From positions 1 to 64,000 of the forward strand of contig JAFLJQ010000267.1 of assembly GCA_022712915.1 (NCBI GenBank): a stretch of DNA of 64,000 nt. The letters are read 5' to 3'. This document shows, in pieces, positions 1 through 64,000 of the stretch. The position numbers were made by a program, and so were the translations under genes. Numbering within the stretch: position 1 is the first letter of the stretch; every line of letters starts with the position of its first letter. The stretch is from Gammaproteobacteria bacterium (GTDB lineage: Bacteria > Pseudomonadota > Gammaproteobacteria > UBA6429 > Thiohalophilaceae). Below the pieces are notes generated by a model that worked only from the letters and a program-made list of their open reading frames with translations, was not told the origin of the DNA and did not search any database.

Positions 1-34
1 GCCTCGCTAATTTGGTAGCTTGTTTTTTCTTCAT
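1..34 (-). CDS. 5' edge of an unidentified gene (partial)
   Basis: Only the first 11 codons, reading MKKKQATKLAR, lie in the window. An ATG at position 34 (minus strand) is preceded by AGGGG about 6 bases upstream, which is a good ribosome binding site. The reading frame stays open to the window edge. The basic start does not identify a family. It could be chance, because the region around it looks noncoding. Confidence 0.3.
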   Translation of the reverse strand, partial: MKKKQATKLAR

Positions 35-710
35 CGGATACCCCTGATCACTCGGTTTTTTGTCGAATTGTGTGATCTGATCCGATGGGGTTCAATAAGT
101 TCCCTTATTTTTCAATGAGTTTAAAGATCCTACGTATGTATCGTGGTTAGTCACTTTGTCAGGCACAACACTCACTGGCAGGATATGGTGTACTTCGATT
201 TTTTGTTCCCTCCACACCTGGCACACTCCTGGTTTCTGGATAAAGCTTCAAAAATCGTTCATGGCCCTTTGAATAAACCAAGCTTGTCGGACATGATTGG
301 TAATGTAAAACAGATACCGCGCGACAAAGAAAGTAAATTAAAATACAACAGAGCTCCACGTTATTATTATCACTGCTATTCTGTTCATAGTTAAAAGAAT
401 AGTGTGTTGACCTGCTACTTAATGGCCTAAAGCCATATGGATTAATCCATCATTAATCGGGAAGATCAAAATCAGTGCAAGATTGACAATAGATCAGGAT
501 ATGTAGAGGCTTGCCAGAAAATGAATAGCAGCCCACATGCCCATCCCATCGGTTTAAATCAATCCATTTAAGATATACAATACATGAGGGTTCGAGCACG
601 GCACTGACGCCACTGTCGCAAACCTATGCCCGCAAGATTGAAAAATGTATTTATAGAAGTACTCTTAACCCATATCGTTTAAGAATATTCAGCTGCGATA
701 ACAAATAAAC
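35..710. other. Intergenic region downstream of nuoN
   Basis: About 675 bases without a convincing gene. Both strands carry short open frames (an 83-codon plus frame at 143-394 and a 66-codon minus frame at 159-359), but neither has a ribosome binding site or a recognisable motif, and they overlap each other. The part next to nuoN (581-668) is a degenerate copy of the dispersed repeat described separately. No clear terminator for the nuo transcript is visible. Confidence 0.6.
581..668 (+). repeat. Dispersed palindromic repeat, copy A (partial)
   Basis: The stretch from ACATGAGG through TTCGAGCACGGC.CTGACGCC to TTTATAGAAGT matches the right half of copy B at 24418-24644 in the same order. It lacks the roughly 20-bp segment around GGTGCCGTCC and has no recognisable left end. 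It is therefore a decayed or truncated member. Confidence 0.6.
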
Positions 711-2150
711 CTAATGAGCAATTGCAGCAATACACAGGGCCATCAAACCACCCGGCAAGAGGCCTAGGCCAAGAACCATGAGACTGTTGGTGCTCAATGC
801 GACTTTCAAATCAAGATCAGCAGTAATTGCCTGTGTGTCTTCCGGCTTATCAAAGTACATCAGCTTAATCATGCGCAAATAATAGAAAGCACCAATGATA
901 GAGAAAATAACGGCCACAACCGCCAGCCAAAGCAGGCTATCGGCCGCAACAACTTCTTTCAGAACCGCGAATTTGGCCCAGAAACCCAAAAATGGAGGTA
1001 CACCTGCCATAGAGAGCATAAAGATCAACATCATAAAGGCGGCCCATGGGCTACGCTCATTTAGCCCCTTATAATCTGCCAGGTTATCCGCTTCAAAACC
1101 TTTACGACTCAACAGTACGATCATGCCAAAACTACCCAGGCTCATCAATACATAAGACAAGACATAAAACATGGAGGCAGCATAACCTGCCTGTTGCCCG
1201 GTCAAGACGCCAAGCAAAAGAAAACCAACATGTGAAATAGCCGAATAGGCCAACATACGTTTAAGATTTCCCTGGGCAATAGCCACAATATTACCAATAC
1301 CCATCGAAGCGATCGCCAAAATAATCAGGATATCTTGCCAATGAGGTTGCAGAGATGACAATCCATCGACCAACAAACGCATCAACATGGCAAAGGCCGC
1401 TATTTTTGGCGCACTGGCAATATACAAGGTCACCGAGGTGGGTGCGCCATGGTAAACATCCGGCACCCACATATGGAATGGTACTGCACCGAGCTTAAAC
1501 GCAATGCCGACAATCAAAAACACCATGCCAAAAATTGTCAGCTTTTGATCAGAGACTTCAGCTACCTTCTGACTGATCTCTGCCAAATCCAGACTGCCTG
1601 TTACACCATAGATCATAGACATACCATAGAGCAGCATACCCGATGCAATGGCACCCAAAACAAAATATTTCATCGCTGCTTCAGACCCAGCTTTGGAATT
1701 TCTCTGCATAGCGACCATGGCATACATGGATAAGGAAAGCAGTTCCAGTCCAAGATAAATTGTCAACAAATTATGGGCCGATATCAGGATCATCATGCCC
1801 AGCACACCAAACAGGCCTAAAACATAAAATTCGCCCTTAAACATATCCCGTTGACGCAGGTAGTCCTTGGCATAAAGGAACACGATGAACACCGAGATAT
1901 AAACACCCAGTTTCAAGACATCTGACATAGAATCACGAACAAAAGTATTACTGAAGGTAAACTGAGTTTCAGTTGTAAAAGTAAAAAGTGTTAGAAGAAA
2001 GACAATCAATAATGATGCTTGTGACAACAGGTAGGTTATGATTCTGTTCTCCTGCTTAACAAACAGATCCACTACCAGAATCAAACACGCCAGACTCAGC
2101 AGTGTAATTTCCGGAATAGCAGGTATGATATTGGGTGTTTCAAAATTCAT
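711..2150 (-). CDS. nuoN: NADH-quinone oxidoreductase subunit N
   Basis: Membrane antiporter-like subunit of respiratory complex I, which couples NADH oxidation and quinone reduction to proton export. The 479 residues are almost all hydrophobic helices, with the proton-conducting antiporter domain from about residue 125 to 420. Conserved charged sites are visible: Glu136 in [11 protein letters not shown] and Lys219 in [15 protein letters not shown]. Length matches the family. It is the last gene of the nuo operon, 25 bases after nuoM. Identity is certain from sequence and position. Confidence 0.97.
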
Positions 2151-2175
2151 TCAGGCTGACCTTATATTAATGTCT

Positions 2176-3693
2176 TTATAACTTACTCTGAGTCATGTGT
2201 GCCACCAAATTGACGACACTGGCATCCATCACTTCCAGTAACGGAGCCGGCCAGATACCAAATAACAATACCATGAAAGCCAAAATCGTCAGGAACATGA
2301 ACTCACGACGATTGATATCCTGTAACTTAGCAACTCCATCGTTTACGACTTCACCAAAAATAACCCGCTTGATCATCCACAATGTATAGGCCGCCCCAAT
2401 GATTAAAGTGGTCGAAGCCAGGAAAGCAAACCAGAAGTTAGCCTTGAAACTGCTCAGGATAACCATAAATTCACCAACAAAGCCCGAGGTACCCGGCAAA
2501 CCTGTGTTAGCCATGGCAAATAACACCATAAACCCAGCAAAGACAGGCATAGTGTTGACCACACCACCATAGTCTTTAATCATGCGGCTATGCATACGGT
2601 CATACATGATGCCAACGCACAAGAACAATGCACCGGAAATAAACCCGTGCGAAATCATTTGCACTATGCCACCTTCAATCCCCATCACGGCTCCATCATA
2701 GCTACCGGTATTGGCATAGATTCGCCAGGCGATAAAGAAGCCAAGCGTGACAAAACCCATATGTGCGATAGAAGAATAGGCAATCAATTTCTTCATATCC
2801 TGCTGTACTAGCGCTACAAAGCCGATGTAAACCACCGCTATCAGTGATAAGGAAATCATTAACCAATCAAGAGATTGACTGGCATCCGGCGTGATTGGTA
2901 ATGAAAAACGCAGGAAGCCGTAGGCTCCCAGCTTCAACATAATAGCCGCCAGAATGACGGAGCCACCTGTAGGCGCTTCAACGTGGGCATCCGGTAACCA
3001 GGTATGTACTGGCCACATGGGCACCTTGACCGCAAAGGCCACCAGGAAGGCAATAAATACCCACGTCTGTGCCTCAAGGCTAAATTTATATTGATGGTAA
3101 TCCAGAATCTCGAAGCTGCCTGTCTTGAAATACAGATACAACAAGGCAATCAACATGAACACTGAACCAAAGAAGGTATAGAGGAAGAACTTGATCGTTG
3201 CATAGACCCGGTTTGGCCCACCCCATACCCCAATAATGATGAACATGGGGATCAACATCGCTTCCCAGAACACATAAAAAAGAGCAGCATCCATGGCAGC
3301 AAATACACCATTCACTAAACCTTCCATTATCAGGAAGGCCGCCATGTACTGGGACTGTTTGAACTTAATCACTTCCCATCCGGCAACAACCACAATAACT
3401 GTCATAAAGGTTGTGAGCAGAATAAGCGGCATAGAAATGCCGTCCACACCCAGGTGGTAGTTAATGTTGAAAGCCGTGATCCAGGGGGTATTTTCCTGGA
3501 ACTGCATCAACGGGGTGCCTAACTGAAAATCACTATACAGAGGGATGGACAAGACAAACGTCAGGATAGCCACAAATAGTGACAAGACACGAGTCTGCAT
3601 TGGACGCGACTCTTTTGCTGTCGCCAACACGGCAATACCGCCGATAATCGGTAACCAGATAACCAGGCTTAAAATTGGCCAATCAACAAACAT
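2176..3693 (-). CDS. nuoM: NADH-quinone oxidoreductase subunit M
   Basis: Antiporter-like membrane subunit of complex I, 505 residues and about 14 transmembrane helices. The family signatures are present: a helix with the essential glutamate in FWEAMLIPMFIIIGVWGG (about residues 142-159), the lysine in AFAVKVPMWPVHTWLPDAH, and the broken helix with LIAYSSIAHMGFVTLG. It lies between nuoL and nuoN with short spacers of about 21-25 bases, consistent with one polycistronic transcript. Confidence 0.97.
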   Translation of the reverse strand: MFVDWPILSLVIWLPIIGGIAVLATAKESRPMQTRVLSLFVAILTFVLSIPLYSDFQLGTPLMQFQENTPWITAFNINYHLGVDGISMPLILLTTFMTVIVVVAGWEVIKFKQSQYMAAFLIMEGLVNGVFAAMDAALFYVFWEAMLIPMFIIIGVWGGPNRVYATIKFFLYTFFGSVFMLIALLYLYFKTGSFEILDYHQYKFSLEAQTWVFIAFLVAFAVKVPMWPVHTWLPDAHVEAPTGGSVILAAIMLKLGAYGFLRFSLPITPDASQSLDWLMISLSLIAVVYIGFVALVQQDMKKLIAYSSIAHMGFVTLGFFIAWRIYANTGSYDGAVMGIEGGIVQMISHGFISGALFLCVGIMYDRMHSRMIKDYGGVVNTMPVFAGFMVLFAMANTGLPGTSGFVGEFMVILSSFKANFWFAFLASTTLIIGAAYTLWMIKRVIFGEVVNDGVAKLQDINRREFMFLTILAFMVLLFGIWPAPLLEVMDASVVNLVAHMTQSKL

Positions 3694-3714
3694 TCAGTTT
3701 ACCTTTTTTATATT

Positions 3715-5679
3715 TTACGCTAGTACAAACACGCCAAGCAGGAATAACAAACCAAAGATCATGGCAAAGGCATAGTTATAGAGATAACCGGTTTGCAAAC
3801 GTCTAACAATACCCGCGATCCAACCGACCGTTTTAGCCGAACCATTGATGATCACACCATCAATCACCCGCACATCCCCATTTTGCCACAATAATTTTCC
3901 CAAAAAACGGCTGCCACCAGCAAAGACAATTTCATTAAACCGATCAACATAATATTTATTATCCAGAACCTTATGTACAAATTTCAATTTGTCCTGAATC
4001 ATGCCAGGAATATCGGGACGTTTCATGTACAGAAACCAGGCGGTGGCTACACCCGCCAGAGCAAGCCAGAATGGCCAAGTAACCAATGAGTGTAATATCA
4101 TGCCAAACGGCCCATGATAATTTTCAGCTAATTGGCCGAGCACATCATGTTGCGGTAACACTTTAATCGCATCACCAAAGAAATTACCAAAAGACATATC
4201 GCTCACGAATATAAAACCGATAATGACAGAAGGGATCGCTAACAGAATTAAGGGTACGGTCACGACCCATGATGGCTCATGCAGGTGAGAACGGGTATGT
4301 TCGTCCATCCTTTCCTTACCATGAAACACCAGGAAATACATTCGGAAGCTGTACAAGGCAGTCACAAATACCCCGCCTAATACCGCAAAATAGGCAAAAC
4401 CCGATCCCGGAATAGTTGAAAGACCAACGGCTTCAATAATGGAGTCCTTGGAAAAAAAGCCGGCAAAGCCAGGTGCCCCAATCAGCGCCAGTGAACCGAT
4501 TAAGGAAGTAATCCAGGTGATAGGCATGTATTTTCGCAGACCACCCATCTTGCGCATATCCTGCTCGTGGTGCATGGCAATAATAACCGAACCTGCCGCG
4601 AGGAAAAGAAGCGCTTTGAAAAAGGCATGCGTCATGAGATGGAAAATACCGGCCGCATAGGCCGAGGCACCCAAAGCAACAGTCATGTAACCCAGTTGCG
4701 ATAAAGTTGAGTAAGCTACGACACGCTTAATATCATTTTGCACCAGACCTAACAAGCCCATGAAGAGAGCCGTAATCGCACCGATAACAATGACGAAGCT
4801 AAGTGCCGTTTCTGATAATTCAAACAAGGGTGACATTCTTGCCACCATATAAATACCGGCAGTCACCATGGTCGCGGCATGAATCAAAGCAGAAATCGGG
4901 GTTGGGCCCTCCATGGAATCAGGCAACCAGACATGCAAGGGAACCTGAGCCGATTTACCCATGGCACCAATGAACAGACAAATACAGATCAAGGTCAAGA
5001 CAGACCAGTCACTACCTGGAATAATCTGAATGGTTTTGCCGACAACGGAATCAGTATTGGCAAAGACCGTCGCATAATCCAGGGTACCAAAATACATCAA
5101 GACCCCGGCAATCCCCAGCAGGAATCCAAAGTCACCCACGCGGTTAACAAGGAAGGCCTTCATATTGGCGTAGATCGCCGTTTCTTTTTTGAACCAGAAA
5201 CCAATCAGCAGATAGGAAATCAGCCCTACGGCCTCCCAGCCGAAGAATAACTGCATGAAGTTGTTGGACATCACCAACATCAACATAGAAAACGTAAACA
5301 ATGATATATAACTGAAAAAACGTTGGTAACCAGGATCACCGTGCATATAACCAATAGTATAGATATGCACCATAAGTGAAACAAAGGTCACGACCACCAT
5401 CATCATAGCCGACAACTTGTCGATCAGAAAACCGATCTCAAATTTAACACCATCACTCACCAGCCAGGTGTAAACAGAACCATTAAAGGGGTCTGCACCA
5501 TCGAACACCATGTGCTTGAAAACAATGATGGATAATACACAGGAAACGCCCACACCTATGATAGTTACCCAATGGGCTCCAGCACGGCCAACTTTTTTAC
5601 CAAACAAACCGGCAATGATTGAACCAATTAATGGTGCCAACACGATCCAGATATAGATTGTCTGCATATTATCCGGCAT
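3715..5679 (-). CDS. nuoL: NADH-quinone oxidoreductase subunit L
   Basis: Distal antiporter-like subunit of complex I. At 654 residues it has the usual N-terminal domain, the proton_antipo_M core with FFGWEAVGLISYLLIGFW and GKSAQVPLHVWLPDSMEG, and a long C-terminal extension containing the lateral helix that lies along NuoM and NuoN. The final hydrophobic helix (YNYAFAMIFGLLFLLGVFVLA) anchors that arm. It follows nuoK by only 3 bases, so the two are probably translationally coupled. Confidence 0.97.
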   Translation of the reverse strand: MPDNMQTIYIWIVLAPLIGSIIAGLFGKKVGRAGAHWVTIIGVGVSCVLSIIVFKHMVFDGADPFNGSVYTWLVSDGVKFEIGFLIDKLSAMMMVVVTFVSLMVHIYTIGYMHGDPGYQRFFSYISLFTFSMLMLVMSNNFMQLFFGWEAVGLISYLLIGFWFKKETAIYANMKAFLVNRVGDFGFLLGIAGVLMYFGTLDYATVFANTDSVVGKTIQIIPGSDWSVLTLICICLFIGAMGKSAQVPLHVWLPDSMEGPTPISALIHAATMVTAGIYMVARMSPLFELSETALSFVIVIGAITALFMGLLGLVQNDIKRVVAYSTLSQLGYMTVALGASAYAAGIFHLMTHAFFKALLFLAAGSVIIAMHHEQDMRKMGGLRKYMPITWITSLIGSLALIGAPGFAGFFSKDSIIEAVGLSTIPGSGFAYFAVLGGVFVTALYSFRMYFLVFHGKERMDEHTRSHLHEPSWVVTVPLILLAIPSVIIGFIFVSDMSFGNFFGDAIKVLPQHDVLGQLAENYHGPFGMILHSLVTWPFWLALAGVATAWFLYMKRPDIPGMIQDKLKFVHKVLDNKYYVDRFNEIVFAGGSRFLGKLLWQNGDVRVIDGVIINGSAKTVGWIAGIVRRLQTGYLYNYAFAMIFGLLFLLGVFVLA

Positions 5680-5682
5680 ATC

Positions 5683-5988
5683 TTATCCTTTCAGGGTATC
5701 GAGGTCGTCAACATTGATCGTACGTTTACTACGGAACAGTACAACCAGAATAGCCAAACCAATGGCAGCTTCTGCCGCAGCAACAGTCAGGATGAAAAAC
5801 ACAAAGACCTGACCAGAAATATCACCCAGATAATGAGAAAAGGCGATAAAGTTCATATTAACTGCCAACAACATCAATTCGATGGCCATTAACAAAATAA
5901 TTACATTCTTTCGATTAAGAAAGATACCTGCCACACTCAGACAAAACAGGATTGCCCCAAGGATGAGGAAGTCAGAAAGCGCTATCAT
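5683..5988 (-). CDS. nuoK: NADH-quinone oxidoreductase subunit K
   Basis: Small membrane subunit of complex I, 101 residues with three transmembrane helices. The conserved intramembrane glutamates that line the proton path are visible in [13 protein letters not shown] and in the [13 protein letters not shown] helix. Length is typical. It sits between nuoJ and nuoL as in all canonical operons. Confidence 0.96.
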
Positions 5989-6005
5989 GATGTTTTCATC
6001 CTCAT

Positions 6006-6611
6006 CTATTTCTTCTTCTCGGAATTCATCGATACCAGACGAATACGGTCATCGCGCTTAACGGCAATCTGTTCTTCTGGTTTCTGGTATTTTGTCGTTG
6101 GCCGACGACGCAAGGTCAGAGCAATGGCCGCCACGATGGCCACCAGCAAAATGACTGCTGCAATCTCAAATGGATAAACATATTTGGTATATAGAACCAG
6201 ACCCAATTCACGGGTGTTATTATAGTCCGCAGCATGCCTGGCAGGCTCGGCAAACTTATCCAGACCAAAATTCACTGAACCCACAACACTAATAAGCATC
6301 CCTGCCATGAGTAACCCAACGAGGACACCAAAAGGCAAGTAACGAATAAAGCCTTCCCGCATTCGGTCTATATTAATATCCAGCATCATCACCACGAACA
6401 GGAACAAAACCATCACCGCACCGACATACACCAGCACCAGAACAATCGCCAGGAATTCGGCTTCCAACACCATCCAGATGATTGCGCAGCTAAAAAAGGT
6501 CAGCACCAAAAACAATGCTGCTTGCACAGGATTGCGTACAGTGATCACCATGGTGGCACTGGCAACCATCACAAGTGCAAAGAAATAAAATATGAATTGT
6601 TCAATACCCAT
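6006..6611 (-). CDS. nuoJ: NADH-quinone oxidoreductase subunit J
   Basis: Membrane subunit of complex I next to the quinone channel, 201 residues and five predicted helices. The pi-bulge helix is recognisable as [21 protein letters not shown] place the start at the ATG at 6611 ([11 protein letters not shown]), with AGGTTG about 8 bases upstream; the reading frame can be extended by three codons only through a TTG. The tail beyond the last helix is basic and hydrophilic ([14 protein letters not shown]...). Confidence 0.95.
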
Positions 6612-6629
6612 AAAAATCAATCAACCTGT

Positions 6630-7118
6630 TTAGCGGTATGCTGCATCCTGTTTACGTGCGGCGGCAATCTGTGCCTCATGTTTATCACCCACTGCCAGCA
6701 GTTTTTCCTTGGTCATATAAAGATCACCGCGTTCCTCACCGTGATATTCAAAAATATGTGTCTCGACAATTGAGTCCACCGGACATGACTCTTCACAAAA
6801 ACCACAGAAGATACACTTGGTCAAGTCGATATCATAGCGAGTAGTACGGCGACTACCATCAGCGCGTTGTTCTGATTCAATAGTAATCGCCAGTGCAGGA
6901 CATACTGCCTCACATAATTTACAAGCAATACACCGTTCTTCCCCATTAGGATAACGTCGCAAGGCATGCAGCCCACGAAAACGATTCGACAACGGAGTTT
7001 TATCTTCCGGGTACTGTTGTGTCATCTTGCGAGCAAAAAAATGTCTACCCGTCACACCCAAGCCCTTTCTCAATTCCGAAAGAAACAGGCTTCTTAAAAA
7101 ACGTACCAAGTTATTCAT
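6630..7118 (-). CDS. nuoI: NADH-quinone oxidoreductase subunit I
   Basis: Ferredoxin-like subunit carrying clusters N6a and N6b, which pass electrons from the peripheral arm towards N2. Two complete 4Fe-4S motifs are visible: [12 protein letters not shown] and [12 protein letters not shown]. The 162-residue length is normal. An amphipathic N-terminus, rich in basic and hydrophobic residues, anchors it on the membrane. It lies between nuoH and nuoJ. Confidence 0.97.
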
Positions 7119-7140
7119 AATTTGCTCTTACGCCCTTTTC

Positions 7141-8223
7141 TTATACCGCATTCCACCATGGACCCACTTCAGCCAGAACCAGCAGGCCAACAACCAGTAA
7201 CCAAACGATGGTAATTGGAATAAATACCTTCCAGCCCAAGCGCATAATCTGATCATAACGATAGCGTGGAAATGTAGCTCGCATCCAGAGGAAGAAAAAC
7301 AGGATGAAGGCAGTCTTGAGCAACAGCCAGTGAATACCAGAACCCAATACATCACCTAAAACAGGAACTGCCAACACAGATTCTGGCAGAATGCCTTGCA
7401 GGGGTGATAACCAGCCGCCCAGAAACATAATCGATGCCAGAGCAGAAATCAGGATCATGTTAGCGTATTCCGCCAGGAAGAATACAGCAAAGGCCATGCC
7501 GGAATATTCAACATGAAAACCAGCAACAATTTCTGATTCACCTTCAGATACATCGAAAGGCGCGCGATTGGTTTCTGCCAGACCCGCGATAAAATAAATA
7601 ATAAACAAAGGAAACAGGGGTAACCAGAACCAGTGGACGACACTACCTGACTGGGCTCGCACAATATCACCGAGATTTAAACTGCCCGCCGCCAGCAACA
7701 CACCCACCAAAGCAAAGCCCATGGCAATTTCATAGGAGACGATTTGTGCTGCAGAGCGCATTGCTCCTAACAAGGCGTATTTGGAGTTAGATGACCAGCC
7801 TGCGATGATGACACCATAAACACCAACCGACATCACCGCCAACACATAGAGCAAACCGGCATTGACGTCAGCCAGCGCCATTCCATCATCAAAAGGTATC
7901 ACTGCCCAGGCTGCCAGCGCAGGGGCAATGGCTAATACCGGACTAATCAGAAACAGGTATTTATTTGAGCCTGTTGGAATGATAATTTCTTTGAACATCA
8001 ACTTCACGGCATCAGCAATAGGCTGTAACCAGCCCTTGGGTCCGACCCGATTTGGACCAAGACGCACCTGCATATAACTAATAACTTTCCGCTCGGCATA
8101 GGTCAAATAAGCCACACACAACATTAACGGCAAGGTTATGGCAACGATTTTCATAATGATAAACGTCATCGTTTGCACACCTTGCGGCAGGCTGGAGAAA
8201 ATTGTTTCGACCCATTCAAACAT
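7141..8223 (-). CDS. nuoH: NADH-quinone oxidoreductase subunit H
   Basis: Membrane subunit that forms the quinone-binding chamber with NuoB and NuoD. It has eight hydrophobic helices and the conserved loops [26 protein letters not shown] and [26 protein letters not shown] in shortened or full form (residues about 40-65 and 205-230). I chose the ATG at 8223 (MFEWVETIF), 360 residues, because the longer frame would need a TTG and an AGG motif lies 8-9 bases before this ATG. Confidence 0.96.
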
Positions 8224-8257
8224 ATATATACCTGACAATACGTCTCTTTATCATTAT

Positions 8258-10636
8258 CTAACTTTTGACCAATTCAACTAAACCGTAACTGCTACCAAGC
8301 TGTTCACTCCCCACCACGCCAACAGGCACCATGACGCAATTTTCCGGCACTCGATCATCAATCACAACGGGCAAAGTTGCCTGTGTGCCACTTTGCAGAA
8401 TCGTGCCCTGCTCCAAACCATTCAACTTGGTACCAGCCAGTGTTTTGGCATTAATATACATCGCCGCATTAATCGCATCTTTTGTTAATTGCAGGGCTTG
8501 CGAACGACGCACAATATTATCCGCCGCATAGATCGGTAAGTGGCCGATCCTGTTTAACTGTGCTGTTGCTGTCTTCAAACTGGTTGGACTACGCCACTCT
8601 GTCCGTGAAGTGGCAACCACACTATCACAAAGTGCCTGACACTCATCACGGACTTCTATAGAGGAGAGGTAATCAAAACCATCCAGCTCAAGCAGATTAC
8701 CAAGCACACGCAATACCTTCCAGGCCGGTTTAGTATCTCCCGTGGGTTTAACGCTGGCGGCAAAACTCTGCCAACGTCCTTCGATATTCACGAAGGTGCC
8801 GGGCGTTTCTGAAAAGGTGGAAACCGGTAAAATAACATCCGCATAAGATTTCATAGCCTCGGTCATATAAGGCGTCAGACAAACCACAAAATCACTCTCG
8901 TGCAATTTGTTCAATGCAATAGCAGGTTCTGCCACATCATATTCCGGTTCCAGGTTTAATAAAATCAGACCACTCATCGCTTTGCTTAACATCTCGTGAC
9001 TGTTCAATCCAGATTGACTTACCGCTACACCTGCCGGGCCACGATGTGGGACAGCGCCAGCCAGATAGGCACCGGTACTGTTCGCGCCAACTGACAAATA
9101 CCCCAGTTTGGCATTTGTCTGCTGGGCAATGACATTGGCCAGGGCGCGAATGGTGGCAAAGTCAGGTTGGGTCATCGCCTGGGTACCGAGGAATACCGAT
9201 GCATTGTCTGACGAATACAGATGTTTGGCGATATTAACATGCACATCATGAGCATCAATATTAACCAATAATTCGGCCAGCCCTGTCGGGGCGCGCTCCC
9301 CGCTGAGAGACAAAAGTACTTTGCAAATTGCAGCCAGTTCCCGGGCCATACTAATCGGATTAGTAACAATATTCTCTGTGACCGGAAAATTAAATTCATA
9401 ATCCATTGCATTGACAAACATCATCTGCGCACCCTTGAGTGCTGCCTTACGCAGGCGATGAGAAATGATCGGCTGATCTTTACGCACATTGGAACCAATC
9501 AAAAGAGCTGCACTGATATTTTCCAGCTCCACTATCGACTGACCAAGATTCGGCAGGATCGGTTCAATATCCTGATCGCTGAAGTCTACCTGGCGTGTAC
9601 GGTGGTCGATATTATTTGAACCCAGACCGCGCATTAGTTTCTGCAACAAATGTAGCTCTTCAACCGTTGAACAAGCACTGCCTATCGCACCCAGTTTAGT
9701 TACACCATCAGCCTGTTTGGCACGCTGCAAACCTTCAATGACATAAGACAGGGCCGTCTCCCAATCAACATTCTTCCATGCGTTGCCCTGTTTGATCATC
9801 GGTGAGTTAATGCGGTCATCGCTATAAATACCGGAATAAGCAAAACGATCCCGATCAGATAACCAGACTTCATTGATCACTTCATTCTCCTGCGGCAAAA
9901 CACGCATGACCTTGTTACGACGCACTTCAACTTTCAGGTTCGAACCAACACAATCGTGAGGTGAAATACTCTGGTGCGGCTGGTTTTCCCAAGGGCGGCC
10001 CGTATAACGATAAGGTTTGGAGGTCAGCGCACCGACCGGACACAAATCAATTACATTACCTGACATTTCTGAATCGATGGTAGATTCCACATAAGTGCCG
10101 ATTTCAGTATGCTCGCCTCGACCAGTAGCACCCATTTCTCGCACACCCGCAATTTCCTGTCCAAAGCGAACACAACGAGTGCAATGGATGCAGCGAGTCA
10201 AATCCGTCGCAATCAGGGGGCCAATATTTTTCTCTCGTATAACTCGTTTCTTTTCCGCAAAGCGTGTGACGTCACTACCGAATCCCATAGCAACATCTTG
10301 CAACTCACACTCACCACCCTGATCACAAATCGGGCAATCTAATGGATGATTGATCAGCAGAAACTCCATGACACTCTGCTGCGCTTCCAGTGCCTTGCTT
10401 GATTTAGTCTGCACCTTCATGCCATCGGTGACGGGTGTAGCACAAGCCGGTAAAGGTTTGGGTGCCTTTTCAACATCGACCAGACACATACGGCAATTTG
10501 CAGCAATAGATAACTTTTTGTGATAACAAAAGCGCGGAATGGTAATGCCAGCAACATCGGCTGCTTCAATCACCATACTACCTTGCGGCACCTGTAACTT
10601 GATGCCGTTAATTTCTATGTTTAGCGTATCTGTCAT
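8258..10636 (-). CDS. nuoG: NADH-quinone oxidoreductase subunit G
   Basis: Largest peripheral-arm subunit of complex I, 792 residues from the ATG at 10636 (MTDTLNIEI). The N-terminal ferredoxin fold holds the 2Fe-2S site N1b (CYHKKLSIAANCRMC...C). Next come the His-ligated cluster N5 (HPLDCPICDQGGEC) and N4 (CIHCTRC...CPVGAL). The rest is a molybdopterin-oxidoreductase-like domain without cofactor. The extra CxxCxxxC site for cluster N7, known from E. coli and Thermus, is not present. An alternative start 11 codons upstream would overlap nuoF by 13 bases. Confidence 0.96.
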   Translation of the reverse strand: MTDTLNIEINGIKLQVPQGSMVIEAADVAGITIPRFCYHKKLSIAANCRMCLVDVEKAPKPLPACATPVTDGMKVQTKSSKALEAQQSVMEFLLINHPLDCPICDQGGECELQDVAMGFGSDVTRFAEKKRVIREKNIGPLIATDLTRCIHCTRCVRFGQEIAGVREMGATGRGEHTEIGTYVESTIDSEMSGNVIDLCPVGALTSKPYRYTGRPWENQPHQSISPHDCVGSNLKVEVRRNKVMRVLPQENEVINEVWLSDRDRFAYSGIYSDDRINSPMIKQGNAWKNVDWETALSYVIEGLQRAKQADGVTKLGAIGSACSTVEELHLLQKLMRGLGSNNIDHRTRQVDFSDQDIEPILPNLGQSIVELENISAALLIGSNVRKDQPIISHRLRKAALKGAQMMFVNAMDYEFNFPVTENIVTNPISMARELAAICKVLLSLSGERAPTGLAELLVNIDAHDVHVNIAKHLYSSDNASVFLGTQAMTQPDFATIRALANVIAQQTNAKLGYLSVGANSTGAYLAGAVPHRGPAGVAVSQSGLNSHEMLSKAMSGLILLNLEPEYDVAEPAIALNKLHESDFVVCLTPYMTEAMKSYADVILPVSTFSETPGTFVNIEGRWQSFAASVKPTGDTKPAWKVLRVLGNLLELDGFDYLSSIEVRDECQALCDSVVATSRTEWRSPTSLKTATAQLNRIGHLPIYAADNIVRRSQALQLTKDAINAAMYINAKTLAGTKLNGLEQGTILQSGTQATLPVVIDDRVPENCVMVPVGVVGSEQLGSSYGLVELVKS

Positions 10637-10656
10637 CTTTTTCGTTAAACCTTCGC

Positions 10657-11922
10657 TTAAACCATGCACTTGCCGTGTTCAATATGATATTCAAATTCGT
10701 TGCGGAAATGTTTCAGGAAACTCGCCACCGGCATGGCCGCCGCATCACCCAGAGCGCAAATAGTACGACCACTAATCCGACTTGCCACATCACTCAATAA
10801 ATCCAGATCTTCAGGCTGACCTTGACCATGCTCAATCCTGTGTAGCACTCTTGCTAACCAACCAGTGCCTTCACGACATGGAGTACATTGACCACAGGAT
10901 TCTTCAAAATAAAAATGAGATAAACGTGCCAGAGTCTTAACCATACAGGTTGACTCATCCATAACAATAACCGAGCCAGCACCTAACATGGTGCCTGCCT
11001 TGGACAGAGAATCGTAATCCATATCCAAATCCATCATGATTTTACCCGGTACTACCGGTACCGATGAACCACCAGGGATAACAGCCTTCAATGTATGACC
11101 GTTACGCACCCCACCCGCCATTTTAAGTAATTCTGAGAAAGGCGTGCCCAAAGGCACCTCAAAGTTACCCGGTTTATTAACATGACCGGAAACACAAAAC
11201 AGTTTTGTGCCGCCATTATTCGGTTTGCCCATTTCGAGAAACCACTTGCCACCTTTCTCCAGAATGACCGGCACCGAAGCCAGACTCTCGGTATTGTTAA
11301 TAGTGGTCGGGCGACCATATAGGCCAAAACCAGCAGGGAACGGCGGTTTGAAACGGGGCTGCCCTTTCTTACCTTCAATGGACTCAATCAGGGCGGTCTC
11401 TTCACCACAAATATAAGCGCCCGCACCCAGATGTGTCGCCAGATCAAAATCCACTTTGGAACCCATGATACTCTTGCCCAATAGTCCGGCCTTATAGGCT
11501 TCTTCCAGTGCAGCCTCAAAATGTTCGTAGGGTTCCCAAAACTCACCACGAATATAGTTATACCCAGCCGTAGCACCAATACAATAACCAGCGATGGCCA
11601 TGCCCTCAATCAACTGATGAGGGTTATAGCGCAGGATATCTCTGTCTTTACAGGTACCCGGTTCACCTTCATCAGAATTACAAACAATATATTTCTGACC
11701 GGGGGCATTCCTTGGCATGAAGCTCCACTTCAGACCGGTAGGAAAACCCGCTCCACCTCGACCACGCAATGCCGAGATTTTTAGCTCTTCGATCAATTCT
11801 TGTGGCGGAGTTTTATTTTTCAGGATTCGTTTCCACACCTGATAACCGCCAACGCTCTGATAACTTTCCAGAGTCCACGGTTTATCAAGATGTAGCGTCC
11901 TGAAACAAACCTCATTTGCCAT
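10657..11922 (-). CDS. nuoF: NADH-quinone oxidoreductase subunit F
   Basis: NADH-binding, FMN-containing entry subunit of complex I, 421 residues. Visible motifs are the NADH/FMN glycine-rich loop [13 protein letters not shown] (about residues 53-65), the FMN-binding [14 protein letters not shown] and [14 protein letters not shown], and the 4Fe-4S N3 ligands [12 protein letters not shown] with a later cysteine in [11 protein letters not shown]. The gene lies between nuoE and nuoG, as expected for the NADH dehydrogenase module. Confidence 0.97.
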
Positions 11923-11942
11923 ATCAAATTCTGCCTGTCGTA

Positions 11943-12455
11943 TTAGGTTAAGTTACTTAAAATTTTATCGATTTTATCCGGGGTCAAATTTTCATGATAT
12001 GTATTCTCGATCTGAATGACAGGTGCATTCACACATGCGCCAAGACACTCCACTTCTTTCAGAGTGACCCGACCATCAGATGTCGTTTCCCCTAATTTGA
12101 TCCCCAAACGGGTTTGCAGATGCTTAACAATGTCGTCTGAAGCACATAACATACATGAAATATTGGTGCAGACACATATTTTGTGACGCCCCACCGGTTT
12201 TAACTCATACATGGAATAAAATGTTGCCACTTCATATACTGCAATAGTCGGCATACCAAGATATTCTGCTACAGCATCCATCAAATCATCTGTCAGGGAA
12301 CCACCATTCTGATCCTGCACAATGCGCAGCGCTGCCATTACTGCAGACTGTTTTTGATCTGCCGGATATTTTGCAACCCAGTTATCGATATCTTCACGCG
12401 AAGCCTGATTTATCAGCTCCAGTTTGCTCGGTTTTTTATTGCACTGTGTCGTCAT
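11943..12455 (-). CDS. nuoE: NADH-quinone oxidoreductase subunit E
   Basis: Thioredoxin-fold subunit with 2Fe-2S cluster N1a, 170 residues. The four ligand cysteines are in CTNISCMLC and in CLGACVNAP (first Cys pair about residues 96-101, second about 137-141). The N-terminal helical bundle includes the family motif [18 protein letters not shown]. The start codon overlaps the nuoD stop in an ATGA arrangement, indicating translational coupling. Confidence 0.96.
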
Positions 12456-13705
12456 CGATCAATTTCTCCAAACACAACATCCATGCTACCAATAACCGCA
12501 ACCACATCAGCCAACATATGACCCTTGGTCATCTCATTCATAGCGGATAAATGAACAAACCCCGGTGCACGAATTTTTAACCGGTAAGGTTTATTAGCAC
12601 CATCAGTAACCAGATATACACCAAACTCACCCTTGGGATGTTCTACTGCAGCATAAGCCTCACCCGCAGGCAAGGTATAACCTTCGGTAAACAATTTAAA
12701 ATGATGAATCAACGCTTCCATATTACCCTTCATCTCTTCACGAGGTGGGGTAGCAAACTTGTGGTCATCCAACATCACAGGGCCTGGATTACGGCGCAAC
12801 CAGTCAACACACTGTTTGATGATACGGTTGGATTGACGCAGTTCCTCAACTCTGACCAGATAACGGTCATAGCAATCACCTTCAACACCAACAGGGATAT
12901 CAAACTTCAGCTTGTCATAAACTTCATAGGGCTGCTTCTTGCGTAAGTCCCACTCAACACCGGAACCACGTAACATCGCACCCGTAAAGCCAAGGTTCAT
13001 TGCACGTTCTGGTGAGACCACACCAATACCAACGGTACGTTGCTTCCAGATGCGGTTATCTGTCAACAGCGTTTCATAATCATCAATGTAAGTCGGAAAA
13101 CGATTAACAAAGTCTTCAATAAAATCGAGCAGGGAACCCTGTCGATTTTCATTTAGACGTTTAACATCTTTTTCATTTTTCCATTTAGACAGTTCGTACT
13201 GAGGCATCTGTTCCGGTAGGTCACGATAGACACCACCGGCACGATAGTAAGCCGCGTGCATACGTGCACCGGAAACGGCCTCATACATGTCCATCAGATC
13301 TTCACGTTCACGGAAACAATACAGGAAGACTGTCATAGCCCCCACATCCAGAGCATGAGTACCCAACCACATCAGATGGTTGAGGATACGGGTGAGTTCA
13401 TCGAACATGACCCGAATATACTGTGCACGAATGGGTACTTCAACACCCAGCATTTTTTCCAGCGCCAGCACATATCCGTGCTCATTACACATCATGGAGA
13501 CATAATCGAGGCGATCCATATAGGGGATGCTTTGATTAAACGGTTTGGACTCGGCCAGTTTTTCTGTACCGCGATGCAACAGTCCTATATGAGGGTCGGC
13601 ACGTTCAATAACCTCTCCATCCATCTCCAGAACCAAACGCAACACACCATGTGCCGCCGGATGCTGTGGACCAAAATTAAGGGTGTAATTACGTATCTCA
13701 GACAT
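12452..13705 (-). CDS. nuoD: NADH-quinone oxidoreductase subunit D
   Basis: 49-kDa subunit of complex I, related to hydrogenase large subunits, which forms the quinone-reduction site with NuoB. Family blocks are clear: [15 protein letters not shown] near the N-terminus (quinone-site His), [12 protein letters not shown], and the C-terminal [20 protein letters not shown]...VFGEIDR. It is a free-standing 417-residue protein, unlike the NuoCD fusion of enterics. nuoC precedes it by 3 bases. Confidence 0.97.
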
Positions 13706-13708
13706 TCT

Positions 13709-14320
13709 TTAATTCTCTTCTGTCGCCCGATCGCTGTAACGATGATCATCACGGACAACGCGCACCTGATTAACTCGAGGCTCAATGGTCACAGGTTGAT
13801 AAATCACACGACGTTTTTCCGGGTCATAACGCATTTCAACATGGCCAATTAATGGAAAGTCCTTACGGAAGGGATGACCAATAAAGCCATAGTCGGTCAA
13901 AATACGGCGCAAATCTGGATGACCATCAAACACAATACCAAACAGGTCAAAAGCTTCACGTTCATACCAATCAGCAGCAGCCCAGATATTAACCACGGAA
14001 TCTACTACTGGTAAATCATCATCACCAAAAACACGTACACGCAACCGTTGATTATGCTTAATAGATAACAGGTGGTAAGTCACCGCAAAACGTGGTCCTT
14101 GCCATGCCCCATCACCATATTCACTGTAATCAACACCCGCCAGGTCAATGAGTTCTTCGAATGCAAAATCCGCCTCATCACGCAAAGCCTTCGCAAGCGG
14201 CTGCAATTGTTCTCTGTCTACGACAATATTCGCCTCACCAAATTGCACACTTGAACCGGTAATGGCATCGCCGAAACGGGTATTTAGTTTTTCAATCAGG
14301 TTCTGGTAATATTCAGACAT
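13709..14320 (-). CDS. nuoC: NADH-quinone oxidoreductase subunit C
   Basis: 30-kDa subunit of the complex I connecting module, 203 residues. The signature [31 protein letters not shown] is present in full (about residues 115-145; ligand-free family motif), followed by [10 protein letters not shown]. It is a separate gene from nuoD, as in most non-enteric proteobacteria. It lies between nuoB and nuoD. Confidence 0.96.
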
Positions 14321-14337
14321 TAAGACAACAACTCTCT

Positions 14338-14817
14338 CTAACGTGCAATCGTGTTGGTACGACGAATTTTATTCTGTAACTGAATAATGCCATACAGCAA
14401 AGCCTCAGCTGTCGGTGGGCAACCCGGTACATAAATATCAACCGGCACAATTCGATCACAACCCCGCACAACCGCATAGGAATAATGATAATAACCACCA
14501 CCATTCGCACAAGAGCCCATAGATATCACCCAACGTGGTTCCGCCATCTGGTCATAGACTTTTCTCAAAGCAGGTGCCATTTTATTAACCAGAGTGCCAG
14601 CAACAACCATGACATCAGACTGACGAGGACTGGGACGGAAAAGAATCCCCATGCGATCCATATCATACCGAGATGCCGCAGCATGCATCATTTCTACTGC
14701 ACAACATGCCAAACCAAAGGTCATTGGCCACAGAGAACCAGTACGAGCCCAATTGATCAGTTTGTCCGCCGTGGTTGTAAACACGCCCTCGTTAAAGGTA
14801 CCTTCAATCATTCCCAT
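14338..14817 (-). CDS. nuoB: NADH-quinone oxidoreductase subunit B
   Basis: PSST subunit carrying the terminal 4Fe-4S cluster N2, which reduces quinone. The four ligands are visible: the tandem cysteines in [10 protein letters not shown], one in [12 protein letters not shown] and one in [14 protein letters not shown]. Length is 159 residues. The start overlaps the end of nuoA by 10 bases, so translation is probably coupled. Confidence 0.97.
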
Positions 14818-15164
14818 TCAAGGGCTCCTTTCTTCCATTCATATATAAAGCCAATGACCAGTATCCCCAGGAAAATCGCCATCGCGACATAACCAAACAT
14901 ACCGATATCGCTCAACACCACAGCCCATGGAAATAAAAAGGCAATTTCAAGATCAAAAATAATAAACAGAATCGCAACGAGGTAATAACGTACATCAAAT
15001 TTCATACGGGCATCTTCAAATGCCTCAAAACCACATTCGTACGGGGAAAGCTTTTCGCTATCAGGGCGATTGGGGGACAGAACGAAGCCCAGAGCAATCA
15101 TGATACCGCCAATGGCAACGCCAACGACCATGAAAACCAGAACTGGAAGATAATTCTCCAGCAT
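14808..15164 (-). CDS. nuoA: NADH-quinone oxidoreductase subunit A
   Basis: Small membrane subunit of complex I, 118 residues with three transmembrane helices. Family motifs include [25 protein letters not shown], here in the loop after helix 1 (about residues 37-63), and the [12 protein letters not shown] helix. First gene of the nuo operon; AGAGAGG about 6 bases upstream of the ATG serves as ribosome binding site. A promoter is described upstream. Confidence 0.96.
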
Positions 15165-15254
15165 TATATTCCTCTCTCCCCTTGGTGACGTTGCTGAGTC
15201 TAAGTCAACAACAAATTAATATTTTGCTACTCGCCTGAGCGTTAAAAGCGTGAC

Positions 15255-15283
15255 AGTCTAGGCAGACAATAAGATCGTGTCAA
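15255..15283 (-). promoter_or_regulatory. Probable sigma70 promoter of the nuo operon
   Basis: On the minus strand, a perfect -35 box TTGACA (15278-15283) is followed after exactly 17 bases by TAGACT (15255-15260) as -10. This places the transcription start about 85 bases upstream of the nuoA ATG. No operator motif was recognised around it. Confidence 0.6.
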
Positions 15284-15927
15284 GTTTTGTATAAGTATGA
15301 AAAATATAATAAAGCATATTTAATTTACTTAGGGAATAAAAAATTTTGTTGTAAAATCACAAAGATGCGTCTACGCATTCTGTGACAAGAGAGATATATC
15401 CAAATCAACATAAGTCAATCACGATTAAACAAATACAATTCACAGTAAATTTCAGTTATAACAATACCACACCACATTAGAATATAAGCTATGACTAATA
15501 TTAGAGTATATAGGATTTCTTCCGTTAATTTGCTGACATACATCAACTGGATCCAGTTGACCAATTAAACATCACATATTCACAATCATAATGATCCAGC
15601 CAATACCCCATATTGGCCCACTCGTAACTTATTTTTGACCCTTCACTAACAATAAGACTTCACTTTATCGCAAAAAACATCGAATCTAGACATGACTCAG
15701 GAAGAATTCATTACAGAGCACTTATTCTTAAATGCACTTTTCACCCACAGGGGCATAGATCTTCAATAGCGATATCAGCACCGCGCTCTCACAAAAAAAT
15801 CACTATTTATTTAATAGAAAAACCTTACATGCAGTACACATTTTTTATATTGAAAACTAAAAACAATATATTTATTAATGAAACACAGTCTCGAAGATTC
15901 ATTTGACCACAGCACAAAATTACAGAC

Positions 15928-15960
15928 AATAACCCAATAACCCAATAACCCAATAACCCA
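15928..15960 (+). repeat. Tandem 8-bp repeat, four units
   Basis: The unit AATAACCC is repeated four times head to tail without mismatch. It lies in noncoding DNA. A simple-sequence tract of this kind can vary in copy number between strains; no function is indicated. Confidence 0.85.
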
Positions 15961-16374
15961 GCGTTTAATAATATTATCGCATTAACGAATAATCACTCTT
16001 GGAATTAACCGATATTCGATATTAAAGTGGATATCGCTCAAGTCTATTATTTTCAAATGAAAAACCAACATAGAATGCATTTTGTCTTGCCGATCTCGGT
16101 GACAAAGATGCAGCCTTTATTGCCATCCCCCAGATCCCGCCACGAAATGTAACCTGGTTTAAAACAGGAAAATAGGTTCACTGGGCCAAGGTCTGGTTTG
16201 AAATTTACTTGATCAGGAAAGATGAAAAGGAACATCTGAACCCATTTTCGAAAAATGGACCTTGAAACTCATGGGCATAGTTCGGCTAAAAAAGGACAAA
16301 TAAAGCTAACTACATGGCCCGCAATGGCTGCCATTTTATTTTAATGGCCTCCCTATGCTCAAGAAAGTAACTTT

Positions 16375-16485
16375 CATCTAAGACCTCTTTGCAGATGGTT
16401 CCCGCCAAGCGGTTAGCTTAAAAGGCTTCTCCTTTAAGTTAGTGGTCTTTATCTGTGTATCGGAGACACACACTGTTGATACTTT
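16375..16485 (-). pseudogene. Relic of a P4-type integrase N-terminus
   Basis: Read on the minus strand from a GTG at about 16473, 21 codons translate to VCVSDTQIKTTNLKEKPFKLT. This aligns without gaps to the start of the intact integrase at 19437-20654 (MPITDTRIKTAKPKEKPYKLT; 12 identities). The upstream bases GTATCAACA also match the intact gene's upstream GTACCAACA. After KLT the similarity fades and a stop follows. The relic lies just outside the left attachment repeat, in the position an integrase would hold relative to that repeat. I infer an older, related element once sat here. Confidence 0.75.
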
Positions 16486-16522
16486 TTCCAATGCTAGTAA
16501 AAAGACATCATTATAGAACTGT

Positions 16523-16616
16523 ATGGGACAAAAAAAGCCCGTAACACCTTGTTTCTACTTGGTGATACGGACTTATTAGGACTTTCTGGAACTTCAATTT
16601 GGTGCGATGGCGAGAC
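16523..16616 (+). repeat. Left attachment-site repeat of the leuU integrative element
   Basis: This stretch repeats the sequence at 20743-20836 with a handful of mismatches. It contains a copy of the leuU terminator hairpin and about 17 bases of the tRNA 3' end (TGGTGCGATGGCGAGAC, with one base missing relative to the intact gene). Similarity stops abruptly after GGCGAGAC. The tRNA remnant is too short to be functional, so this is the distal att site. Confidence 0.85.
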
Positions 16617-16676
16617 AGACAAAAGACTTATATCAGTTTGATTAACATGATTTTTTATAAATGTTGGTTACTGATA

Positions 16677-16699
16677 TACCAACAAAAGTACCAACAATG
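16677..16699 (+). repeat. Possible integrase arm-type repeats, left end
   Basis: Two direct copies of TACCAACA, spaced 12 bases apart start to start, lie about 60 bases inside the left att repeat. The same doublet occurs at 20687-20708 at the other end, with an inverted copy at 20652-20663 overlapping the integrase start. Repeats in this position fit arm-type binding sites of a tyrosine integrase or sites of its regulator. Confidence 0.55.
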
Positions 16700-16817
16700 A
16701 TCAAATTACCCAGTGATAATGATTTGGCTTCGGGTCTGGTTCTGGTAATCTCTTATCAAGAGATATCATCAAGCTATATTAAAAAGGGCTAATTTAATGG
16801 CAACAAAGGGAAATACC

Positions 16818-17231
16818 ATGAAAACTAGAATCATTTTATCGCTATTTTTATTGGTGATTTTGGCGGGTTGTACAACTACGAATATCAATATCGGTGAAAC
16901 TATTTCAGCCTATGATGCGGTTTCCCATAAAATCCAATTAGGCGATTCTAAAGATGAGGCTCTTAGTATATTGCTCCCCACGCAGAGAAAGTTATCAAAA
17001 TATTATTCAAAAAGGCCGGATCAATATTTGAAAAATGGTAAAAAGGTGGAAATTTATTATATGCGTTCAGGCTGGCAGTCTGATGGCTTAACAACGGATG
17101 ATGAATTTACCCCATATGTTTTTGTTGAGGATAAACTTATTGCGATCGGCTGGGCTTCGATAGGTGGCCCAAAAACACAAGGTCAAGTTGCTCCAACCAT
17201 AAATGTAAAACAAGAAACAGTTGTACGATAA
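16818..17231 (+). CDS. Small lipoprotein, function unknown (element cargo)
   Basis: Protein of 137 residues from the ATG at 16818. A typical lipoprotein signal is visible: MKTRIILSLFLLVILAGC, with the lipobox ILAGC and acylated Cys18. The following LGDSKDEALSILLP is reminiscent of the start of BamE/SmpA-like small lipoproteins, but I cannot assign a family. An upstream in-frame ATG at 16797 would hide the signal peptide, so I prefer the second. It lies inside the integrative element on the strand opposite the integrase and is probably cargo. Confidence 0.7.
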   Translation: MKTRIILSLFLLVILAGCTTTNINIGETISAYDAVSHKIQLGDSKDEALSILLPTQRKLSKYYSKRPDQYLKNGKKVEIYYMRSGWQSDGLTTDDEFTPYVFVEDKLIAIGWASIGGPKTQGQVAPTINVKQETVVR

Positions 17232-17303
17232 AATTGTGAAATAGCTCTGGTTTGGTTTGATAGGCAGTGTCAGATTGTAAGTCCGATATTTAGGAATGAA
17301 AAT

Positions 17304-17537
17304 ATGAAAAGTCGATTGATTTTAATGTTATGTATGTCTCTGTTTGTTGTTGCGTGCGCCGCATCCACATCCAAGACATATGATGCCGATGGCAAAGTAG
17401 CATATGTAATTACCTGCCAAGGTGATCTCCGCAACTGGGGGTCGTGTTATGAAAAAGCAGGTGAGCTTTGTGGTACAAAAGGCTACGATATTATAAATAA
17501 ATCTATTCCACGAAGTATGACTATTCGATGCAAATAA
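17304..17537 (+). CDS. Small cysteine-containing lipoprotein, function unknown
   Basis: Protein of 77 residues with a lipoprotein signal, MKSRLILMLCMSLFVVAC (lipobox VVAC, Cys18). The mature part has four further cysteines (ITCQGDLRNWGSCYEKAGELCGTKGY...RC), suggesting two disulphides in the periplasm. Such short lipoproteins occur widely in gammaproteobacteria without known role. It follows the previous lipoprotein by 72 bases and could share its transcript. Confidence 0.7.
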   Translation: MKSRLILMLCMSLFVVACAASTSKTYDADGKVAYVITCQGDLRNWGSCYEKAGELCGTKGYDIINKSIPRSMTIRCK

Positions 17538-17968
17538 TAACTCTATGAGATCAGACTCTATCTGTCAGATTAAATTTGAATTATTACAACTAATCACATT
17601 AAATGGCAGTATGCGGTGGTTAACTATTTCTGGACAGCAAGTAATTTTTTCCGTCATACCGTAACTAGCTATTAGAACCTATACCGTCAATAATTCATTT
17701 TTCCTTTTTGTCGAAATTATTAGAGTAATTTTGTTATGTTTAGCAAAGTTTAGTAAGTTGAAAACATAACGATATGTCTACGACACCCATATCCCCATAG
17801 AGGGGGGGAGGGGGTGTGCCACTTTGCATTTACCTTAAAAATTCTACTTTGGATCCTGCCTTCAACCACTCCACCACATGGTATATTGTATAAAGGGGTT
17901 CTAAATACGGGGCACAGAAAAGGGTGAAACATGGGCGTACTGGTTCTAAATACGGGGTAATAGTTATC
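17538..17968. other. Noncoding segment with two 16-bp direct repeats
   Basis: About 430 bases between the lipoprotein genes and the convergent 155-residue gene. It contains a purine-rich G tract near 17801-17817. It also contains two exact copies of GGTTCTAAATACGGGG at 17897-17912 and 17942-17957, start-to-start distance 45. A related inverted partial copy, CCCCGTATTAGG, lies at 18008-18019. The spacing recalls iterons or operator pairs next to a small DNA-binding protein gene, which is inference only. Confidence 0.6.
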
Positions 17969-18436
17969 CTACACCTTCAACACTGGCCCGTGTGGCGGGT
18001 CAGCTTGCCCCGTATTAGGGGTACAGTTTTTAATTTCAGGGTTATAGCCTAGCTTCCAGTAACCAAGTGCAACCCGGCAAGGTTTAACATCTAGTTTCCC
18101 TTTGCATTCATCGATAGCCTGAAAGGTTACAGCATACAGTGAACAAAAGTTTCTCCCACCTTGCCGGGTCTGTACTATCCATCCTATTTCCATTAGCTCA
18201 TTTTTTGCCTTGTATAGCTGATCTTTGGATTTCCATCCAAGCCTTTTCATCACGGTATAGGCCATGTTCAGATCACCATTGTTCGAGCCTCTATATTGCC
18301 CATAGATGTTTATAAGCAGCCTCACGGCTTTATGGCTCAACCTGGCAAAGTTCTCATGCTCAAGTATGGCATGGGGTAATTGAACAAAGGAGCCGCTATC
18401 CTTTCGGCCCTTCGTTTTCTCTCTGCTTCTGGTCAT
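17969..18436 (-). CDS. Winged-helix-like protein of integrative element
   Basis: Protein of 155 residues with a probable helix-turn-helix region: FVQLPHAILEHENFARLSHKAVRLL, then MAYTVMKRLGWKSKDQLYKAKNELMEIGWI, seen here as residues about 18-42 and 59-88. This layout is common in replication or regulatory proteins of small phage-like elements. A very strong ribosome binding site (GGAGGTGAT) precedes the ATG, which overlaps the stop of the upstream small gene. The G-rich direct repeats lie just downstream. A replication-initiation role is possible but not shown. Confidence 0.65.
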   Translation of the reverse strand: MTRSREKTKGRKDSGSFVQLPHAILEHENFARLSHKAVRLLINIYGQYRGSNNGDLNMAYTVMKRLGWKSKDQLYKAKNELMEIGWIVQTRQGGRNFCSLYAVTFQAIDECKGKLDVKPCRVALGYWKLGYNPEIKNCTPNTGQADPPHGPVLKV

Positions 18437-18606
18437 GTATCACCTCCCCAAGCCTCTGAGGTACTGAAGGCCCCCCAAAGCTCAAATAGGCTCATAGTGG
18501 CTAGGTCGTAGGTTATTTTCTGTGACAGATACTTATGGGCTAGTATTTCCAGTTCATTCAGCCATTTAAAGAATAAAATAAACTCGGGGGTACAATTTTT
18601 ATTCAT
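18433..18606 (-). CDS. Small hypothetical protein of integrative element
   Basis: A 57-residue frame starting at the ATG at 18606 (MNKNCTPEFILFFKWLNELE). The start overlaps the end of the AlpA-like gene, whose final codons supply a GGGGG ribosome binding site. Its stop overlaps the next gene's ATG. The tight overlaps indicate a translated operon. The helical, acidic sequence has no motif I recognise. A longer version starting at 18669 has no upstream site in its favour. Confidence 0.55.
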   Translation of the reverse strand: MNKNCTPEFILFFKWLNELEILAHKYLSQKITYDLATMSLFELWGAFSTSEAWGGDT

Positions 18607-18802
18607 TGTTACCCCCTTTACGGCTCTTGGTGATCTGTTTTTCAATCCATATATTAATGTCAGATTCAAGCCAGCCTACAGCGCGTTCACCAAGGGAAAT
18701 TGATTGAGGAAATTCCCCTTTTAATATGCGTAGGTAGATTGTTGATCGGGAAAGGCCCGTTCGGTTCTTGACTGTCGGAAGTCTTAATACTGATTCCACC
18801 AT
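18599..18802 (-). CDS. AlpA-family transcriptional regulator
   Basis: Protein of 67 residues resembling AlpA/prophage regulatory proteins: LRLPTVKNRTGLSRSTIYLRI forms the helix-turn-helix (first half about residues 6-20), followed by the family-typical GEFPQSISLGERAVGWLESDINIWI. AlpA proteins activate excision or early genes in P4-like islands. It is first in a three-gene overlapping cluster and sits in the usual position near the integrase. Basic C-terminus (KSRKGG). Confidence 0.85.
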   Translation of the reverse strand: MVESVLRLPTVKNRTGLSRSTIYLRILKGEFPQSISLGERAVGWLESDINIWIEKQITKSRKGGNNE

Positions 18803-18900
18803 GTTAATGCCTCCTTAGGCATTGTTGAACATGGTTATGCATTTAATACTTGATTTTAATTGAATGCGAGGACAGTAAAGAGGTTTAATTGTCCGTTTTT

Positions 18901-19395
18901 TTATTTTCTTTTTTTTCGCCGGACATTGCGCAACAAAGACTCTGGATCAATGTCCAGTTTATATTTGCTTATAAATTCCTCTGCAATTTTAATTTTGCTG
19001 AGTCCTTTTTGTGTTCCAATCATCAGTTCCATATTAAGAAAAATATCTTTATGTTTCGATATTGTTCGAGCTGAAAAGTTACCAGCTTTCTTCTGGGGAG
19101 AGCCATAAAAAACTTCCTCAAGAGTAAGTTTTCCATTCCCGTTTATATACTCATCATGCATATCCTTTAAGGTAAGGATAATCTCAGGAGGGGGGTAAAA
19201 TCCAAGCTCAATATGAAAGAGTAAAATCCCCATGATGTTATCCGAGACAGATGGTAAATTTTCTCTGGATATTATTCCATCATAGTGCGAGGATAATAAC
19301 TGCCATGTAGTTTCAAGCTCATTAAGAACTGGATAGTTTTTACTTTCAGATAATCGTTTTTGCCAGTATGTAATACGATCTTTCCAATCAAGCAT
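18901..19395 (-). CDS. Hypothetical protein between integrase and AlpA
   Basis: Protein of 164 residues with AAGGGGT as ribosome binding site 6-8 bases before the ATG. It is charged and mostly helical, with a basic tail (NVRRKKRK). Visible parts include SVSDNIMGILLFHIELGFYPPPEIILTL, given here only by its position (about residues 48-75). No family is recognised. The gene lies 42 bases downstream of the integrase and is probably co-transcribed. The lysine-rich C-terminus would suit nucleic-acid contact, which is speculation. Confidence 0.6.
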   Translation of the reverse strand: MLDWKDRITYWQKRLSESKNYPVLNELETTWQLLSSHYDGIISRENLPSVSDNIMGILLFHIELGFYPPPEIILTLKDMHDEYINGNGKLTLEEVFYGSPQKKAGNFSARTISKHKDIFLNMELMIGTQKGLSKIKIAEEFISKYKLDIDPESLLRNVRRKKRK

Positions 19396-19436
19396 AATGC
19401 TACCCCTTTAAGATTGGTGTGTTTCTGATTTCGGTT

Positions 19437-20654
19437 TTATTTTTTATTTATCATTATCGGTACTACATTTTTGTTATTTTTTATCCCCTCCAGAAAATCA
19501 GCCCACCATTGCATCATCTTCTTACGTTCTTCCAGGTACTCAGATCGGTTATATGCTGCCCGTACCTTGTTACGTTCAGCGTGAGCAAGTTGCCGCTCAA
19601 TAACATCTGACTTGAATCCGCTTTCATTGAGTATGGTTGAGGCGGTTGCTCTGAACCCGTGAACTGTGGCCGTGCCGTGATACCCCATCCGGTACATTGC
19701 ATAAAGCATGGTGTTTTCACTGATGGGTTTTTTCCATGTCTTCTCACTGGGAAAGAGCAATTCCCTATGCCCGGATAAAGGTTTAAGTTCATCCAGTGTG
19801 GCTAAGGCCTGTTGTGATAGCGGCACAATATGTTCAGATCGCATTTTCATGCGTTCGGCTGGAATACGCCATTCAGCCCGATCCAGGTCAAATTCATCCC
19901 AACGTGCCCCCCTTATCTCACCGGTTCGGACAAAGGTCAGCACCACCAGATTCAGGGCTAGCCGTGTCTGCATGTGGCCATCGTAGGCACTCAGTTTGGT
20001 TAAAAATTCTGGTAAGTCTGCCCGGCTCAGTGCCGCCCTGTGGATTACTTTACGGGTTTTCAGTGCCCCTTTGAGATCGGTTACTGGGTTGTACTCTGCT
20101 CGGCCTGTTTGAATTGCGAACCGAAAAACAGCGCTGCACCGTTGTAATGTTTTAGACGCGAGTTCTAATGCATCCCGGCTTTCAACCTTCCGTAAAACTT
20201 CCAATACCAGAGGTGCCGTGAGTTCTTTTAGGGGGATATGTCCAATATAGGGGAACACCTCTTTTCCCATGCTTTTTATTACACTAGATGCATAATCTTT
20301 TGACCAGCCTTCACGCTCATTTTCGTGCCACTCACGGGCTATAGCCTCGAATGAGTTTTCAGTTTTAATAAGCTGCTGTTTTTTCTTTACCCGCTTACTC
20401 ATTGCGGTTGCAGGGTCGGTTCCGCTGGCCAACAATTTACGAGCCTTGTCCCGATCAAGACGGGCCTGGGCCAATGTGATCTCTGGATAAACGCCAATGG
20501 CCAGAGTCTTCTGTTTGTCAGTGTAGCGGTACGCCAGACGCCAATACTTCGCCCCAGTGGGCTGAATTTGCAGATATAGTCCCCCTCCATCGGTCAGCTT
20601 GTAGGGCTTCTCCTTAGGTTTGGCGGTCTTTATCCGGGTGTCTGTGATAGGCAT
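19437..20654 (-). CDS. int: P4-type tyrosine integrase
   Basis: Site-specific recombinase of 405 residues. The N-terminal DUF4102 arm-binding domain (ITDTRIKTAKPKEKPYKLTD, residues 3-22, then GGGLYLQI) is characteristic of island integrases. The catalytic domain shows the first arginine in VRTGEIRGARWDEF, HGFRATASTIL for the His-x-x-Arg box, LAHAERNKV for the third histidine and the nucleophile in AYNRSEYL. It is intact and lies 165 bases from the tRNA-Leu 3' end, pointing away from it. TACCAACA-type repeats surround its start and may autoregulate it. Confidence 0.95.
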   Translation of the reverse strand: MPITDTRIKTAKPKEKPYKLTDGGGLYLQIQPTGAKYWRLAYRYTDKQKTLAIGVYPEITLAQARLDRDKARKLLASGTDPATAMSKRVKKKQQLIKTENSFEAIAREWHENEREGWSKDYASSVIKSMGKEVFPYIGHIPLKELTAPLVLEVLRKVESRDALELASKTLQRCSAVFRFAIQTGRAEYNPVTDLKGALKTRKVIHRAALSRADLPEFLTKLSAYDGHMQTRLALNLVVLTFVRTGEIRGARWDEFDLDRAEWRIPAERMKMRSEHIVPLSQQALATLDELKPLSGHRELLFPSEKTWKKPISENTMLYAMYRMGYHGTATVHGFRATASTILNESGFKSDVIERQLAHAERNKVRAAYNRSEYLEERKKMMQWWADFLEGIKNNKNVVPIMINKK

Positions 20655-20708
20655 TGTTGGTACTTTTCCGCTGGTATAGAAAAATATACCAACAAAAATA
20701 CCAACAGG
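20652..20708 (+). repeat. Possible integrase arm-type repeats, right end
   Basis: TACCAACA appears twice in direct order at 20687-20708 and once inverted as TTGTTGGTA at 20655-20663, overlapping the integrase start region. They mirror the doublet at the left end (16677-16699). The position between integrase gene and att site fits arm sites of the recombinase. Confidence 0.55.
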
Positions 20709-20742
20709 TTAACCGGATTGCAAGGAATTTCTTAGGACTTCA

Positions 20743-20836
20743 TGGGACAAAAAAAGCCCGTAACACCTTGTTTCTACTTGGTGATACGGGCTTATTAGGA
20801 CGTTCTAAAACTTGAATTTGGTGCAGATGGCGAGAC
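20743..20836 (+). repeat. Right attachment-site repeat (overlaps tRNA-Leu 3' end)
   Basis: Direct repeat partner of 16523-16616. It spans the leuU terminator hairpin and the last 18 or so bases of the intact tRNA gene including its encoded CCA end. The element regenerates the full tRNA at this side, as is usual for integrases using tRNA 3' ends. Confidence 0.85.
20748..20794 (-). terminator. Intrinsic terminator after tRNA-Leu
   Basis: On the minus strand AAGCCCGTATCACC pairs with GGTGTTACGGGCTT around an 11-base loop and is followed by seven T. It ends the tpiA-secG-leuU transcript. A diverged copy is carried in the left att repeat at about 16530-16575. Confidence 0.8.
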
Positions 20837-20903
20837 TCGAACTCGCACGGCTTGCGCCACTACCCCCTCAAGGTAGCGTGTATACCAATTTCACCACATC
20901 TGC
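20819..20903 (-). tRNA. leuU: tRNA-Leu(GAG)
   Basis: The minus strand folds into a class II tRNA of 85 bases including encoded CCA. The acceptor stem GCAGATG pairs with CATCTGC. The anticodon arm is CTACC-TTGAGGG-GGTAG, giving anticodon GAG. A variable arm (TGGCGCAAGCC) and the T arm GCGAG-TTCGAGT-CTCGC follow. It lies 12 bases after secG in the same direction, as in E. coli where leuU follows secG. Its 3' end is the integration target of the adjacent element. Confidence 0.95.
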
Positions 20904-20915
20904 GTATCAGATTGA

Positions 20916-21251
20916 TTACTCGGCCAGGGGCACATCAGACTCTGAGCCGCCCTTAGGCTTTTCAACAGGCTGTTGTAGGGCTGGCACCATATCCATCACG
21001 CTTGTCGGTTCAGCCTGTTTATTGGCCACATAAGCCAGCGACAGGCTGGTGATAAAAAATAGTGTCGCGAGGACACCAGTCGTGCGAGTCAAAAATGAGG
21101 CTGCACCTTTACTGCCAAACATAGTACCGGAGGCACCACTACCGAAGGCAGCGCCAGCATCAGCACCCTTACCTTGCTGTATTAACACCAAGCCGACCAG
21201 GCTCACGGCAATTAACACATGCACGGCTAATAATATATTGTGTAGCAGCAT
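20916..21251 (-). CDS. secG: Protein translocase subunit SecG
   Basis: Auxiliary subunit of the SecYEG export channel. The 111-residue protein starts at the ATG at 21251 (MLLHNILLAVHVLIAVSLVGLVLIQ), preceded by GGAAGAG. It has two transmembrane helices flanking the conserved loop GKGADAGAAFGSGASGTMFG and a variable acidic C-terminus (ESDVPLAE). A longer frame running back into tpiA is not supported. It stands between tpiA and leuU, the usual order. Confidence 0.93.
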   Translation of the reverse strand: MLLHNILLAVHVLIAVSLVGLVLIQQGKGADAGAAFGSGASGTMFGSKGAASFLTRTTGVLATLFFITSLSLAYVANKQAEPTSVMDMVPALQQPVEKPKGGSESDVPLAE

Positions 21252-21270
21252 TTTATCTCTTCCATCTGGT

Positions 21271-22023
21271 TTAGCCCGCCGCAGTACAAATGGCCAGGAA
21301 GTCTTCCACCTTGAGGGACGCACCCCCAATCAGACCACCATCGATGTCCTGCATAGCGAGTAGTTCTTTGGCATTTCCGGCATTCATACTGCCGCCATAT
21401 TGAATACGTATTTTATCAGCCACGGCCTTATCATGGGCTGCCAGTTGACCACGAATAAAGGCATGAACATCCTGCGCCTGATCCGGGCTAGCTGTCTTGC
21501 CGGTACCGATGGCCCAAACCGGCTCATAAGCGATCACACCATCACCCAGGCTGGCAATACCGACTTCATCAATCACAGCCTTGATCTGACGAGCAACAAC
21601 CTCTTCCGTCACAGCCTTTTCACGTTCATCCAGGGTCTCCCCGATACACAGGATCGGGATCAACCCAGCCTTGTGAGCAACAGCAAACTTCTGTGCCACC
21701 AAGGCATCATCTTCACCATACAGTGTGCGACGTTCAGAGTGACCAATGATGACATACTTGCAACTGAAGTCGAGTAACATGGCTGTCGAGATTTCACCCG
21801 TAAAGGCACCTTTGGCCTCTATACTCATATTTTGACCACCCCAGGCAATGGGGGTACCCGTAAGTTGCTCCGCCACATCGGGAATATAGATGTAAGGTGC
21901 ACAAACCGCGACTTCAGCAACCTTGACGTTACCAATACCGGCCTTAAAACCATCCAATAAAGCCTTGTTATCGTCAAGGGAACCATTCATTTTCCAGTTG
22001 CCGACAATCAGTGGTTTACGCAT
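21271..22023 (-). CDS. tpiA: Triosephosphate isomerase
   Basis: Interconverts glyceraldehyde-3-phosphate and dihydroxyacetone phosphate in glycolysis. At 250 residues it is a standard TIM barrel with all catalytic residues: Lys11 in GNWKMNG, His95 in IGHSERR and Glu167 in AYEPVWAIGTG, plus the phosphate-binding GGSMNAGNA and GGLIGGASL loops. It lies 117 bases after glmM, with secG 19 bases downstream. Confidence 0.97.
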   Translation of the reverse strand: MRKPLIVGNWKMNGSLDDNKALLDGFKAGIGNVKVAEVAVCAPYIYIPDVAEQLTGTPIAWGGQNMSIEAKGAFTGEISTAMLLDFSCKYVIIGHSERRTLYGEDDALVAQKFAVAHKAGLIPILCIGETLDEREKAVTEEVVARQIKAVIDEVGIASLGDGVIAYEPVWAIGTGKTASPDQAQDVHAFIRGQLAAHDKAVADKIRIQYGGSMNAGNAKELLAMQDIDGGLIGGASLKVEDFLAICTAAG

Positions 22024-22140
22024 TTTTTTCTACCTCACCCTTATATTCTTGGACTTGAAAATAGCGCGAAAGAATACCCTTGCAGCGGATAGAAATCAAT
22101 GCACTAGTTGGAAAATCAGCCTGAAAATTATGATGTTATG

Positions 22141-23478
22141 TCAGGAAACCGCTTCTCGAACCACATCGGCCAGTTCTTGAGCCACAGACTGAACCATTTT
22201 ACCATCCCGCCCTTCGACCATGACCCGAATAAGAGGTTCCGTGCCAGACGGTCGCAACAGAACGCGTCCAGTGTCATTTAAGCGTGCCTCAGCCTCAACC
22301 AGCGCTAACTTAACCTGTGGATGATCACAAACATTGATACGCTCAGTCATTTTGACATTAATCAAGATCTGCGGGTATTTGGACACACCCGCTAATAAAT
22401 CACGCAAAGATTTTTCCTGTCTGACCATCGCGGCCAGTATCTGCAAGGCGGAGACTACTCCATCTCCCGTGGTGGTACGATCCAGACAGATAATATGCCC
22501 TGATGATTCACCACCCAGGATCCAACCCTTATCCTTAAGCATCTCCATCACATGGCGATCACCAACATTAGCACGACCAAAGGGAATACCCGCATCAGCC
22601 AGGGAATGTTCCAAGCCCAAATTGGTCATCAATGTGCCGACCACGCCACCATTCAAGGCGGCTTCAGCTTGGCGATCACGGGCAATAATATATAACAACT
22701 CATCACCATCAACGAGTTTTCCTTCATGATCAACCATAATCACACGGTCAGCATCACCATCAAGGGCTATACCCAGGCTGGCCTTTTCTTTAATAACAAG
22801 TTCCTGCAACATAGCAGGATGAGTTGAACCCACACCATCATTGATGTTCAAACCATTGGGCTGGTTACCGACCGTAATGACCTCAGCACCCAGCTCATTT
22901 AATACATTAGGCGCGACCCAGTACGCCGCACCATGGGCGCAATCAACGATGATCTTCAAACCTTTCAGACTAGTCGCATAAGGAATGGTACTTTTACAAA
23001 ACTCAATATACCGGCCCTCTGCATCCTTAACCCGAACTGCCTTACCCAGGCGGGCTGAATCGTTACAAACCATTTCTTTTTCTAACTCAGCTTCAATAGC
23101 CTGCTCTACCTCATCAGGGAGCTTGGAACCATCCGCAGAAAAAAACTTGATACCATTATCATAATAAGGATTGTGTGAGGCACTGATAACAATACCAGCA
23201 CACGCATGCAAGGTGCGAGTAATATAGGCGATGGCGGGTGTCGGCATGGGCCCCAACAAATAAACATCCAGACCCGCAGATGACAAGCCGGCTTCTAATG
23301 CCGACTCAAACATATAGCCAGAGATGCGCGTATCCTTACCGATAATAACTTTACCTCCACCCGTTCCAGCCAGAACCTTACCGGCTGCCCAGCCGAGTTT
23401 AAGCATGAATTCCGGTGTGATCGGGAAGGTTCCAACCTTACCCCGTATACCATCCGTTCCAAAATATTGTCGAGTCAT
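22141..23478 (-). CDS. glmM: Phosphoglucosamine mutase
   Basis: Converts glucosamine-6-phosphate to glucosamine-1-phosphate for peptidoglycan and LPS precursors. Start set at the ATG at 23478 ([13 protein letters not shown]), with AAGGAAAA upstream, giving 445 residues. The phosphorylated serine is Ser101 in VISASHNP. The metal loop DGDADR and the C-terminal phosphate-binding [15 protein letters not shown] are intact. It follows folP by 17 bases, the standard folP-glmM pair. Confidence 0.97.
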
Positions 23479-23495
23479 CAAATTTTCCTTAGATA

Positions 23496-24332
23496 TTAGG
23501 GGGCTAGCTGCATAGCTTGGCATATTTTTATTGCATCAACTGTCGCAGCAACATCATGTGTCCGAATAATAGATGCCCCATTACAGACGGCCAGTGTGGT
23601 AAGAGCAATACCACCATAAAGGCGATCATTCATCTCTTTGTTAAGTATATATCCAATTGTCGATTTACGTGAAAGACCCAGCAGGATCGGCAAACCTAAC
23701 TCTAAAAATTGATCCAAATATTTAATCAGACTCAGGTTGTGTTCAGGTGTCTTACCAAAACCAAAACCGGGATCAAATATAATCTGTTCACGTTTGATCC
23801 CCGCATTAACACAGGCATCCAATCGCATCTTAAAAAAATTTTGTATGTCTTTTATTAAATCACTATATGCCGGTGACTGCTGCATAGTACGCGGTTCACC
23901 CTGCATATGCATCAAACAAACCGGAACCTCTAGTTCCGCTACCGTTTCTAACACACCTTCTGCCTGCAAAGCATAAACATCGTTAATTAAATTCGCACCC
24001 GCATGAACAGCATCACGCATAACCTGTGCCTTACTGGTATCGATGGAAATGGGAATATCTGACTCTTTACGAATAGCTTCAATCACCGGAATCACGCGAG
24101 CCAGTTCTTCTGCCTCATCAACAGTCTCAGCACCAGGCCGGGTGGATTCTCCACCAATATCAATCATCGCCGCCCCATCAGCAATCATTTTTCGAACCTG
24201 AACGAGTGCCGTATCCGTAGAGACGAATTGACCACCATCAGAAAATGAATCCGGTGTGACATTAAGAATACCCATAACACAGGGTTGCGCTAACTCAAGC
24301 GTCTCGCCAGCAGATGAATATTGAAGCGTCAT
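23496..24332 (-). CDS. folP: Dihydropteroate synthase
   Basis: Joins p-aminobenzoate to the pterin pyrophosphate in folate synthesis and is the sulfonamide target. 278 residues. Both DHPS signatures are seen: [17 protein letters not shown] (about residues 20-36) and [13 protein letters not shown] (about 58-70). The pterin site aspartate and the [14 protein letters not shown] motif are present, as is the RTHDVAAT box near the end. The gene lies downstream of ftsH, separated by an inserted repeat. Confidence 0.96.
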
Positions 24333-24417
24333 GTCATTTTATGGTTTTAAATTTGTCTGAAGAGAAGAATACGCAAGCCAAATTAAAATCATGTATTTGA
24401 TTGATCCAATAATTTAG

Positions 24418-24644
24418 GGGGCCTCTATAAATAGTAATTTTTTCGTGAAAGCAAGGAAGCACCGCGCACACGACTGCATGGATGCAGGAGATTGGATGAA
24501 GCAGGGAGCCAGAATCCTAGAACCGCAGTGTATATGACATACATGAGGACAAGGTGCCGTCCAGGTGTTCGAGCACGGCGCTGACGCCGCTATCGCGGAC
24601 TTGTGCCCCTTGGGTGAAAAGTGCATTTATAGAGGTGCCTTTTA
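24418..24644 (+). repeat. Dispersed palindromic repeat, copy B (most complete)
   Basis: About 227 bases bounded by imperfect terminal inverted repeats: GGCCTCTATAAATAG at the left against CATTTATAGAGGTGCC at the right. Inside are a CTGCATGGATGCAG palindrome, ACATGAGGACAAGGTGCCGTCC, and CACGGCGCTGACGCCGC. Similar sequence occurs at 581-668, 33418-33530 (inverted) and 45183-45346. It has no open frame of useful length, so if mobile it would depend on enzymes supplied from elsewhere, like a MITE. Confidence 0.75.
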
Positions 24645-24658
24645 GTCAAGAATTAGAC

Positions 24659-24683
24659 AAATGCCCCGCAGTAGCAGGGCATT
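24659..24683 (-). terminator. Hairpin after ftsH
   Basis: On the minus strand AATGCCCTGC and GCGGGGCATT form a stem with a four-base loop, about 30 bases after the ftsH stop. The downstream T content is low (TTGTC), so termination efficiency is uncertain. Confidence 0.5.
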
Positions 24684-24712
24684 ATTTGTGTGGCAATTAA
24701 AACAATGACAAA

Positions 24713-26635
24713 TTAATGTTCACTGGCAGGCTTACCCAAAGTACCTTCATTCTTGTCATCATCTGCTTTTTTAGCTGATGTTGAGCTGCTTCCACCACCA
24801 TGTGGTTGCTCATCCCAGTCCTTTGGGGGACGAGGTGCATTGCCATCCATAATGTCCGCAATCTGATCCTTATCGATAGTCTCGTATTTGATCAAGGCAT
24901 CAGCCATCATGTGCAGTCGATCCATTTTATCGGTAAGAATCTGATGGGCGCGCTGGTAGTTGCGATCAACAAAGGCGCGGATTTCTTCATCGATAACGTG
25001 AGAGGTCTCATCAGACACGTTCTTGTGCTGGGTAACAGAATGACCCAGGAAGACCTCACCCTCCTCTTCACTATAGGTCATGGGACCCAGACGATCCGAC
25101 AGGCCCCACTTAGTTACCATGTTGCGAGATAACTCCGTCACGCGGTGAATATCATTCGAGGCACCGGTAGTGACCTGATCCTTACCAAAAATCAACTCTT
25201 CCGCAATACGGCCACCGAACAAACTGGATATCTGACTTTCCAGACGTTCCTTACTGTAGCTGTAACGATCCCCTTCCGGCAAAAACATGGTCACACCCAA
25301 TGCACGACCACGCGGAATAATAGTGACCTTATAAACAGGATCGTGCGCCGGTACCGATAAACCAACAATGGCATGACCCGCTTCATGATAAGCAGTCAGT
25401 TTTTTCTCATCTTCGCTCATGACCATGGACTTGCGCTCCGATCCCATGAGGATCTTGTCCTTGGCCTTTTCAAACTCTTCCATATCCACCAGGCGTTTAT
25501 CAGCTCGAGCCGCAAACAGGGCTGACTCATTCACCAAATTAGCGAGATCTGCGCCAGAGAAGCCAGGGGTACCACGGGCAATAATACGGGGTTCAACATT
25601 GTCTGAAATAGGCACCTTACGCATGTGAACCTTGAGGATCTGCTCCCGGCCACGCATATCGGGCAGTGGCACCACCACCTGACGGTCAAAACGACCTGGG
25701 CGCAACAGGGCGGGATCCAGTACATCGGGACGGTTGGTCGCGGCAATAACAATAACACCTTCATTGCCTTCGAAACCGTCCATTTCAACCAGCAATTGAT
25801 TGAGGGTCTGTTCACGCTCGTCATGTCCACCACCGAGGCCAGCGCCACGATGACGACCGACGGCATCGATTTCATCGATAAAAATAATACAGGGCGCATG
25901 TTTCTTGGCCTGCTCGAACATATCACGCACACGGGATGCACCGACACCAACGAACATTTCAACGAAATCAGAACCAGAAATGGTAAAGAACGGCACTTTT
26001 GCTTCACCGGCAATGGCCTTGGCCAACAGTGTCTTACCCGTACCAGGAGAACCTACCATCAACACACCACTGGGGATCTTACCACCCAGCTTTTGAAACT
26101 TGCCCGGGTCACGCAGGAATTCAACCAACTCAGCCACTTCGTCCTTGGCTTCATCAACGCCAGCGACATCACTAAAGGTGATCTTGACCTGATCCTCGCC
26201 CAGCATACGGGCACGACTTTTACCGAAAGACATCGCACCTCGACCGCCGCCGCCGCCCTGCATCTGACGCATAAAGAAAATCCACAGACCGATAATAAGG
26301 AGGAAAGGAAACCAGGAAATAAAAATCTGGGTCCAGATAGACTGCTCCATCGGTTTGCCGACGATCTTGACCCCGTTTTTCATGAGATCGCCAATCATGG
26401 CCGTGTTATCTGTTTCAGGACTATAGGTCACAAAATGACTATTACTAATCGTAGTGCCGGTAATAGTGCGACCCTGGATCTGAACCTCGTTAACCTGACT
26501 TTGTTTCACACTCTCAATAAACTCGGAATACGCAATCTTGGTTTCCGATTTTTGTGTGCTCAGATTATTAAAGACAGACATGAGGATGACCGCGACAATC
26601 ACCCACAAAATAATATTTTTGGTTAAATCGTTCAA
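24713..26635 (-). CDS. ftsH: ATP-dependent zinc metalloprotease FtsH
   Basis: Membrane-bound AAA+ protease that degrades misfolded membrane proteins and regulators such as sigma32 and LpxC. 640 residues: an N-terminal helix (5-25), periplasmic domain, second helix (about 103-122), Walker A GSPGTGKT (195-202), Walker [10 protein letters not shown], the second region of homology ending in [10 protein letters not shown], and the zinc site HEAGH (417-421). The tail is low-complexity and Gly/Ser-rich. Preceded by rlmE, as in E. coli. Confidence 0.98.
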
Positions 26636-26680
26636 AATAATCCCTCTACAACTCGGTGCGGCCTATCGGCTTTAATACTA

Positions 26681-27307
26681 TTATAGTGCCTGCTTGCAAG
26701 CCTTGGCCAGTAAATAGACCTCTCGTGAACGAGGCCTCGATGCCTTAGGTTTTCTTACAGTAACACTCTTAAAATAACCACGCAATTCTCTTAAGTATTC
26801 ATCAAACCCCTCACCCTGAAAAACCTTAACCAAAAATATCCCGTCACTATTAAGGGTTTTTCTGGCTAAATCCAGTGCAAGCTCGGCCAAATACATGGCA
26901 CAAGGCTGATCCACAGCTTTCACTCCACTAATATTGGGTGCCATATCAGACATTACAAGGTCTGCCTTGTCATTTCCAATACATTGCAGCAATTGGTTAA
27001 GCACATCCTCCTCACGAAAATCCCCCAGAACAAATTCAACATCGGCTAAAGCATCCATGGGCAGAATATCGGTGGCCACCAGGCGGCCTTTTCCTTTCAA
27101 ATACAAGCTGGCAATCTGGCTCCAGCCGCCTGGGGCGGCCCCCAAGTCAACAATGGTCATACCCGGTCGTAACAAATGATCCTTTTCTTCAATTTCCAGC
27201 AATTTATAGACCGCACGGGAACGATATCCCTCCTTTTGCGCCTTCTTTACATAGAAATCGTCAAAATGTTCCTTTAACCAATTTTTACTTTGTTTTGAAC
27301 GTGCCAT
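26681..27307 (-). CDS. rlmE: 23S rRNA 2'-O-ribose U2552 methyltransferase
   Basis: SAM-dependent methyltransferase (RrmJ/FtsJ) acting on U2552 of 23S rRNA. 208 residues with the SAM-binding motif [15 protein letters not shown] (about residues 53-67) and catalytic tetrad context: [25 protein letters not shown] at the start (Lys), SDMAPNISG (Asp), [14 protein letters not shown] (Lys) and the late Glu in SREVYLLA. It leads the rlmE-ftsH pair and is divergent from yhbY, with only 38 bases between them. Confidence 0.96.
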
Positions 27308-27314
27308 GAAGTGG

Positions 27315-27320
27315 TATAAT
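27315..27320 (+). promoter_or_regulatory. Probable -10 element for yhbY
   Basis: A consensus TATAAT lies 26 bases before the yhbY ATG. No good -35 box stands at 16-18 bases; the nearest are TTGAAC at 14 and TTGTTT at 19. The promoter would overlap the rlmE start codon region, so the divergent genes may influence each other. Confidence 0.45.
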
Positions 27321-27345
27321 CCGCAGCCTGAATAGAGGTTATTTT

Positions 27346-27642
27346 ATGCCATTGAACGAGAAACAAAAACGCCATTTACGCGGCTTACTGCATCAACGCA
27401 AACCTGTGATCATCATAGGTGGGGCTGGCCTGACAGAAAATGTCATGCTAGAGCTCGAAAGCACCCTGGCCCACCACGAACTCATCAAAGTAAAAATCAA
27501 TGCCGATGACAAAGCCGCACGCCGTGCCATAATCGAAAAAATCTGTGCACAAACCAAAAGTGAACTGATCCAAACCATCGGCCATACGGCCTCGTTTTAT
27601 CGCCCTGCCGACGAGCCAGTGATCACCTTGCCTAAAAAATAG
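27346..27642 (+). CDS. yhbY: Ribosome assembly RNA-binding protein YhbY
   Basis: CRM-domain protein of 98 residues that binds pre-50S particles. Visible features are the basic N-terminus LNEKQKRHLRGLLHQRKPV and the GxxG-type loop GGAGLTENVMLELESTLAHHELIKVKI (first half about residues 24-36), ending with QTIGHTASFYRP. AGAGG serves as ribosome binding site. The position divergent from rlmE-ftsH is conserved in gammaproteobacteria. Confidence 0.95.
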   Translation: MPLNEKQKRHLRGLLHQRKPVIIIGGAGLTENVMLELESTLAHHELIKVKINADDKAARRAIIEKICAQTKSELIQTIGHTASFYRPADEPVITLPKK

Positions 27643-27649
27643 TCTCTTT

Positions 27650-27722
27650 CACCACGAAGTCTCGACGACACGAAGGTTAAACATAATTATCTTCTTTGTA
27701 TCTTCGAAACTTCGTGGTTAAT
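27650..27722. repeat. Inverted 'ACGAAG' repeat between convergent genes
   Basis: ACCACGAAGTCTCGACGACACGAAG on the left faces CTTCGAAACTTCGTGGT on the right, making an imperfect palindrome over the yhbY/DUF4149 convergent junction. The same motif family returns at 28193-28265, and G/C-richer relatives at 31985-32012, 33614-33766 and 39026-39052. It may also serve as a bidirectional terminator. Confidence 0.6.
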
Positions 27723-28155
27723 GTTTTTCATCGGATAAACCGAATACGACCAGCACCAGCCCGGCCAAACTGTTAAACATAAACAGAAGAGAGGATACGC
27801 CATGCAAGCGGCCAAATTGTTTTGCCACCTCACCCTGTAAACCTGCGGCTTTCAATTCGACCATCATGGGTTGCAGAATGAATTGTCCAATAACAACAAA
27901 CAGCAGCATGATGATTAATGCCCATACCCGCCATTGCATCCAGTTAGACAAACCACTTCGATACAGCATGCTGGCCAATAACAGGGCACCGCTGACCAAG
28001 CCGATGTAACTCATAATCGTAAAAAGTTGCCCAGCAACATCACCCGCAAGTTGCCGATCCAACATTTTGAACAACACCGGCACCACCACATAACCCAGCA
28101 TCCACATCCCCCCTACCCACAGGGTCAATAAAATACGGTCTGATATCTGGTTCAT
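27718..28155 (-). CDS. DUF4149-like four-helix membrane protein
   Basis: Integral membrane protein of 145 residues from the ATG at 28155, with GGAAGA upstream. Four hydrophobic segments are visible at about residues 10-30, 45-65, 75-95 and 120-140, with the family-like start LLTLWVGGMWMLGYVVVPVLF. Proteins of this type often stand next to greA/carB or yhbY in gammaproteobacteria, and their function is unknown. It is in the carAB-greA direction but separated from greA by about 120 bases of repeat. Confidence 0.75.
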   Translation of the reverse strand: MNQISDRILLTLWVGGMWMLGYVVVPVLFKMLDRQLAGDVAGQLFTIMSYIGLVSGALLLASMLYRSGLSNWMQWRVWALIIMLLFVVIGQFILQPMMVELKAAGLQGEVAKQFGRLHGVSSLLFMFNSLAGLVLVVFGLSDEKH

Positions 28156-28192
28156 GGTTTTAGTTCTTCCCGGAATGTATAAATACAAAAAA

Positions 28193-28268
28193 TTTACTAC
28201 GAAGGCACGAAGTTTATGAATAATAAAATAAAGGTCTTCTTCATAACTTCAAGTCTTCGTGATGAAAA
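28193..28268. repeat. Second 'ACGAAG' palindrome
   Basis: TACGAAGGCACGAAGTTTATGAA on one side is matched by TTCATAACTTCAAGTCTTCGTGA on the other, a 75-base imperfect inverted repeat between greA and the DUF4149 gene. It is related to the repeat at 27650-27722. Confidence 0.55.
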
Positions 28269-28277
28269 AAAATTCCG

Positions 28278-28763
28278 TTAAATATACTTAACCGAAACGA
28301 TCTCGTACTCACGCACACCACCCGGTGCATTAACATCAATCTCATCACCTTCATTCTTGCCTATCAAGGCACGGGCAATCGGTGATGACACCGCAATACG
28401 GCTTTGTTTGATGTCGGCTTCCAGGTCACCGACGATTTGGTAAGTCACGTCCTTGTCCTCACCGATATCAAATAAACCTACGGTGGCACCAAAAACAATC
28501 CTGCTGCCCGCATTGGCTCCGACAAGCTTAATATCAATGATCTCAGCATTAGAAACCACGGACTCCAGTTCCTGAATACGGCCTTCCATAAAACTCTGTT
28601 GTTCACGAGCCGCATGGTATTCAGCATTTTCTTTCAGATCGCCATGTTCACGCGCCGTCGCAATCGCTTGTACAACTTTAGGGCGTTGTACACTCTTCAG
28701 GTCTTTTAACTCTTCTTTCAATCTTTCAGCGCCTGCTGCTGTCATTGGCGGTCTGCTGCTCAT
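28278..28763 (-). CDS. greA: Transcription elongation factor GreA
   Basis: Rescues backtracked RNA polymerase by stimulating transcript cleavage. 161 residues: an N-terminal coiled coil with the acidic tip ([22 protein letters not shown], about residues 40-61; tip Asp and Glu present) and a C-terminal FKBP-like domain ending in [16 protein letters not shown]. Its ATG overlaps the carB stop by 4 bases, the usual carAB-greA linkage. Confidence 0.97.
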
Positions 28764-31700
28764 ACCAATATCTCCTTATGTAAATCCTGTAAACGGTTCA
28801 CTTTACTCATATCTTTTTCTTTCAATGCAATACATATCGCCTCGCCCCCAGCCAGTGTGGTGGTATAGGCCACCTTATGCTGAAGTGCATTACGTCGAAT
28901 AGTATAAGAATCAGCAATGGCTTGCCGACCTTCTGTTGTATTTACAATGAGACTAATCTCATCATTCTTAATCATATCCACAATATGTGGTCGACCTTCC
29001 GTCACCTTATTCACAACCTCATTCGACACACCGGCCTTGCTAAGAATAGCGGCCGTACCGCGGGTTGCAACAATTGTAAAACCCGTATCCACTAAACCCT
29101 GTGCAACGGAAGCAATGCCCGGTCTATCTGCTTCTCTTACACTGAGAAACACCTTACCACTCTCAGGCAGGGCCGACCCTGCGGCGATTTGTGCTTTCGC
29201 AAAGGCTTCACCAAAACTTCGACCGACCCCCATCACTTCACCGGTTGATTTCATTTCCGGCCCAAGCAAAGGATCCACACCAGGGAATTTAATAAACGGA
29301 AAAACAGCCTCTTTAACCGAATAATATTCTGGAATGACCTCTTTCGTACATTTTTGCTGTTTGAGTGTTTTGCCCACCATGCAACGCGCGGCTATTTTGG
29401 CCAGTGGCAAACTAGTGGCTTTGGAAACAAACGGCACCGTACGTGAAGCACGGGGATTCACTTCCAGCACATAGACCGTATCACCCTGCACCGCAAACTG
29501 GGCATTCATCAAACCGATAACCTTCAATCCTTTGGCCATTTTGATCATTTGCTCACGCATATTGTCCTGCACGGCCTTTGATAAATTATAGGGCGGCAAG
29601 GAACAAGCCGAGTCCCCAGAATGTACACCCGCCTGTTCAATATGCTGCATAATAGCGCCAATAACCACATCCTGTCCGTCGCAAATGGCATCCACATCCA
29701 CTTCAATCGCGTCATCAAGGAAACGATCCAACAACACAGGTGACTCATTGGATACTTTGACCGCATAGGTCATGTAGCGTTCCAGCTCTTCTTCATCAAA
29801 GACAATCTCCATAGCACGACCACCCAATACATACGAGGGGCGTACCACCAGAGGATAACCAATCTCGGCCGCGAGTCTAACCGCATCTTTTTCATTACGG
29901 GCGGTACGATTAGGCGGTTGCTTCAAACCTAGATCATTTAATAATTGCTGGAAACGCTCACGATCTTCAGCCAAATCAATAGAATCAGGCGAAGTGCCTA
30001 TAATAGGCGCACCGGCCGCTTCCAAATCACGCGCCAGTTTTAAGGGTGTCTGACCACCATACTGCACAATGATGCCCTTGGGTTTTTCCAGATCCACCAG
30101 TTCCAACACATCTTCCAGTGTCAGGGATTCGAAATAGAGTCGGTCAGAGGTATCGTAATCTGTCGAAACAGTTTCCGGATTACAATTAACCATAATGGTT
30201 TCATAACCGTCTTCTCGCAGAGCCAAAGCCGCATGCACGCAGCAGTAATCAAACTCAATACCCTGACCAATACGGTTCGGCCCGCCACCCAACACCATGA
30301 TCTTATCTTTGTTGCTGGGGTTAGCTTCACATTCCTCTTCGTAAGTGGAATACATATAGGCTGTGCTAGTAGCAAACTCAGCGGCACAGGTATCTACCCG
30401 TTTATAAACAGGACGTACCCCCGCAGTATGACGATGCTTGCGAAATTCAGTTTCAGTGATGCCCAGTAATTTGGCCAGACGTCGATCAGAAAAACCCTTA
30501 CGTTTGAGTGAACGAAGGCGATAAGTATCCATAGCCTTCATGCCCTGCGCCTTAACCTCGGCTTCTAGCTTAATGAGCTCTTCAATCTGAACCAGGAACC
30601 ACGGGTCGATGCTGGTCAAAGCAAAAATGTCTTCAACACTCAAGCCGGCACGAAAGGCATCCGCCACATACCAGATACGATTAGCACCCGGCACCGTCAA
30701 TTCACGACGCAAGATGTCCATGGCATCATCACGCGACAAATCCAGTATCTCATCAAAACCATCAACCCCCGTTTCAAGGCCACGCAAAGCCTTTTGCAGA
30801 GATTCCTGCTGAGTGCGACCAATGGCCATCACCTCACCAACTGATTTCATTTGTGTCGTTAGACGAGCATCGGCCTTGGGAAACTTTTCAAAGGTAAAAC
30901 GCGGTATCTTGGTGACCACATAATCGATACTCGGCTCAAAGGAGGCCGGTGTCGCCCCACCCGTGATCTCGTTTTGTAATTCATCCAGGGTATAACCCAC
31001 GGCCAGTTTGGCCGCCACCTTGGCAATGGGGAAACCGGTGGCCTTGGAAGCCAGCGCCGAAGAGCGAGACACGCGCGGATTCATTTCAATAATGATCATA
31101 CGACCATCGACTGGATTGATGGCAAACTGCACGTTAGAACCACCGGTATCAACACCGACCTCACGCAACACCGCCAGAGAGGCATCCCGCATGATCTGGT
31201 ATTCTTTGTCCGTCAGAGTCTGTGCCGGGGCCACAGTGATCGAGTCACCCGTGTGCACACCCATGGGATCAAAATTCTCAATCGAACAAATAATGATACA
31301 GTTATCTTTATGATCCCGCACCACTTCCATTTCATATTCTTTCCAGCCAAGGGCCGACTCTTCTATCAGCAGCTCATTGGTCGGTGATAGATCCAGACCG
31401 CGTTCACAGATCTCCGTGAACTCTTCTTTGTTATAGGCAATACCACCACCACTGCCGCCCATAGTAAAGGAAGGACGAATAACCGTCGGAAAGCCAACGG
31501 TCGCCTGTACCTGCAAGGCCTCTTCCATGCTGTGGGCCACGGCGGCCTTGGGCATATCCAAACCGATCTTTTGCATGGCCGTGCGGAAGAGATCGCGATC
31601 CTCCGCCTTATTAATGGCCTCTTTGCTGGCACCGATCATCTCGACAGCGTGTTTTTTCAGCACACCGACCCGATCCAGATCCAGGGCACAGTTAAGGGCG

Positions 31701-31999
31701 GTCTGCCCACCCATAGTCGGTAACAAGGCATCCGGTTTTTCTTTCTCGATGATCTTTTCCACCACCTGCCAGGTAATGGGCTCGATATAAGTCGCATCGG
31801 CCATCTCCGGGTCGGTCATAATGGTCGCCGGATTGGAGTTCACCAGGATGATCCGGTAACCCTCTTCCCGTAGCGCCTTACAAGCCTGGGCACCGGAATA
31901 ATCAAACTCACAGGCCTGACCGATAACAATCGGCCCTGCACCAATGATAAGAATGGATTTTATGTCTGTTCTTTTTGGCATAACTTTTTTAACCGCCAA
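28760..31999 (-). CDS. carB: Carbamoyl-phosphate synthase large chain
   Basis: Makes carbamoyl phosphate from bicarbonate, ammonia and two ATP for arginine and pyrimidine synthesis. 1079 residues with two homologous ATP-grasp halves. The first starts [23 protein letters not shown] (shortened here) and the second with [20 protein letters not shown], then the C-terminal allosteric MGS-like domain (about 945-1079) with ATRGTAAIL. Length is full. carA lies 122 bases upstream; greA overlaps downstream. Confidence 0.98.
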
Positions 32000-32012
32000 G
32001 ACGCCGAGGACG
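31985..32012 (-). repeat. Heptad-type repeat upstream of carB
   Basis: AACCGCCAAGACGCCGAGGACGCCAG has a 7-base phasing (CCAAGAC/GCCGAGG/ACGCCAG). It belongs to the same loose class as the other ACGAAG/GCAAAG intergenic repeats in this window. Confidence 0.45.
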
Positions 32013-32121
32013 CCAGTTTTTTCAAATTTAGCTTACTTAATTAAATTACCCTAATCGGGAATTCCTGTTTTGCCATTCCACTAAAGAAACCAAAAATTAT
32101 TTTTCTTAGCACTATGGCAAT

Positions 32122-33264
32122 TCATCTCTTCTGCTTTTCAATCAAATCAATAAAATGGTCAAATAATGGTGCTACATCGCGCGGACCGGGACTGGCTTCC
32201 GGGTGTCCCTGGAAACTGAAGGCCGGGATATCGGTTCGTTCCACACCTTGCAGCGACCCATCAAACAGAGAACGATGCGTTGCTTGCAACATCTTCGGCA
32301 AGCTTGCTTCATCGACGGCAAAGCCATGGTTCTGACTGGTGATCATGACACGCTGAGTCTTTTCATCCTGTACCGGATGATTGGCACCATGATGACCAAA
32401 TTTCATTTTAAGGGTCTTCGCACCACTGGCCAGAGATAGAATCTGATGACCCAGACAAATACCAAACATTGGCACCTTGCCAGACAAATCCTGCACCGCC
32501 TTAATAGCATAATCACAGGGCTCGGGATCACCTGGGCCATTGGAAAGAAACACGCCATCAGGTTTGAGCTTCATCACCTCTTCGGCCGGTGTCTGGGCCG
32601 GGACAATCGTTAGACGACAACCCCGATCCACCAACATACGAAGAATATTGCGCTTTACACCAAAATCGTAGGCCACCACATGGTGAGGCAGTTTAGTTTC
32701 AATGGGATGAGGTGCCTCAGGCAATCCACCTTCCAGTGTCCAGCTCCCCTGCGCCCACTCATAGGGCTGGTGAGTCGTCACTTCCTTCGCCAAATCCATG
32801 CCCTTCAGGCCGGAAAAACCTCTAGCCGCTTCAATGGCCGCATTTTCATCCAACTGGTCACCGGCCATAATACAACCACTCTGAGCGCCCTTTTCCCGCA
32901 AGATACGAGTCAGTTTGCGGGTATCGATATCGGCAATGGCCACGACCTTGCGGCGTAGCAAATAATCCGGCAGGGATTCTTTGCTGCGCCAATTACTGGC
33001 GATCAACGGCACATCCCGCACCACCAGCCCGCTGGCAAACAGACCCGTGGCTTCTTCATCTTCCGGGTTGGTACCAACATTACCGATATGGGGGTAGGTT
33101 AGAGTGACAATCTGCCGGGCATAAGATGGATCCGTGAGGATTTCCTGATAACCGGTCATGGCGGTATTAAATACCACTTCGCCCACTGTCTGACCATCGA
33201 TACCAATGGATTCACCGTGGAATAGGCTGCCATCTTCCAATGCTAACAGTGCCGGTTTTCTCAA
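32122..33264 (-). CDS. carA: Carbamoyl-phosphate synthase small chain
   Basis: Glutamine amidotransferase subunit that feeds ammonia to CarB. I place the start at a TTG at 33264 (reads [21 protein letters not shown], initiator Met), because GGGAGA sits 5 bases before it and homologues begin with this motif. That gives 380 residues. The upstream in-frame ATG at 33324 lies in sequence that also occurs, noncoding, at 35922. The class I amidotransferase triad is intact: Cys in [13 protein letters not shown], His and Glu in GHPEASPGP. Confidence 0.95.
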
Positions 33265-33417
33265 GGTATTCTCCCATTGTACACGTGCAAAAACGGGAGG
33301 CACCCAGTTGGAGGCCTCCCGCACGAAAATTCATAGTCGGAAATGTGTTCAGACCAGAGAGATTGTACCGAAAATCAGCTTTTGTCGCTAGGGTTCCTTA
33401 GCAATGAATCCAGATCA

Positions 33418-33530
33418 ATCTCTTAAGGGCACAAGTCCGCGATAGCGGCGTCAGCACGGTGCTCGAACATCTGGACGGCACCTTGTCCTCACGTATGCCA
33501 TATCACTGCTATCCCATTAATAAGCTAAAA
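33418..33530 (-). repeat. Dispersed palindromic repeat, copy C (inverted)
   Basis: Read on the minus strand it gives TACGTGAGGACAAGGTGCC, GTCCAGATGTTCGAGCAC, TGACGCCGCTATCGCGGACTT, nearly identical to copy B over about 85 bases. The B-type right end is missing; the sequence jumps to AAGAGATTGATT. An ATAGAAGCGCCC terminus-like sequence at 33776-33787 might be the other end of an originally longer copy. Confidence 0.65.
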
Positions 33531-33613
33531 AATCTTGTATCTACCTGGCACATAAAGGCTTGAGGAGGTTGAAATGAGTATGAGACATAAAAAGTGCTCG
33601 TAAAACACCCTTT

Positions 33614-33766
33614 ACCACAAAGGTCGCAAAGAAGCGCAAAGAAAAAATAAATCAGGCATTTCATAAAAATGAGCTCTTAAATACTTCGGATAAGCCCTAA
33701 TTTCCCTCTAATATAGAAAAAATTAACGTTGCGATCCTTTGCGCCCTTTGCGCCCTTTGCGGTTTA
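33614..33766. repeat. Large inverted GC-rich repeat
   Basis: ACCACAAAGGTCGCAAAGAAGCGCAAAG at the left is complemented by CTTTGCGCCCTTTGCGCCCTTTGCGGTTT at the right, with 7-base periodicity (CTTTGCG/CCCTTTGCG). About 80 bases lie between the arms. It belongs to the same class as the ACGAAG palindromes. Confidence 0.65.
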
Positions 33767-34124
33767 GATCTTTAAATAGAAGCGCCCTTAATAACAGCTC
33801 ATTCCGGAAAATGGAGAAATAACGGGAGGAAGGCCACATTGCTAATAAATTTCAAGCCAGCAAAAAACGGTTAATCCCAGGCCATCGGCTAAATTTACAA
33901 GAATCAGCTCACCAGTAGGTCTGTCTGAACCTGTAAATGAGGTACAAAAATCACCCCCGCTGGAGATCCCCTTCCCCGTTACCTAACATCCCAATCTCTT
34001 CCGGCTTTACCCATTGCCATCAAGAGCAAACAGAACAGAATGCTATCCCTGAATCCAGGCATAAAGTTAAAGGCTCGTAGTGCACGCTGTATCCCGACTA
34101 CGATACAAAATCAAAACCACAAAA

Positions 34125-34158
34125 CAGAAAAGCCCCGTGTATCAACGATACACGGGGC
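34125..34158 (-). terminator. Intrinsic terminator of lipoprotein gene 1
   Basis: A 12-bp perfect stem, GCCCCGTGTATC/GATACACGGGGC with a 3-base loop, is followed on the minus strand by TTTTCTGTTTT. It lies 33 bases after the stop codon. The stem is conserved in the paralogous copy at 36346-36381 with one change in the loop. Confidence 0.9.
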
Positions 34159-34190
34159 CAGCCAAATCTAATGCTTAAACAAAACGGGCC

Positions 34191-35540
34191 TTAAGAATTA
34201 TCGAGACCGTTGCAATTAGAATCTGTGTCATCACCCCGCACTTCCTTTTCATCGGGGTTAACAAGAAAGACATAATCATCACAATCACGAGCACGCTCCC
34301 AATCCTGACTGTAATGCCGATCACCATCCTCGTCATCACCCGCACTGTAAAGTACGGGTAAATAAGCACCGGTATCGGTACCTGCTCCCGTAAAACTAAT
34401 ATAAAATATTTTCTCGAATTCCGTCGGATTATTTATTTGTGGGAAATAAGCAGCAGGATCAGTACTATTTGGGTCAAGAACAGTGGTATAAAGTTCTAAT
34501 CCTTCAACATCATACAATGTGCCCGTAAGACTAAGGCCCGCATCTAATCGTACAATCTCTACATAACGGGCTGAATAGGCCGGTACGGTGACCTTAAAAT
34601 AATCGATATCATCTGCCGGGGCAATGGTTCGGGTATTGGCGAGATATGTATCCTTTCGCCAGATGATCTCGAAAGGGTCTCCCAGTGTTTCGTACATAAC
34701 GACAGCAGTGCCTGTATCATTATCCGACACGCCTTCAACAACAGTACCCAGAGGCCAATCTGTCCCTGAGCAGTCTTGATCACCATTACCGGCTGTTTCT
34801 ATTTGATATGGGAAAATAAGAGGGTTGGCATCGTCACAATCATGATAAGTAGAATAACCGTCTCCATCCGCATCCACCAATACCCTGGCACCCAGTTCAT
34901 AATAACTGACACCATTATCACTATAATTCTGCATTCTGATGTAAAAGGTGCCACTTGCTGTTGGCGTATACTGGATATTGCTATCGTAATTAATCCAGTC
35001 CTGGGCACCATCCAGCCGAAGACCTGGCTCTGTGCCCGCCAGTTCAATACCCGAAGCATTACGCAGCGTCATCATAGTATCGCAGGTTGCACACAATTTA
35101 CTGGCTGAAAACTCATACGCAGTATCGGCAATCAGCTCAACTTTGATCCAGTCAACATCCGCCGCAGGCCAAAGTGAACGCTCCTGTACTTCCCCTATAG
35201 TAATTAGACTTGCGGTCAGACGGGTATCATCACGGGTATCACCTTCGTCAACTATCGCATCAAAACTATCCTCCCTCTCGGGGGGCGAAAAAGCTTGCAA
35301 GGGCGGTGCATTGTCTGGCCTGGGTGGCTTTAAATCAAGTGGGGGGGCATCATCAATCGGCCCCTGCACCGGGGGTTTATTATCTGGTGGTGTATCATCA
35401 GCTGGAGGTTTACTAGCTGGAGGTGTCACAGGTGCTGGCGCAGCACTATCACCACCACCACAGGCACCCAAAGCAAGTGACATGACCATTAAACTAATGA
35501 TCATCCACTGACTGTGTTTATTTTTTATTCCTGTATTCAT
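34191..35540 (-). CDS. Lipoprotein with PPC-like domains and MopE-type metal-binding motifs
   Basis: 449-residue lipoprotein (signal with lipobox LGAC, Cys27), then a proline-rich linker (35-90). Two PPC-like beta domains carry the DxDWIKVEL (about 128-136) and DDIDYFKVTVP (about 310-320) motifs. Two segments resemble the putative metal-binding motif of MopE-type proteins: DADGDGYS...DCDD...CSG (223-258) and DEDGDRHY...DCDD...DSNCNG (403-445). A CATC pair at 150-153 is shared with its paralogue. Likely surface or periplasmic; function unknown. It has its own leader and terminator. Confidence 0.8.
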   Translation of the reverse strand: MNTGIKNKHSQWMIISLMVMSLALGACGGGDSAAPAPVTPPASKPPADDTPPDNKPPVQGPIDDAPPLDLKPPRPDNAPPLQAFSPPEREDSFDAIVDEGDTRDDTRLTASLITIGEVQERSLWPAADVDWIKVELIADTAYEFSASKLCATCDTMMTLRNASGIELAGTEPGLRLDGAQDWINYDSNIQYTPTASGTFYIRMQNYSDNGVSYYELGARVLVDADGDGYSTYHDCDDANPLIFPYQIETAGNGDQDCSGTDWPLGTVVEGVSDNDTGTAVVMYETLGDPFEIIWRKDTYLANTRTIAPADDIDYFKVTVPAYSARYVEIVRLDAGLSLTGTLYDVEGLELYTTVLDPNSTDPAAYFPQINNPTEFEKIFYISFTGAGTDTGAYLPVLYSAGDDEDGDRHYSQDWERARDCDDYVFLVNPDEKEVRGDDTDSNCNGLDNS

Positions 35541-35592
35541 AACTGTTCCCTCTTAATTAATTCACTTATTTCATATTTCAGATGACTGAGTC

Positions 35593-35660
35593 TCTGACGT
35601 AAAGGCGGGAAAAATACTTGTATGGCGAAACACGATAAAAGCCAATGGCCTTTCTGCACC
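35593..35660 (-). promoter_or_regulatory. 68-bp conserved leader block, copy 1
   Basis: Located 53-120 bases upstream of the lipoprotein 1 ATG. It matches 37684-37751 at 67 of 68 positions, although flanking sequence is strongly diverged. On the transcribed strand AGAAAGGC at the 5' side can pair with GCCTTTAC near the 3' side, and TTGGC with GCCAT inside, so an RNA structure is possible. A promoter (TTGGCT, 17 bases, TACAAG) within the block is an alternative explanation. Confidence 0.5.
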
Positions 35661-35859
35661 CCATATACTGCTGACTCCCTAATACAGCTTGCTTACTTAA
35701 GGGGCATATTAACCCTAACCACCCGAACTGACAACCATTAAACCATATATTAAATGCGGATTAAATACTGCAAGAATATATTTTTAGAAGCAATGACAAA
35801 ACCGTCAGGCAAGAACGGTAAATAAGCTCTTAAAATAAAATAACCTGCTCCACCCAGTT

Positions 35860-35907
35860 TTATGCGAGCCCCATCACATCCTGCATATCAAACACCCCCA
35901 TCTTGTG
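35860..35907 (-). pseudogene. 3' fragment of dapB
   Basis: Sixteen codons read HKMGVFDMQDVMGLA and a stop. They align with the C-terminus of the intact dapB ([15 protein letters not shown], stop) at 37983-38030, 10-11 of 15 identical. It marks the boundary of the tandem duplication: the left copy carries the end of a second dapB. Confidence 0.8.
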
Positions 35908-36345
35908 TCGTGGGAAACGCCCTGTTGGAGGCCTCTTGCTCAAAAAGTCATAGAAAGTCATAGCTTGAAACTGTGTTCAAACCGGTGGGGTGTTCCGAAA
36001 ATCAGCTTTTTCTGCCAGCGTTCCCTAAATCGACAAAATGGGGAAATGAGTGGGAATACTCATATTTGTGATAAACTTCACACTTTCAAAACCGTTTAAT
36101 TCCAGGCCATAAACTAAAGCTACAATGATTGGCCCAGCAAAGATCTGTGCAAACCTGTAAATCTGAGACAAAAGACGCTTCCTGCTGGAGATAATCTTCC
36201 CCACCACCTGTATCCCAATCTCTTCCCATTTTACGAATCATTATCACTGCCGAGCAGAACTAAATGCTGCCCCTGAATCCAACCATAACGTTAAAGATTC
36301 GTGTTACACGCGGATCCAGGCAACGATGCAAAGTTCAAGCCGTAA

Positions 36346-36381
36346 AATAGAAAAGCCCCGTGTATCTACGATACACGGGGC
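36346..36381 (-). terminator. Intrinsic terminator of lipoprotein gene 2
   Basis: Same 12-bp stem GCCCCGTGTATC/GATACACGGGGC as at 34125-34158, with loop TAC instead of AAC and TTTTCTATTTT after it on the minus strand. Its stem is fully conserved between the paralogues. Confidence 0.9.
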
Positions 36382-36413
36382 TAGCTAAATCTAATGCTTA
36401 AGCAAAACGGACC

Positions 36414-37629
36414 TTAAGAATCATCGTCGCCATTGCAATTAGAATCAATGCCGTCACCCAAGACTTCCGTAGCATCAGGGTGAATCGCCGCATCGCCATC
36501 ATTACAGTCACGAGCGCCCACCCAATCCTGATTGTAGTATTGATCACCGTCCCCGTCCGTGCCTACACTGTAAAGTACGGGTAAATAAGCACCGGTCGTT
36601 GCTGCCGTAAAGCTAATATAAAATTCTTTAGGGCTTCCATTCGCATTTTCCATTATTGGGATATAGCCGGCATCATTTGGGGCAAGAAGATCACTATAGA
36701 GTACTGTCGTACCATCAGAATCATACAATGTGCCCGTAAGACTAAAACCCGAATCTAATTGTACAAGCTCGACATAACTGGCCGAATAGGCTGGTACCGT
36801 GACCTTGAAATAATCGACATCATTCGCCGGGGCAATGGTTCGGGTATTTTTGAGATATGTCTGCCCTTGCCAGATTATCTCAAAAGGGTCTCCCTTTGTT
36901 TCGTGCATATCGACGGCTTCAGCCACAGTACCATCCGATCCTGCGCTATCGGCATCATCACCCAGAGGCCAATCCGTCCATGAGCAGTTTTGATCGACAC
37001 CATCACCGGCTGTTTCTGTTTGATATGGGAAAATAGCAGCATCGGTATCATCACAGTCATGGTAAGCCGAATAAAGATCACCATCTCCATTCACCAGCTC
37101 TCTGGCACTCAGCTCATAAGAAGCAACACCAACTCCAAACTCATCATCACTCCTCACTTCGATATAAAAAATGCCACCAACAGCTGAATAATACTGGATG
37201 TTGCTATCGTATCCAATCCAATCCCCGTTGGACATTACAAGCGTAATTGACTGACCAACACCATTATCTCGATACAAAGACATATGAGTGTCACAAGTGG
37301 CGCACAATTTACTGGCTGAAAACTCATACACAATGTTGGCAACCAGATCAATTTTGATCCAGTCAACATCCCCCGCAGGCCAAAGTGAACGTACCTGTGT
37401 TTCCGCTTCTCCCCCAACCACAATTGGCTTTGCCCTGGACTTAACATTATCGTCCAAGCTACCCTCATAATCATCCTGCACTGCGGGGTAAACAAACTCA
37501 GTCAACGGTGGCGGTGGGCGGCGGTGGCTCAGCGGGCGTACCACCACCACAGGCACCCAAAGCAAGTGACATGACCATTAAAGCAATGATCACCCACTGA
37601 CTATGTCTATTTTTCATCCCCGTTTTCAT
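36414..37629 (-). pseudogene. Frameshifted paralogue of the lipoprotein at 34191-35540
   Basis: The signal peptide starts at the ATG at 37629 (MKTGMKNRHSQWVIIALMVM, lipobox LGAC) but this frame ends at a TGA at 37498 just after a proline run. The remainder, from about EFVYPAVQDDYEG to the end, continues in another frame. Its domains are as in copy 1: PPC-like DVDWIKIDL and DVDYFKVTVP, MopE-type NGDGDLYSAYHDCDD...CS and DGDGDQYY...DCNDGD...DGIDSNCNG. The C-terminal frame is well kept, so the shift in the GC-rich CCGCCGCCCACCGCC tract may be recent, phase variation, or a sequencing error. Confidence 0.8.
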
Positions 37630-37683
37630 GACTGTTCCCCCTTAATATATAATTCACTTTCTTCATATTTAGGTGATTGAATT

Positions 37684-37751
37684 TCTGACGTAAAGGCAGG
37701 AAAAATACTTGTATGGCGAAACACGATAAAAGCCAATGGCCTTTCTGCACC
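37684..37751 (-). promoter_or_regulatory. 68-bp conserved leader block, copy 2
   Basis: Matches 35593-35660 with a single G/A difference and lies 55-122 bases upstream of the paralogue's ATG. The difference falls just outside the possible AAAGGC/GCCTTT closing stem, so pairing is retained. Confidence 0.5.
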
Positions 37752-37982
37752 TCATTAATATTTCCCCCTCTCATCAAATACAGCTCATTTACTTCAAGGT
37801 CATAGTAACCCGAGCCAGCCGGGCTGACAATTATTTTGCCATATATTTAGCATGGATTAAATATCAACCAACTCAAAGATAGATTTTTTGGAGAAAATGA
37901 CGGAACCGTCAAGCAAGAGTGGGGGGCTAGCCCATTAAAATATATAAAGATTAATAAGGAAAATAAGCTAATCTGACTAATA

Positions 37983-39065
<1,083 letters not shown>

Positions 39066-40190
39066 TTAGGACTTCATATCTTCAAAAAATTTCTTAACCC
39101 CATCCAGCCAGGATGAAGCACGGGGGCTATGATGCACGCTATCTTTCTCCATGGACTTGCCCAGCTCTTCGAGTAATTCTTTTTGTTTCTTAGTGAGCTG
39201 CACGGGTGTCTCGACATCAACCTTACATAATAAATCACCCGTACCACCGCCACGAGGAGATTTCACACCCTTACCACGCAAACGAAACATCTTGCCCGAC
39301 TGAGTTTCCGCTGGCACCTTGAGTTTGACACGACCAGCAAGGGTGGGGACTTCTAGTTCGCCCCCCAAACCGGCAGTGACAAAGCTAATCGGCACTTCAC
39401 AAAAAAGATCATTGCCTTCACGGGTAAAAATCGTATGTGGGCGCACATTCATGTGTACATAAAGGTCACCTGATGGACCACCGTTTTGGCCTCCCTCACC
39501 CTCGCCTGAGAGACGAATCCGATCGCCTGTATCAACACCAGACGGAACTTTGACCGACAGGGTTTTGTGTTTTTCAACCTGTCCCTGACCACGGCACTGG
39601 GTACAGGGATTATCGATCATTTTGCCATTGCCATGACAACGGGGGCAGGTTTGTTGCAAGGAAAAAAACCCCTGCTGCATCCGCACCTGACCGTGACCAC
39701 CACACGTACTACAAGTCGTAGGACTGGTGCCTTTTTTGGCGCCGGTCCCACCACAACCATCACAACTAACGTGGGTGGGAATGCGAATACTGACCGTGGT
39801 GCCCCCCACGGCCTCTTCCAGATCCAATTCCAAATTATAACGCAGATCGGCACCGCGGTAGACTCGCTGGCCACCGCCTTCTCCTCCAAAGATGTCACCA
39901 AACACATCACCGAAGACATCAGAGAAGCTCGCACCACCAGTCCCCCCCATACCGGCACCAGGATTAACACCGGCATGTCCAAATTGATCATAGGCGGCCC
40001 GTTTTTGAGCATCACTCAAAATATCATAGGCTTCTTTGGCTTCTTTAAATTTTTCTTCGGCCTCCGGATTATCGGCATTACGGTCAGGATGAAACTTCAT
40101 GGCTTTCCGTTTGAAAGCTTTTTTGGTCTCAGCCTCAGTGGCGTTTTTGCTTATCCCAAGGACTTCGTAGTAGTCGCGTTTGTCGGCCAT
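39066..40190 (-). CDS. dnaJ: Chaperone protein DnaJ
   Basis: Co-chaperone that delivers substrates to DnaK and stimulates its ATPase. 374 residues: J domain with HPD at 34-36, a Gly/Phe-rich linker (about 75-110), four zinc motifs ([32 protein letters not shown]), and the C-terminal substrate domains. It is full length. It lies 140 bases after dnaK with a hairpin between. Confidence 0.98.
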
Positions 40191-40257
40191 ATTGCATTTT
40201 CAACTTTTTTTATCCGCAATAAAATTGCTATCGCGTTTATTTATATTCCGTACACAC

Positions 40258-40292
40258 AAATGACAGGTGTGCCATAAACACGCCTGTCATTC
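40258..40292 (-). terminator. Hairpin between dnaK and dnaJ
   Basis: On the minus strand TGACAGGCGTG pairs with CACACCTGTCA (one mismatch region) around a seven-base loop, about 40 bases after the dnaK stop. The following bases are TTTGTGTG, a poor U tract, so it may act as a partial terminator or an mRNA-stabilising structure that lowers dnaJ expression relative to dnaK. Confidence 0.5.
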
Positions 40293-40330
40293 ATTACTTT
40301 GACTGCAATAAGCAGTCCGATAATGTGTTG

Positions 40331-42262
40331 TTATTTTTTACTCTCGTCCACTTCCTCGAACTCGGCATCGACCACATTATCATCGGCGGCTGACTGCTGC
40401 TTACTACCTGCATCACCGGCTGGCGCACCTTGTTGTTCAGCACCCTTTTCGGCATACAGGCGTTCGGCCATTTTACCGGATGCGTCCGTCAGAGCCTTGG
40501 TCTTGGCTTCGATCTGTTCCAGATCTTCACCCTTAGTAGCTTCTTCCAGCTCCTTGATGGCCGCTTCAATACTGGTTTTTTCACCATCTTCCAGCTTGTC
40601 ATCACCCAATTCCGCCATGGATTTTTTCGTCGCATGGATCAGACCATCGGCCTGGTTACGGGCATTGACCAGTTCGTGGAATTTCTTGTCCTCGGCCACA
40701 TGGGCTTCGGCATCCTTGACCATATTATCGATCTCTGCATCCGACAAACCACTGGATGCTTTAATGATAATGGATTGCTCCTTACCGGTTGCCTTGTCTT
40801 TGGCAGACACATTGAGGATACCGTTAGCATCAATATCAAAGGTCACTTCAACCTGTGGCACACCACGTGGAGCAGGTGGAATGTCAGACAGATCAAATCG
40901 ACCCAGAGATTTATTGGCATCGGAACGTTCACGTTCACCCTGGAGGACGTGCACCGTCACCGCAGTCTGGTTATCATCGGCCGTAGAAAACACCTGATTG
41001 GCCTTGGTCGGAACAGTGGTGTTCTTTTCAATCAGCTTGGTCATCACACCGCCCATGGTTTCGATACCCAGTGACAGTGGCGTAACATCGAGCAATAACA
41101 CATCTTTAACGTCACCACCAAGAACACCCCCCTGAATCGAGGCACCCACCGCCACGGCTTCATCCGGGTTAACATCCTTACGGGGTTCTTTACCAAAGAA
41201 GGCCTGTACCGCTTCCTGTACCTTGGGCATACGAATCTGACCACCCACCAAAATGATATCATCAATATCAGAGGCTGAAAGACCCGCGTCCTTCAAAGCT
41301 ATCTTACAAGGCGCGATGGTACGGGCGATCAGATCTTCAACCAGAGACTCCAGTTTGGAGCGAGTCACTTTAATGTTCAGATGCTTTGGACCTGAGGCAT
41401 CGGCGGTCACATAAGGCAAGTTCACATCAGTCTGCTGTGAAGAAGACAATTCAATCTTGGCCTTTTCAGCCGCTTCTTTCAAACGTTGCAGGGCCAGGGG
41501 ATCACCCTTCAGGTCAATACCCTGCTCTTTCTTAAATTCTTCTGCCAGATAATCAATCAGGCGCATATCGAAATCTTCACCACCGAGGAAAGTGTCACCA
41601 TTAGTAGACAACACTTCAATCTGATGTTCGCCATCAATATCAGCGATTTCAATAATAGAAACGTCAAAGGTACCGCCACCCAGATCATAGACAGCAACCT
41701 TGCGATCACCTTCTTTCTTATCCATACCAAAGGCCAGCGCCGCAGCCGTTGGCTCATTGATAATACGTTTAACATCAAGACCTGCGATTTTACCCGCATC
41801 TTTTGTTGCCTGACGCTGGGAGTCATTAAAATAGGCTGGTACGGTAATCACTGCTTCCGTGACTTCTTCACCCAGGTAATCCTCGGCGGTCTTTTTCATT
41901 TTCTGCAAGACGCGAGCAGAAATTTCCGGAGCAGCCATTTTCTTTTCCTGAGCCTCTACCCAGGCATCACCATTGTCGGCCTTAATAATCTTATAAGGCA
42001 CCATATCAATATCTTTCTGAACTTCGGCATCGGTGAACTTACGTCCAATCAGGCGCTTAACGGCAAACAAGGTATTGGTCGGATTAGTGACCGCCTGACG
42101 CTTGGCAGATTGCCCTACCAGGACATCATCAGCAGAAAATGCCACGATTGAAGGGGTCGTCCGATCCCCTTCGCTGTTTTCAATGACCTTGGGTGAACCA
42201 TTCTCCATCACGGCCACACAAGAGTTAGTCGTACCCAAATCTATTCCGATAATCTTGCCCAT
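40331..42262 (-). CDS. dnaK: Chaperone protein DnaK
   Basis: Hsp70 chaperone, 643 residues. ATPase domain signatures: [14 protein letters not shown] (4-17), [24 protein letters not shown]. The substrate-binding domain and helical lid follow, ending in the conserved acidic DAEFEEVDE tail. In the third signature Gln stands where Gly is common (VGGQIRMP versus VGGQTRMP), a normal variation. It has its own sigma32 promoter upstream in addition to the CIRCE-controlled transcript from hrcA. Confidence 0.98.
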
Positions 42263-42327
42263 CGTCTTATTTCTCCAGTTAATTTGTTCAATTCTGCTTT
42301 AAATTTAAAAAAGCTTTACTGCTTCAC

Positions 42328-42356
42328 TACATGGGGTTTATGCCCGGTAGTTCAAG
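42328..42356 (-). promoter_or_regulatory. Sigma32 heat-shock promoter upstream of dnaK
   Basis: On the minus strand CTTGAA (42351-42356) is followed after 14 bases by CCCCATGTA (42328-42336). This matches the sigma32 consensus CTTGAA / CCCCATnT closely. The -35 box overlaps the grpE stop codon. It would start a dnaK-dnaJ transcript about 60 bases before the dnaK ATG. Confidence 0.85.
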
Positions 42357-42966
42357 CCTGTTCGTCCAGATTCGACCCATTTTCATCCGAGGCAGCCACG
42401 CTGCCGGCCTTGGAAACCACGACCATGGCCGGACGGATCAATCGATCGTTCAGGGTATACCCTTTTTGCATCACATTAATAACCGTGTTGGGGGCCTTGT
42501 CAGGCGCATCCAACATCGATATAGCCTGATGATGTTCCGGGTTAAAAGGTTCGTCCAACGGGTTAACGTCTTTGATGGCAAATTTTTCCATCGCAGACAC
42601 CAGCATCTTATACGTCAACTCAGTCCCTTCCACGATACTGGTCAAATCAGCATTTTCAGCCTGGGCGACCGACAGTCCCATTTCAAGGCTATCTCGCACG
42701 GCCAGCAATTCCTGGGCAAAGCGCTCCAGGGCATACTTATGAGCATTTTCCAGTTCACGTTCAGTACGGCGACGCAGGTTGTCCATTTCAGCCTTGACGC
42801 GCAACAACTGATCCCAATTTTCCTGCGCCTTGACCTCGGCCTCGACCAGTTTAGCGGCCAAACCCTCATCGGCGGCTTGTTCGGCTTCAATCTCGACCTG
42901 TTCCGCACTGGTGTTGATGAGCTGATCGGCGTTTTCTTCTGCTATATCTGTTTCTTTATCACTCAT
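42352..42966 (-). CDS. grpE: Nucleotide exchange factor GrpE
   Basis: Releases ADP from DnaK. 204 residues: an acidic N-terminus and long coiled coil (about residues 20-110, including RVKAEMDNLRRRTERELENAHKYAL, given here by position), then the small beta domain with FNPEHHQAISML and the closing motif LNDRLIRPAMVVVSK. It stands between hrcA and dnaK as in many proteobacteria with HrcA control. Confidence 0.96.
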   Translation of the reverse strand: MSDKETDIAEENADQLINTSAEQVEIEAEQAADEGLAAKLVEAEVKAQENWDQLLRVKAEMDNLRRRTERELENAHKYALERFAQELLAVRDSLEMGLSVAQAENADLTSIVEGTELTYKMLVSAMEKFAIKDVNPLDEPFNPEHHQAISMLDAPDKAPNTVINVMQKGYTLNDRLIRPAMVVVSKAGSVAASDENGSNLDEQA

Positions 42967-43053
42967 TTACCTCTCCATACTGGGCACTTTGTCGTTAAAA
43001 ACGCCCATCCCCCTAAATCAAGAAATATACGCTATACGCTTATATAGGGATGA

Positions 43054-44091
43054 TTATTTTGAGCTCAAGGCCGAACTCAATAATTTTGCCGTTACATCGA
43101 CTATCGATATGACCCGGTCATAAGCCATACGGGTTGGACCAATCACACCCAATACCCCAACGATCCGATCCCCTACTTTATAGGGTGATGTCACCACTGA
43201 ACAGTCATCAAGAACCGAGTAACCGGATTCCTCACCGATAAAAATCTGCATATCATCGGTGTGAATGGATTTATCAAGCAGCTGTAACAAATCATTTTTG
43301 GTCGTAAATGCCTCAAACAACTGGCGTAGTTTATCGACATTGCCCATCTCAGCATAGCCCATGAGGTTAATCTCTCCGGCCATAATATAATCACTGTTCT
43401 GTTTTTCCTCCAGCACCTGATCGGCCACATTCATCGCGGTCGCCATCAACTGGTTCATATCTTCACGGGCCTCTTGCATGCTACCAAGCAGCATATCGCG
43501 AATTGTGTTCAAATCCTGACCGGCATATTCCTGTGTCAGAAAATTGGCCGCCTGTTGTAACTCTGAGGGACGATAGACCCGATCAGTATGAATCACTTTA
43601 TTATGAACTTCCCGTTCATTCACCACCAAAACCACCAGTACTTGCTGACCCGTCAGTGGCAGAAACTCAATTTGCCGCAAAGTCATATGTTCACGGCGAG
43701 GAATCATCACTACCCCGGCCATCTGGGTAACACTCGATAACAATGATGATGTCTTACCGAGCACATCGGCTGGTGAATCAGATTGCAACTCCAGTTTAAG
43801 TTTTTCTATTAAATTTTGACGTAAGGGTTTGACAGTCACCAGATTATCCACAAACAGACGATAACCCTGTACCGTCGGCACCCGCCCCGCCGACGTATGC
43901 GGTGAAATGATCAGGCCCATGTCTTCCAGATCCGACATAATATTCCGAATAGTGGCCGGACTGACCTGTATAGCACTGTCTTTGGCCAAGGTACGTGAGC
44001 CAATAGGCTGACCTTCCCTTATGTAGCGTTCAATCAAAACCTTGAGCAAGTTCTGTGCACGATCATCGAGTATGGATGGATTTTTGGACAA
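43054..44091 (-). CDS. hrcA: Heat-inducible transcription repressor HrcA
   Basis: Repressor that binds CIRCE and senses GroEL availability. 345 residues starting at a TTG at 44091 (SKNPSILDDRAQNLLKVLIERY). The winged helix includes GQPIGSRTLAKDSAIQVSPATIRN (about 37-60), followed by ISPHTSAGRVPTVQGYRLFVD and the GAF-like domain ending in GVIGPTRMAYDRVISIVD. A perfect CIRCE lies 64 bases upstream, so it is autoregulated with grpE-dnaK-dnaJ. Confidence 0.96.
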   Translation of the reverse strand: MSKNPSILDDRAQNLLKVLIERYIREGQPIGSRTLAKDSAIQVSPATIRNIMSDLEDMGLIISPHTSAGRVPTVQGYRLFVDNLVTVKPLRQNLIEKLKLELQSDSPADVLGKTSSLLSSVTQMAGVVMIPRREHMTLRQIEFLPLTGQQVLVVLVVNEREVHNKVIHTDRVYRPSELQQAANFLTQEYAGQDLNTIRDMLLGSMQEAREDMNQLMATAMNVADQVLEEKQNSDYIMAGEINLMGYAEMGNVDKLRQLFEAFTTKNDLLQLLDKSIHTDDMQIFIGEESGYSVLDDCSVVTSPYKVGDRIVGVLGVIGPTRMAYDRVISIVDVTAKLLSSALSSK

Positions 44092-44154
44092 AATAATTTA
44101 ACCCGCTTGTTAGTAACCAATACACCAAGTCTATGATGTTGTAGTCATAAGAAT

Positions 44155-44181
44155 TTAGCACTCTATGAACCAGAGTGCTAA
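44155..44181 (-). promoter_or_regulatory. CIRCE operator (HrcA binding site)
   Basis: TTAGCACTC, nine bases, GAGTGCTAA: a perfect match to the CIRCE inverted repeat. It sits between the divergent hrcA and nadK genes, 64 bases before hrcA and 109 before nadK, so it should control the hrcA-grpE-dnaK-dnaJ transcript; an effect on nadK is possible. Confidence 0.97.
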
Positions 44182-44289
44182 GGGAAGTAGTCATTTATTT
44201 AGCAAATTGACAAGATTAGTGGTGCCCTACGTAGCTTTGGCCCTGTCTCATGTGCTAACTTTGCGACAAATAATCAGAATAAATCAAAT

Positions 44290-45162
44290 ATGGCATGCGA
44301 ATTCCCGACAATTGGATTAATTGGTAAGTATGGTGATCCCAGTGTCGGTGAGACACTACTGCAAATCAGCAGATACCTGGAGAAACATGAATGCAGTGTC
44401 ATGTTGGAAGCTGAAACGGCTTCAATGGTTTCCCATCAACACCTGCCAACGGCCTCTCTGGAAAAAATTGGCCAACAATGTGATCTGGCCATTATCGTCG
44501 GAGGTGATGGCACCCTGTTAAATGCTGCCCGCAACCTCATCGATTTCAATGTACCAATTCTAGGTATCAATCTTGGCCGACTCGGTTTTCTGGTGGATAT
44601 CTCGCCCGATGACTTAGTTCAGCGATTGGATGATATTTTCGCTGGCAAATACGAAGAAGAACATCGCATCCTATTGAATGCCGTGGTACACCACAAAGAT
44701 GGCCGCACCAGCGAGAGCAATGCCTTCAATGATGTGGTCGTCCACAAGTGGGGCGTCGCCCGCATGGTTGAGACCGAAACCTATATTAACGGCAAGTTAC
44801 TGAGTAGCATGCGGGCCGATGGCCTCATTGTGTCCACCCCGACCGGCTCTACGGCCTATGCCCTATCGGGTGGTGGCCCTATTCTGCAACCTGATCTTGA
44901 TGCCATGGTCTTAGTGCCAATCTGTCCTCACACCATGAGTTTTCGGCCTATCGTTATCGATGGCGAGAGCAAGATTGAAATTATGGTCAAGGACACAGCC
45001 AAAGCTCAACTCACCTGTGACGGCCAAATCAACTTCGGTCTGGCCTCAGGTGACAAGGTGCTAATCCAAAGAAAAGATCAGGTTGTGCGCCTGATCCACC
45101 CTTGCAAGCATGATCACTACGAAATCTTGCGCGCCAAACTCCGTTGGGGTGAGAATTTCTAA
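44290..45162 (+). CDS. nadK: NAD kinase
   Basis: Phosphorylates NAD to NADP. 290 residues with the family motifs GGDGTLLNAAR (71-81), GINLGRLGFL, NDVVVHKWGVARMVE and the glycine-rich STPTGSTAYALSGGGPIL. It is divergent from hrcA, a conserved pairing in gammaproteobacteria, and followed by recN. No good Shine-Dalgarno sequence precedes the ATG. Confidence 0.97.
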   Translation: MACEFPTIGLIGKYGDPSVGETLLQISRYLEKHECSVMLEAETASMVSHQHLPTASLEKIGQQCDLAIIVGGDGTLLNAARNLIDFNVPILGINLGRLGFLVDISPDDLVQRLDDIFAGKYEEEHRILLNAVVHHKDGRTSESNAFNDVVVHKWGVARMVETETYINGKLLSSMRADGLIVSTPTGSTAYALSGGGPILQPDLDAMVLVPICPHTMSFRPIVIDGESKIEIMVKDTAKAQLTCDGQINFGLASGDKVLIQRKDQVVRLIHPCKHDHYEILRAKLRWGENF

Positions 45163-45182
45163 AATTAGCCAATTTGCTATCC

Positions 45183-45346
45183 GGCACTTCTAAAAATAGT
45201 GATTTTTGTGAAAACAGGGAAACACCCTGCGTGAAACGGCGGTATATCGGGTAATACATGAGGATTTAAACACAGCGGGAGCTGACGCCACGATCACAGA
45301 CTAGCCGCCCTTGAGGGTAATAAAGAACATTTTTAGAAGAGTCCTA
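45183..45346 (+). repeat. Dispersed palindromic repeat, copy D
   Basis: About 164 bases between nadK and recN with inverted ends: GCACTTCTAAAAATAGTG at left, CATTTTTAGAAGAGTCC at right. The left arm continues ATTTTTGTGAAAACAGGGAAACACC like copy B's ATTTTTTCGTGAAAGCAAGGAAGCACC, and the centre has ACATGAGG and GCTGACGCC. It is more diverged than copies B and C. Confidence 0.65.
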
Positions 45347-45406
45347 TATCCAGCCTCACCGGGTTTTTATATGATGGGCAGCTCTCAACAGGAGTAAAAC
45401 TGGCTA

Positions 45407-47080
45407 ATGCTTAACCACATCCATATCTGGAATTTTGCCATTGTCGAGAAACTCGACCTGGCCCTGGACGATGGTCTCACTGTTCTGACAGGTGAAACAG
45501 GTGCAGGCAAATCCATTCTGCTCAATGCCCTAAGTCTGGCTCTCGGTGATCGTGCCGACAGTGATGTCGTGCGCCATGGCGCCGACAAAGCCGAGGTCAG
45601 TGTCTCCTTCGATACCCGCAATAACCCATTAGCTGAAACCTGGCTGGTCGATCATGAACTGGACAGTGGCAATGAGTGCATCATTCGCCGCACCATCAGC
45701 AGCAAAGGTCCTTCCAAGGCCTTCATCAATGGCAAACCAGCCCCAGTAACCATGTTGCGTGAGCTAGGAGAAATGCTGGTCGACCTGCACGGTCAACATG
45801 AACATCAATCCCTGCTAAAACGTGAAAGTCAGGCACAATTAGTGGACAATTTTGCCGACAATGGTCATTTATTAAAACAGGTTGCCGAGACCTTTAAAGA
45901 TTGGCAGTCCTTGCAAACTGAATTTAAACGACTGTCACAAGCCAAGTTTGATCGTGATGCCCGGCTGGATCTGCTGCGCTATCAAGTACAAGAGCTGGAA
46001 GCACTGGGACTCCGTGCAGGGGAAGCCGAAAAGCTGGCGCAAGAACACAAACGGCTCAGTAATGCCAGCCAGTTACTCAATACCACCGAACACCTGCTAC
46101 AACAATTGAGCGACGGCGATGACTATGCCGTTTCACAGGTATTAGCCCGTTGCCAATCAGATCTGTTGAGCTTGCAGGCCATGGATCCAGCCCTGAAGAA
46201 CATCGGTGAAATGCTAGACAGTGCCGCTATCCAGCTCAATGAGGCCAGCACTGAATTGAGACACTATTTATCCAACCTGGAACTGGATCCGGAGCAACTT
46301 GCTCAGATGGAACAGCGATTAACCGACATTCACAACCTATCGCGCAAGCACCGCATCGAACAGGAAGACCTCATCCCGCTATTACCTGAATTACAGGCCG
46401 AGCTAACAGAACTGGAAGAGGCCGATGTCCGTATTGAAAAAATTGAGACTGATATCAGACTGGCCGAACAGGCCTACCGCAAACAGGCCGGTCAATTATC
46501 CAAGCAACGTCAGCAAGCCGCCAAACACTTATCCAGTCACATCAGTAATGCCATGCAAGAACTAAGCATGAGCGGAGGTCAGTTTGAAGTCCGGCTCGAG
46601 CCCTTGCCAGATAACGCTCCTGCGGCCAATGGCCTGGAACGAATGGAGTTTCTGGTCAGCGCCAACCCCGGCCAACCACCAAAACCCCTCGCCAAAGTCG
46701 CCTCTGGGGGTGAAATCTCACGTATCAGTCTGGCCATTCAGGTCTGTGCCACCCAGGCAGCGCTGATCCCGACTCTGGTATTTGATGAAGTTGATGTCGG
46801 CATTGGTGGCCGTGTGGCCGAGATTGTGGGGCAACGCCTGCGCAATCTGGCCCAAAACCGGCAGGTGCTGTGTGTCACTCACTTGCCCCAGGTTGCAGCC
46901 CTTGGCCACCACCATCTACAGGTCAGCAAACACGTCAATGGCAATCTCACCATTACCCAAATCCAGCCATTGCAGATGGAACAACGCGTGGATGAATTAG
47001 CCAGGATGCTAGGAGGACTGGAGATTACAAAACAAACCCTGTCTCATGCCCGTGAGATGATTGAACGGGCCCAGGCCTAA
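45407..47080 (+). CDS. recN: DNA repair protein RecN
   Basis: SMC-like ATPase that helps hold and repair broken DNA. 557 residues: Walker A GETGAGKS (29-36), LHGQHEHQSLLK motif of the RecN family, a coiled coil of about 160-370, and the C-terminal signature ASGGEISRISLAIQ with Walker B LVFDEVDVGIGG and CVTHLPQVAALGHHH. Follows nadK, as in E. coli. I did not find a clear LexA box upstream. Confidence 0.97.
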   Translation: MLNHIHIWNFAIVEKLDLALDDGLTVLTGETGAGKSILLNALSLALGDRADSDVVRHGADKAEVSVSFDTRNNPLAETWLVDHELDSGNECIIRRTISSKGPSKAFINGKPAPVTMLRELGEMLVDLHGQHEHQSLLKRESQAQLVDNFADNGHLLKQVAETFKDWQSLQTEFKRLSQAKFDRDARLDLLRYQVQELEALGLRAGEAEKLAQEHKRLSNASQLLNTTEHLLQQLSDGDDYAVSQVLARCQSDLLSLQAMDPALKNIGEMLDSAAIQLNEASTELRHYLSNLELDPEQLAQMEQRLTDIHNLSRKHRIEQEDLIPLLPELQAELTELEEADVRIEKIETDIRLAEQAYRKQAGQLSKQRQQAAKHLSSHISNAMQELSMSGGQFEVRLEPLPDNAPAANGLERMEFLVSANPGQPPKPLAKVASGGEISRISLAIQVCATQAALIPTLVFDEVDVGIGGRVAEIVGQRLRNLAQNRQVLCVTHLPQVAALGHHHLQVSKHVNGNLTITQIQPLQMEQRVDELARMLGGLEITKQTLSHAREMIERAQA

Positions 47081-47118
47081 GGGTCACAGCCTATCTCCGC
47101 ATGTTTTAAGGACGATGA

Positions 47119-47143
47119 ATTCCGGCTAAAAACACACCGGAAT
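47119..47143. terminator. Possible bidirectional terminator between recN and fur
   Basis: ATTCCGG and CCGGAAT form a seven-bp stem with an 11-base loop in the gap between convergent recN and fur. T tracts near it are weak in both directions. Confidence 0.35.
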
Positions 47144-47204
47144 AATGTTACTTTTAATTATGTAACGAGATAACAGGAACCAACTCTCTTATCCCTAGCT
47201 CAAT

Positions 47205-47624
47205 TTATTTTTTCTGCTGGCAATCTGAGCAGACGCCAAAGATGTACAGAGCATGATCATCCATACTGTAACCCTTCTCCCGGGCAATTGCCGCCTGACG
47301 TGACTCAATAACCTCATCCACAAACTCATCCACCCGACCACACTTTACACACAGAATATGATCATGATGTTCGCTATCATTCAACTCGAATATCGAGTGA
47401 TCACCCTCAAAATGATGCCGAGCCACCAAGCCTGCTGATTCAAACTGGGTAAGAACCCGATACACCGTGGCCAGACCAACCTCCTCACCACTTTCAAGCA
47501 ATGCCTTATATACATCCTCAGCACTCATGTGCCGAACATCACTCTCTTCCAAAAATTTGAGAATTTTCAAACGAGGAATCGTGGCTTTCAAACCAACCTG
47601 TTTTAAATCTTTACTTTCCATCAT
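47205..47624 (-). CDS. fur: Ferric uptake regulator
   Basis: Iron-responsive repressor, 139 residues. DNA-binding half with LKATIPRLKILKFLEESDVRHMSAEDVYK (positions about 12-40) and GLATVYRVLTQFESAGLV. Metal-binding half with HHFEGDHSIFELNDSEHHDHILCVKCG and a closing CSDCQ, so both cysteine pairs for structural zinc exist. Start could be either of two adjacent ATG codons after AAGGGT. Divergent from bamE, a conserved arrangement. Confidence 0.97.
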   Translation of the reverse strand: MMESKDLKQVGLKATIPRLKILKFLEESDVRHMSAEDVYKALLESGEEVGLATVYRVLTQFESAGLVARHHFEGDHSIFELNDSEHHDHILCVKCGRVDEFVDEVIESRQAAIAREKGYSMDDHALYIFGVCSDCQQKK

Positions 47625-47697
47625 TGACCCTTGGGAGCTGACTATCTTATCGGTTATGATTCGCTTCCCAATAATTATAGTCTGAAAATGTACCTAA

Positions 47698-48021
47698 ATG
47701 CGAAAGATTCTCATTTCTATACTAATTTTATCTACTTTACTAATGGTCGGTTGCGTCTATGTTGCTGATGTACAGCAAGGCAATATTATTGAAAATAAAG
47801 AGCTGGATCAGCTCAAGACCGGCATGACTAAAAAACAGGTCAAATTTCTGCTCGGTAGCCCGATTATTCGGGATCCCTTCCATCAGAATCGCTGGGATTA
47901 TGTCTATACCCTTCGAGAAGGTGATAACACATACATTGAAAAGCGCCGCCTGACACTGACATTCAAAGGTAATCTGCTAGAGAAAATGAGTAACCTGGGA
48001 TACCCTAACCCCAAAAAGTAA
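47698..48021 (+). CDS. bamE: Outer membrane assembly lipoprotein BamE
   Basis: Small lipoprotein of the BAM complex (SmpA/OmlA). 107 residues: signal with lipobox LMVGC (Cys19), then the conserved QGNIIENKELDQLKTGMTKKQVKFLLGSP stretch (about 26-54) and FHQNRWDYVYTLREG. Divergent from fur, with convergent rnfH-ratA following, as in many gammaproteobacteria. Confidence 0.96.
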   Translation: MRKILISILILSTLLMVGCVYVADVQQGNIIENKELDQLKTGMTKKQVKFLLGSPIIRDPFHQNRWDYVYTLREGDNTYIEKRRLTLTFKGNLLEKMSNLGYPNPKK

Positions 48022-48031
48022 GCACAAAAGC

Positions 48032-48337
48032 TTACGACTCCTTGGTAATTTCCTTTTTTTCAGCACGTTTACGGCGTGATTCCTTGGGATCAGCAATCAG
48101 CTTTCGATAAATTTCAATCCGATCCTGCTCCTTCAACGCGGTATCAACTTTACAGATTTTGCCAAACACACCGATTTTATTAACACTCAAATCAATTTCT
48201 GGATATTTTTCTTGTATCCTGGATAATGTAATAGCCTGTTCTATCGTTATGCCCAGTTCAACCTGCAGCGGAATAATCACCTGCTCATCCGGCAAGGCAT
48301 AAGCAACCTCGATTTTCATTTTTCTGTCCTCAACCAT
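48032..48337 (-). CDS. rnfH: RnfH family Ub-like protein
   Basis: Small ubiquitin-like/MoaD-fold protein of unknown exact role, encoded beside ratA. I start it at the ATG at 48337 (MVEDRKMKIEVAYALPDEQ; 101 residues), overlapping ratA by 8 bases; the ATG six codons later (48319) is equally possible. Family motif VEVAYALPxxQ is seen as IEVAYALPDEQ, followed by VNKIGVFGKICKVDTALKEQDRIEIYRKL (about 52-80). Basic tail. Confidence 0.9.
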   Translation of the reverse strand: MVEDRKMKIEVAYALPDEQVIIPLQVELGITIEQAITLSRIQEKYPEIDLSVNKIGVFGKICKVDTALKEQDRIEIYRKLIADPKESRRKRAEKKEITKES

Positions 48338-48761
48338 AAATGTCTCTCGCACGTTGGGTAAAGGCATCGACCATACTTCCTGCCATCTGACCAAATAGCG
48401 GTCCAAAGGTTATACCCAGCAAGCGGTTGGAAAATTCAAACTCCAGATCCAGTGCTATCTTGCAGCCTTGATCACCCAGAGCCTGGAATTGCCACAGCCC
48501 TTCGAGCTTTTTAAACGGGCCTTCCAGCAAATACATACTTATACGGCTATCAACCCCATAGACATTACGAGTCGAAAAGGTCTTCTGAAAACCACCATGA
48601 GAGATTCCCAGCATTGCCGTGACCTCACGGTCAGATCGAGACAAAACAGTACTATCACTACACCAAGGCAAAAACTCAGCATAGGCCGCAATGTCATCAA
48701 CCAACACAAACATCTGGTTTGGCGCATAAGGCACCAGTGCACTTTTATTTATTACAGCCAA
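48330..48761 (-). CDS. ratA: Ribosome association toxin RatA / COQ10-like START protein
   Basis: START-fold protein of 143 residues (polyketide cyclase/COQ10 family). Typical features are the start INKSALVPYAPNQMFVLVDDIAAYAEFLPWC and the end LFGQMAGSMVDAFTQRARDIYG (here as residues about 4-34 and 122-143). In E. coli it was described as blocking 70S assembly, while homologues bind coenzyme Q; the sequence does not decide between these. It is coupled to rnfH. Confidence 0.93.
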   Translation of the reverse strand: MAVINKSALVPYAPNQMFVLVDDIAAYAEFLPWCSDSTVLSRSDREVTAMLGISHGGFQKTFSTRNVYGVDSRISMYLLEGPFKKLEGLWQFQALGDQGCKIALDLEFEFSNRLLGITFGPLFGQMAGSMVDAFTQRARDIYG

Positions 48762-48769
48762 AAGCTTAA

Positions 48770-50197
48770 CTACTTAAATGAAATAATACCCACTACATTC
48801 AGAAACACGACTATCACAGCAATCGGTGTGATATATCGCATCAGCAAACGCCAGAGTTTGTAGGCAAACCTGTCGCCCATACCCAACTCTTCCATACTGG
48901 CTTCCCGACTCATGATCCATACAGCAAAGATCGCAATCAGCAAGCCACCCAACGGTAACATAATATTGACGGCCAAATAATCCAGCAAGTCAAAAATAGT
49001 CGAATCCTTAAAGATATTAAAATCTGATAAGGGTTTCACATCTGACCAGATGTTAAAGGAAAAGACACTCAACAAACCTGCTGCCCAGCACAATATACCT
49101 ATCATTATTGAGGCCGAAATACGACCAATGCCCAAACTTTCAACCAGCCAGGCCAAGGCAGGCTCAATAAGGGAGATGCTCGATGTCCATGCAGCAAAAG
49201 ACAACAAAATAAAAAACAGTGTACCAAATACCACACCACCTTCCATGTGGCCAAAGGCAAACGGCAGGGTTTTAAAAATCAAACCCGGCCCGGAACCAGG
49301 TTCCAGATTAGTGGCAAACACGATGGGGAAAATGGCCAACCCCGCCAACAGGGCCACCACTGTATCCGCAATGGCAATCATAAATGCAGTTTGGGTAATG
49401 GAGGTATTTTCAGGTAAATAAGAGCCATAAACCATAATTGCCCCCATGCCCAGACTAAGCGTAAAAAAAGCGTGTCCCATGGCGATCAGAACACCATTCC
49501 AGGTGAGATATTCCTGACCGTGTTCATCCAGCTTGTAGAACAAGGCATGAAAATCCGGCACAAATAAAAATTCTACAGCCTGCTCAAACGCCCCATTTTG
49601 CACTGCATAAGCAACCAGTAAGAGTAAAATAATAAACAACGCTGGCATCAGGAACTTGACAGCCTTCTCCAGACCACCTTGCACCCCTCGCGCCACCACA
49701 AACATGGTCAACACCATAAATAGGCTATGCCAGATAATAAGTTGCTTCGGGTCACTAACCAGATCAAAAAAAACATTATTAATCACTTCAACCGAGGCAC
49801 CGGTAAACACACCAGATGAGGCATGCACCACGTAAGCCAGCCCCCAGCCCGCAATAACACTATAGTAAGAAAGGATCAAAAAACCGGCAATCACACCTAA
49901 CCAACCAAGATATTGCCAGTTGGTAGAATGCCCTGCCTCAATAGCCAGAGTATGCATAGTATTAATTGGGCTTTGACGACCTCGCCGACCCAGCATGATT
50001 TCTGCCATCATAATAGGAATGCCGATCACGGCAATACATGCCAGATAAACCAGAACAAAGGCCCCGCCACCATTTTCACCGGTGATATAAGGGAACTTCC
50101 ATATATTACCCAGGCCAACAGCCGATCCTGTCGCCGCCAGAATAAAGACCCAGCGAGAAGACCACTGACCGTGCATTGATATCTGATTTCCCGCCAT
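48770..50197 (-). CDS. Sodium-dependent neurotransmitter-symporter-family transporter
   Basis: NSS/SLC6-type transporter of 475 residues with about 12 helices. The sodium/substrate site region [27 protein letters not shown] (about 12-38) and helix 6/7 motifs [18 protein letters not shown] and [17 protein letters not shown] are characteristic. The substrate is probably an amino acid but cannot be specified. It lies between ratA and smpB, which are usually adjacent and divergent, and has its own GAGGAG ribosome binding site. Confidence 0.92.
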
Positions 50198-50334
50198 TAA
50201 ATCTCCTCACCATTAAGCTTTTTGCCAAGTATAGGATATTTAACCATTTGACCACCTATCTCAATAGCAAAAACCACACTCAGCAAATATATCCACTGTA
50301 TCCGCCTGCGGCCCAACTCAGATATAATGCCCAA

Positions 50335-50814
50335 ATGGCCAACAAAAAAGATAAAAAGGGCAAGCCTTCCAGCACCATTGCTCTGAACAAAAAATCCCGT
50401 CACGATTATAGTCTCGAAGACCGTTTCGAGGCCGGGTTGGTGTTGGAAGGTTGGGAAGTCAAAAGCATGCGCGCCGGTCATGCACAGATTCGCGACAGCT
50501 ATGTCATAACCAAAAACAGCGAGGCATGGCTCGTCGCGGCACAAATCACCCCGCTACAAACCGCCTCAACCCATATTAACCCGGATCCGCTACGCAGTCG
50601 CAAACTACTGTTGCACCGTCATGAGCTAAATCGACTGATCGGTGCCGTTGAACGCAAGGGCTACACCCTGATTCCCACCGCCATGTACTGGCACAAGGGC
50701 CGGGCCAAACTGGAAATTGCCCTGGCTAAAGGCAAACAGGCACATGACAAAAGAGCCAGCAGCAAGGAACGAGATTGGCAACGCGATAAACAACGCATTA
50801 TGAAAAAAAACTGA
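50335..50814 (+). CDS. smpB: SsrA-binding protein SmpB
   Basis: Binds tmRNA and delivers it to stalled ribosomes. 159 residues from the ATG at 50335 ([21 protein letters not shown]). Conserved stretches: [48 protein letters not shown], and the basic tail [22 protein letters not shown], given here only by key parts. It sits 92 bases upstream of ssrA, the common pairing. A longer frame from 50176 has no support. Confidence 0.97.
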
Positions 50815-50906
50815 TCTTTTCATCAAGATTGTTTGATATCAACCTGACATATGCCTATATCTATAGGCAGCTTTCCGATAAACTCATCATTGAAAAGCAA
50901 TACTTT

Positions 50907-51267
50907 GGGGGCGACCTGGCTTCGACGCGGGTTACAAAACCGGAGGTGCATGCCGAGGTGCAGAGGACCTCGTAAATCCATCTGCAAAAAATATAGTTGC
51001 CAACGACGACAACTACGCTTTAGCTGCTTAATAACCAGCGTAAAGCCTTCGGCCTGAGGTGTGCTTGTACGCGCAGATAACCGGAGTCATCCCATACAAG
51101 ATCGCGCGGAAACACGTCCGGGGTGGAAGCGCTAAAACCTAACGGAATCGTTGTCGGTGATCCTCGCCTGTTGGGCAACCGCCAATTAAATTAAAAAACG
51201 GGATAAGCATGTAGAGCCAAAGGCAGAGGACTGGCGGACGCGGGTTCGATTCCCGCCGCCTCCACCA
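50907..51267 (+). ncRNA. ssrA: tmRNA
   Basis: Transfer-messenger RNA of 361 bases. The 5' end GGGGGCGACC pairs with the 3' CGCCTCC before the encoded ACCA, and the T arm GCGGGTTCGATTCCCGC is intact. The internal frame at 50999-51031 encodes ANDDNYALAA followed by tandem TAA stops (resume codon GCC), a variant of the ANDENYALAA tag. Pseudoknot regions are plausible but were not folded. smpB is immediately upstream. Confidence 0.97.
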
Positions 51268-51293
51268 ATTCAATGTTTCATAACATCTCATAA

Positions 51294-51337
51294 TGACCCG
51301 CTAGGCCTTACATAGTAACGGTTTAGCGGGTTTTTTA
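51294..51337 (+). terminator. Intrinsic terminator of tmRNA
   Basis: ACCCGCTA...TAGCGGGT stem with a loop of about 20 bases, followed by TTTTTTATT. It lies 27 bases after the tmRNA 3' end. Confidence 0.8.
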
Positions 51338-51757
51338 TTGCCTATAACACTCTAAGAAGACCTAAGAAATCCCTCTATTTTAGTTGCACCATGTTGCTAC
51401 GACTAAAAGCGGTACTGCTAAGATGGCACGGACAACCAAACCACTACAAACTCTTCATATCTATTCTGATAAACATATAAAAAATTGATGAATTCCCATT
51501 TAAAAAAAACCGTAAAGACTACAGAATGACCTCAAGCTCCAAAACACGAGGTGATCTGGCGAATGAGTACTTTGTTGTTTCTGACATGGCTCTTCCTCTG
51601 CTCGGGTAAGAGCATTCAAAATGCTATGTCACTAATAATTTAAATATCAAGAACCTTGTCTAAACAGCCTTCAAGATAAATCACCAATTGATATAATATT
51701 CGGCTCCAATTACAGATATTAGATCCAACAATTCCAAATAAAACATAAATTCCAGGC
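51338..51757. other. Noncoding region after ssrA with a possible integrase relic
   Basis: About 420 bases without a gene. At 51423 an ATG opens MARTTKPLQTLHIYSDKHIKN and a stop. The first eight residues equal the typical start of P4-type integrases, which often insert at ssrA. The rest shows nothing recognisable and is AT-rich. Confidence 0.5.
51423..51488 (+). pseudogene. Possible N-terminal scrap of an ssrA-specific integrase
   Basis: MARTTKPL is a frequent first octapeptide of island integrases of the DUF4102 type. The frame then loses similarity and stops after 21 codons. The site, about 155 bases after the tmRNA 3' end and in outward orientation, is where such an integrase would start. 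Eight matching residues is limited evidence. Confidence 0.4.
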
Positions 51758-51781
51758 AAAAAAAAGCGACGTCCCGTCGCT
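51758..51781 (-). terminator. Intrinsic terminator of the Csr-type RNA
   Basis: AGCGAC and GTCGCT form a perfect six-bp stem closing a GGGAC loop, followed by TTTTTTT on the minus strand. The loop itself displays a GGA, so terminator and CsrA site coincide. Confidence 0.85.
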
Positions 51782-51984
51782 CTTATAAGATCCCTTCAGG
51801 CTGTCCAGCCCGTTTTTATAATGACCATGTTACTTCAAGTTGAACTTTCATCCCGGCTTCCTGCCGCTACTTAAGTTTCCATGGTGACCATCCATGACAG
51901 GCGCTCCTGCCTGAGTCACGATTCCCTGTGATGTATCCGGTTTATATATCCACCGCGCATATCCATACAGAACACTGGTGAATA
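51758..51984 (-). ncRNA. CsrB/RsmZ-like small RNA (CsrA antagonist)
   Basis: The minus strand carries about 12 GGA triplets in about 210 bases, many in the loops of short perfect stems: CAGGC-AGGAGC-GCCTG, CGGC-AGGAA-GCCG, GGCT-GGAC-AGCC, TCAC-AGGGAATC-GTGA and AGCGAC-GGGAC-GTCGCT. The last is followed by seven T and forms the terminator. Repeated loop-exposed GGA with an intrinsic terminator is the architecture of CsrB, CsrC and RsmX/Y/Z RNAs, which sequester CsrA/RsmA. No reading frame is present. The 5' end is inferred from the promoter below; I did not find a clear GacA/UvrY box. Confidence 0.78.
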
Positions 51985-51990
51985 ACTCAT

Positions 51991-52018
51991 AGTCTAGCCA
52001 TGCCCATAAAAAAATCAA
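51991..52018 (-). promoter_or_regulatory. Possible promoter of the Csr-type RNA
   Basis: On the minus strand TTGATT (52013-52018), 16 bases, TAGACT (51991-51996). The predicted start near 51984 precedes the first GGA motif by about 20 bases. The match to consensus is moderate. Confidence 0.4.
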
Positions 52019-52127
52019 TGCTTATATAAAATATATTTGCTTGACTTGGCACGAAATATGACCAAAATCACATTTTTGGGTGGTTTCTTTGTCGTAGAGG
52101 TGCCATTTCAAAGACTTTCCTGATGTG

Positions 52128-52156
52128 TTTACCCAAGTAGTAGAAGTCCTTATGCT
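52128..52156 (+). promoter_or_regulatory. Possible promoter of the AddA-like gene, suggesting a leaderless mRNA
   Basis: TTTACC (52128-52133), a 17-base spacer and TATGCT (52151-52156) resemble a sigma70 promoter. The -10 box ends only six bases before the ATG at 52163, so transcription would begin at or next to the start codon. No Shine-Dalgarno sequence at proper spacing is seen. Confidence 0.35.
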
Positions 52157-52162
52157 AGGCAC

Positions 52163-55100
52163 ATGCAGCCAACCCAAATCAAAATCGAAAATGCCACTGT
52201 TCATGCCTCAGCAGGCAGTGGTAAAACATATTTACTGGTCAGTCGCATTATCCAGTTATTATTAAATGGTACCGAGCCTGGCACCATCCTGGCAATCACG
52301 TTTACCCGCAAGGCCGCGGCAGAAATGCAGCAACGATTGTTGCAACGCTTGTTTGAACTGGCTGCGACCAGTGATGCACAGCTACACACACACCTTGAGC
52401 GATTAGGTGCCTGCTGTGAGGCCGGCACTCTGCAACTGGCACGCAAGCTTTATGAGCAACTGCTGATAACAGAGCATCCTGTGACAACGACAACATTTCA
52501 TGCCTTTTGTCAGGATCTATTACGCCGCTTTCCACTGGAAGCCAATGTGCCTGCGGGTTTTGAGCTGCTTGAGCATACCAGCAGCTCACAGGATGAGGCC
52601 TGGGAGGCACTAATGACCGAGGCAGCAGAGACAATAGATGGTTGTTTAGCTCAAGCACTCGATCAATTATTTCAAAAACTCACGCTCAATAATGCCCGTC
52701 AGGCCCTGATGAGCTTTGTCCAACAACGCAGTGATTGGTGGGCCTGGACTGAACAACAAACAGATGCATTGGCCTTTGCCGGTCAGCGGCTGGCGACACA
52801 ATTAAATGTTGAACCTGATAGCGATCCCTTACAGGCATTTTTTGACGAGCAGAAAAATATATCAAACTGCCAACAGTATCTTGCCTATGTTTTAAAACGT
52901 GATAACAAAACCCACCAGAAGCTGGCCATACAGTTGGAAAATGGACTTGATGAACAGCTAGAACTCACCACTCGGTATCAAACTATCCGTGAAACCTTTC
53001 TGACCCTAAAAGGCGAACCACGCAAGCTCAAACCCAGTAAGGAAATGCAAAAGATCTACGGTGAGCAGGGCAGCAATGATTTTATCGAGCTTCATAGCGT
53101 GTGTGCGACCAGCATTCAGGCCACGGATGATCAACTGGCCGCACAGTATACCTGGCAGATCACCACAGCCTGGTATTTGGCCGGCCATCACCTGTTGCAA
53201 CACTATCAGCGGATCAAGCTGGAGCAGCGCCTGTTGGACTTCACGGATCTGGAATGGAAGAGTTACCAACTACTGACCCAAAGTGACAATGCCAGTTGGG
53301 TGCAATACAAGCTCGATAACCGCATCAAACATTTATTGATTGATGAATTTCAAGATACCAACCCAACTCAATGGCAACTGGTTCTACCCTTACTGGAAGA
53401 ATTCGCCAGCAAACAGCAAGAAGATGCCAGTAGTGTCTTTTTGGTGGGTGATGCCAAGCAATCGATCTATCGCTTTCGTCGTGCCGAACCGCGCCTGTTC
53501 AAAACTGCCAGTGACTGGTTGCAGTCCAATATGCAATCTAACAAATTACCATTAAATAAATCCTGGCGTTCCTCCCTGGCCATTATGGATTTTGTTAACC
53601 GGCTATTTGGTAGCGGTATACTCAACCAACAGCTCACGGATTTTATCCCTCATGAGACCGAGCATCGGACATTATGGGGACAAGTCAGATTGTTGCCACT
53701 AATCAAAGCTGAAGAAAGAGATGAAATCATTCATGCCGAGCTACGCAATCCAATCACAACCCCTCTCAATGCCGATGAGGACAAGGATCAACTAACCGAA
53801 GGCCAGCAGGTTGCCGATACAATACACCGACTGATTGAACAACAAACCCAGCTTGGGCAAGAAAAAAACGCCCACACAATTCATTATCGCGACATACTCA
53901 TTCTGCTGCGCTCCCGTACCCATGTTAGAGAATTCGAACAGGCCTTACGGCATAAAGCTATTCCCTATCTGGGTGCAGAACGCGGCACCCTACTTGAAGC
54001 TGTGGAAGTCATTGATATGGTCAAGCTATTGCAATGGCTACTATCACCCTACGATAACCATGCCCTGGCCAGTATCTTGCGCTCCCCCTTATTCGAAGCA
54101 AACAATGATGAGCTGCTTTTACTGGCAAATACTGGTAAGGGCCCCTGGCAAGATCGGCTCACCCATGTTACCGATGAATTGCCAATAGGCTCACCGCTAA
54201 TTCGTGCCCACAAGCTACTTGGCCGCTGGCAACAAATGGCGGGGCATATCCCGGTGCATGATTTGTTGGATCGCATCTATAGCGAAGCCAATGTATTGGC
54301 CCGCTATACGGCGACTTTTCCTGCCAACCTCAAATCCAGAGTCAGCTCAAACCTGATCCGCTTTCTGGAACTGGCTCTGGAAATTGATAGCGGCCGCTAT
54401 CCCAGTCTGACACGCTTTATTAAGTGGCTGGAAGACTTGCGCCAAAAATCAAACGAAGCCCCCAATGAAGCACCCAGTCAGGGCCAACAAGATCGTGTAC
54501 GACTGCTCACTATCCATGAAGCCAAAGGACTTGAGGCTGCCGTGGTATTTCTAGTAGATAGCGCCCGACCCTTGCAACGTAAAACAGCTTATGAGGCACT
54601 AGTAGACTGGGCCGACTCACAAAATCGTCCCGAAACCTTTTTGCTCACAGGTAAAAAAGACACGTTAGATCCATACAGCCGACAAAAACAGCAACACCTA
54701 TTTACACTGGAAGATCGAGAAGAATCTAACTTACTTTATGTTGCTGTGACACGTGCAAAGCAATTATTGTATATCAGCGGCACAGAAGCTTCGCGCAAGG
54801 CCAGCCGTTCCTGGTATGACACCATCAGTCGGCAATATGAGCTTGAGCCAGAACAAATTATTGAAGAACAATGTCTACAAAAATCCGGGAACATTCCCTG
54901 TGTTGTCTTACCGCAAAATAAGGTCAAGCAAACCACTATTAATATCGATCCACATTTAAGTGCAGCCATCAAGCTCACAAGCCCGTTCAAAGAAATCGCC
55001 CCAAGTCATACGGTTAATGTCCAAGAGGCAAACAACACACTCGATGAGGAAGGATGTCTGCGGGGACTGCTTATACATGCCATGTTGGAGAACATGACAC

Positions 55101-55519
55101 AAGACAAAGAACCGTCCCCGTCCCGGCTAGCACAACAATTTGGTCTTGAGGAACATGCTACGCAATTTCAAAGCTGTCTAGCAGAAACTAGACATCTACT
55201 TCAACAACCGCAATTACAATTGCTGTTTGATAAGCAAAACTATGATGCAGCTTACAATGAGGTGCCGATTAGTTATGAGCTAGGTAATTGCATGGTATAT
55301 GGAATCATTGACCGACTGGTGATAACGGACGAACAAGTCTTACTAATTGATTACAAAACACACCGTTTAGAAGCAGAACATTTTCATAAATTGGTCGAGG
55401 CCTATAAACCTCAACTCAATTTATATGTAGAAGGGATCAAAAAAGTATGGCCAAAGTATGCTATTAAACCCTATCTGCTATTCACACACTCAGCCACACT
55501 TTTGCCGGTAGCCTTATAA
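52163..55519 (+). CDS. addA: AddA-like UvrD-family helicase-nuclease
   Basis: Superfamily 1 helicase of 1118 residues with a C-terminal nuclease domain, as in AddA/RecB-type double-strand-break repair enzymes. Walker A is HASAGSGKTYLL (about 14-25), then AITFTRKAAAEMQQRL, TTFHAFCQDLLRRFP, DEXX box LLIDEFQDTNPTQW, VGDAKQSIYRFRRAEP, HEAKGLEAAVVFLVD and VAVTRAKQLLYISG. Near the end, LLIDYKTHRLEAEHF with a preceding HAMLE gives the PD-(D/E)XK nuclease site. No addB partner is adjacent: upstream lie the tmRNA and a small RNA. Similarity to RecB cannot be excluded without alignment. Confidence 0.85.
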   Translation: MQPTQIKIENATVHASAGSGKTYLLVSRIIQLLLNGTEPGTILAITFTRKAAAEMQQRLLQRLFELAATSDAQLHTHLERLGACCEAGTLQLARKLYEQLLITEHPVTTTTFHAFCQDLLRRFPLEANVPAGFELLEHTSSSQDEAWEALMTEAAETIDGCLAQALDQLFQKLTLNNARQALMSFVQQRSDWWAWTEQQTDALAFAGQRLATQLNVEPDSDPLQAFFDEQKNISNCQQYLAYVLKRDNKTHQKLAIQLENGLDEQLELTTRYQTIRETFLTLKGEPRKLKPSKEMQKIYGEQGSNDFIELHSVCATSIQATDDQLAAQYTWQITTAWYLAGHHLLQHYQRIKLEQRLLDFTDLEWKSYQLLTQSDNASWVQYKLDNRIKHLLIDEFQDTNPTQWQLVLPLLEEFASKQQEDASSVFLVGDAKQSIYRFRRAEPRLFKTASDWLQSNMQSNKLPLNKSWRSSLAIMDFVNRLFGSGILNQQLTDFIPHETEHRTLWGQVRLLPLIKAEERDEIIHAELRNPITTPLNADEDKDQLTEGQQVADTIHRLIEQQTQLGQEKNAHTIHYRDILILLRSRTHVREFEQALRHKAIPYLGAERGTLLEAVEVIDMVKLLQWLLSPYDNHALASILRSPLFEANNDELLLLANTGKGPWQDRLTHVTDELPIGSPLIRAHKLLGRWQQMAGHIPVHDLLDRIYSEANVLARYTATFPANLKSRVSSNLIRFLELALEIDSGRYPSLTRFIKWLEDLRQKSNEAPNEAPSQGQQDRVRLLTIHEAKGLEAAVVFLVDSARPLQRKTAYEALVDWADSQNRPETFLLTGKKDTLDPYSRQKQQHLFTLEDREESNLLYVAVTRAKQLLYISGTEASRKASRSWYDTISRQYELEPEQIIEEQCLQKSGNIPCVVLPQNKVKQTTINIDPHLSAAIKLTSPFKEIAPSHTVNVQEANNTLDEEGCLRGLLIHAMLENMTQDKEPSPSRLAQQFGLEEHATQFQSCLAETRHLLQQPQLQLLFDKQNYDAAYNEVPISYELGNCMVYGIIDRLVITDEQVLLIDYKTHRLEAEHFHKLVEAYKPQLNLYVEGIKKVWPKYAIKPYLLFTHSATLLPVAL

Positions 55520-55565
55520 CTGTTCTTTAAGAATTTGAATATTATAAAGGAGCCCTAATTAATTC

Positions 55566-56303
55566 TTACTTAGGCTTATTTTGTTCTTCCAGCATCTTAA
55601 ACAAACGATCCGCTGGCACATACCCCGGTACCATATGGCCACTCTCCAGAACTATATTCGGCGTACCCTGAACACCGATCTGCCCACCCATAGAGTAATG
55701 AGCAAGCACTGGATTCTTGCAATCCTTATCAGGCACAGGCTGACCATTCTTGGCCTTGGTCATCGCCGCCTTGCGATCATCAGCACACCAGACAGATATT
55801 GTTTTTTTAAATGAATCTGAGCCTACTCCAGCACGCGGGAAAGCTGCATAACGCACCTTGATACCCAGGTCGGTATATTTTTCCATCTCATTGTGCAATT
55901 TACGACAGTATCCACAATCGATATCGGTAAACACGGTCACCGTATGTTTCACTTTCTTGGGTCCAAAAACGATCATGGATTCTTCACCCAACATCTCAAC
56001 GGCCTGTGCCCGCACCTTATCACGTTGCGGCATGGTCAGATTCTGCCCCGTCTCGATATTAATTATATTGCCACTTACCACATATTTTGCATCCTGACTG
56101 ATATAGAATATCTGCGGTGGTGCAATGACCTCATAAAGACTGTCAATGGGCGTCTTGTTGATCTCGGTAACTGTCAAATCCGGCATTTGTTTAGCGAACA
56201 TAGCCTTAATTTTCTCGCCATCTTCTTTTATTCCTGCCTGTACCGAATTCATTGATACAAACATCATTAATATGGCCATATAGGCTAAAAACTGTTTAAA
56301 CAT
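55566..56303 (-). CDS. dsbC: Thiol:disulfide interchange protein DsbC
   Basis: Periplasmic disulfide isomerase of 245 residues. A signal peptide (MFKQFLAYMAILMMFVSMNSVQAG) ends near residue 24. The N-terminal dimerisation domain is followed by the thioredoxin fold with active site FTDIDCGYCRKLHNE (CGYC), and the later cysteine pair CADDRKA...DCKNP plus the cis-Pro loop GVQGTPNIV. It follows xerD by 99 bases, the xerD-dsbC order of gammaproteobacteria. Confidence 0.95.
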   Translation of the reverse strand: MFKQFLAYMAILMMFVSMNSVQAGIKEDGEKIKAMFAKQMPDLTVTEINKTPIDSLYEVIAPPQIFYISQDAKYVVSGNIINIETGQNLTMPQRDKVRAQAVEMLGEESMIVFGPKKVKHTVTVFTDIDCGYCRKLHNEMEKYTDLGIKVRYAAFPRAGVGSDSFKKTISVWCADDRKAAMTKAKNGQPVPDKDCKNPVLAHYSMGGQIGVQGTPNIVLESGHMVPGYVPADRLFKMLEEQNKPK

Positions 56304-56402
56304 TATGTCACCTTGTTTGTTGATTGCCCGGGTATTTTACCGAATAGCATGGAATTGTACACACGTAATATGACACAAAAAATGGATAATAATTCCCTAA
56401 AA

Positions 56403-57302
56403 TTAACCTCGGGGATGGTGACTGGCATGCAACTCCTTGAGACGAGCTCTAGCGACATGGGTGTAAATCTGGGTAGTCGAGAGATCGCTGTGCCCGAGTA
56501 ACATCTGAACCACACGCAGATCCGCGCCATGATTTAACAAATGGGTCGCAAAAGCATGGCGCAAAGTATGCGGCGAAAGTGATTTGTCGATAGCCGCCAG
56601 CTGCGCATAACGCTTGATGGCATACCAAAATGTCTGCCGGGTCATCACCCGTTTACGGTTGCTGGGAAATAATACATCGGATTGCTGGCCAGACATCAAT
56701 TCATTGCGACTCTCGGTCAAATAGGTTTCCAACCACGCAATCGCCTCTTCTCCCAGAGGTACCAGCCGATCCTTATTACCCTTGCCCGTAACACGGATAA
56801 CACCCTGTCGCAAATTGACCTGAGTAAGCTTTAGACCAATCAGCTCGGAGACACGTAAACCCGTGGCATACAATACCTCCAGCATAGCTCGATCACGCAA
56901 CCCCAGAGCTGTCTCAACATTGGGTGCCTGCAATAAGGCCTCGACATCTGCCTCACTCAAGCTTTTGGGCAGGGCACGCCCAAGCTTAGGGGCTTCGATC
57001 AATGCACTTGGATCTTGGTGGATTTTTTTTTCACGTAACTGGTAACCATAAAAACGTCGTATACAGGATAAAAATCGGGCGGTACTACGCGGACTGCGCC
57101 GTTGTTGTAAACGATATGTTAAATAGGCAAGCACATCAGCCTTGTCGACCTTAATGAGATCTTTACTTTTACTAGAGGCTAGCCAGTTAGAAAAACTGGA
57201 TAAATCATTACGATAGGCGGCAAGGGTATTTTCACTCAACCCCCTTTCCATCCAGATAGAATCAAGAAAGGTGTTGATAATCGTCTCGGCATGATTCTGC
57301 AT
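56403..57302 (-). CDS. xerD: Site-specific tyrosine recombinase XerD
   Basis: Chromosome dimer resolution recombinase, 299 residues. The N-terminal SAM-like domain starts FLDSIWMERGLSENTLAAYRNDL. Catalytic residues are visible: Arg in LYATGLRVSELIGLK, Lys in VTGKGNKDRLVPLG, His-x-x-Arg in LSPHTLRHAFATHLL, His in MLLGHSDLSTTQ and nucleophile Tyr in QIYTHVA. As it stands next to dsbC it is XerD rather than XerC. Confidence 0.95.
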   Translation of the reverse strand: MQNHAETIINTFLDSIWMERGLSENTLAAYRNDLSSFSNWLASSKSKDLIKVDKADVLAYLTYRLQQRRSPRSTARFLSCIRRFYGYQLREKKIHQDPSALIEAPKLGRALPKSLSEADVEALLQAPNVETALGLRDRAMLEVLYATGLRVSELIGLKLTQVNLRQGVIRVTGKGNKDRLVPLGEEAIAWLETYLTESRNELMSGQQSDVLFPSNRKRVMTRQTFWYAIKRYAQLAAIDKSLSPHTLRHAFATHLLNHGADLRVVQMLLGHSDLSTTQIYTHVARARLKELHASHHPRG

Positions 57303-57309
57303 AACGATC

Positions 57310-57780
57310 TCAGTCGAAACTTACACCTTCGTGCTTTAATAACCAACGTTTAATATCAAGCCGTTCACCACTGGTCTGCCCATCATAACCACCCAATCCT
57401 TGTTTAGCGAGTACCCGATGACAGGGAATAATAATAGGTACAGGATTGGCTCGACAGGCATTGCCAATGGCACGCGGACTACTATTTAACTGTTTTGCCA
57501 ACTGACCATAAGTGGATGTTTTACCGACAGGTATTTTGCTCAAAGCGCGCCAGACACGCTGCTGAAATGCTGTACCGTGTAACTCAAGCGGTACAGAGAA
57601 ATGAAACTGCTTATCGTCAAAATAGGCATTTAGCTCTGAACGTAGCTGCTTGAGTAGTGGATTATTTTTCGTATCATGTTGTTGATCATCATGGCCAATA
57701 TTGATGGCGCACAATTTGTCATCTTTGATCATAACAGAGACTTTTCCCAACGGAGTATCAAATGCTTCCACAGTATTCAT
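57310..57780 (-). CDS. ogt: Methylated-DNA--protein-cysteine methyltransferase
   Basis: Suicide repair protein removing O6-alkyl groups from guanine. Start set at the ATG at 57780 (MNTVEAFDTPLGKVSV) with GGAG upstream, giving 156 residues. The active site NPVPIIIPCHRVLAKQG (Cys120) and the helix-turn-helix with TSTYGQLAKQLNSSPRAIGNACRAN, seen as residues about 88-112, are intact. Lies just downstream of the repeat-protein gene (20 bases) and before xerD (8 bases). Ogt and Ada-C domain types cannot be separated here. Confidence 0.93.
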   Translation of the reverse strand: MNTVEAFDTPLGKVSVMIKDDKLCAINIGHDDQQHDTKNNPLLKQLRSELNAYFDDKQFHFSVPLELHGTAFQQRVWRALSKIPVGKTSTYGQLAKQLNSSPRAIGNACRANPVPIIIPCHRVLAKQGLGGYDGQTSGERLDIKRWLLKHEGVSFD

Positions 57781-57799
57781 GATGAGAGTCTCCGGTTTA

Positions 57800-59731
57800 T
57801 TATTCAAGCACTTGAGCAGTTTCTGCATTAGCATTATCAGTGGATTCATGCTCCTCACTTTTTGCCAACTGCAGTTTTTGCACTTCATAGCGCAATACGG
57901 CACGCCGATCCTCTTCCTTGGTCACTTTTAACAGACGTTGATAGATAAAAAATGCATCCTCAATCAAACCAGCCTTACCCAGTGATTTTGCCGCCTGATA
58001 ACGTGCTGTTTGCCCCCACGGGTCCCAGCCCTTGCCATCAAGTAACATGGCGGACTTCAAATAAAGTTCTGCCGCATCGGCATAACGCGACTGGGCATGG
58101 CGTGAGTCGGCCATCCAGTAATACAGTTCACGTTGTAATTTTTTGTCCTTGCTTGAGTTAATCACGCCATCAAACAACTGATAGGCCGAATCATGCTCAC
58201 CCACAGTCTGTAAATCAAATACCACTTGTAAAAATTGATCAATCTGCGTCCGGCTCGCTTCTGGATAGGTTTGCGTAAAACGTGCCAGAGCCAACACACC
58301 CTTGCGTGGTTGACCACCCAGAATCAGGATCCGCGCACGTCGAAGATGCCACATATAGCTGGCCTTGTCCTTAGGCGGCTCATTCAAGCCTGCCATGATT
58401 TGTGAGGCGAGAGGAATATTCTGCCTGGCCAGGGCAATATCAACTAGAGAACGTCGCACCGGTTCAGGAATATCGGTTGTAGCAGGGTACAACTTGCTAT
58501 GAGTAAAAAGTTGCAAGATTAAATGGCTTTTATTGTGTAGAGTACGAATCGAGTTGATAAATAATGTTGCCGCCTTCAGGCGATTTTCGGCATTGCTGCC
58601 ACGGTGCATTAATAATACATAAATAGCCCGTTTCTTAACAGGAAATTGAGTACTTGCACCAGCAGCGTATTTAAACCATGCCTCATCCTGGCCGATCAAA
58701 AGCTGAGCCTCGTTACCGGCATAAAGAGCATAATCAAGGTAGGCATTCCATAAACTGTCCGCATCAAAACTAAATAATTTATCAACAACCAACCGCTTTG
58801 TATCGGCAACAACATGCTCCAGCGCATTTGCGGCAGAGCCTCTATCACCACCCCGTTGCGCCGCCTCGGCTACGATGGCCCAAAGTGATATCCTTAATAA
58901 CGCGCCTCCCCGTTTACCGCGCATGTGTCTAAGGGCTGCCTGCATCACTTTGACTGGACTTCTCCCCTCACTGCGCAACTGGGCCAACAAAAATAACATT
59001 CCGGCTTCCGGATCCTTCGTATGATCAACCAATAACTCAACCGCCTCGGCCGGGCGCTGCATCATAAGCAAAACCCGGGCGCGCAAAAATAGAATTGCCT
59101 TCTCATCAGTTGAGTAATCCTGCTGGAAACGCAGAATCGAAATCAGTGCATCACCACCCACCCCTTCAGCAATATAGCTATGAATAATCATTCGTCGCCA
59201 TTGTTGCACGCTATCAAGGCTGGCTTCACCTTCCTCACCACTGGTAGACAGAATCAATGCACGTAACTGCTCACGAGCCTGTTTGCCTTTTTGAAGTTGC
59301 AGATAGGCCTGCGCCTTTTGTGTACGTACCCAGAGAAAAAAATTTTTCGAGACGGTAGCAGGAAGCTGATCTGCCCTGTTGATGACACTATCCCAGTCTT
59401 GATTAGTTTCGTAAATATTCAGACGCAACTCTTCCCAGATCATCCAGCGAAGAACTTGTGGGTGGATATCCTGTTGCACACGATCCATCATACGCAAGGC
59501 CAAACTTGGCGCACCAGCATCGGCAATATTTCTCGCTTCCTGCAATTGCTTATCATCAACTACAGAAGCAACTTTATCGGCAACGTTGATAACCATACTC
59601 GAAGGAGGGGTGACTTTATGCTCAGTCGCCTCGCTGCCCGTTTTTTGACTGGCAATGGACTGACTGCACCACACAAATTGTGCGATGAAAATACCTAAGA
59701 TAAGCTTGCTGTTGTTTTTTAGAGCTAACAT
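57800..59731 (-). CDS. Exported helical-repeat protein, function unknown
   Basis: 643 residues with a signal peptide (MLALKNNSKLILGIFIAQFVWCSQSIAS, cleaved near residue 28). The mature part is made of helical pairs resembling TPR units, e.g. RARVLLMMQRPAEAVELLVDHTKDPEAG and YYWMADSRHAQSRYADAAELYLKSAML, given by motif only at about 225-255 and 560-590. The C-terminus is acidic with an ending NANAETAQVLE. I cannot name a family. Its gene sits between the rplS terminator and ogt and probably has its own promoter. Confidence 0.8.
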   Translation of the reverse strand: MLALKNNSKLILGIFIAQFVWCSQSIASQKTGSEATEHKVTPPSSMVINVADKVASVVDDKQLQEARNIADAGAPSLALRMMDRVQQDIHPQVLRWMIWEELRLNIYETNQDWDSVINRADQLPATVSKNFFLWVRTQKAQAYLQLQKGKQAREQLRALILSTSGEEGEASLDSVQQWRRMIIHSYIAEGVGGDALISILRFQQDYSTDEKAILFLRARVLLMMQRPAEAVELLVDHTKDPEAGMLFLLAQLRSEGRSPVKVMQAALRHMRGKRGGALLRISLWAIVAEAAQRGGDRGSAANALEHVVADTKRLVVDKLFSFDADSLWNAYLDYALYAGNEAQLLIGQDEAWFKYAAGASTQFPVKKRAIYVLLMHRGSNAENRLKAATLFINSIRTLHNKSHLILQLFTHSKLYPATTDIPEPVRRSLVDIALARQNIPLASQIMAGLNEPPKDKASYMWHLRRARILILGGQPRKGVLALARFTQTYPEASRTQIDQFLQVVFDLQTVGEHDSAYQLFDGVINSSKDKKLQRELYYWMADSRHAQSRYADAAELYLKSAMLLDGKGWDPWGQTARYQAAKSLGKAGLIEDAFFIYQRLLKVTKEEDRRAVLRYEVQKLQLAKSEEHESTDNANAETAQVLE

Positions 59732-59766
59732 AAAAAAACGGGTAGCGCCCTGTTAACGATACCCGT
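59732..59766 (-). terminator. Intrinsic terminator of the rpsP-rplS operon
   Basis: On the minus strand ACGGGTA and TACCCGT form a seven-bp stem around a loop of about 15 bases, followed by TTTTTTTA. It ends right at the ATG of the next gene, so read-through, if any, would be the only link between rplS and the repeat protein. Confidence 0.8.
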
Positions 59767-59823
59767 CCATTATGAACTGCTTTAAGATCAATTTATACCT
59801 GCCGACTGACAGGAAAACAATCC

Positions 59824-60171
59824 CTAAGAAAGTTTTTCCTTGATGCGCGCTGACCTACCCTGACGATCACGCAAATAATACAATTTGGCACGACGCACAG
59901 CACCACGGCGTTTAACCTGGATATTGTCAATACTCTGACTATAGCTCTGGAAAACACGTTCTACGCCTTCGCCGTGTGAAATCTTGCGCACGGTGAATGA
60001 AGAATTCAGACCACGATTACGTTTAGCAATGACCACACCTTCATACGCTTGCAGGCGCTCACGTGTACCTTCCTTAACCTTAACTTGTACGATTACCGTA
60101 TCACCTGGACCAAATTCGGGGATCTCTCGGTTCATTTGCTCGGCTTCTAATTGGTCAATAATGTTACTCAT
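59824..60171 (-). CDS. rplS: 50S ribosomal protein L19
   Basis: 115 residues from the ATG at 60171 ([24 protein letters not shown]). Conserved [29 protein letters not shown] and the closing [18 protein letters not shown] identify it (about 20-48 and 97-114). Located at the 30S-50S interface in the ribosome. Last gene of the rpsP-rimM-trmD-rplS operon. Confidence 0.97.
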
Positions 60172-60201
60172 GGTCCACTCCAACGCTAACGCTCATTTAA
60201 T

Positions 60202-60948
60202 CTATTGTATGACTTCATGCTCTTGAATAAATTCTTCGAGCAGTCGCTGTTGTTCCTCACTTAATGCCAGTTCTGTCAGCAAGTCCGGCCGCCGTATCCA
60301 GGTACGTCCCAGAGACTGCTTCAACCGCCAACGACGAATTTTTTCATGATCGCCACTTAACAGCACTGGCGGTACTTCCATACCATCAATCTTTTCGGGT
60401 CGCGTAAAGTGAGGATAATCCAGCAACCCTTGCATGAAGGAATCCTCACTTGCAGAGTCCTCATGCCCCAACACCCCCGGTAACAACCGGGTAATGCCAT
60501 CAATCAAAACCATAGCGGCCAGTTCACCACCACTTAAAACATAATCACCGATCGACCATTCCTCATCAACCTCGGCTCGAATCAAGCGTTCATCCACGCC
60601 TTCGTACCGACCACAAACAAGTACCATGCGCTGCCGCCGAGATAATTTCAGCAAGCTTGCCTGATCCAGAATCCGACCCTGTGGTGAAAGATAAATCACC
60701 GAGACCGGTTGTTCATCGCTTGCCCTTGCCACCTGAATGGCCTGCTGTAAGGGCTCGACCATCATCACCATACCAGGACCACCACCATACGGTCGGTTGT
60801 CAACTGTCCGGTGCGTATCCTGGGTGAAGTCCCGAGGATTGACCAAAGCCAGTTCTAAAATACCCCGTTCCACCGCTCGGGAGGTGATCCCATAAACAGA
60901 AATGGCATCGAACATGGCCGGAAACAACGTTACGACATCAATGTGCAT
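60202..60948 (-). CDS. trmD: tRNA (guanine-N1)-methyltransferase
   Basis: Methylates G37 of several tRNAs, using the trefoil-knot SPOUT fold. 248 residues: [23 protein letters not shown] (about 40-62), [12 protein letters not shown] (substrate/SAM loop) and [19 protein letters not shown] are all conserved. C-terminal [18 protein letters not shown] matches the tRNA-binding domain. It lies between rimM and rplS. Confidence 0.98.
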
Positions 60949-60961
60949 CGCCTAAACCGGC

Positions 60962-61492
60962 TCACTCACCTAAATATCCCGGATCCCAGTCAATCCGCAA
61001 AAAACCCTTTACCAGATCAATCTCTTTCACGACATCCCCCTTCACATAGGGAATCAGCAATTCCTGCTTATCCGTGGTCTTGATCACCAGCACATCATTT
61101 GCGCCGGTTTCAAGGAGGTGATCAATCTTACCAAGGGCCTCACCATTCTGGTTCAACACCTCAAGACCAATCAGGTCGGCCCAGTAATATTCATCTTTCG
61201 CCAGCTCTGGCAACTGATCGCGATCTACCGCTACATCCGCCCCCAACAATGGGCTCGCCTCATCCCGGTTGGTACACTTTTCCAGCCGAGCAATAATGCC
61301 CTTGCCGTGTACCTGACCTTGTGAGACCCCAAACGGTTGCCAGCAACCACCCAGTTTCAAATACCAGGGTGAATAATCGAGAATGCTGGCAATTGGATCA
61401 GCATCAGAATAGACCTTAACCCAGCCCTTCACTCCGAACAGCCCAGATACACGGCCAAGCACAACCCGTTGTTTCGAGTCTTGTTCGACCAT
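60962..61492 (-). CDS. rimM: Ribosome maturation factor RimM
   Basis: 16S rRNA processing protein of 176 residues that binds S19. The N-terminal RimM domain starts VVLGRVSGLFGVKGWVKVYSD and the PRC-barrel C-terminal domain has EYYWADLIGLEVLNQNGE and DVLVIKTTDKQELLIPYV. It follows rpsP by 10 bases. Confidence 0.96.
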   Translation of the reverse strand: MVEQDSKQRVVLGRVSGLFGVKGWVKVYSDADPIASILDYSPWYLKLGGCWQPFGVSQGQVHGKGIIARLEKCTNRDEASPLLGADVAVDRDQLPELAKDEYYWADLIGLEVLNQNGEALGKIDHLLETGANDVLVIKTTDKQELLIPYVKGDVVKEIDLVKGFLRIDWDPGYLGE

Positions 61493-61502
61493 ATCGGGTT
61501 AC

Positions 61503-61745
61503 TTACGCAGCCTGCTCCTTAAGCAGCTTGCCAACGCGATCAGACGTTTGAGCACCCTGCTCCAACCAGTAATCAATGCGCTCACGTTTAATATTCAAAC
61601 GTTCTTCGTTGCCGCGAGCTACCGGATTAAAAAACCCAACGCGCTCAATGTATCGGCCATCACGGCTTCTACGGCTATCAGTAACTACCATGTGGTAGAA
61701 AGGACGCTTTTTCGCGCCACCTCGTGCTAGACGAATGGTTACCAT
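61503..61745 (-). CDS. rpsP: 30S ribosomal protein S16
   Basis: 80 residues, starting [21 protein letters not shown] and containing [19 protein letters not shown], both universally conserved. First gene of the rpsP-rimM-trmD-rplS operon. The 149-base gap to ffh leaves room for its own promoter. Confidence 0.98.
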
Positions 61746-61894
61746 ATCGTTCTAAATCCTTCAAAAATCAGTTAACTTCACTCAATAAAAATACCGCCCT
61801 CGTGGACGACTTTTCATGGAATCGCGCATTTTACTGGAATTCCTCGAAAAGTGAAGTGCTTATGCAAAAGAAAAGTATAATTTTTGGCGTAAAC

Positions 61895-63250
61895 CTACAT
61901 CATACCGGGTGGAAACTGCCCCTTCATACCCCGCAACATCTTTCCCATGCCTCCCTTACCCATCTTTTTCATCATTTTCTGCATCTGGGTAAATTGCTTG
62001 AGTAAACGATTCACATCCTGCACCTGGGTACCAGATCCAACAGCGATGCGACGCTTACGCGAACCCTTGATAATATCCGGCTTGCGGCGCTCTTTGGGGG
62101 TCATGGAATTAATAATGGCCTCCATACGGCCCATTTGCTTCTCGTCCAACTGTCCTGGCAACTGCGCAGGCAGGCTTGGCATGCCCGGTAATTTATCCAT
62201 CAGGCTACTGATTCCACCCATTTTTTTCAGTTGTTGAAACTGTTCCTTAAAGTCTTCCAGATCAAAACCCTTACCTTTTTTGACCTTACGAGCCAATTTT
62301 TCAGCCTGTTCGAGATCAACATTCTGCTGAACCTGTTCCACCAGGCTGACCACATCGCCCATGCCCAGAATACGTGAGGCAACTCGCTCGGGATGAAAAG
62401 CCTCCAGGGCTGTACTTTTCTCTCCCACCCCCAGGAACTTGATCGGTTTACCGGTAATATGACGAATGGACAGGGCCGCCCCGCCACGGGCATCACCATC
62501 GGTTTTGGTTAGAATAATACCGCTAAGCGGCAAAGCATCATCAAAGGCCTTGGCCGTATTAGCGGCATCCTGACCGGTCATACTATCGACTACAAACAGG
62601 GTTTCGACCGGATCCAGCACCTTATGCAGATCCTTAATTTCACCCATCATCTCAGTGTCAATATGCAAACGACCAGCTGTATCTACAATTAATACATCTT
62701 TATGCTGAATTTTAGCTTCGTGAAGGGCTGCCTTGGCAATATTGGTTGGTTTTTGTTTTGGATCACTGGGGAAAAAATCCACCCCCACCTCACCGGCCAC
62801 GGTCTTGAGCTGCTCAATCGCAGCGGGCCGATAGACGTCAACACTGACCACCATAACGGATTTTTTCTGGGTCTCTTTTAACCAAAGCGCGAGCTTGCCG
62901 ACGGTCGTGGTCTTGCCCGCCCCCTGCAAACCAGCCATAAGAATAATTGCCGGAGGGGTAACGTTAAGCTGAAGACCTGTATTCGCCTCACCCATCAGGC
63001 GGGTCAATTCATCATTGACGATCTTAATGAAGACCTGACCAGGGCTGAGACTCTTCAGTACCGCCTCGCCTACCGCCTGAACCCGAACCTGCTCAATAAA
63101 GTCCTTTACCACGGGTAGGGCTACGTCGGCCTCCAGCAAGGCCATACGTACCTCACGCAGTGTATCTTTTATGTTATCGTCACTCAGGCGGCCAACACCA
63201 CGCAAGTTACGTACCGTCTTGCCAAGTCGTTCACTTAAACTGTCAAACAT
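61895..63250 (-). CDS. ffh: Signal recognition particle protein Ffh
   Basis: GTPase of the signal recognition particle that targets inner membrane proteins. 451 residues: N domain (1-90), G domain with GLQGAGKTTTVGKLALW (about 107-123), DTAGRL, TKTDGDARGG and GVGEKSTALEAF, then the methionine-rich M domain (about 300-451) ending in MKGQFPPGMM with its RNA-binding GSGTQVQDVNRLLKQF. Located upstream of rpsP, as in E. coli. Confidence 0.98.
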   Translation of the reverse strand: MFDSLSERLGKTVRNLRGVGRLSDDNIKDTLREVRMALLEADVALPVVKDFIEQVRVQAVGEAVLKSLSPGQVFIKIVNDELTRLMGEANTGLQLNVTPPAIILMAGLQGAGKTTTVGKLALWLKETQKKSVMVVSVDVYRPAAIEQLKTVAGEVGVDFFPSDPKQKPTNIAKAALHEAKIQHKDVLIVDTAGRLHIDTEMMGEIKDLHKVLDPVETLFVVDSMTGQDAANTAKAFDDALPLSGIILTKTDGDARGGAALSIRHITGKPIKFLGVGEKSTALEAFHPERVASRILGMGDVVSLVEQVQQNVDLEQAEKLARKVKKGKGFDLEDFKEQFQQLKKMGGISSLMDKLPGMPSLPAQLPGQLDEKQMGRMEAIINSMTPKERRKPDIIKGSRKRRIAVGSGTQVQDVNRLLKQFTQMQKMMKKMGKGGMGKMLRGMKGQFPPGMM

Positions 63251-63315
63251 TAAAACTACCCATTCGCCGCACTGAAGAGCACTTCAGCAGGCCATTGTTA
63301 TCATCAGAACGGGTA

Positions 63316-64000
63316 TTATAACGTGATTATCTGACCGCCGTGCAGCGAGTCAACGGTGTGAGTAGTAATTTCCTGTCGACATTCATCGAGAATCCTGGTT
63401 TCTGCACCGGGTTTGTGATGGCTAAGGTAGATTTTTGCTGGGTGTTTGAGTTTCACTAGATCGGCCGCCAGGGTACTGGGGCAATAATGCCCAGCCTGTC
63501 GGCTAAGTTTTAAATCACTATTTGTAAAGGCCGCTTCGACAATCAGGCTATCTAACCGTTCGAGTTCATTCAGCACTGGCCATAAGGTCTCGTTGGTCGT
63601 AGTGTCGCCGCTAAAGGCGACCGTATGGTTTGCCGTACTCATGATATAACCTACCGCAGGTACCACATGTCTCACCGTAACCATAGACAATGTGACGCTG
63701 CCCAATTTCAATGACTCACCTGGATTTAAGGTTTCATAACATAAAACCGGCTTATCGGTTGTTGGCAGCACCGAAAAGTCAGGCCAAATAACATTATTGA
63801 AAATGTGATCCTGGACGGCCTTAAGGGTAGCTGGCTGGGCATGTATCACGAGGGGTGTCGTTATGCGGTCAAAGATACTATCAATCAATAGGGGCAAACC
63901 AGCAACGTGATCAAGATGTGAGTGAGTCAAAAACACATGACGAACACAAGTCATCTCCTGCAGGGTTAAATCACCCAGCCCGGTTCCTGCATCGATTAAA
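63316..64000 (-). CDS. Metallo-beta-lactamase-fold phosphodiesterase (partial)
   Basis: The frame stays open to the window edge (LIDAGTGLGDLTLQEMTCVRH...), so the N-terminus is missing and an internal Met at 63954 is not the start. Metal ligands of the fold are visible in THSHLDHVAGL, the His in TVRHVVP, the Asp in AFSGDTTTNE and the late His in LSHHKPG. The order HLDHVAGL...FNNVIWPDF resembles class II cyclic-nucleotide phosphodiesterases (PDE1/CpdP type). The substrate (cAMP or other) is inferred only. Divergent or independent from ffh: same strand, 65-base gap. Confidence 0.8.
   Translation of the reverse strand, partial: LIDAGTGLGDLTLQEMTCVRHVFLTHSHLDHVAGLPLLIDSIFDRITTPLVIHAQPATLKAVQDHIFNNVIWPDFSVLPTTDKPVLCYETLNPGESLKLGSVTLSMVTVRHVVPAVGYIMSTANHTVAFSGDTTTNETLWPVLNELERLDSLIVEAAFTNSDLKLSRQAGHYCPSTLAADLVKLKHPAKIYLSHHKPGAETRILDECRQEITTHTVDSLHGGQIITL

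Follow-up and report, generated by a model that had tools for sequence, protein, structure and literature searches.

A predicted GGA-rich RNA gene beside addA

The window, i.e., the whole 64 kb stretch of DNA that was analysed, carried on its minus strand a predicted small RNA (sRNA) gene between a tmRNA gene and the DNA-repair gene addA, which encodes an AddA-like helicase (Table 1). A preliminary description of this DNA had noted about a dozen GGA motifs there. The count was 12 triplets within the 227 nt, and against a strand mean of 3.1 GGA per 225 nt (sd 1.9), the locus was the sole site in the window, on either strand, with at least 11 per 225 nt. The intrinsic terminator with a GGGAC loop was present as described, its T run extending down to 51758, and the predicted promoter placed the +1 close to 51984, the start that had been proposed. 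A strong inverted repeat on the plus strand just past the tmRNA gene (51290–51345, ACCCGCTAGGCC...GGTTTAGCGGGTTTTTT) is probably the tmRNA terminator.

Table 1. Position, strand and supporting evidence of features at the sRNA locus
Feature	Position	Strand	Evidence or remark
tmRNA gene, convergent neighbour	50907..51267	plus	not conserved in relatives
Predicted Csr/Rsm-type sRNA gene, predicted transcript ~227 nt	51758..51984	minus	GGA peak, predicted promoter, terminator, homologues in 35/40 family genomes
Intrinsic terminator AGCGAC-GGGAC-GTCGCT + T run	51758..51781 (stem-loop 51765-51781)	minus	6/6 stem pairs covary
Conserved core, covariance model R1 match of 147.8 bits	51765..51932	minus	model search and covariation
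Hairpin CGGGC-TGGACA-GCCTG, then AAGGGA	51797..51812	minus	GGA in 30/30 homologues; best-conserved element
Hairpin CGGC-AGGAA-GCCG	51854..51866	minus	perfect stem, GGA in loop; covariation
CATGG...CCATG stem with GGA sites at 51893 and 51880	51880..51896	minus	sequence and pairing ensemble
Hairpin CAGGC-AGGAGC-GCCTG	51898..51913	minus	GGA in 27/30 homologues; perfect stem, GGA in loop
Hairpin TCAC-AGGGAATC-GTGA	51916..51931	minus	GGA here in 30/30 homologues; perfect stem, GGA in loop
Predicted sigma70-type promoter TTGATT-16-TAGACT	51991..52018	minus	+1 near 51984; consensus match only
Putative CRP-type palindrome TGTGATTTTGGTCATA	52057..52072	minus	centre ~80.5 nt upstream of predicted +1
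AddA-like helicase gene, divergent from sRNA	52163..55519	plus	conserved neighbour

Folding, which the preliminary description had proposed as a check, indicated that the sRNA strand was more stable than its shuffles (z = -2.4, 4/200, from the single sequence). The exposure of GGA in loops, also claimed there, was seen in five perfect stems, that of the terminator included, but the sites at 51951 and 51853 were mostly paired in the single-sequence ensemble.

Conservation and gene neighbourhood in the Thiohalophilaceae

Searches with blastn revealed diverged copies of the sRNA in congeners and in other genera, and no match to it among plasmids. A covariance model built from nine diverged copies had exactly one match each in 35 of 40 Thiohalophilaceae genomes, which are also every genome of the order in the collection. 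Within a 369-genome sample of the class, matches were confined to family members and one marginal case. Weak matches in Akkermansiaceae (L056), Desulfonema (L059) and genome G138 (L080) were taken as chance. A pattern scan of named genomes recovered Thiohalophilus thiocyanatoxydans, a cultured species of the Thiohalophilaceae, Thiohalomonadales (NCBI taxonomy), and many uncultured Gammaproteobacteria. The predicted RNA of T. thiocyanatoxydans is at L068:887-1046. Among the five family genomes with no model match, one is explained by its addA lying at a contig end, and two of genus g8 were nearly complete; in these two the sRNA may be truly absent or present in a diverged form.

Two-sided changes were found at 20 of 28 base pairs among 30 homologues, with 94% of pair cells standard, in an alignment fitted to the covariance model, which favours covariation counts. 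The covariation values were reached by none of 500 shuffles, and the signal was lost on sliding the pairing partners. The unfitted alignment of nine sequences had two-sided changes in 8 of 24 predicted pairs. GGA started at the same columns in 30/30, 30/30, 27, 26 and 19 of the 30 homologues. With 231 occurrences in 29 homologues, it was the most frequent trinucleotide, and its mean unpaired probability there was 0.72, compared with 0.14 for GGC, 0.27 for GGT and 0.49 for GGG. These comparisons point to a structured RNA with GGA loops as its conserved core. Chance, or a purine-rich sequence without function, would be compatible with the modest single-sequence z-score (-2.4), but is rendered vanishingly improbable by the family-wide, one-per-genome conservation, the covariation and the fixed GGA sites.

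In 27 of 32 compared loci, a homologue of the AddA-like helicase had its gene upstream of the RNA in divergent orientation, and in 20 of the 32 a second shared protein was encoded downstream, reading toward the RNA. The downstream ORF in Thiohalophilus looks AddB-like, PD-(D/E)XK nuclease motifs having been recognised in it by eye, so that the RNA there appears to be flanked by addB and addA and encoded on the other strand. The tmRNA gene occupies the position of this addB-like neighbour in the window's genome. Thus, both neighbours named in the preliminary description were present, yet addA is kept in relatives and tmRNA is not, and a functional linkage of tmRNA and sRNA was rejected for that reason.

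A stand-alone intergenic RNA with a terminator could also be a base-pairing (Hfq-type) trans-acting sRNA or a leader RNA, with GGA present incidentally, and the conserved GCCUGAAGGG stretch could pair with mRNAs too. Conservation, however, was centred on the loop GGA while flanks and stems varied, and GGA counts were far above chance; a leader is moreover argued against because the shared neighbouring genes are all on the other strand. This explanation is therefore considered very unlikely.

Relation to known Csr/Rsm RNAs and CsrA

The preliminary description had suggested an RNA outside existing models, and the Rfam searches bore this out. At gathering threshold, only the tmRNA and a tRNA were matched in the window, and the local stretch searched at E-values up to 10 returned no Csr/Rsm family. 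The sRNA was below gathering threshold with the CsrB, CsrC, RsmX/Y/Z and TwoAYGGAY covariance models, while Escherichia coli csrB, the positive control, scored 380 bits with RF00018. Membership of these Rfam families was thus rejected.

The sRNA resembles CsrB/CsrC of Escherichia (RF00018, RF00084) in its many GGA in hairpin loops, its intergenic position and its intrinsic terminator, and csrA and a uvrY-like gene are likewise present in the window's genome. It differs in the lack of a covariance-model match in either direction (csrB was absent from the matches of the model built here), in length (~227 nt versus 369 nt for CsrB), in the number of GGA (12 versus 22, PMC11882849), in its locus at addA, and in having a CRP-like rather than a UvrY box. 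The NGGA hairpin-loop design is shared with RsmX/RsmY/RsmZ of Pseudomonas (RF00166, RF00195), from which the sRNA is set apart by the absence of any Rfam match, even sub-threshold, by its locus, and by the lack of a GacA box in the Thiohalophilaceae. Comparable, too, are Pf1/Pf2/Pf3 of Pseudoalteromonas, lineage-specific Csr sponges found via GGA motifs, promoter and terminator and then experimentally verified, although these are of a different lineage and sequence, and neither addA linkage nor a CRP site is mentioned in the available portion of that report (PMC11882849). A literature search returned no paper connecting CsrB with addA, nor Thiohalophilus with a small RNA.

TwoAYGGAY (RF01731, in clan CL00106 together with CsrB) also presents GGA in hairpins; the sRNA itself was unmatched by it, and matches in a congener lay elsewhere, in many copies. 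There were 11 and 12 copies in genomes G001 (L006:1919-2057 and other contigs) and G027. The L006 copy was bordered by long inverted repeats, which suggests a dispersed mobile repeat with GGA hairpins and not a cis-regulatory RNA. TwoAYGGAY was rejected as a second Csr RNA of the genus, as none was found in the window's own genome and the many copies in a congener look like such a repeat.

The genes that the preliminary description had proposed to look for, csrA and gacA/uvrY, were searched in the window's genome. Two canonical CsrA proteins scored above the curated cut-off, and the gene for one of them follows an aspartokinase-like gene. A third, divergent CsrA-like protein of 70 aa (~32 bits) was encoded at L003:1462-1674 (G000:C210). 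The UvrY/SirA/GacA-like regulator was present at 261 bits, slightly under its curated cut-off of 280, and a CRP orthologue scored 363 bits against a cut-off of 266.

Comparative data for a structured RNA with a core of GGA loops support the CsrB/RsmZ-type reading first offered for this locus, and the sRNA is very probably, judging from its sequence, a CsrA sponge new to RNA model libraries. The stand-alone RNA of ~227 nt would bind CsrA dimers at its GGA loops (~8–12 sites), and this titration would lower free CsrA and relieve CsrA repression of target mRNAs. Family genomes would carry a single such sponge gene each, oriented head to head with addA and, in many relatives, flanked by addB on its other side.

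The upstream element and the same locus in other families

Of the 9,216 gapped palindromes compared in the regions upstream of 30 Thiohalophilaceae loci, the top-ranking one was TGTGA-N6-TCACA (13 versus 8 for the next). It was matched at ≥9/10 positions in 13 of these loci, compared with ~0.2–0.3 in shuffles, although loci within one genus are not independent of each other. At least six genera had sites at ≥9/10, several of them with perfect copies, and about one third of family loci had no clear site. The distance to the predicted sRNA -10 was constant within genera: in the window's genus the palindrome centre lay 80.5 nt before the predicted start in 3/3 members, and in six loci of genus g14 this spacing was 58.5 nt. 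These spacings differ by two helical turns, and both are compatible with class I CRP activation. The GacA box TGTAAG-N6-CTTACA was not enriched in the Thiohalophilaceae (mean 7.83 versus 7.69 in shuffles), reaching ≥10/12 in 1/30 loci.

Similar RNAs were found in two genomes of another family with a second covariance model. In a class-wide sample of 30 addA loci, a terminator preceded by at least 7 GGA was found on the strand opposite addA in 12, and on the other strand in none of the 30. Three of the 12 were Thiohalophilaceae and nine came from families f90, f56, f35, f123, f125 and f83; an f65 locus (L142), alike by eye, is a possible seventh further family. No Rfam match was obtained for the RNAs of other families where tested. 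L120 was rejected, as its plain GGA count was reached via coding sequence and the terminator test failed. Upstream of addA in L136 (f125) lay a terminator-ended GGA-repeat region with ~20 or more GGA over ~330 nt, resembling a CsrB-sized version at the addA locus. The sequences are too diverged to prove that all these RNAs are homologous; kinship across families is argued from shared position and design, and the Thiohalophilaceae sRNA would on these grounds be orthologous to the others.

The GacA-box mean at eleven loci of other families was 8.91, versus 7.43 ± 0.22 in shuffles, and the CRP box was not enriched there. The best GacA-type boxes (TGTAAGCATAAGCTGACA, TGTAAGCATTTTCTGAAA, TGTAAGAATTTTCTGAAA) resemble the upstream box of Pseudomonas fluorescens rsmY, TGTAAGCATTCTCTTACA (PMC4353343).

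The Thiohalophilaceae RNA might still be a CsrA sponge that is controlled by GacA/UvrY in the ordinary way, with the TGTGA palindrome serving addA regulation or representing a degenerate GacA box. Such an arrangement would fit the GacA-like gene in the genome, the divergent orientation of sRNA and addA, the degenerate right half of the palindrome in some loci (genus g14), and the GacA-like boxes of the addA-linked RNAs of other families. The lack of GacA-box enrichment in the Thiohalophilaceae, the CRP-like N6 spacing with perfect copies in several genera, and the constant distance to the sRNA -10 within genera make it rather doubtful.

Control of the sponge promoter by CRP through the putative site is instead regarded as just probable. 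The promoter would be controlled by CRP via TGTGA-N6-TCACA in the Thiohalophilaceae, and by a GacA/UvrY-type box elsewhere; transcription, CsrA binding, and CRP control together with its sign are inferred. As the palindrome sits between divergent genes, it may serve addA instead or as well. In Salmonella, CsrC is repressed by CRP via Spot 42 (PMC7591399), and in Yersinia, CRP acts on csrB through UvrY, with specific binding to csr promoters not detected (PMC3523269). A conserved CRP site replacing a GacA box would be a wiring unlike these CRP–Csr links.

The sponge promoter was probably rewired from GacA to CRP in the Thiohalophilaceae. The broader proposal, that many gammaproteobacterial families share an ancient Csr-sponge gene fixed next to addA and missing from RNA libraries, and that a CRP box took the place of its GacA box in the Thiohalophilaceae, stands at even odds. 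Lack of sequence conservation makes Csr sponges difficult to detect, and a fixed address beside addA would offer a route to them in lineages without models, e.g., sulphur-oxidising Gammaproteobacteria. GacA-type and CRP-type boxes at one locus would allow a direct test of whether a global post-transcriptional regulator has been rewired. If the proposal is true, carbon status (cAMP), and not the Gac signal, would directly drive CsrA titration in the Thiohalophilaceae.
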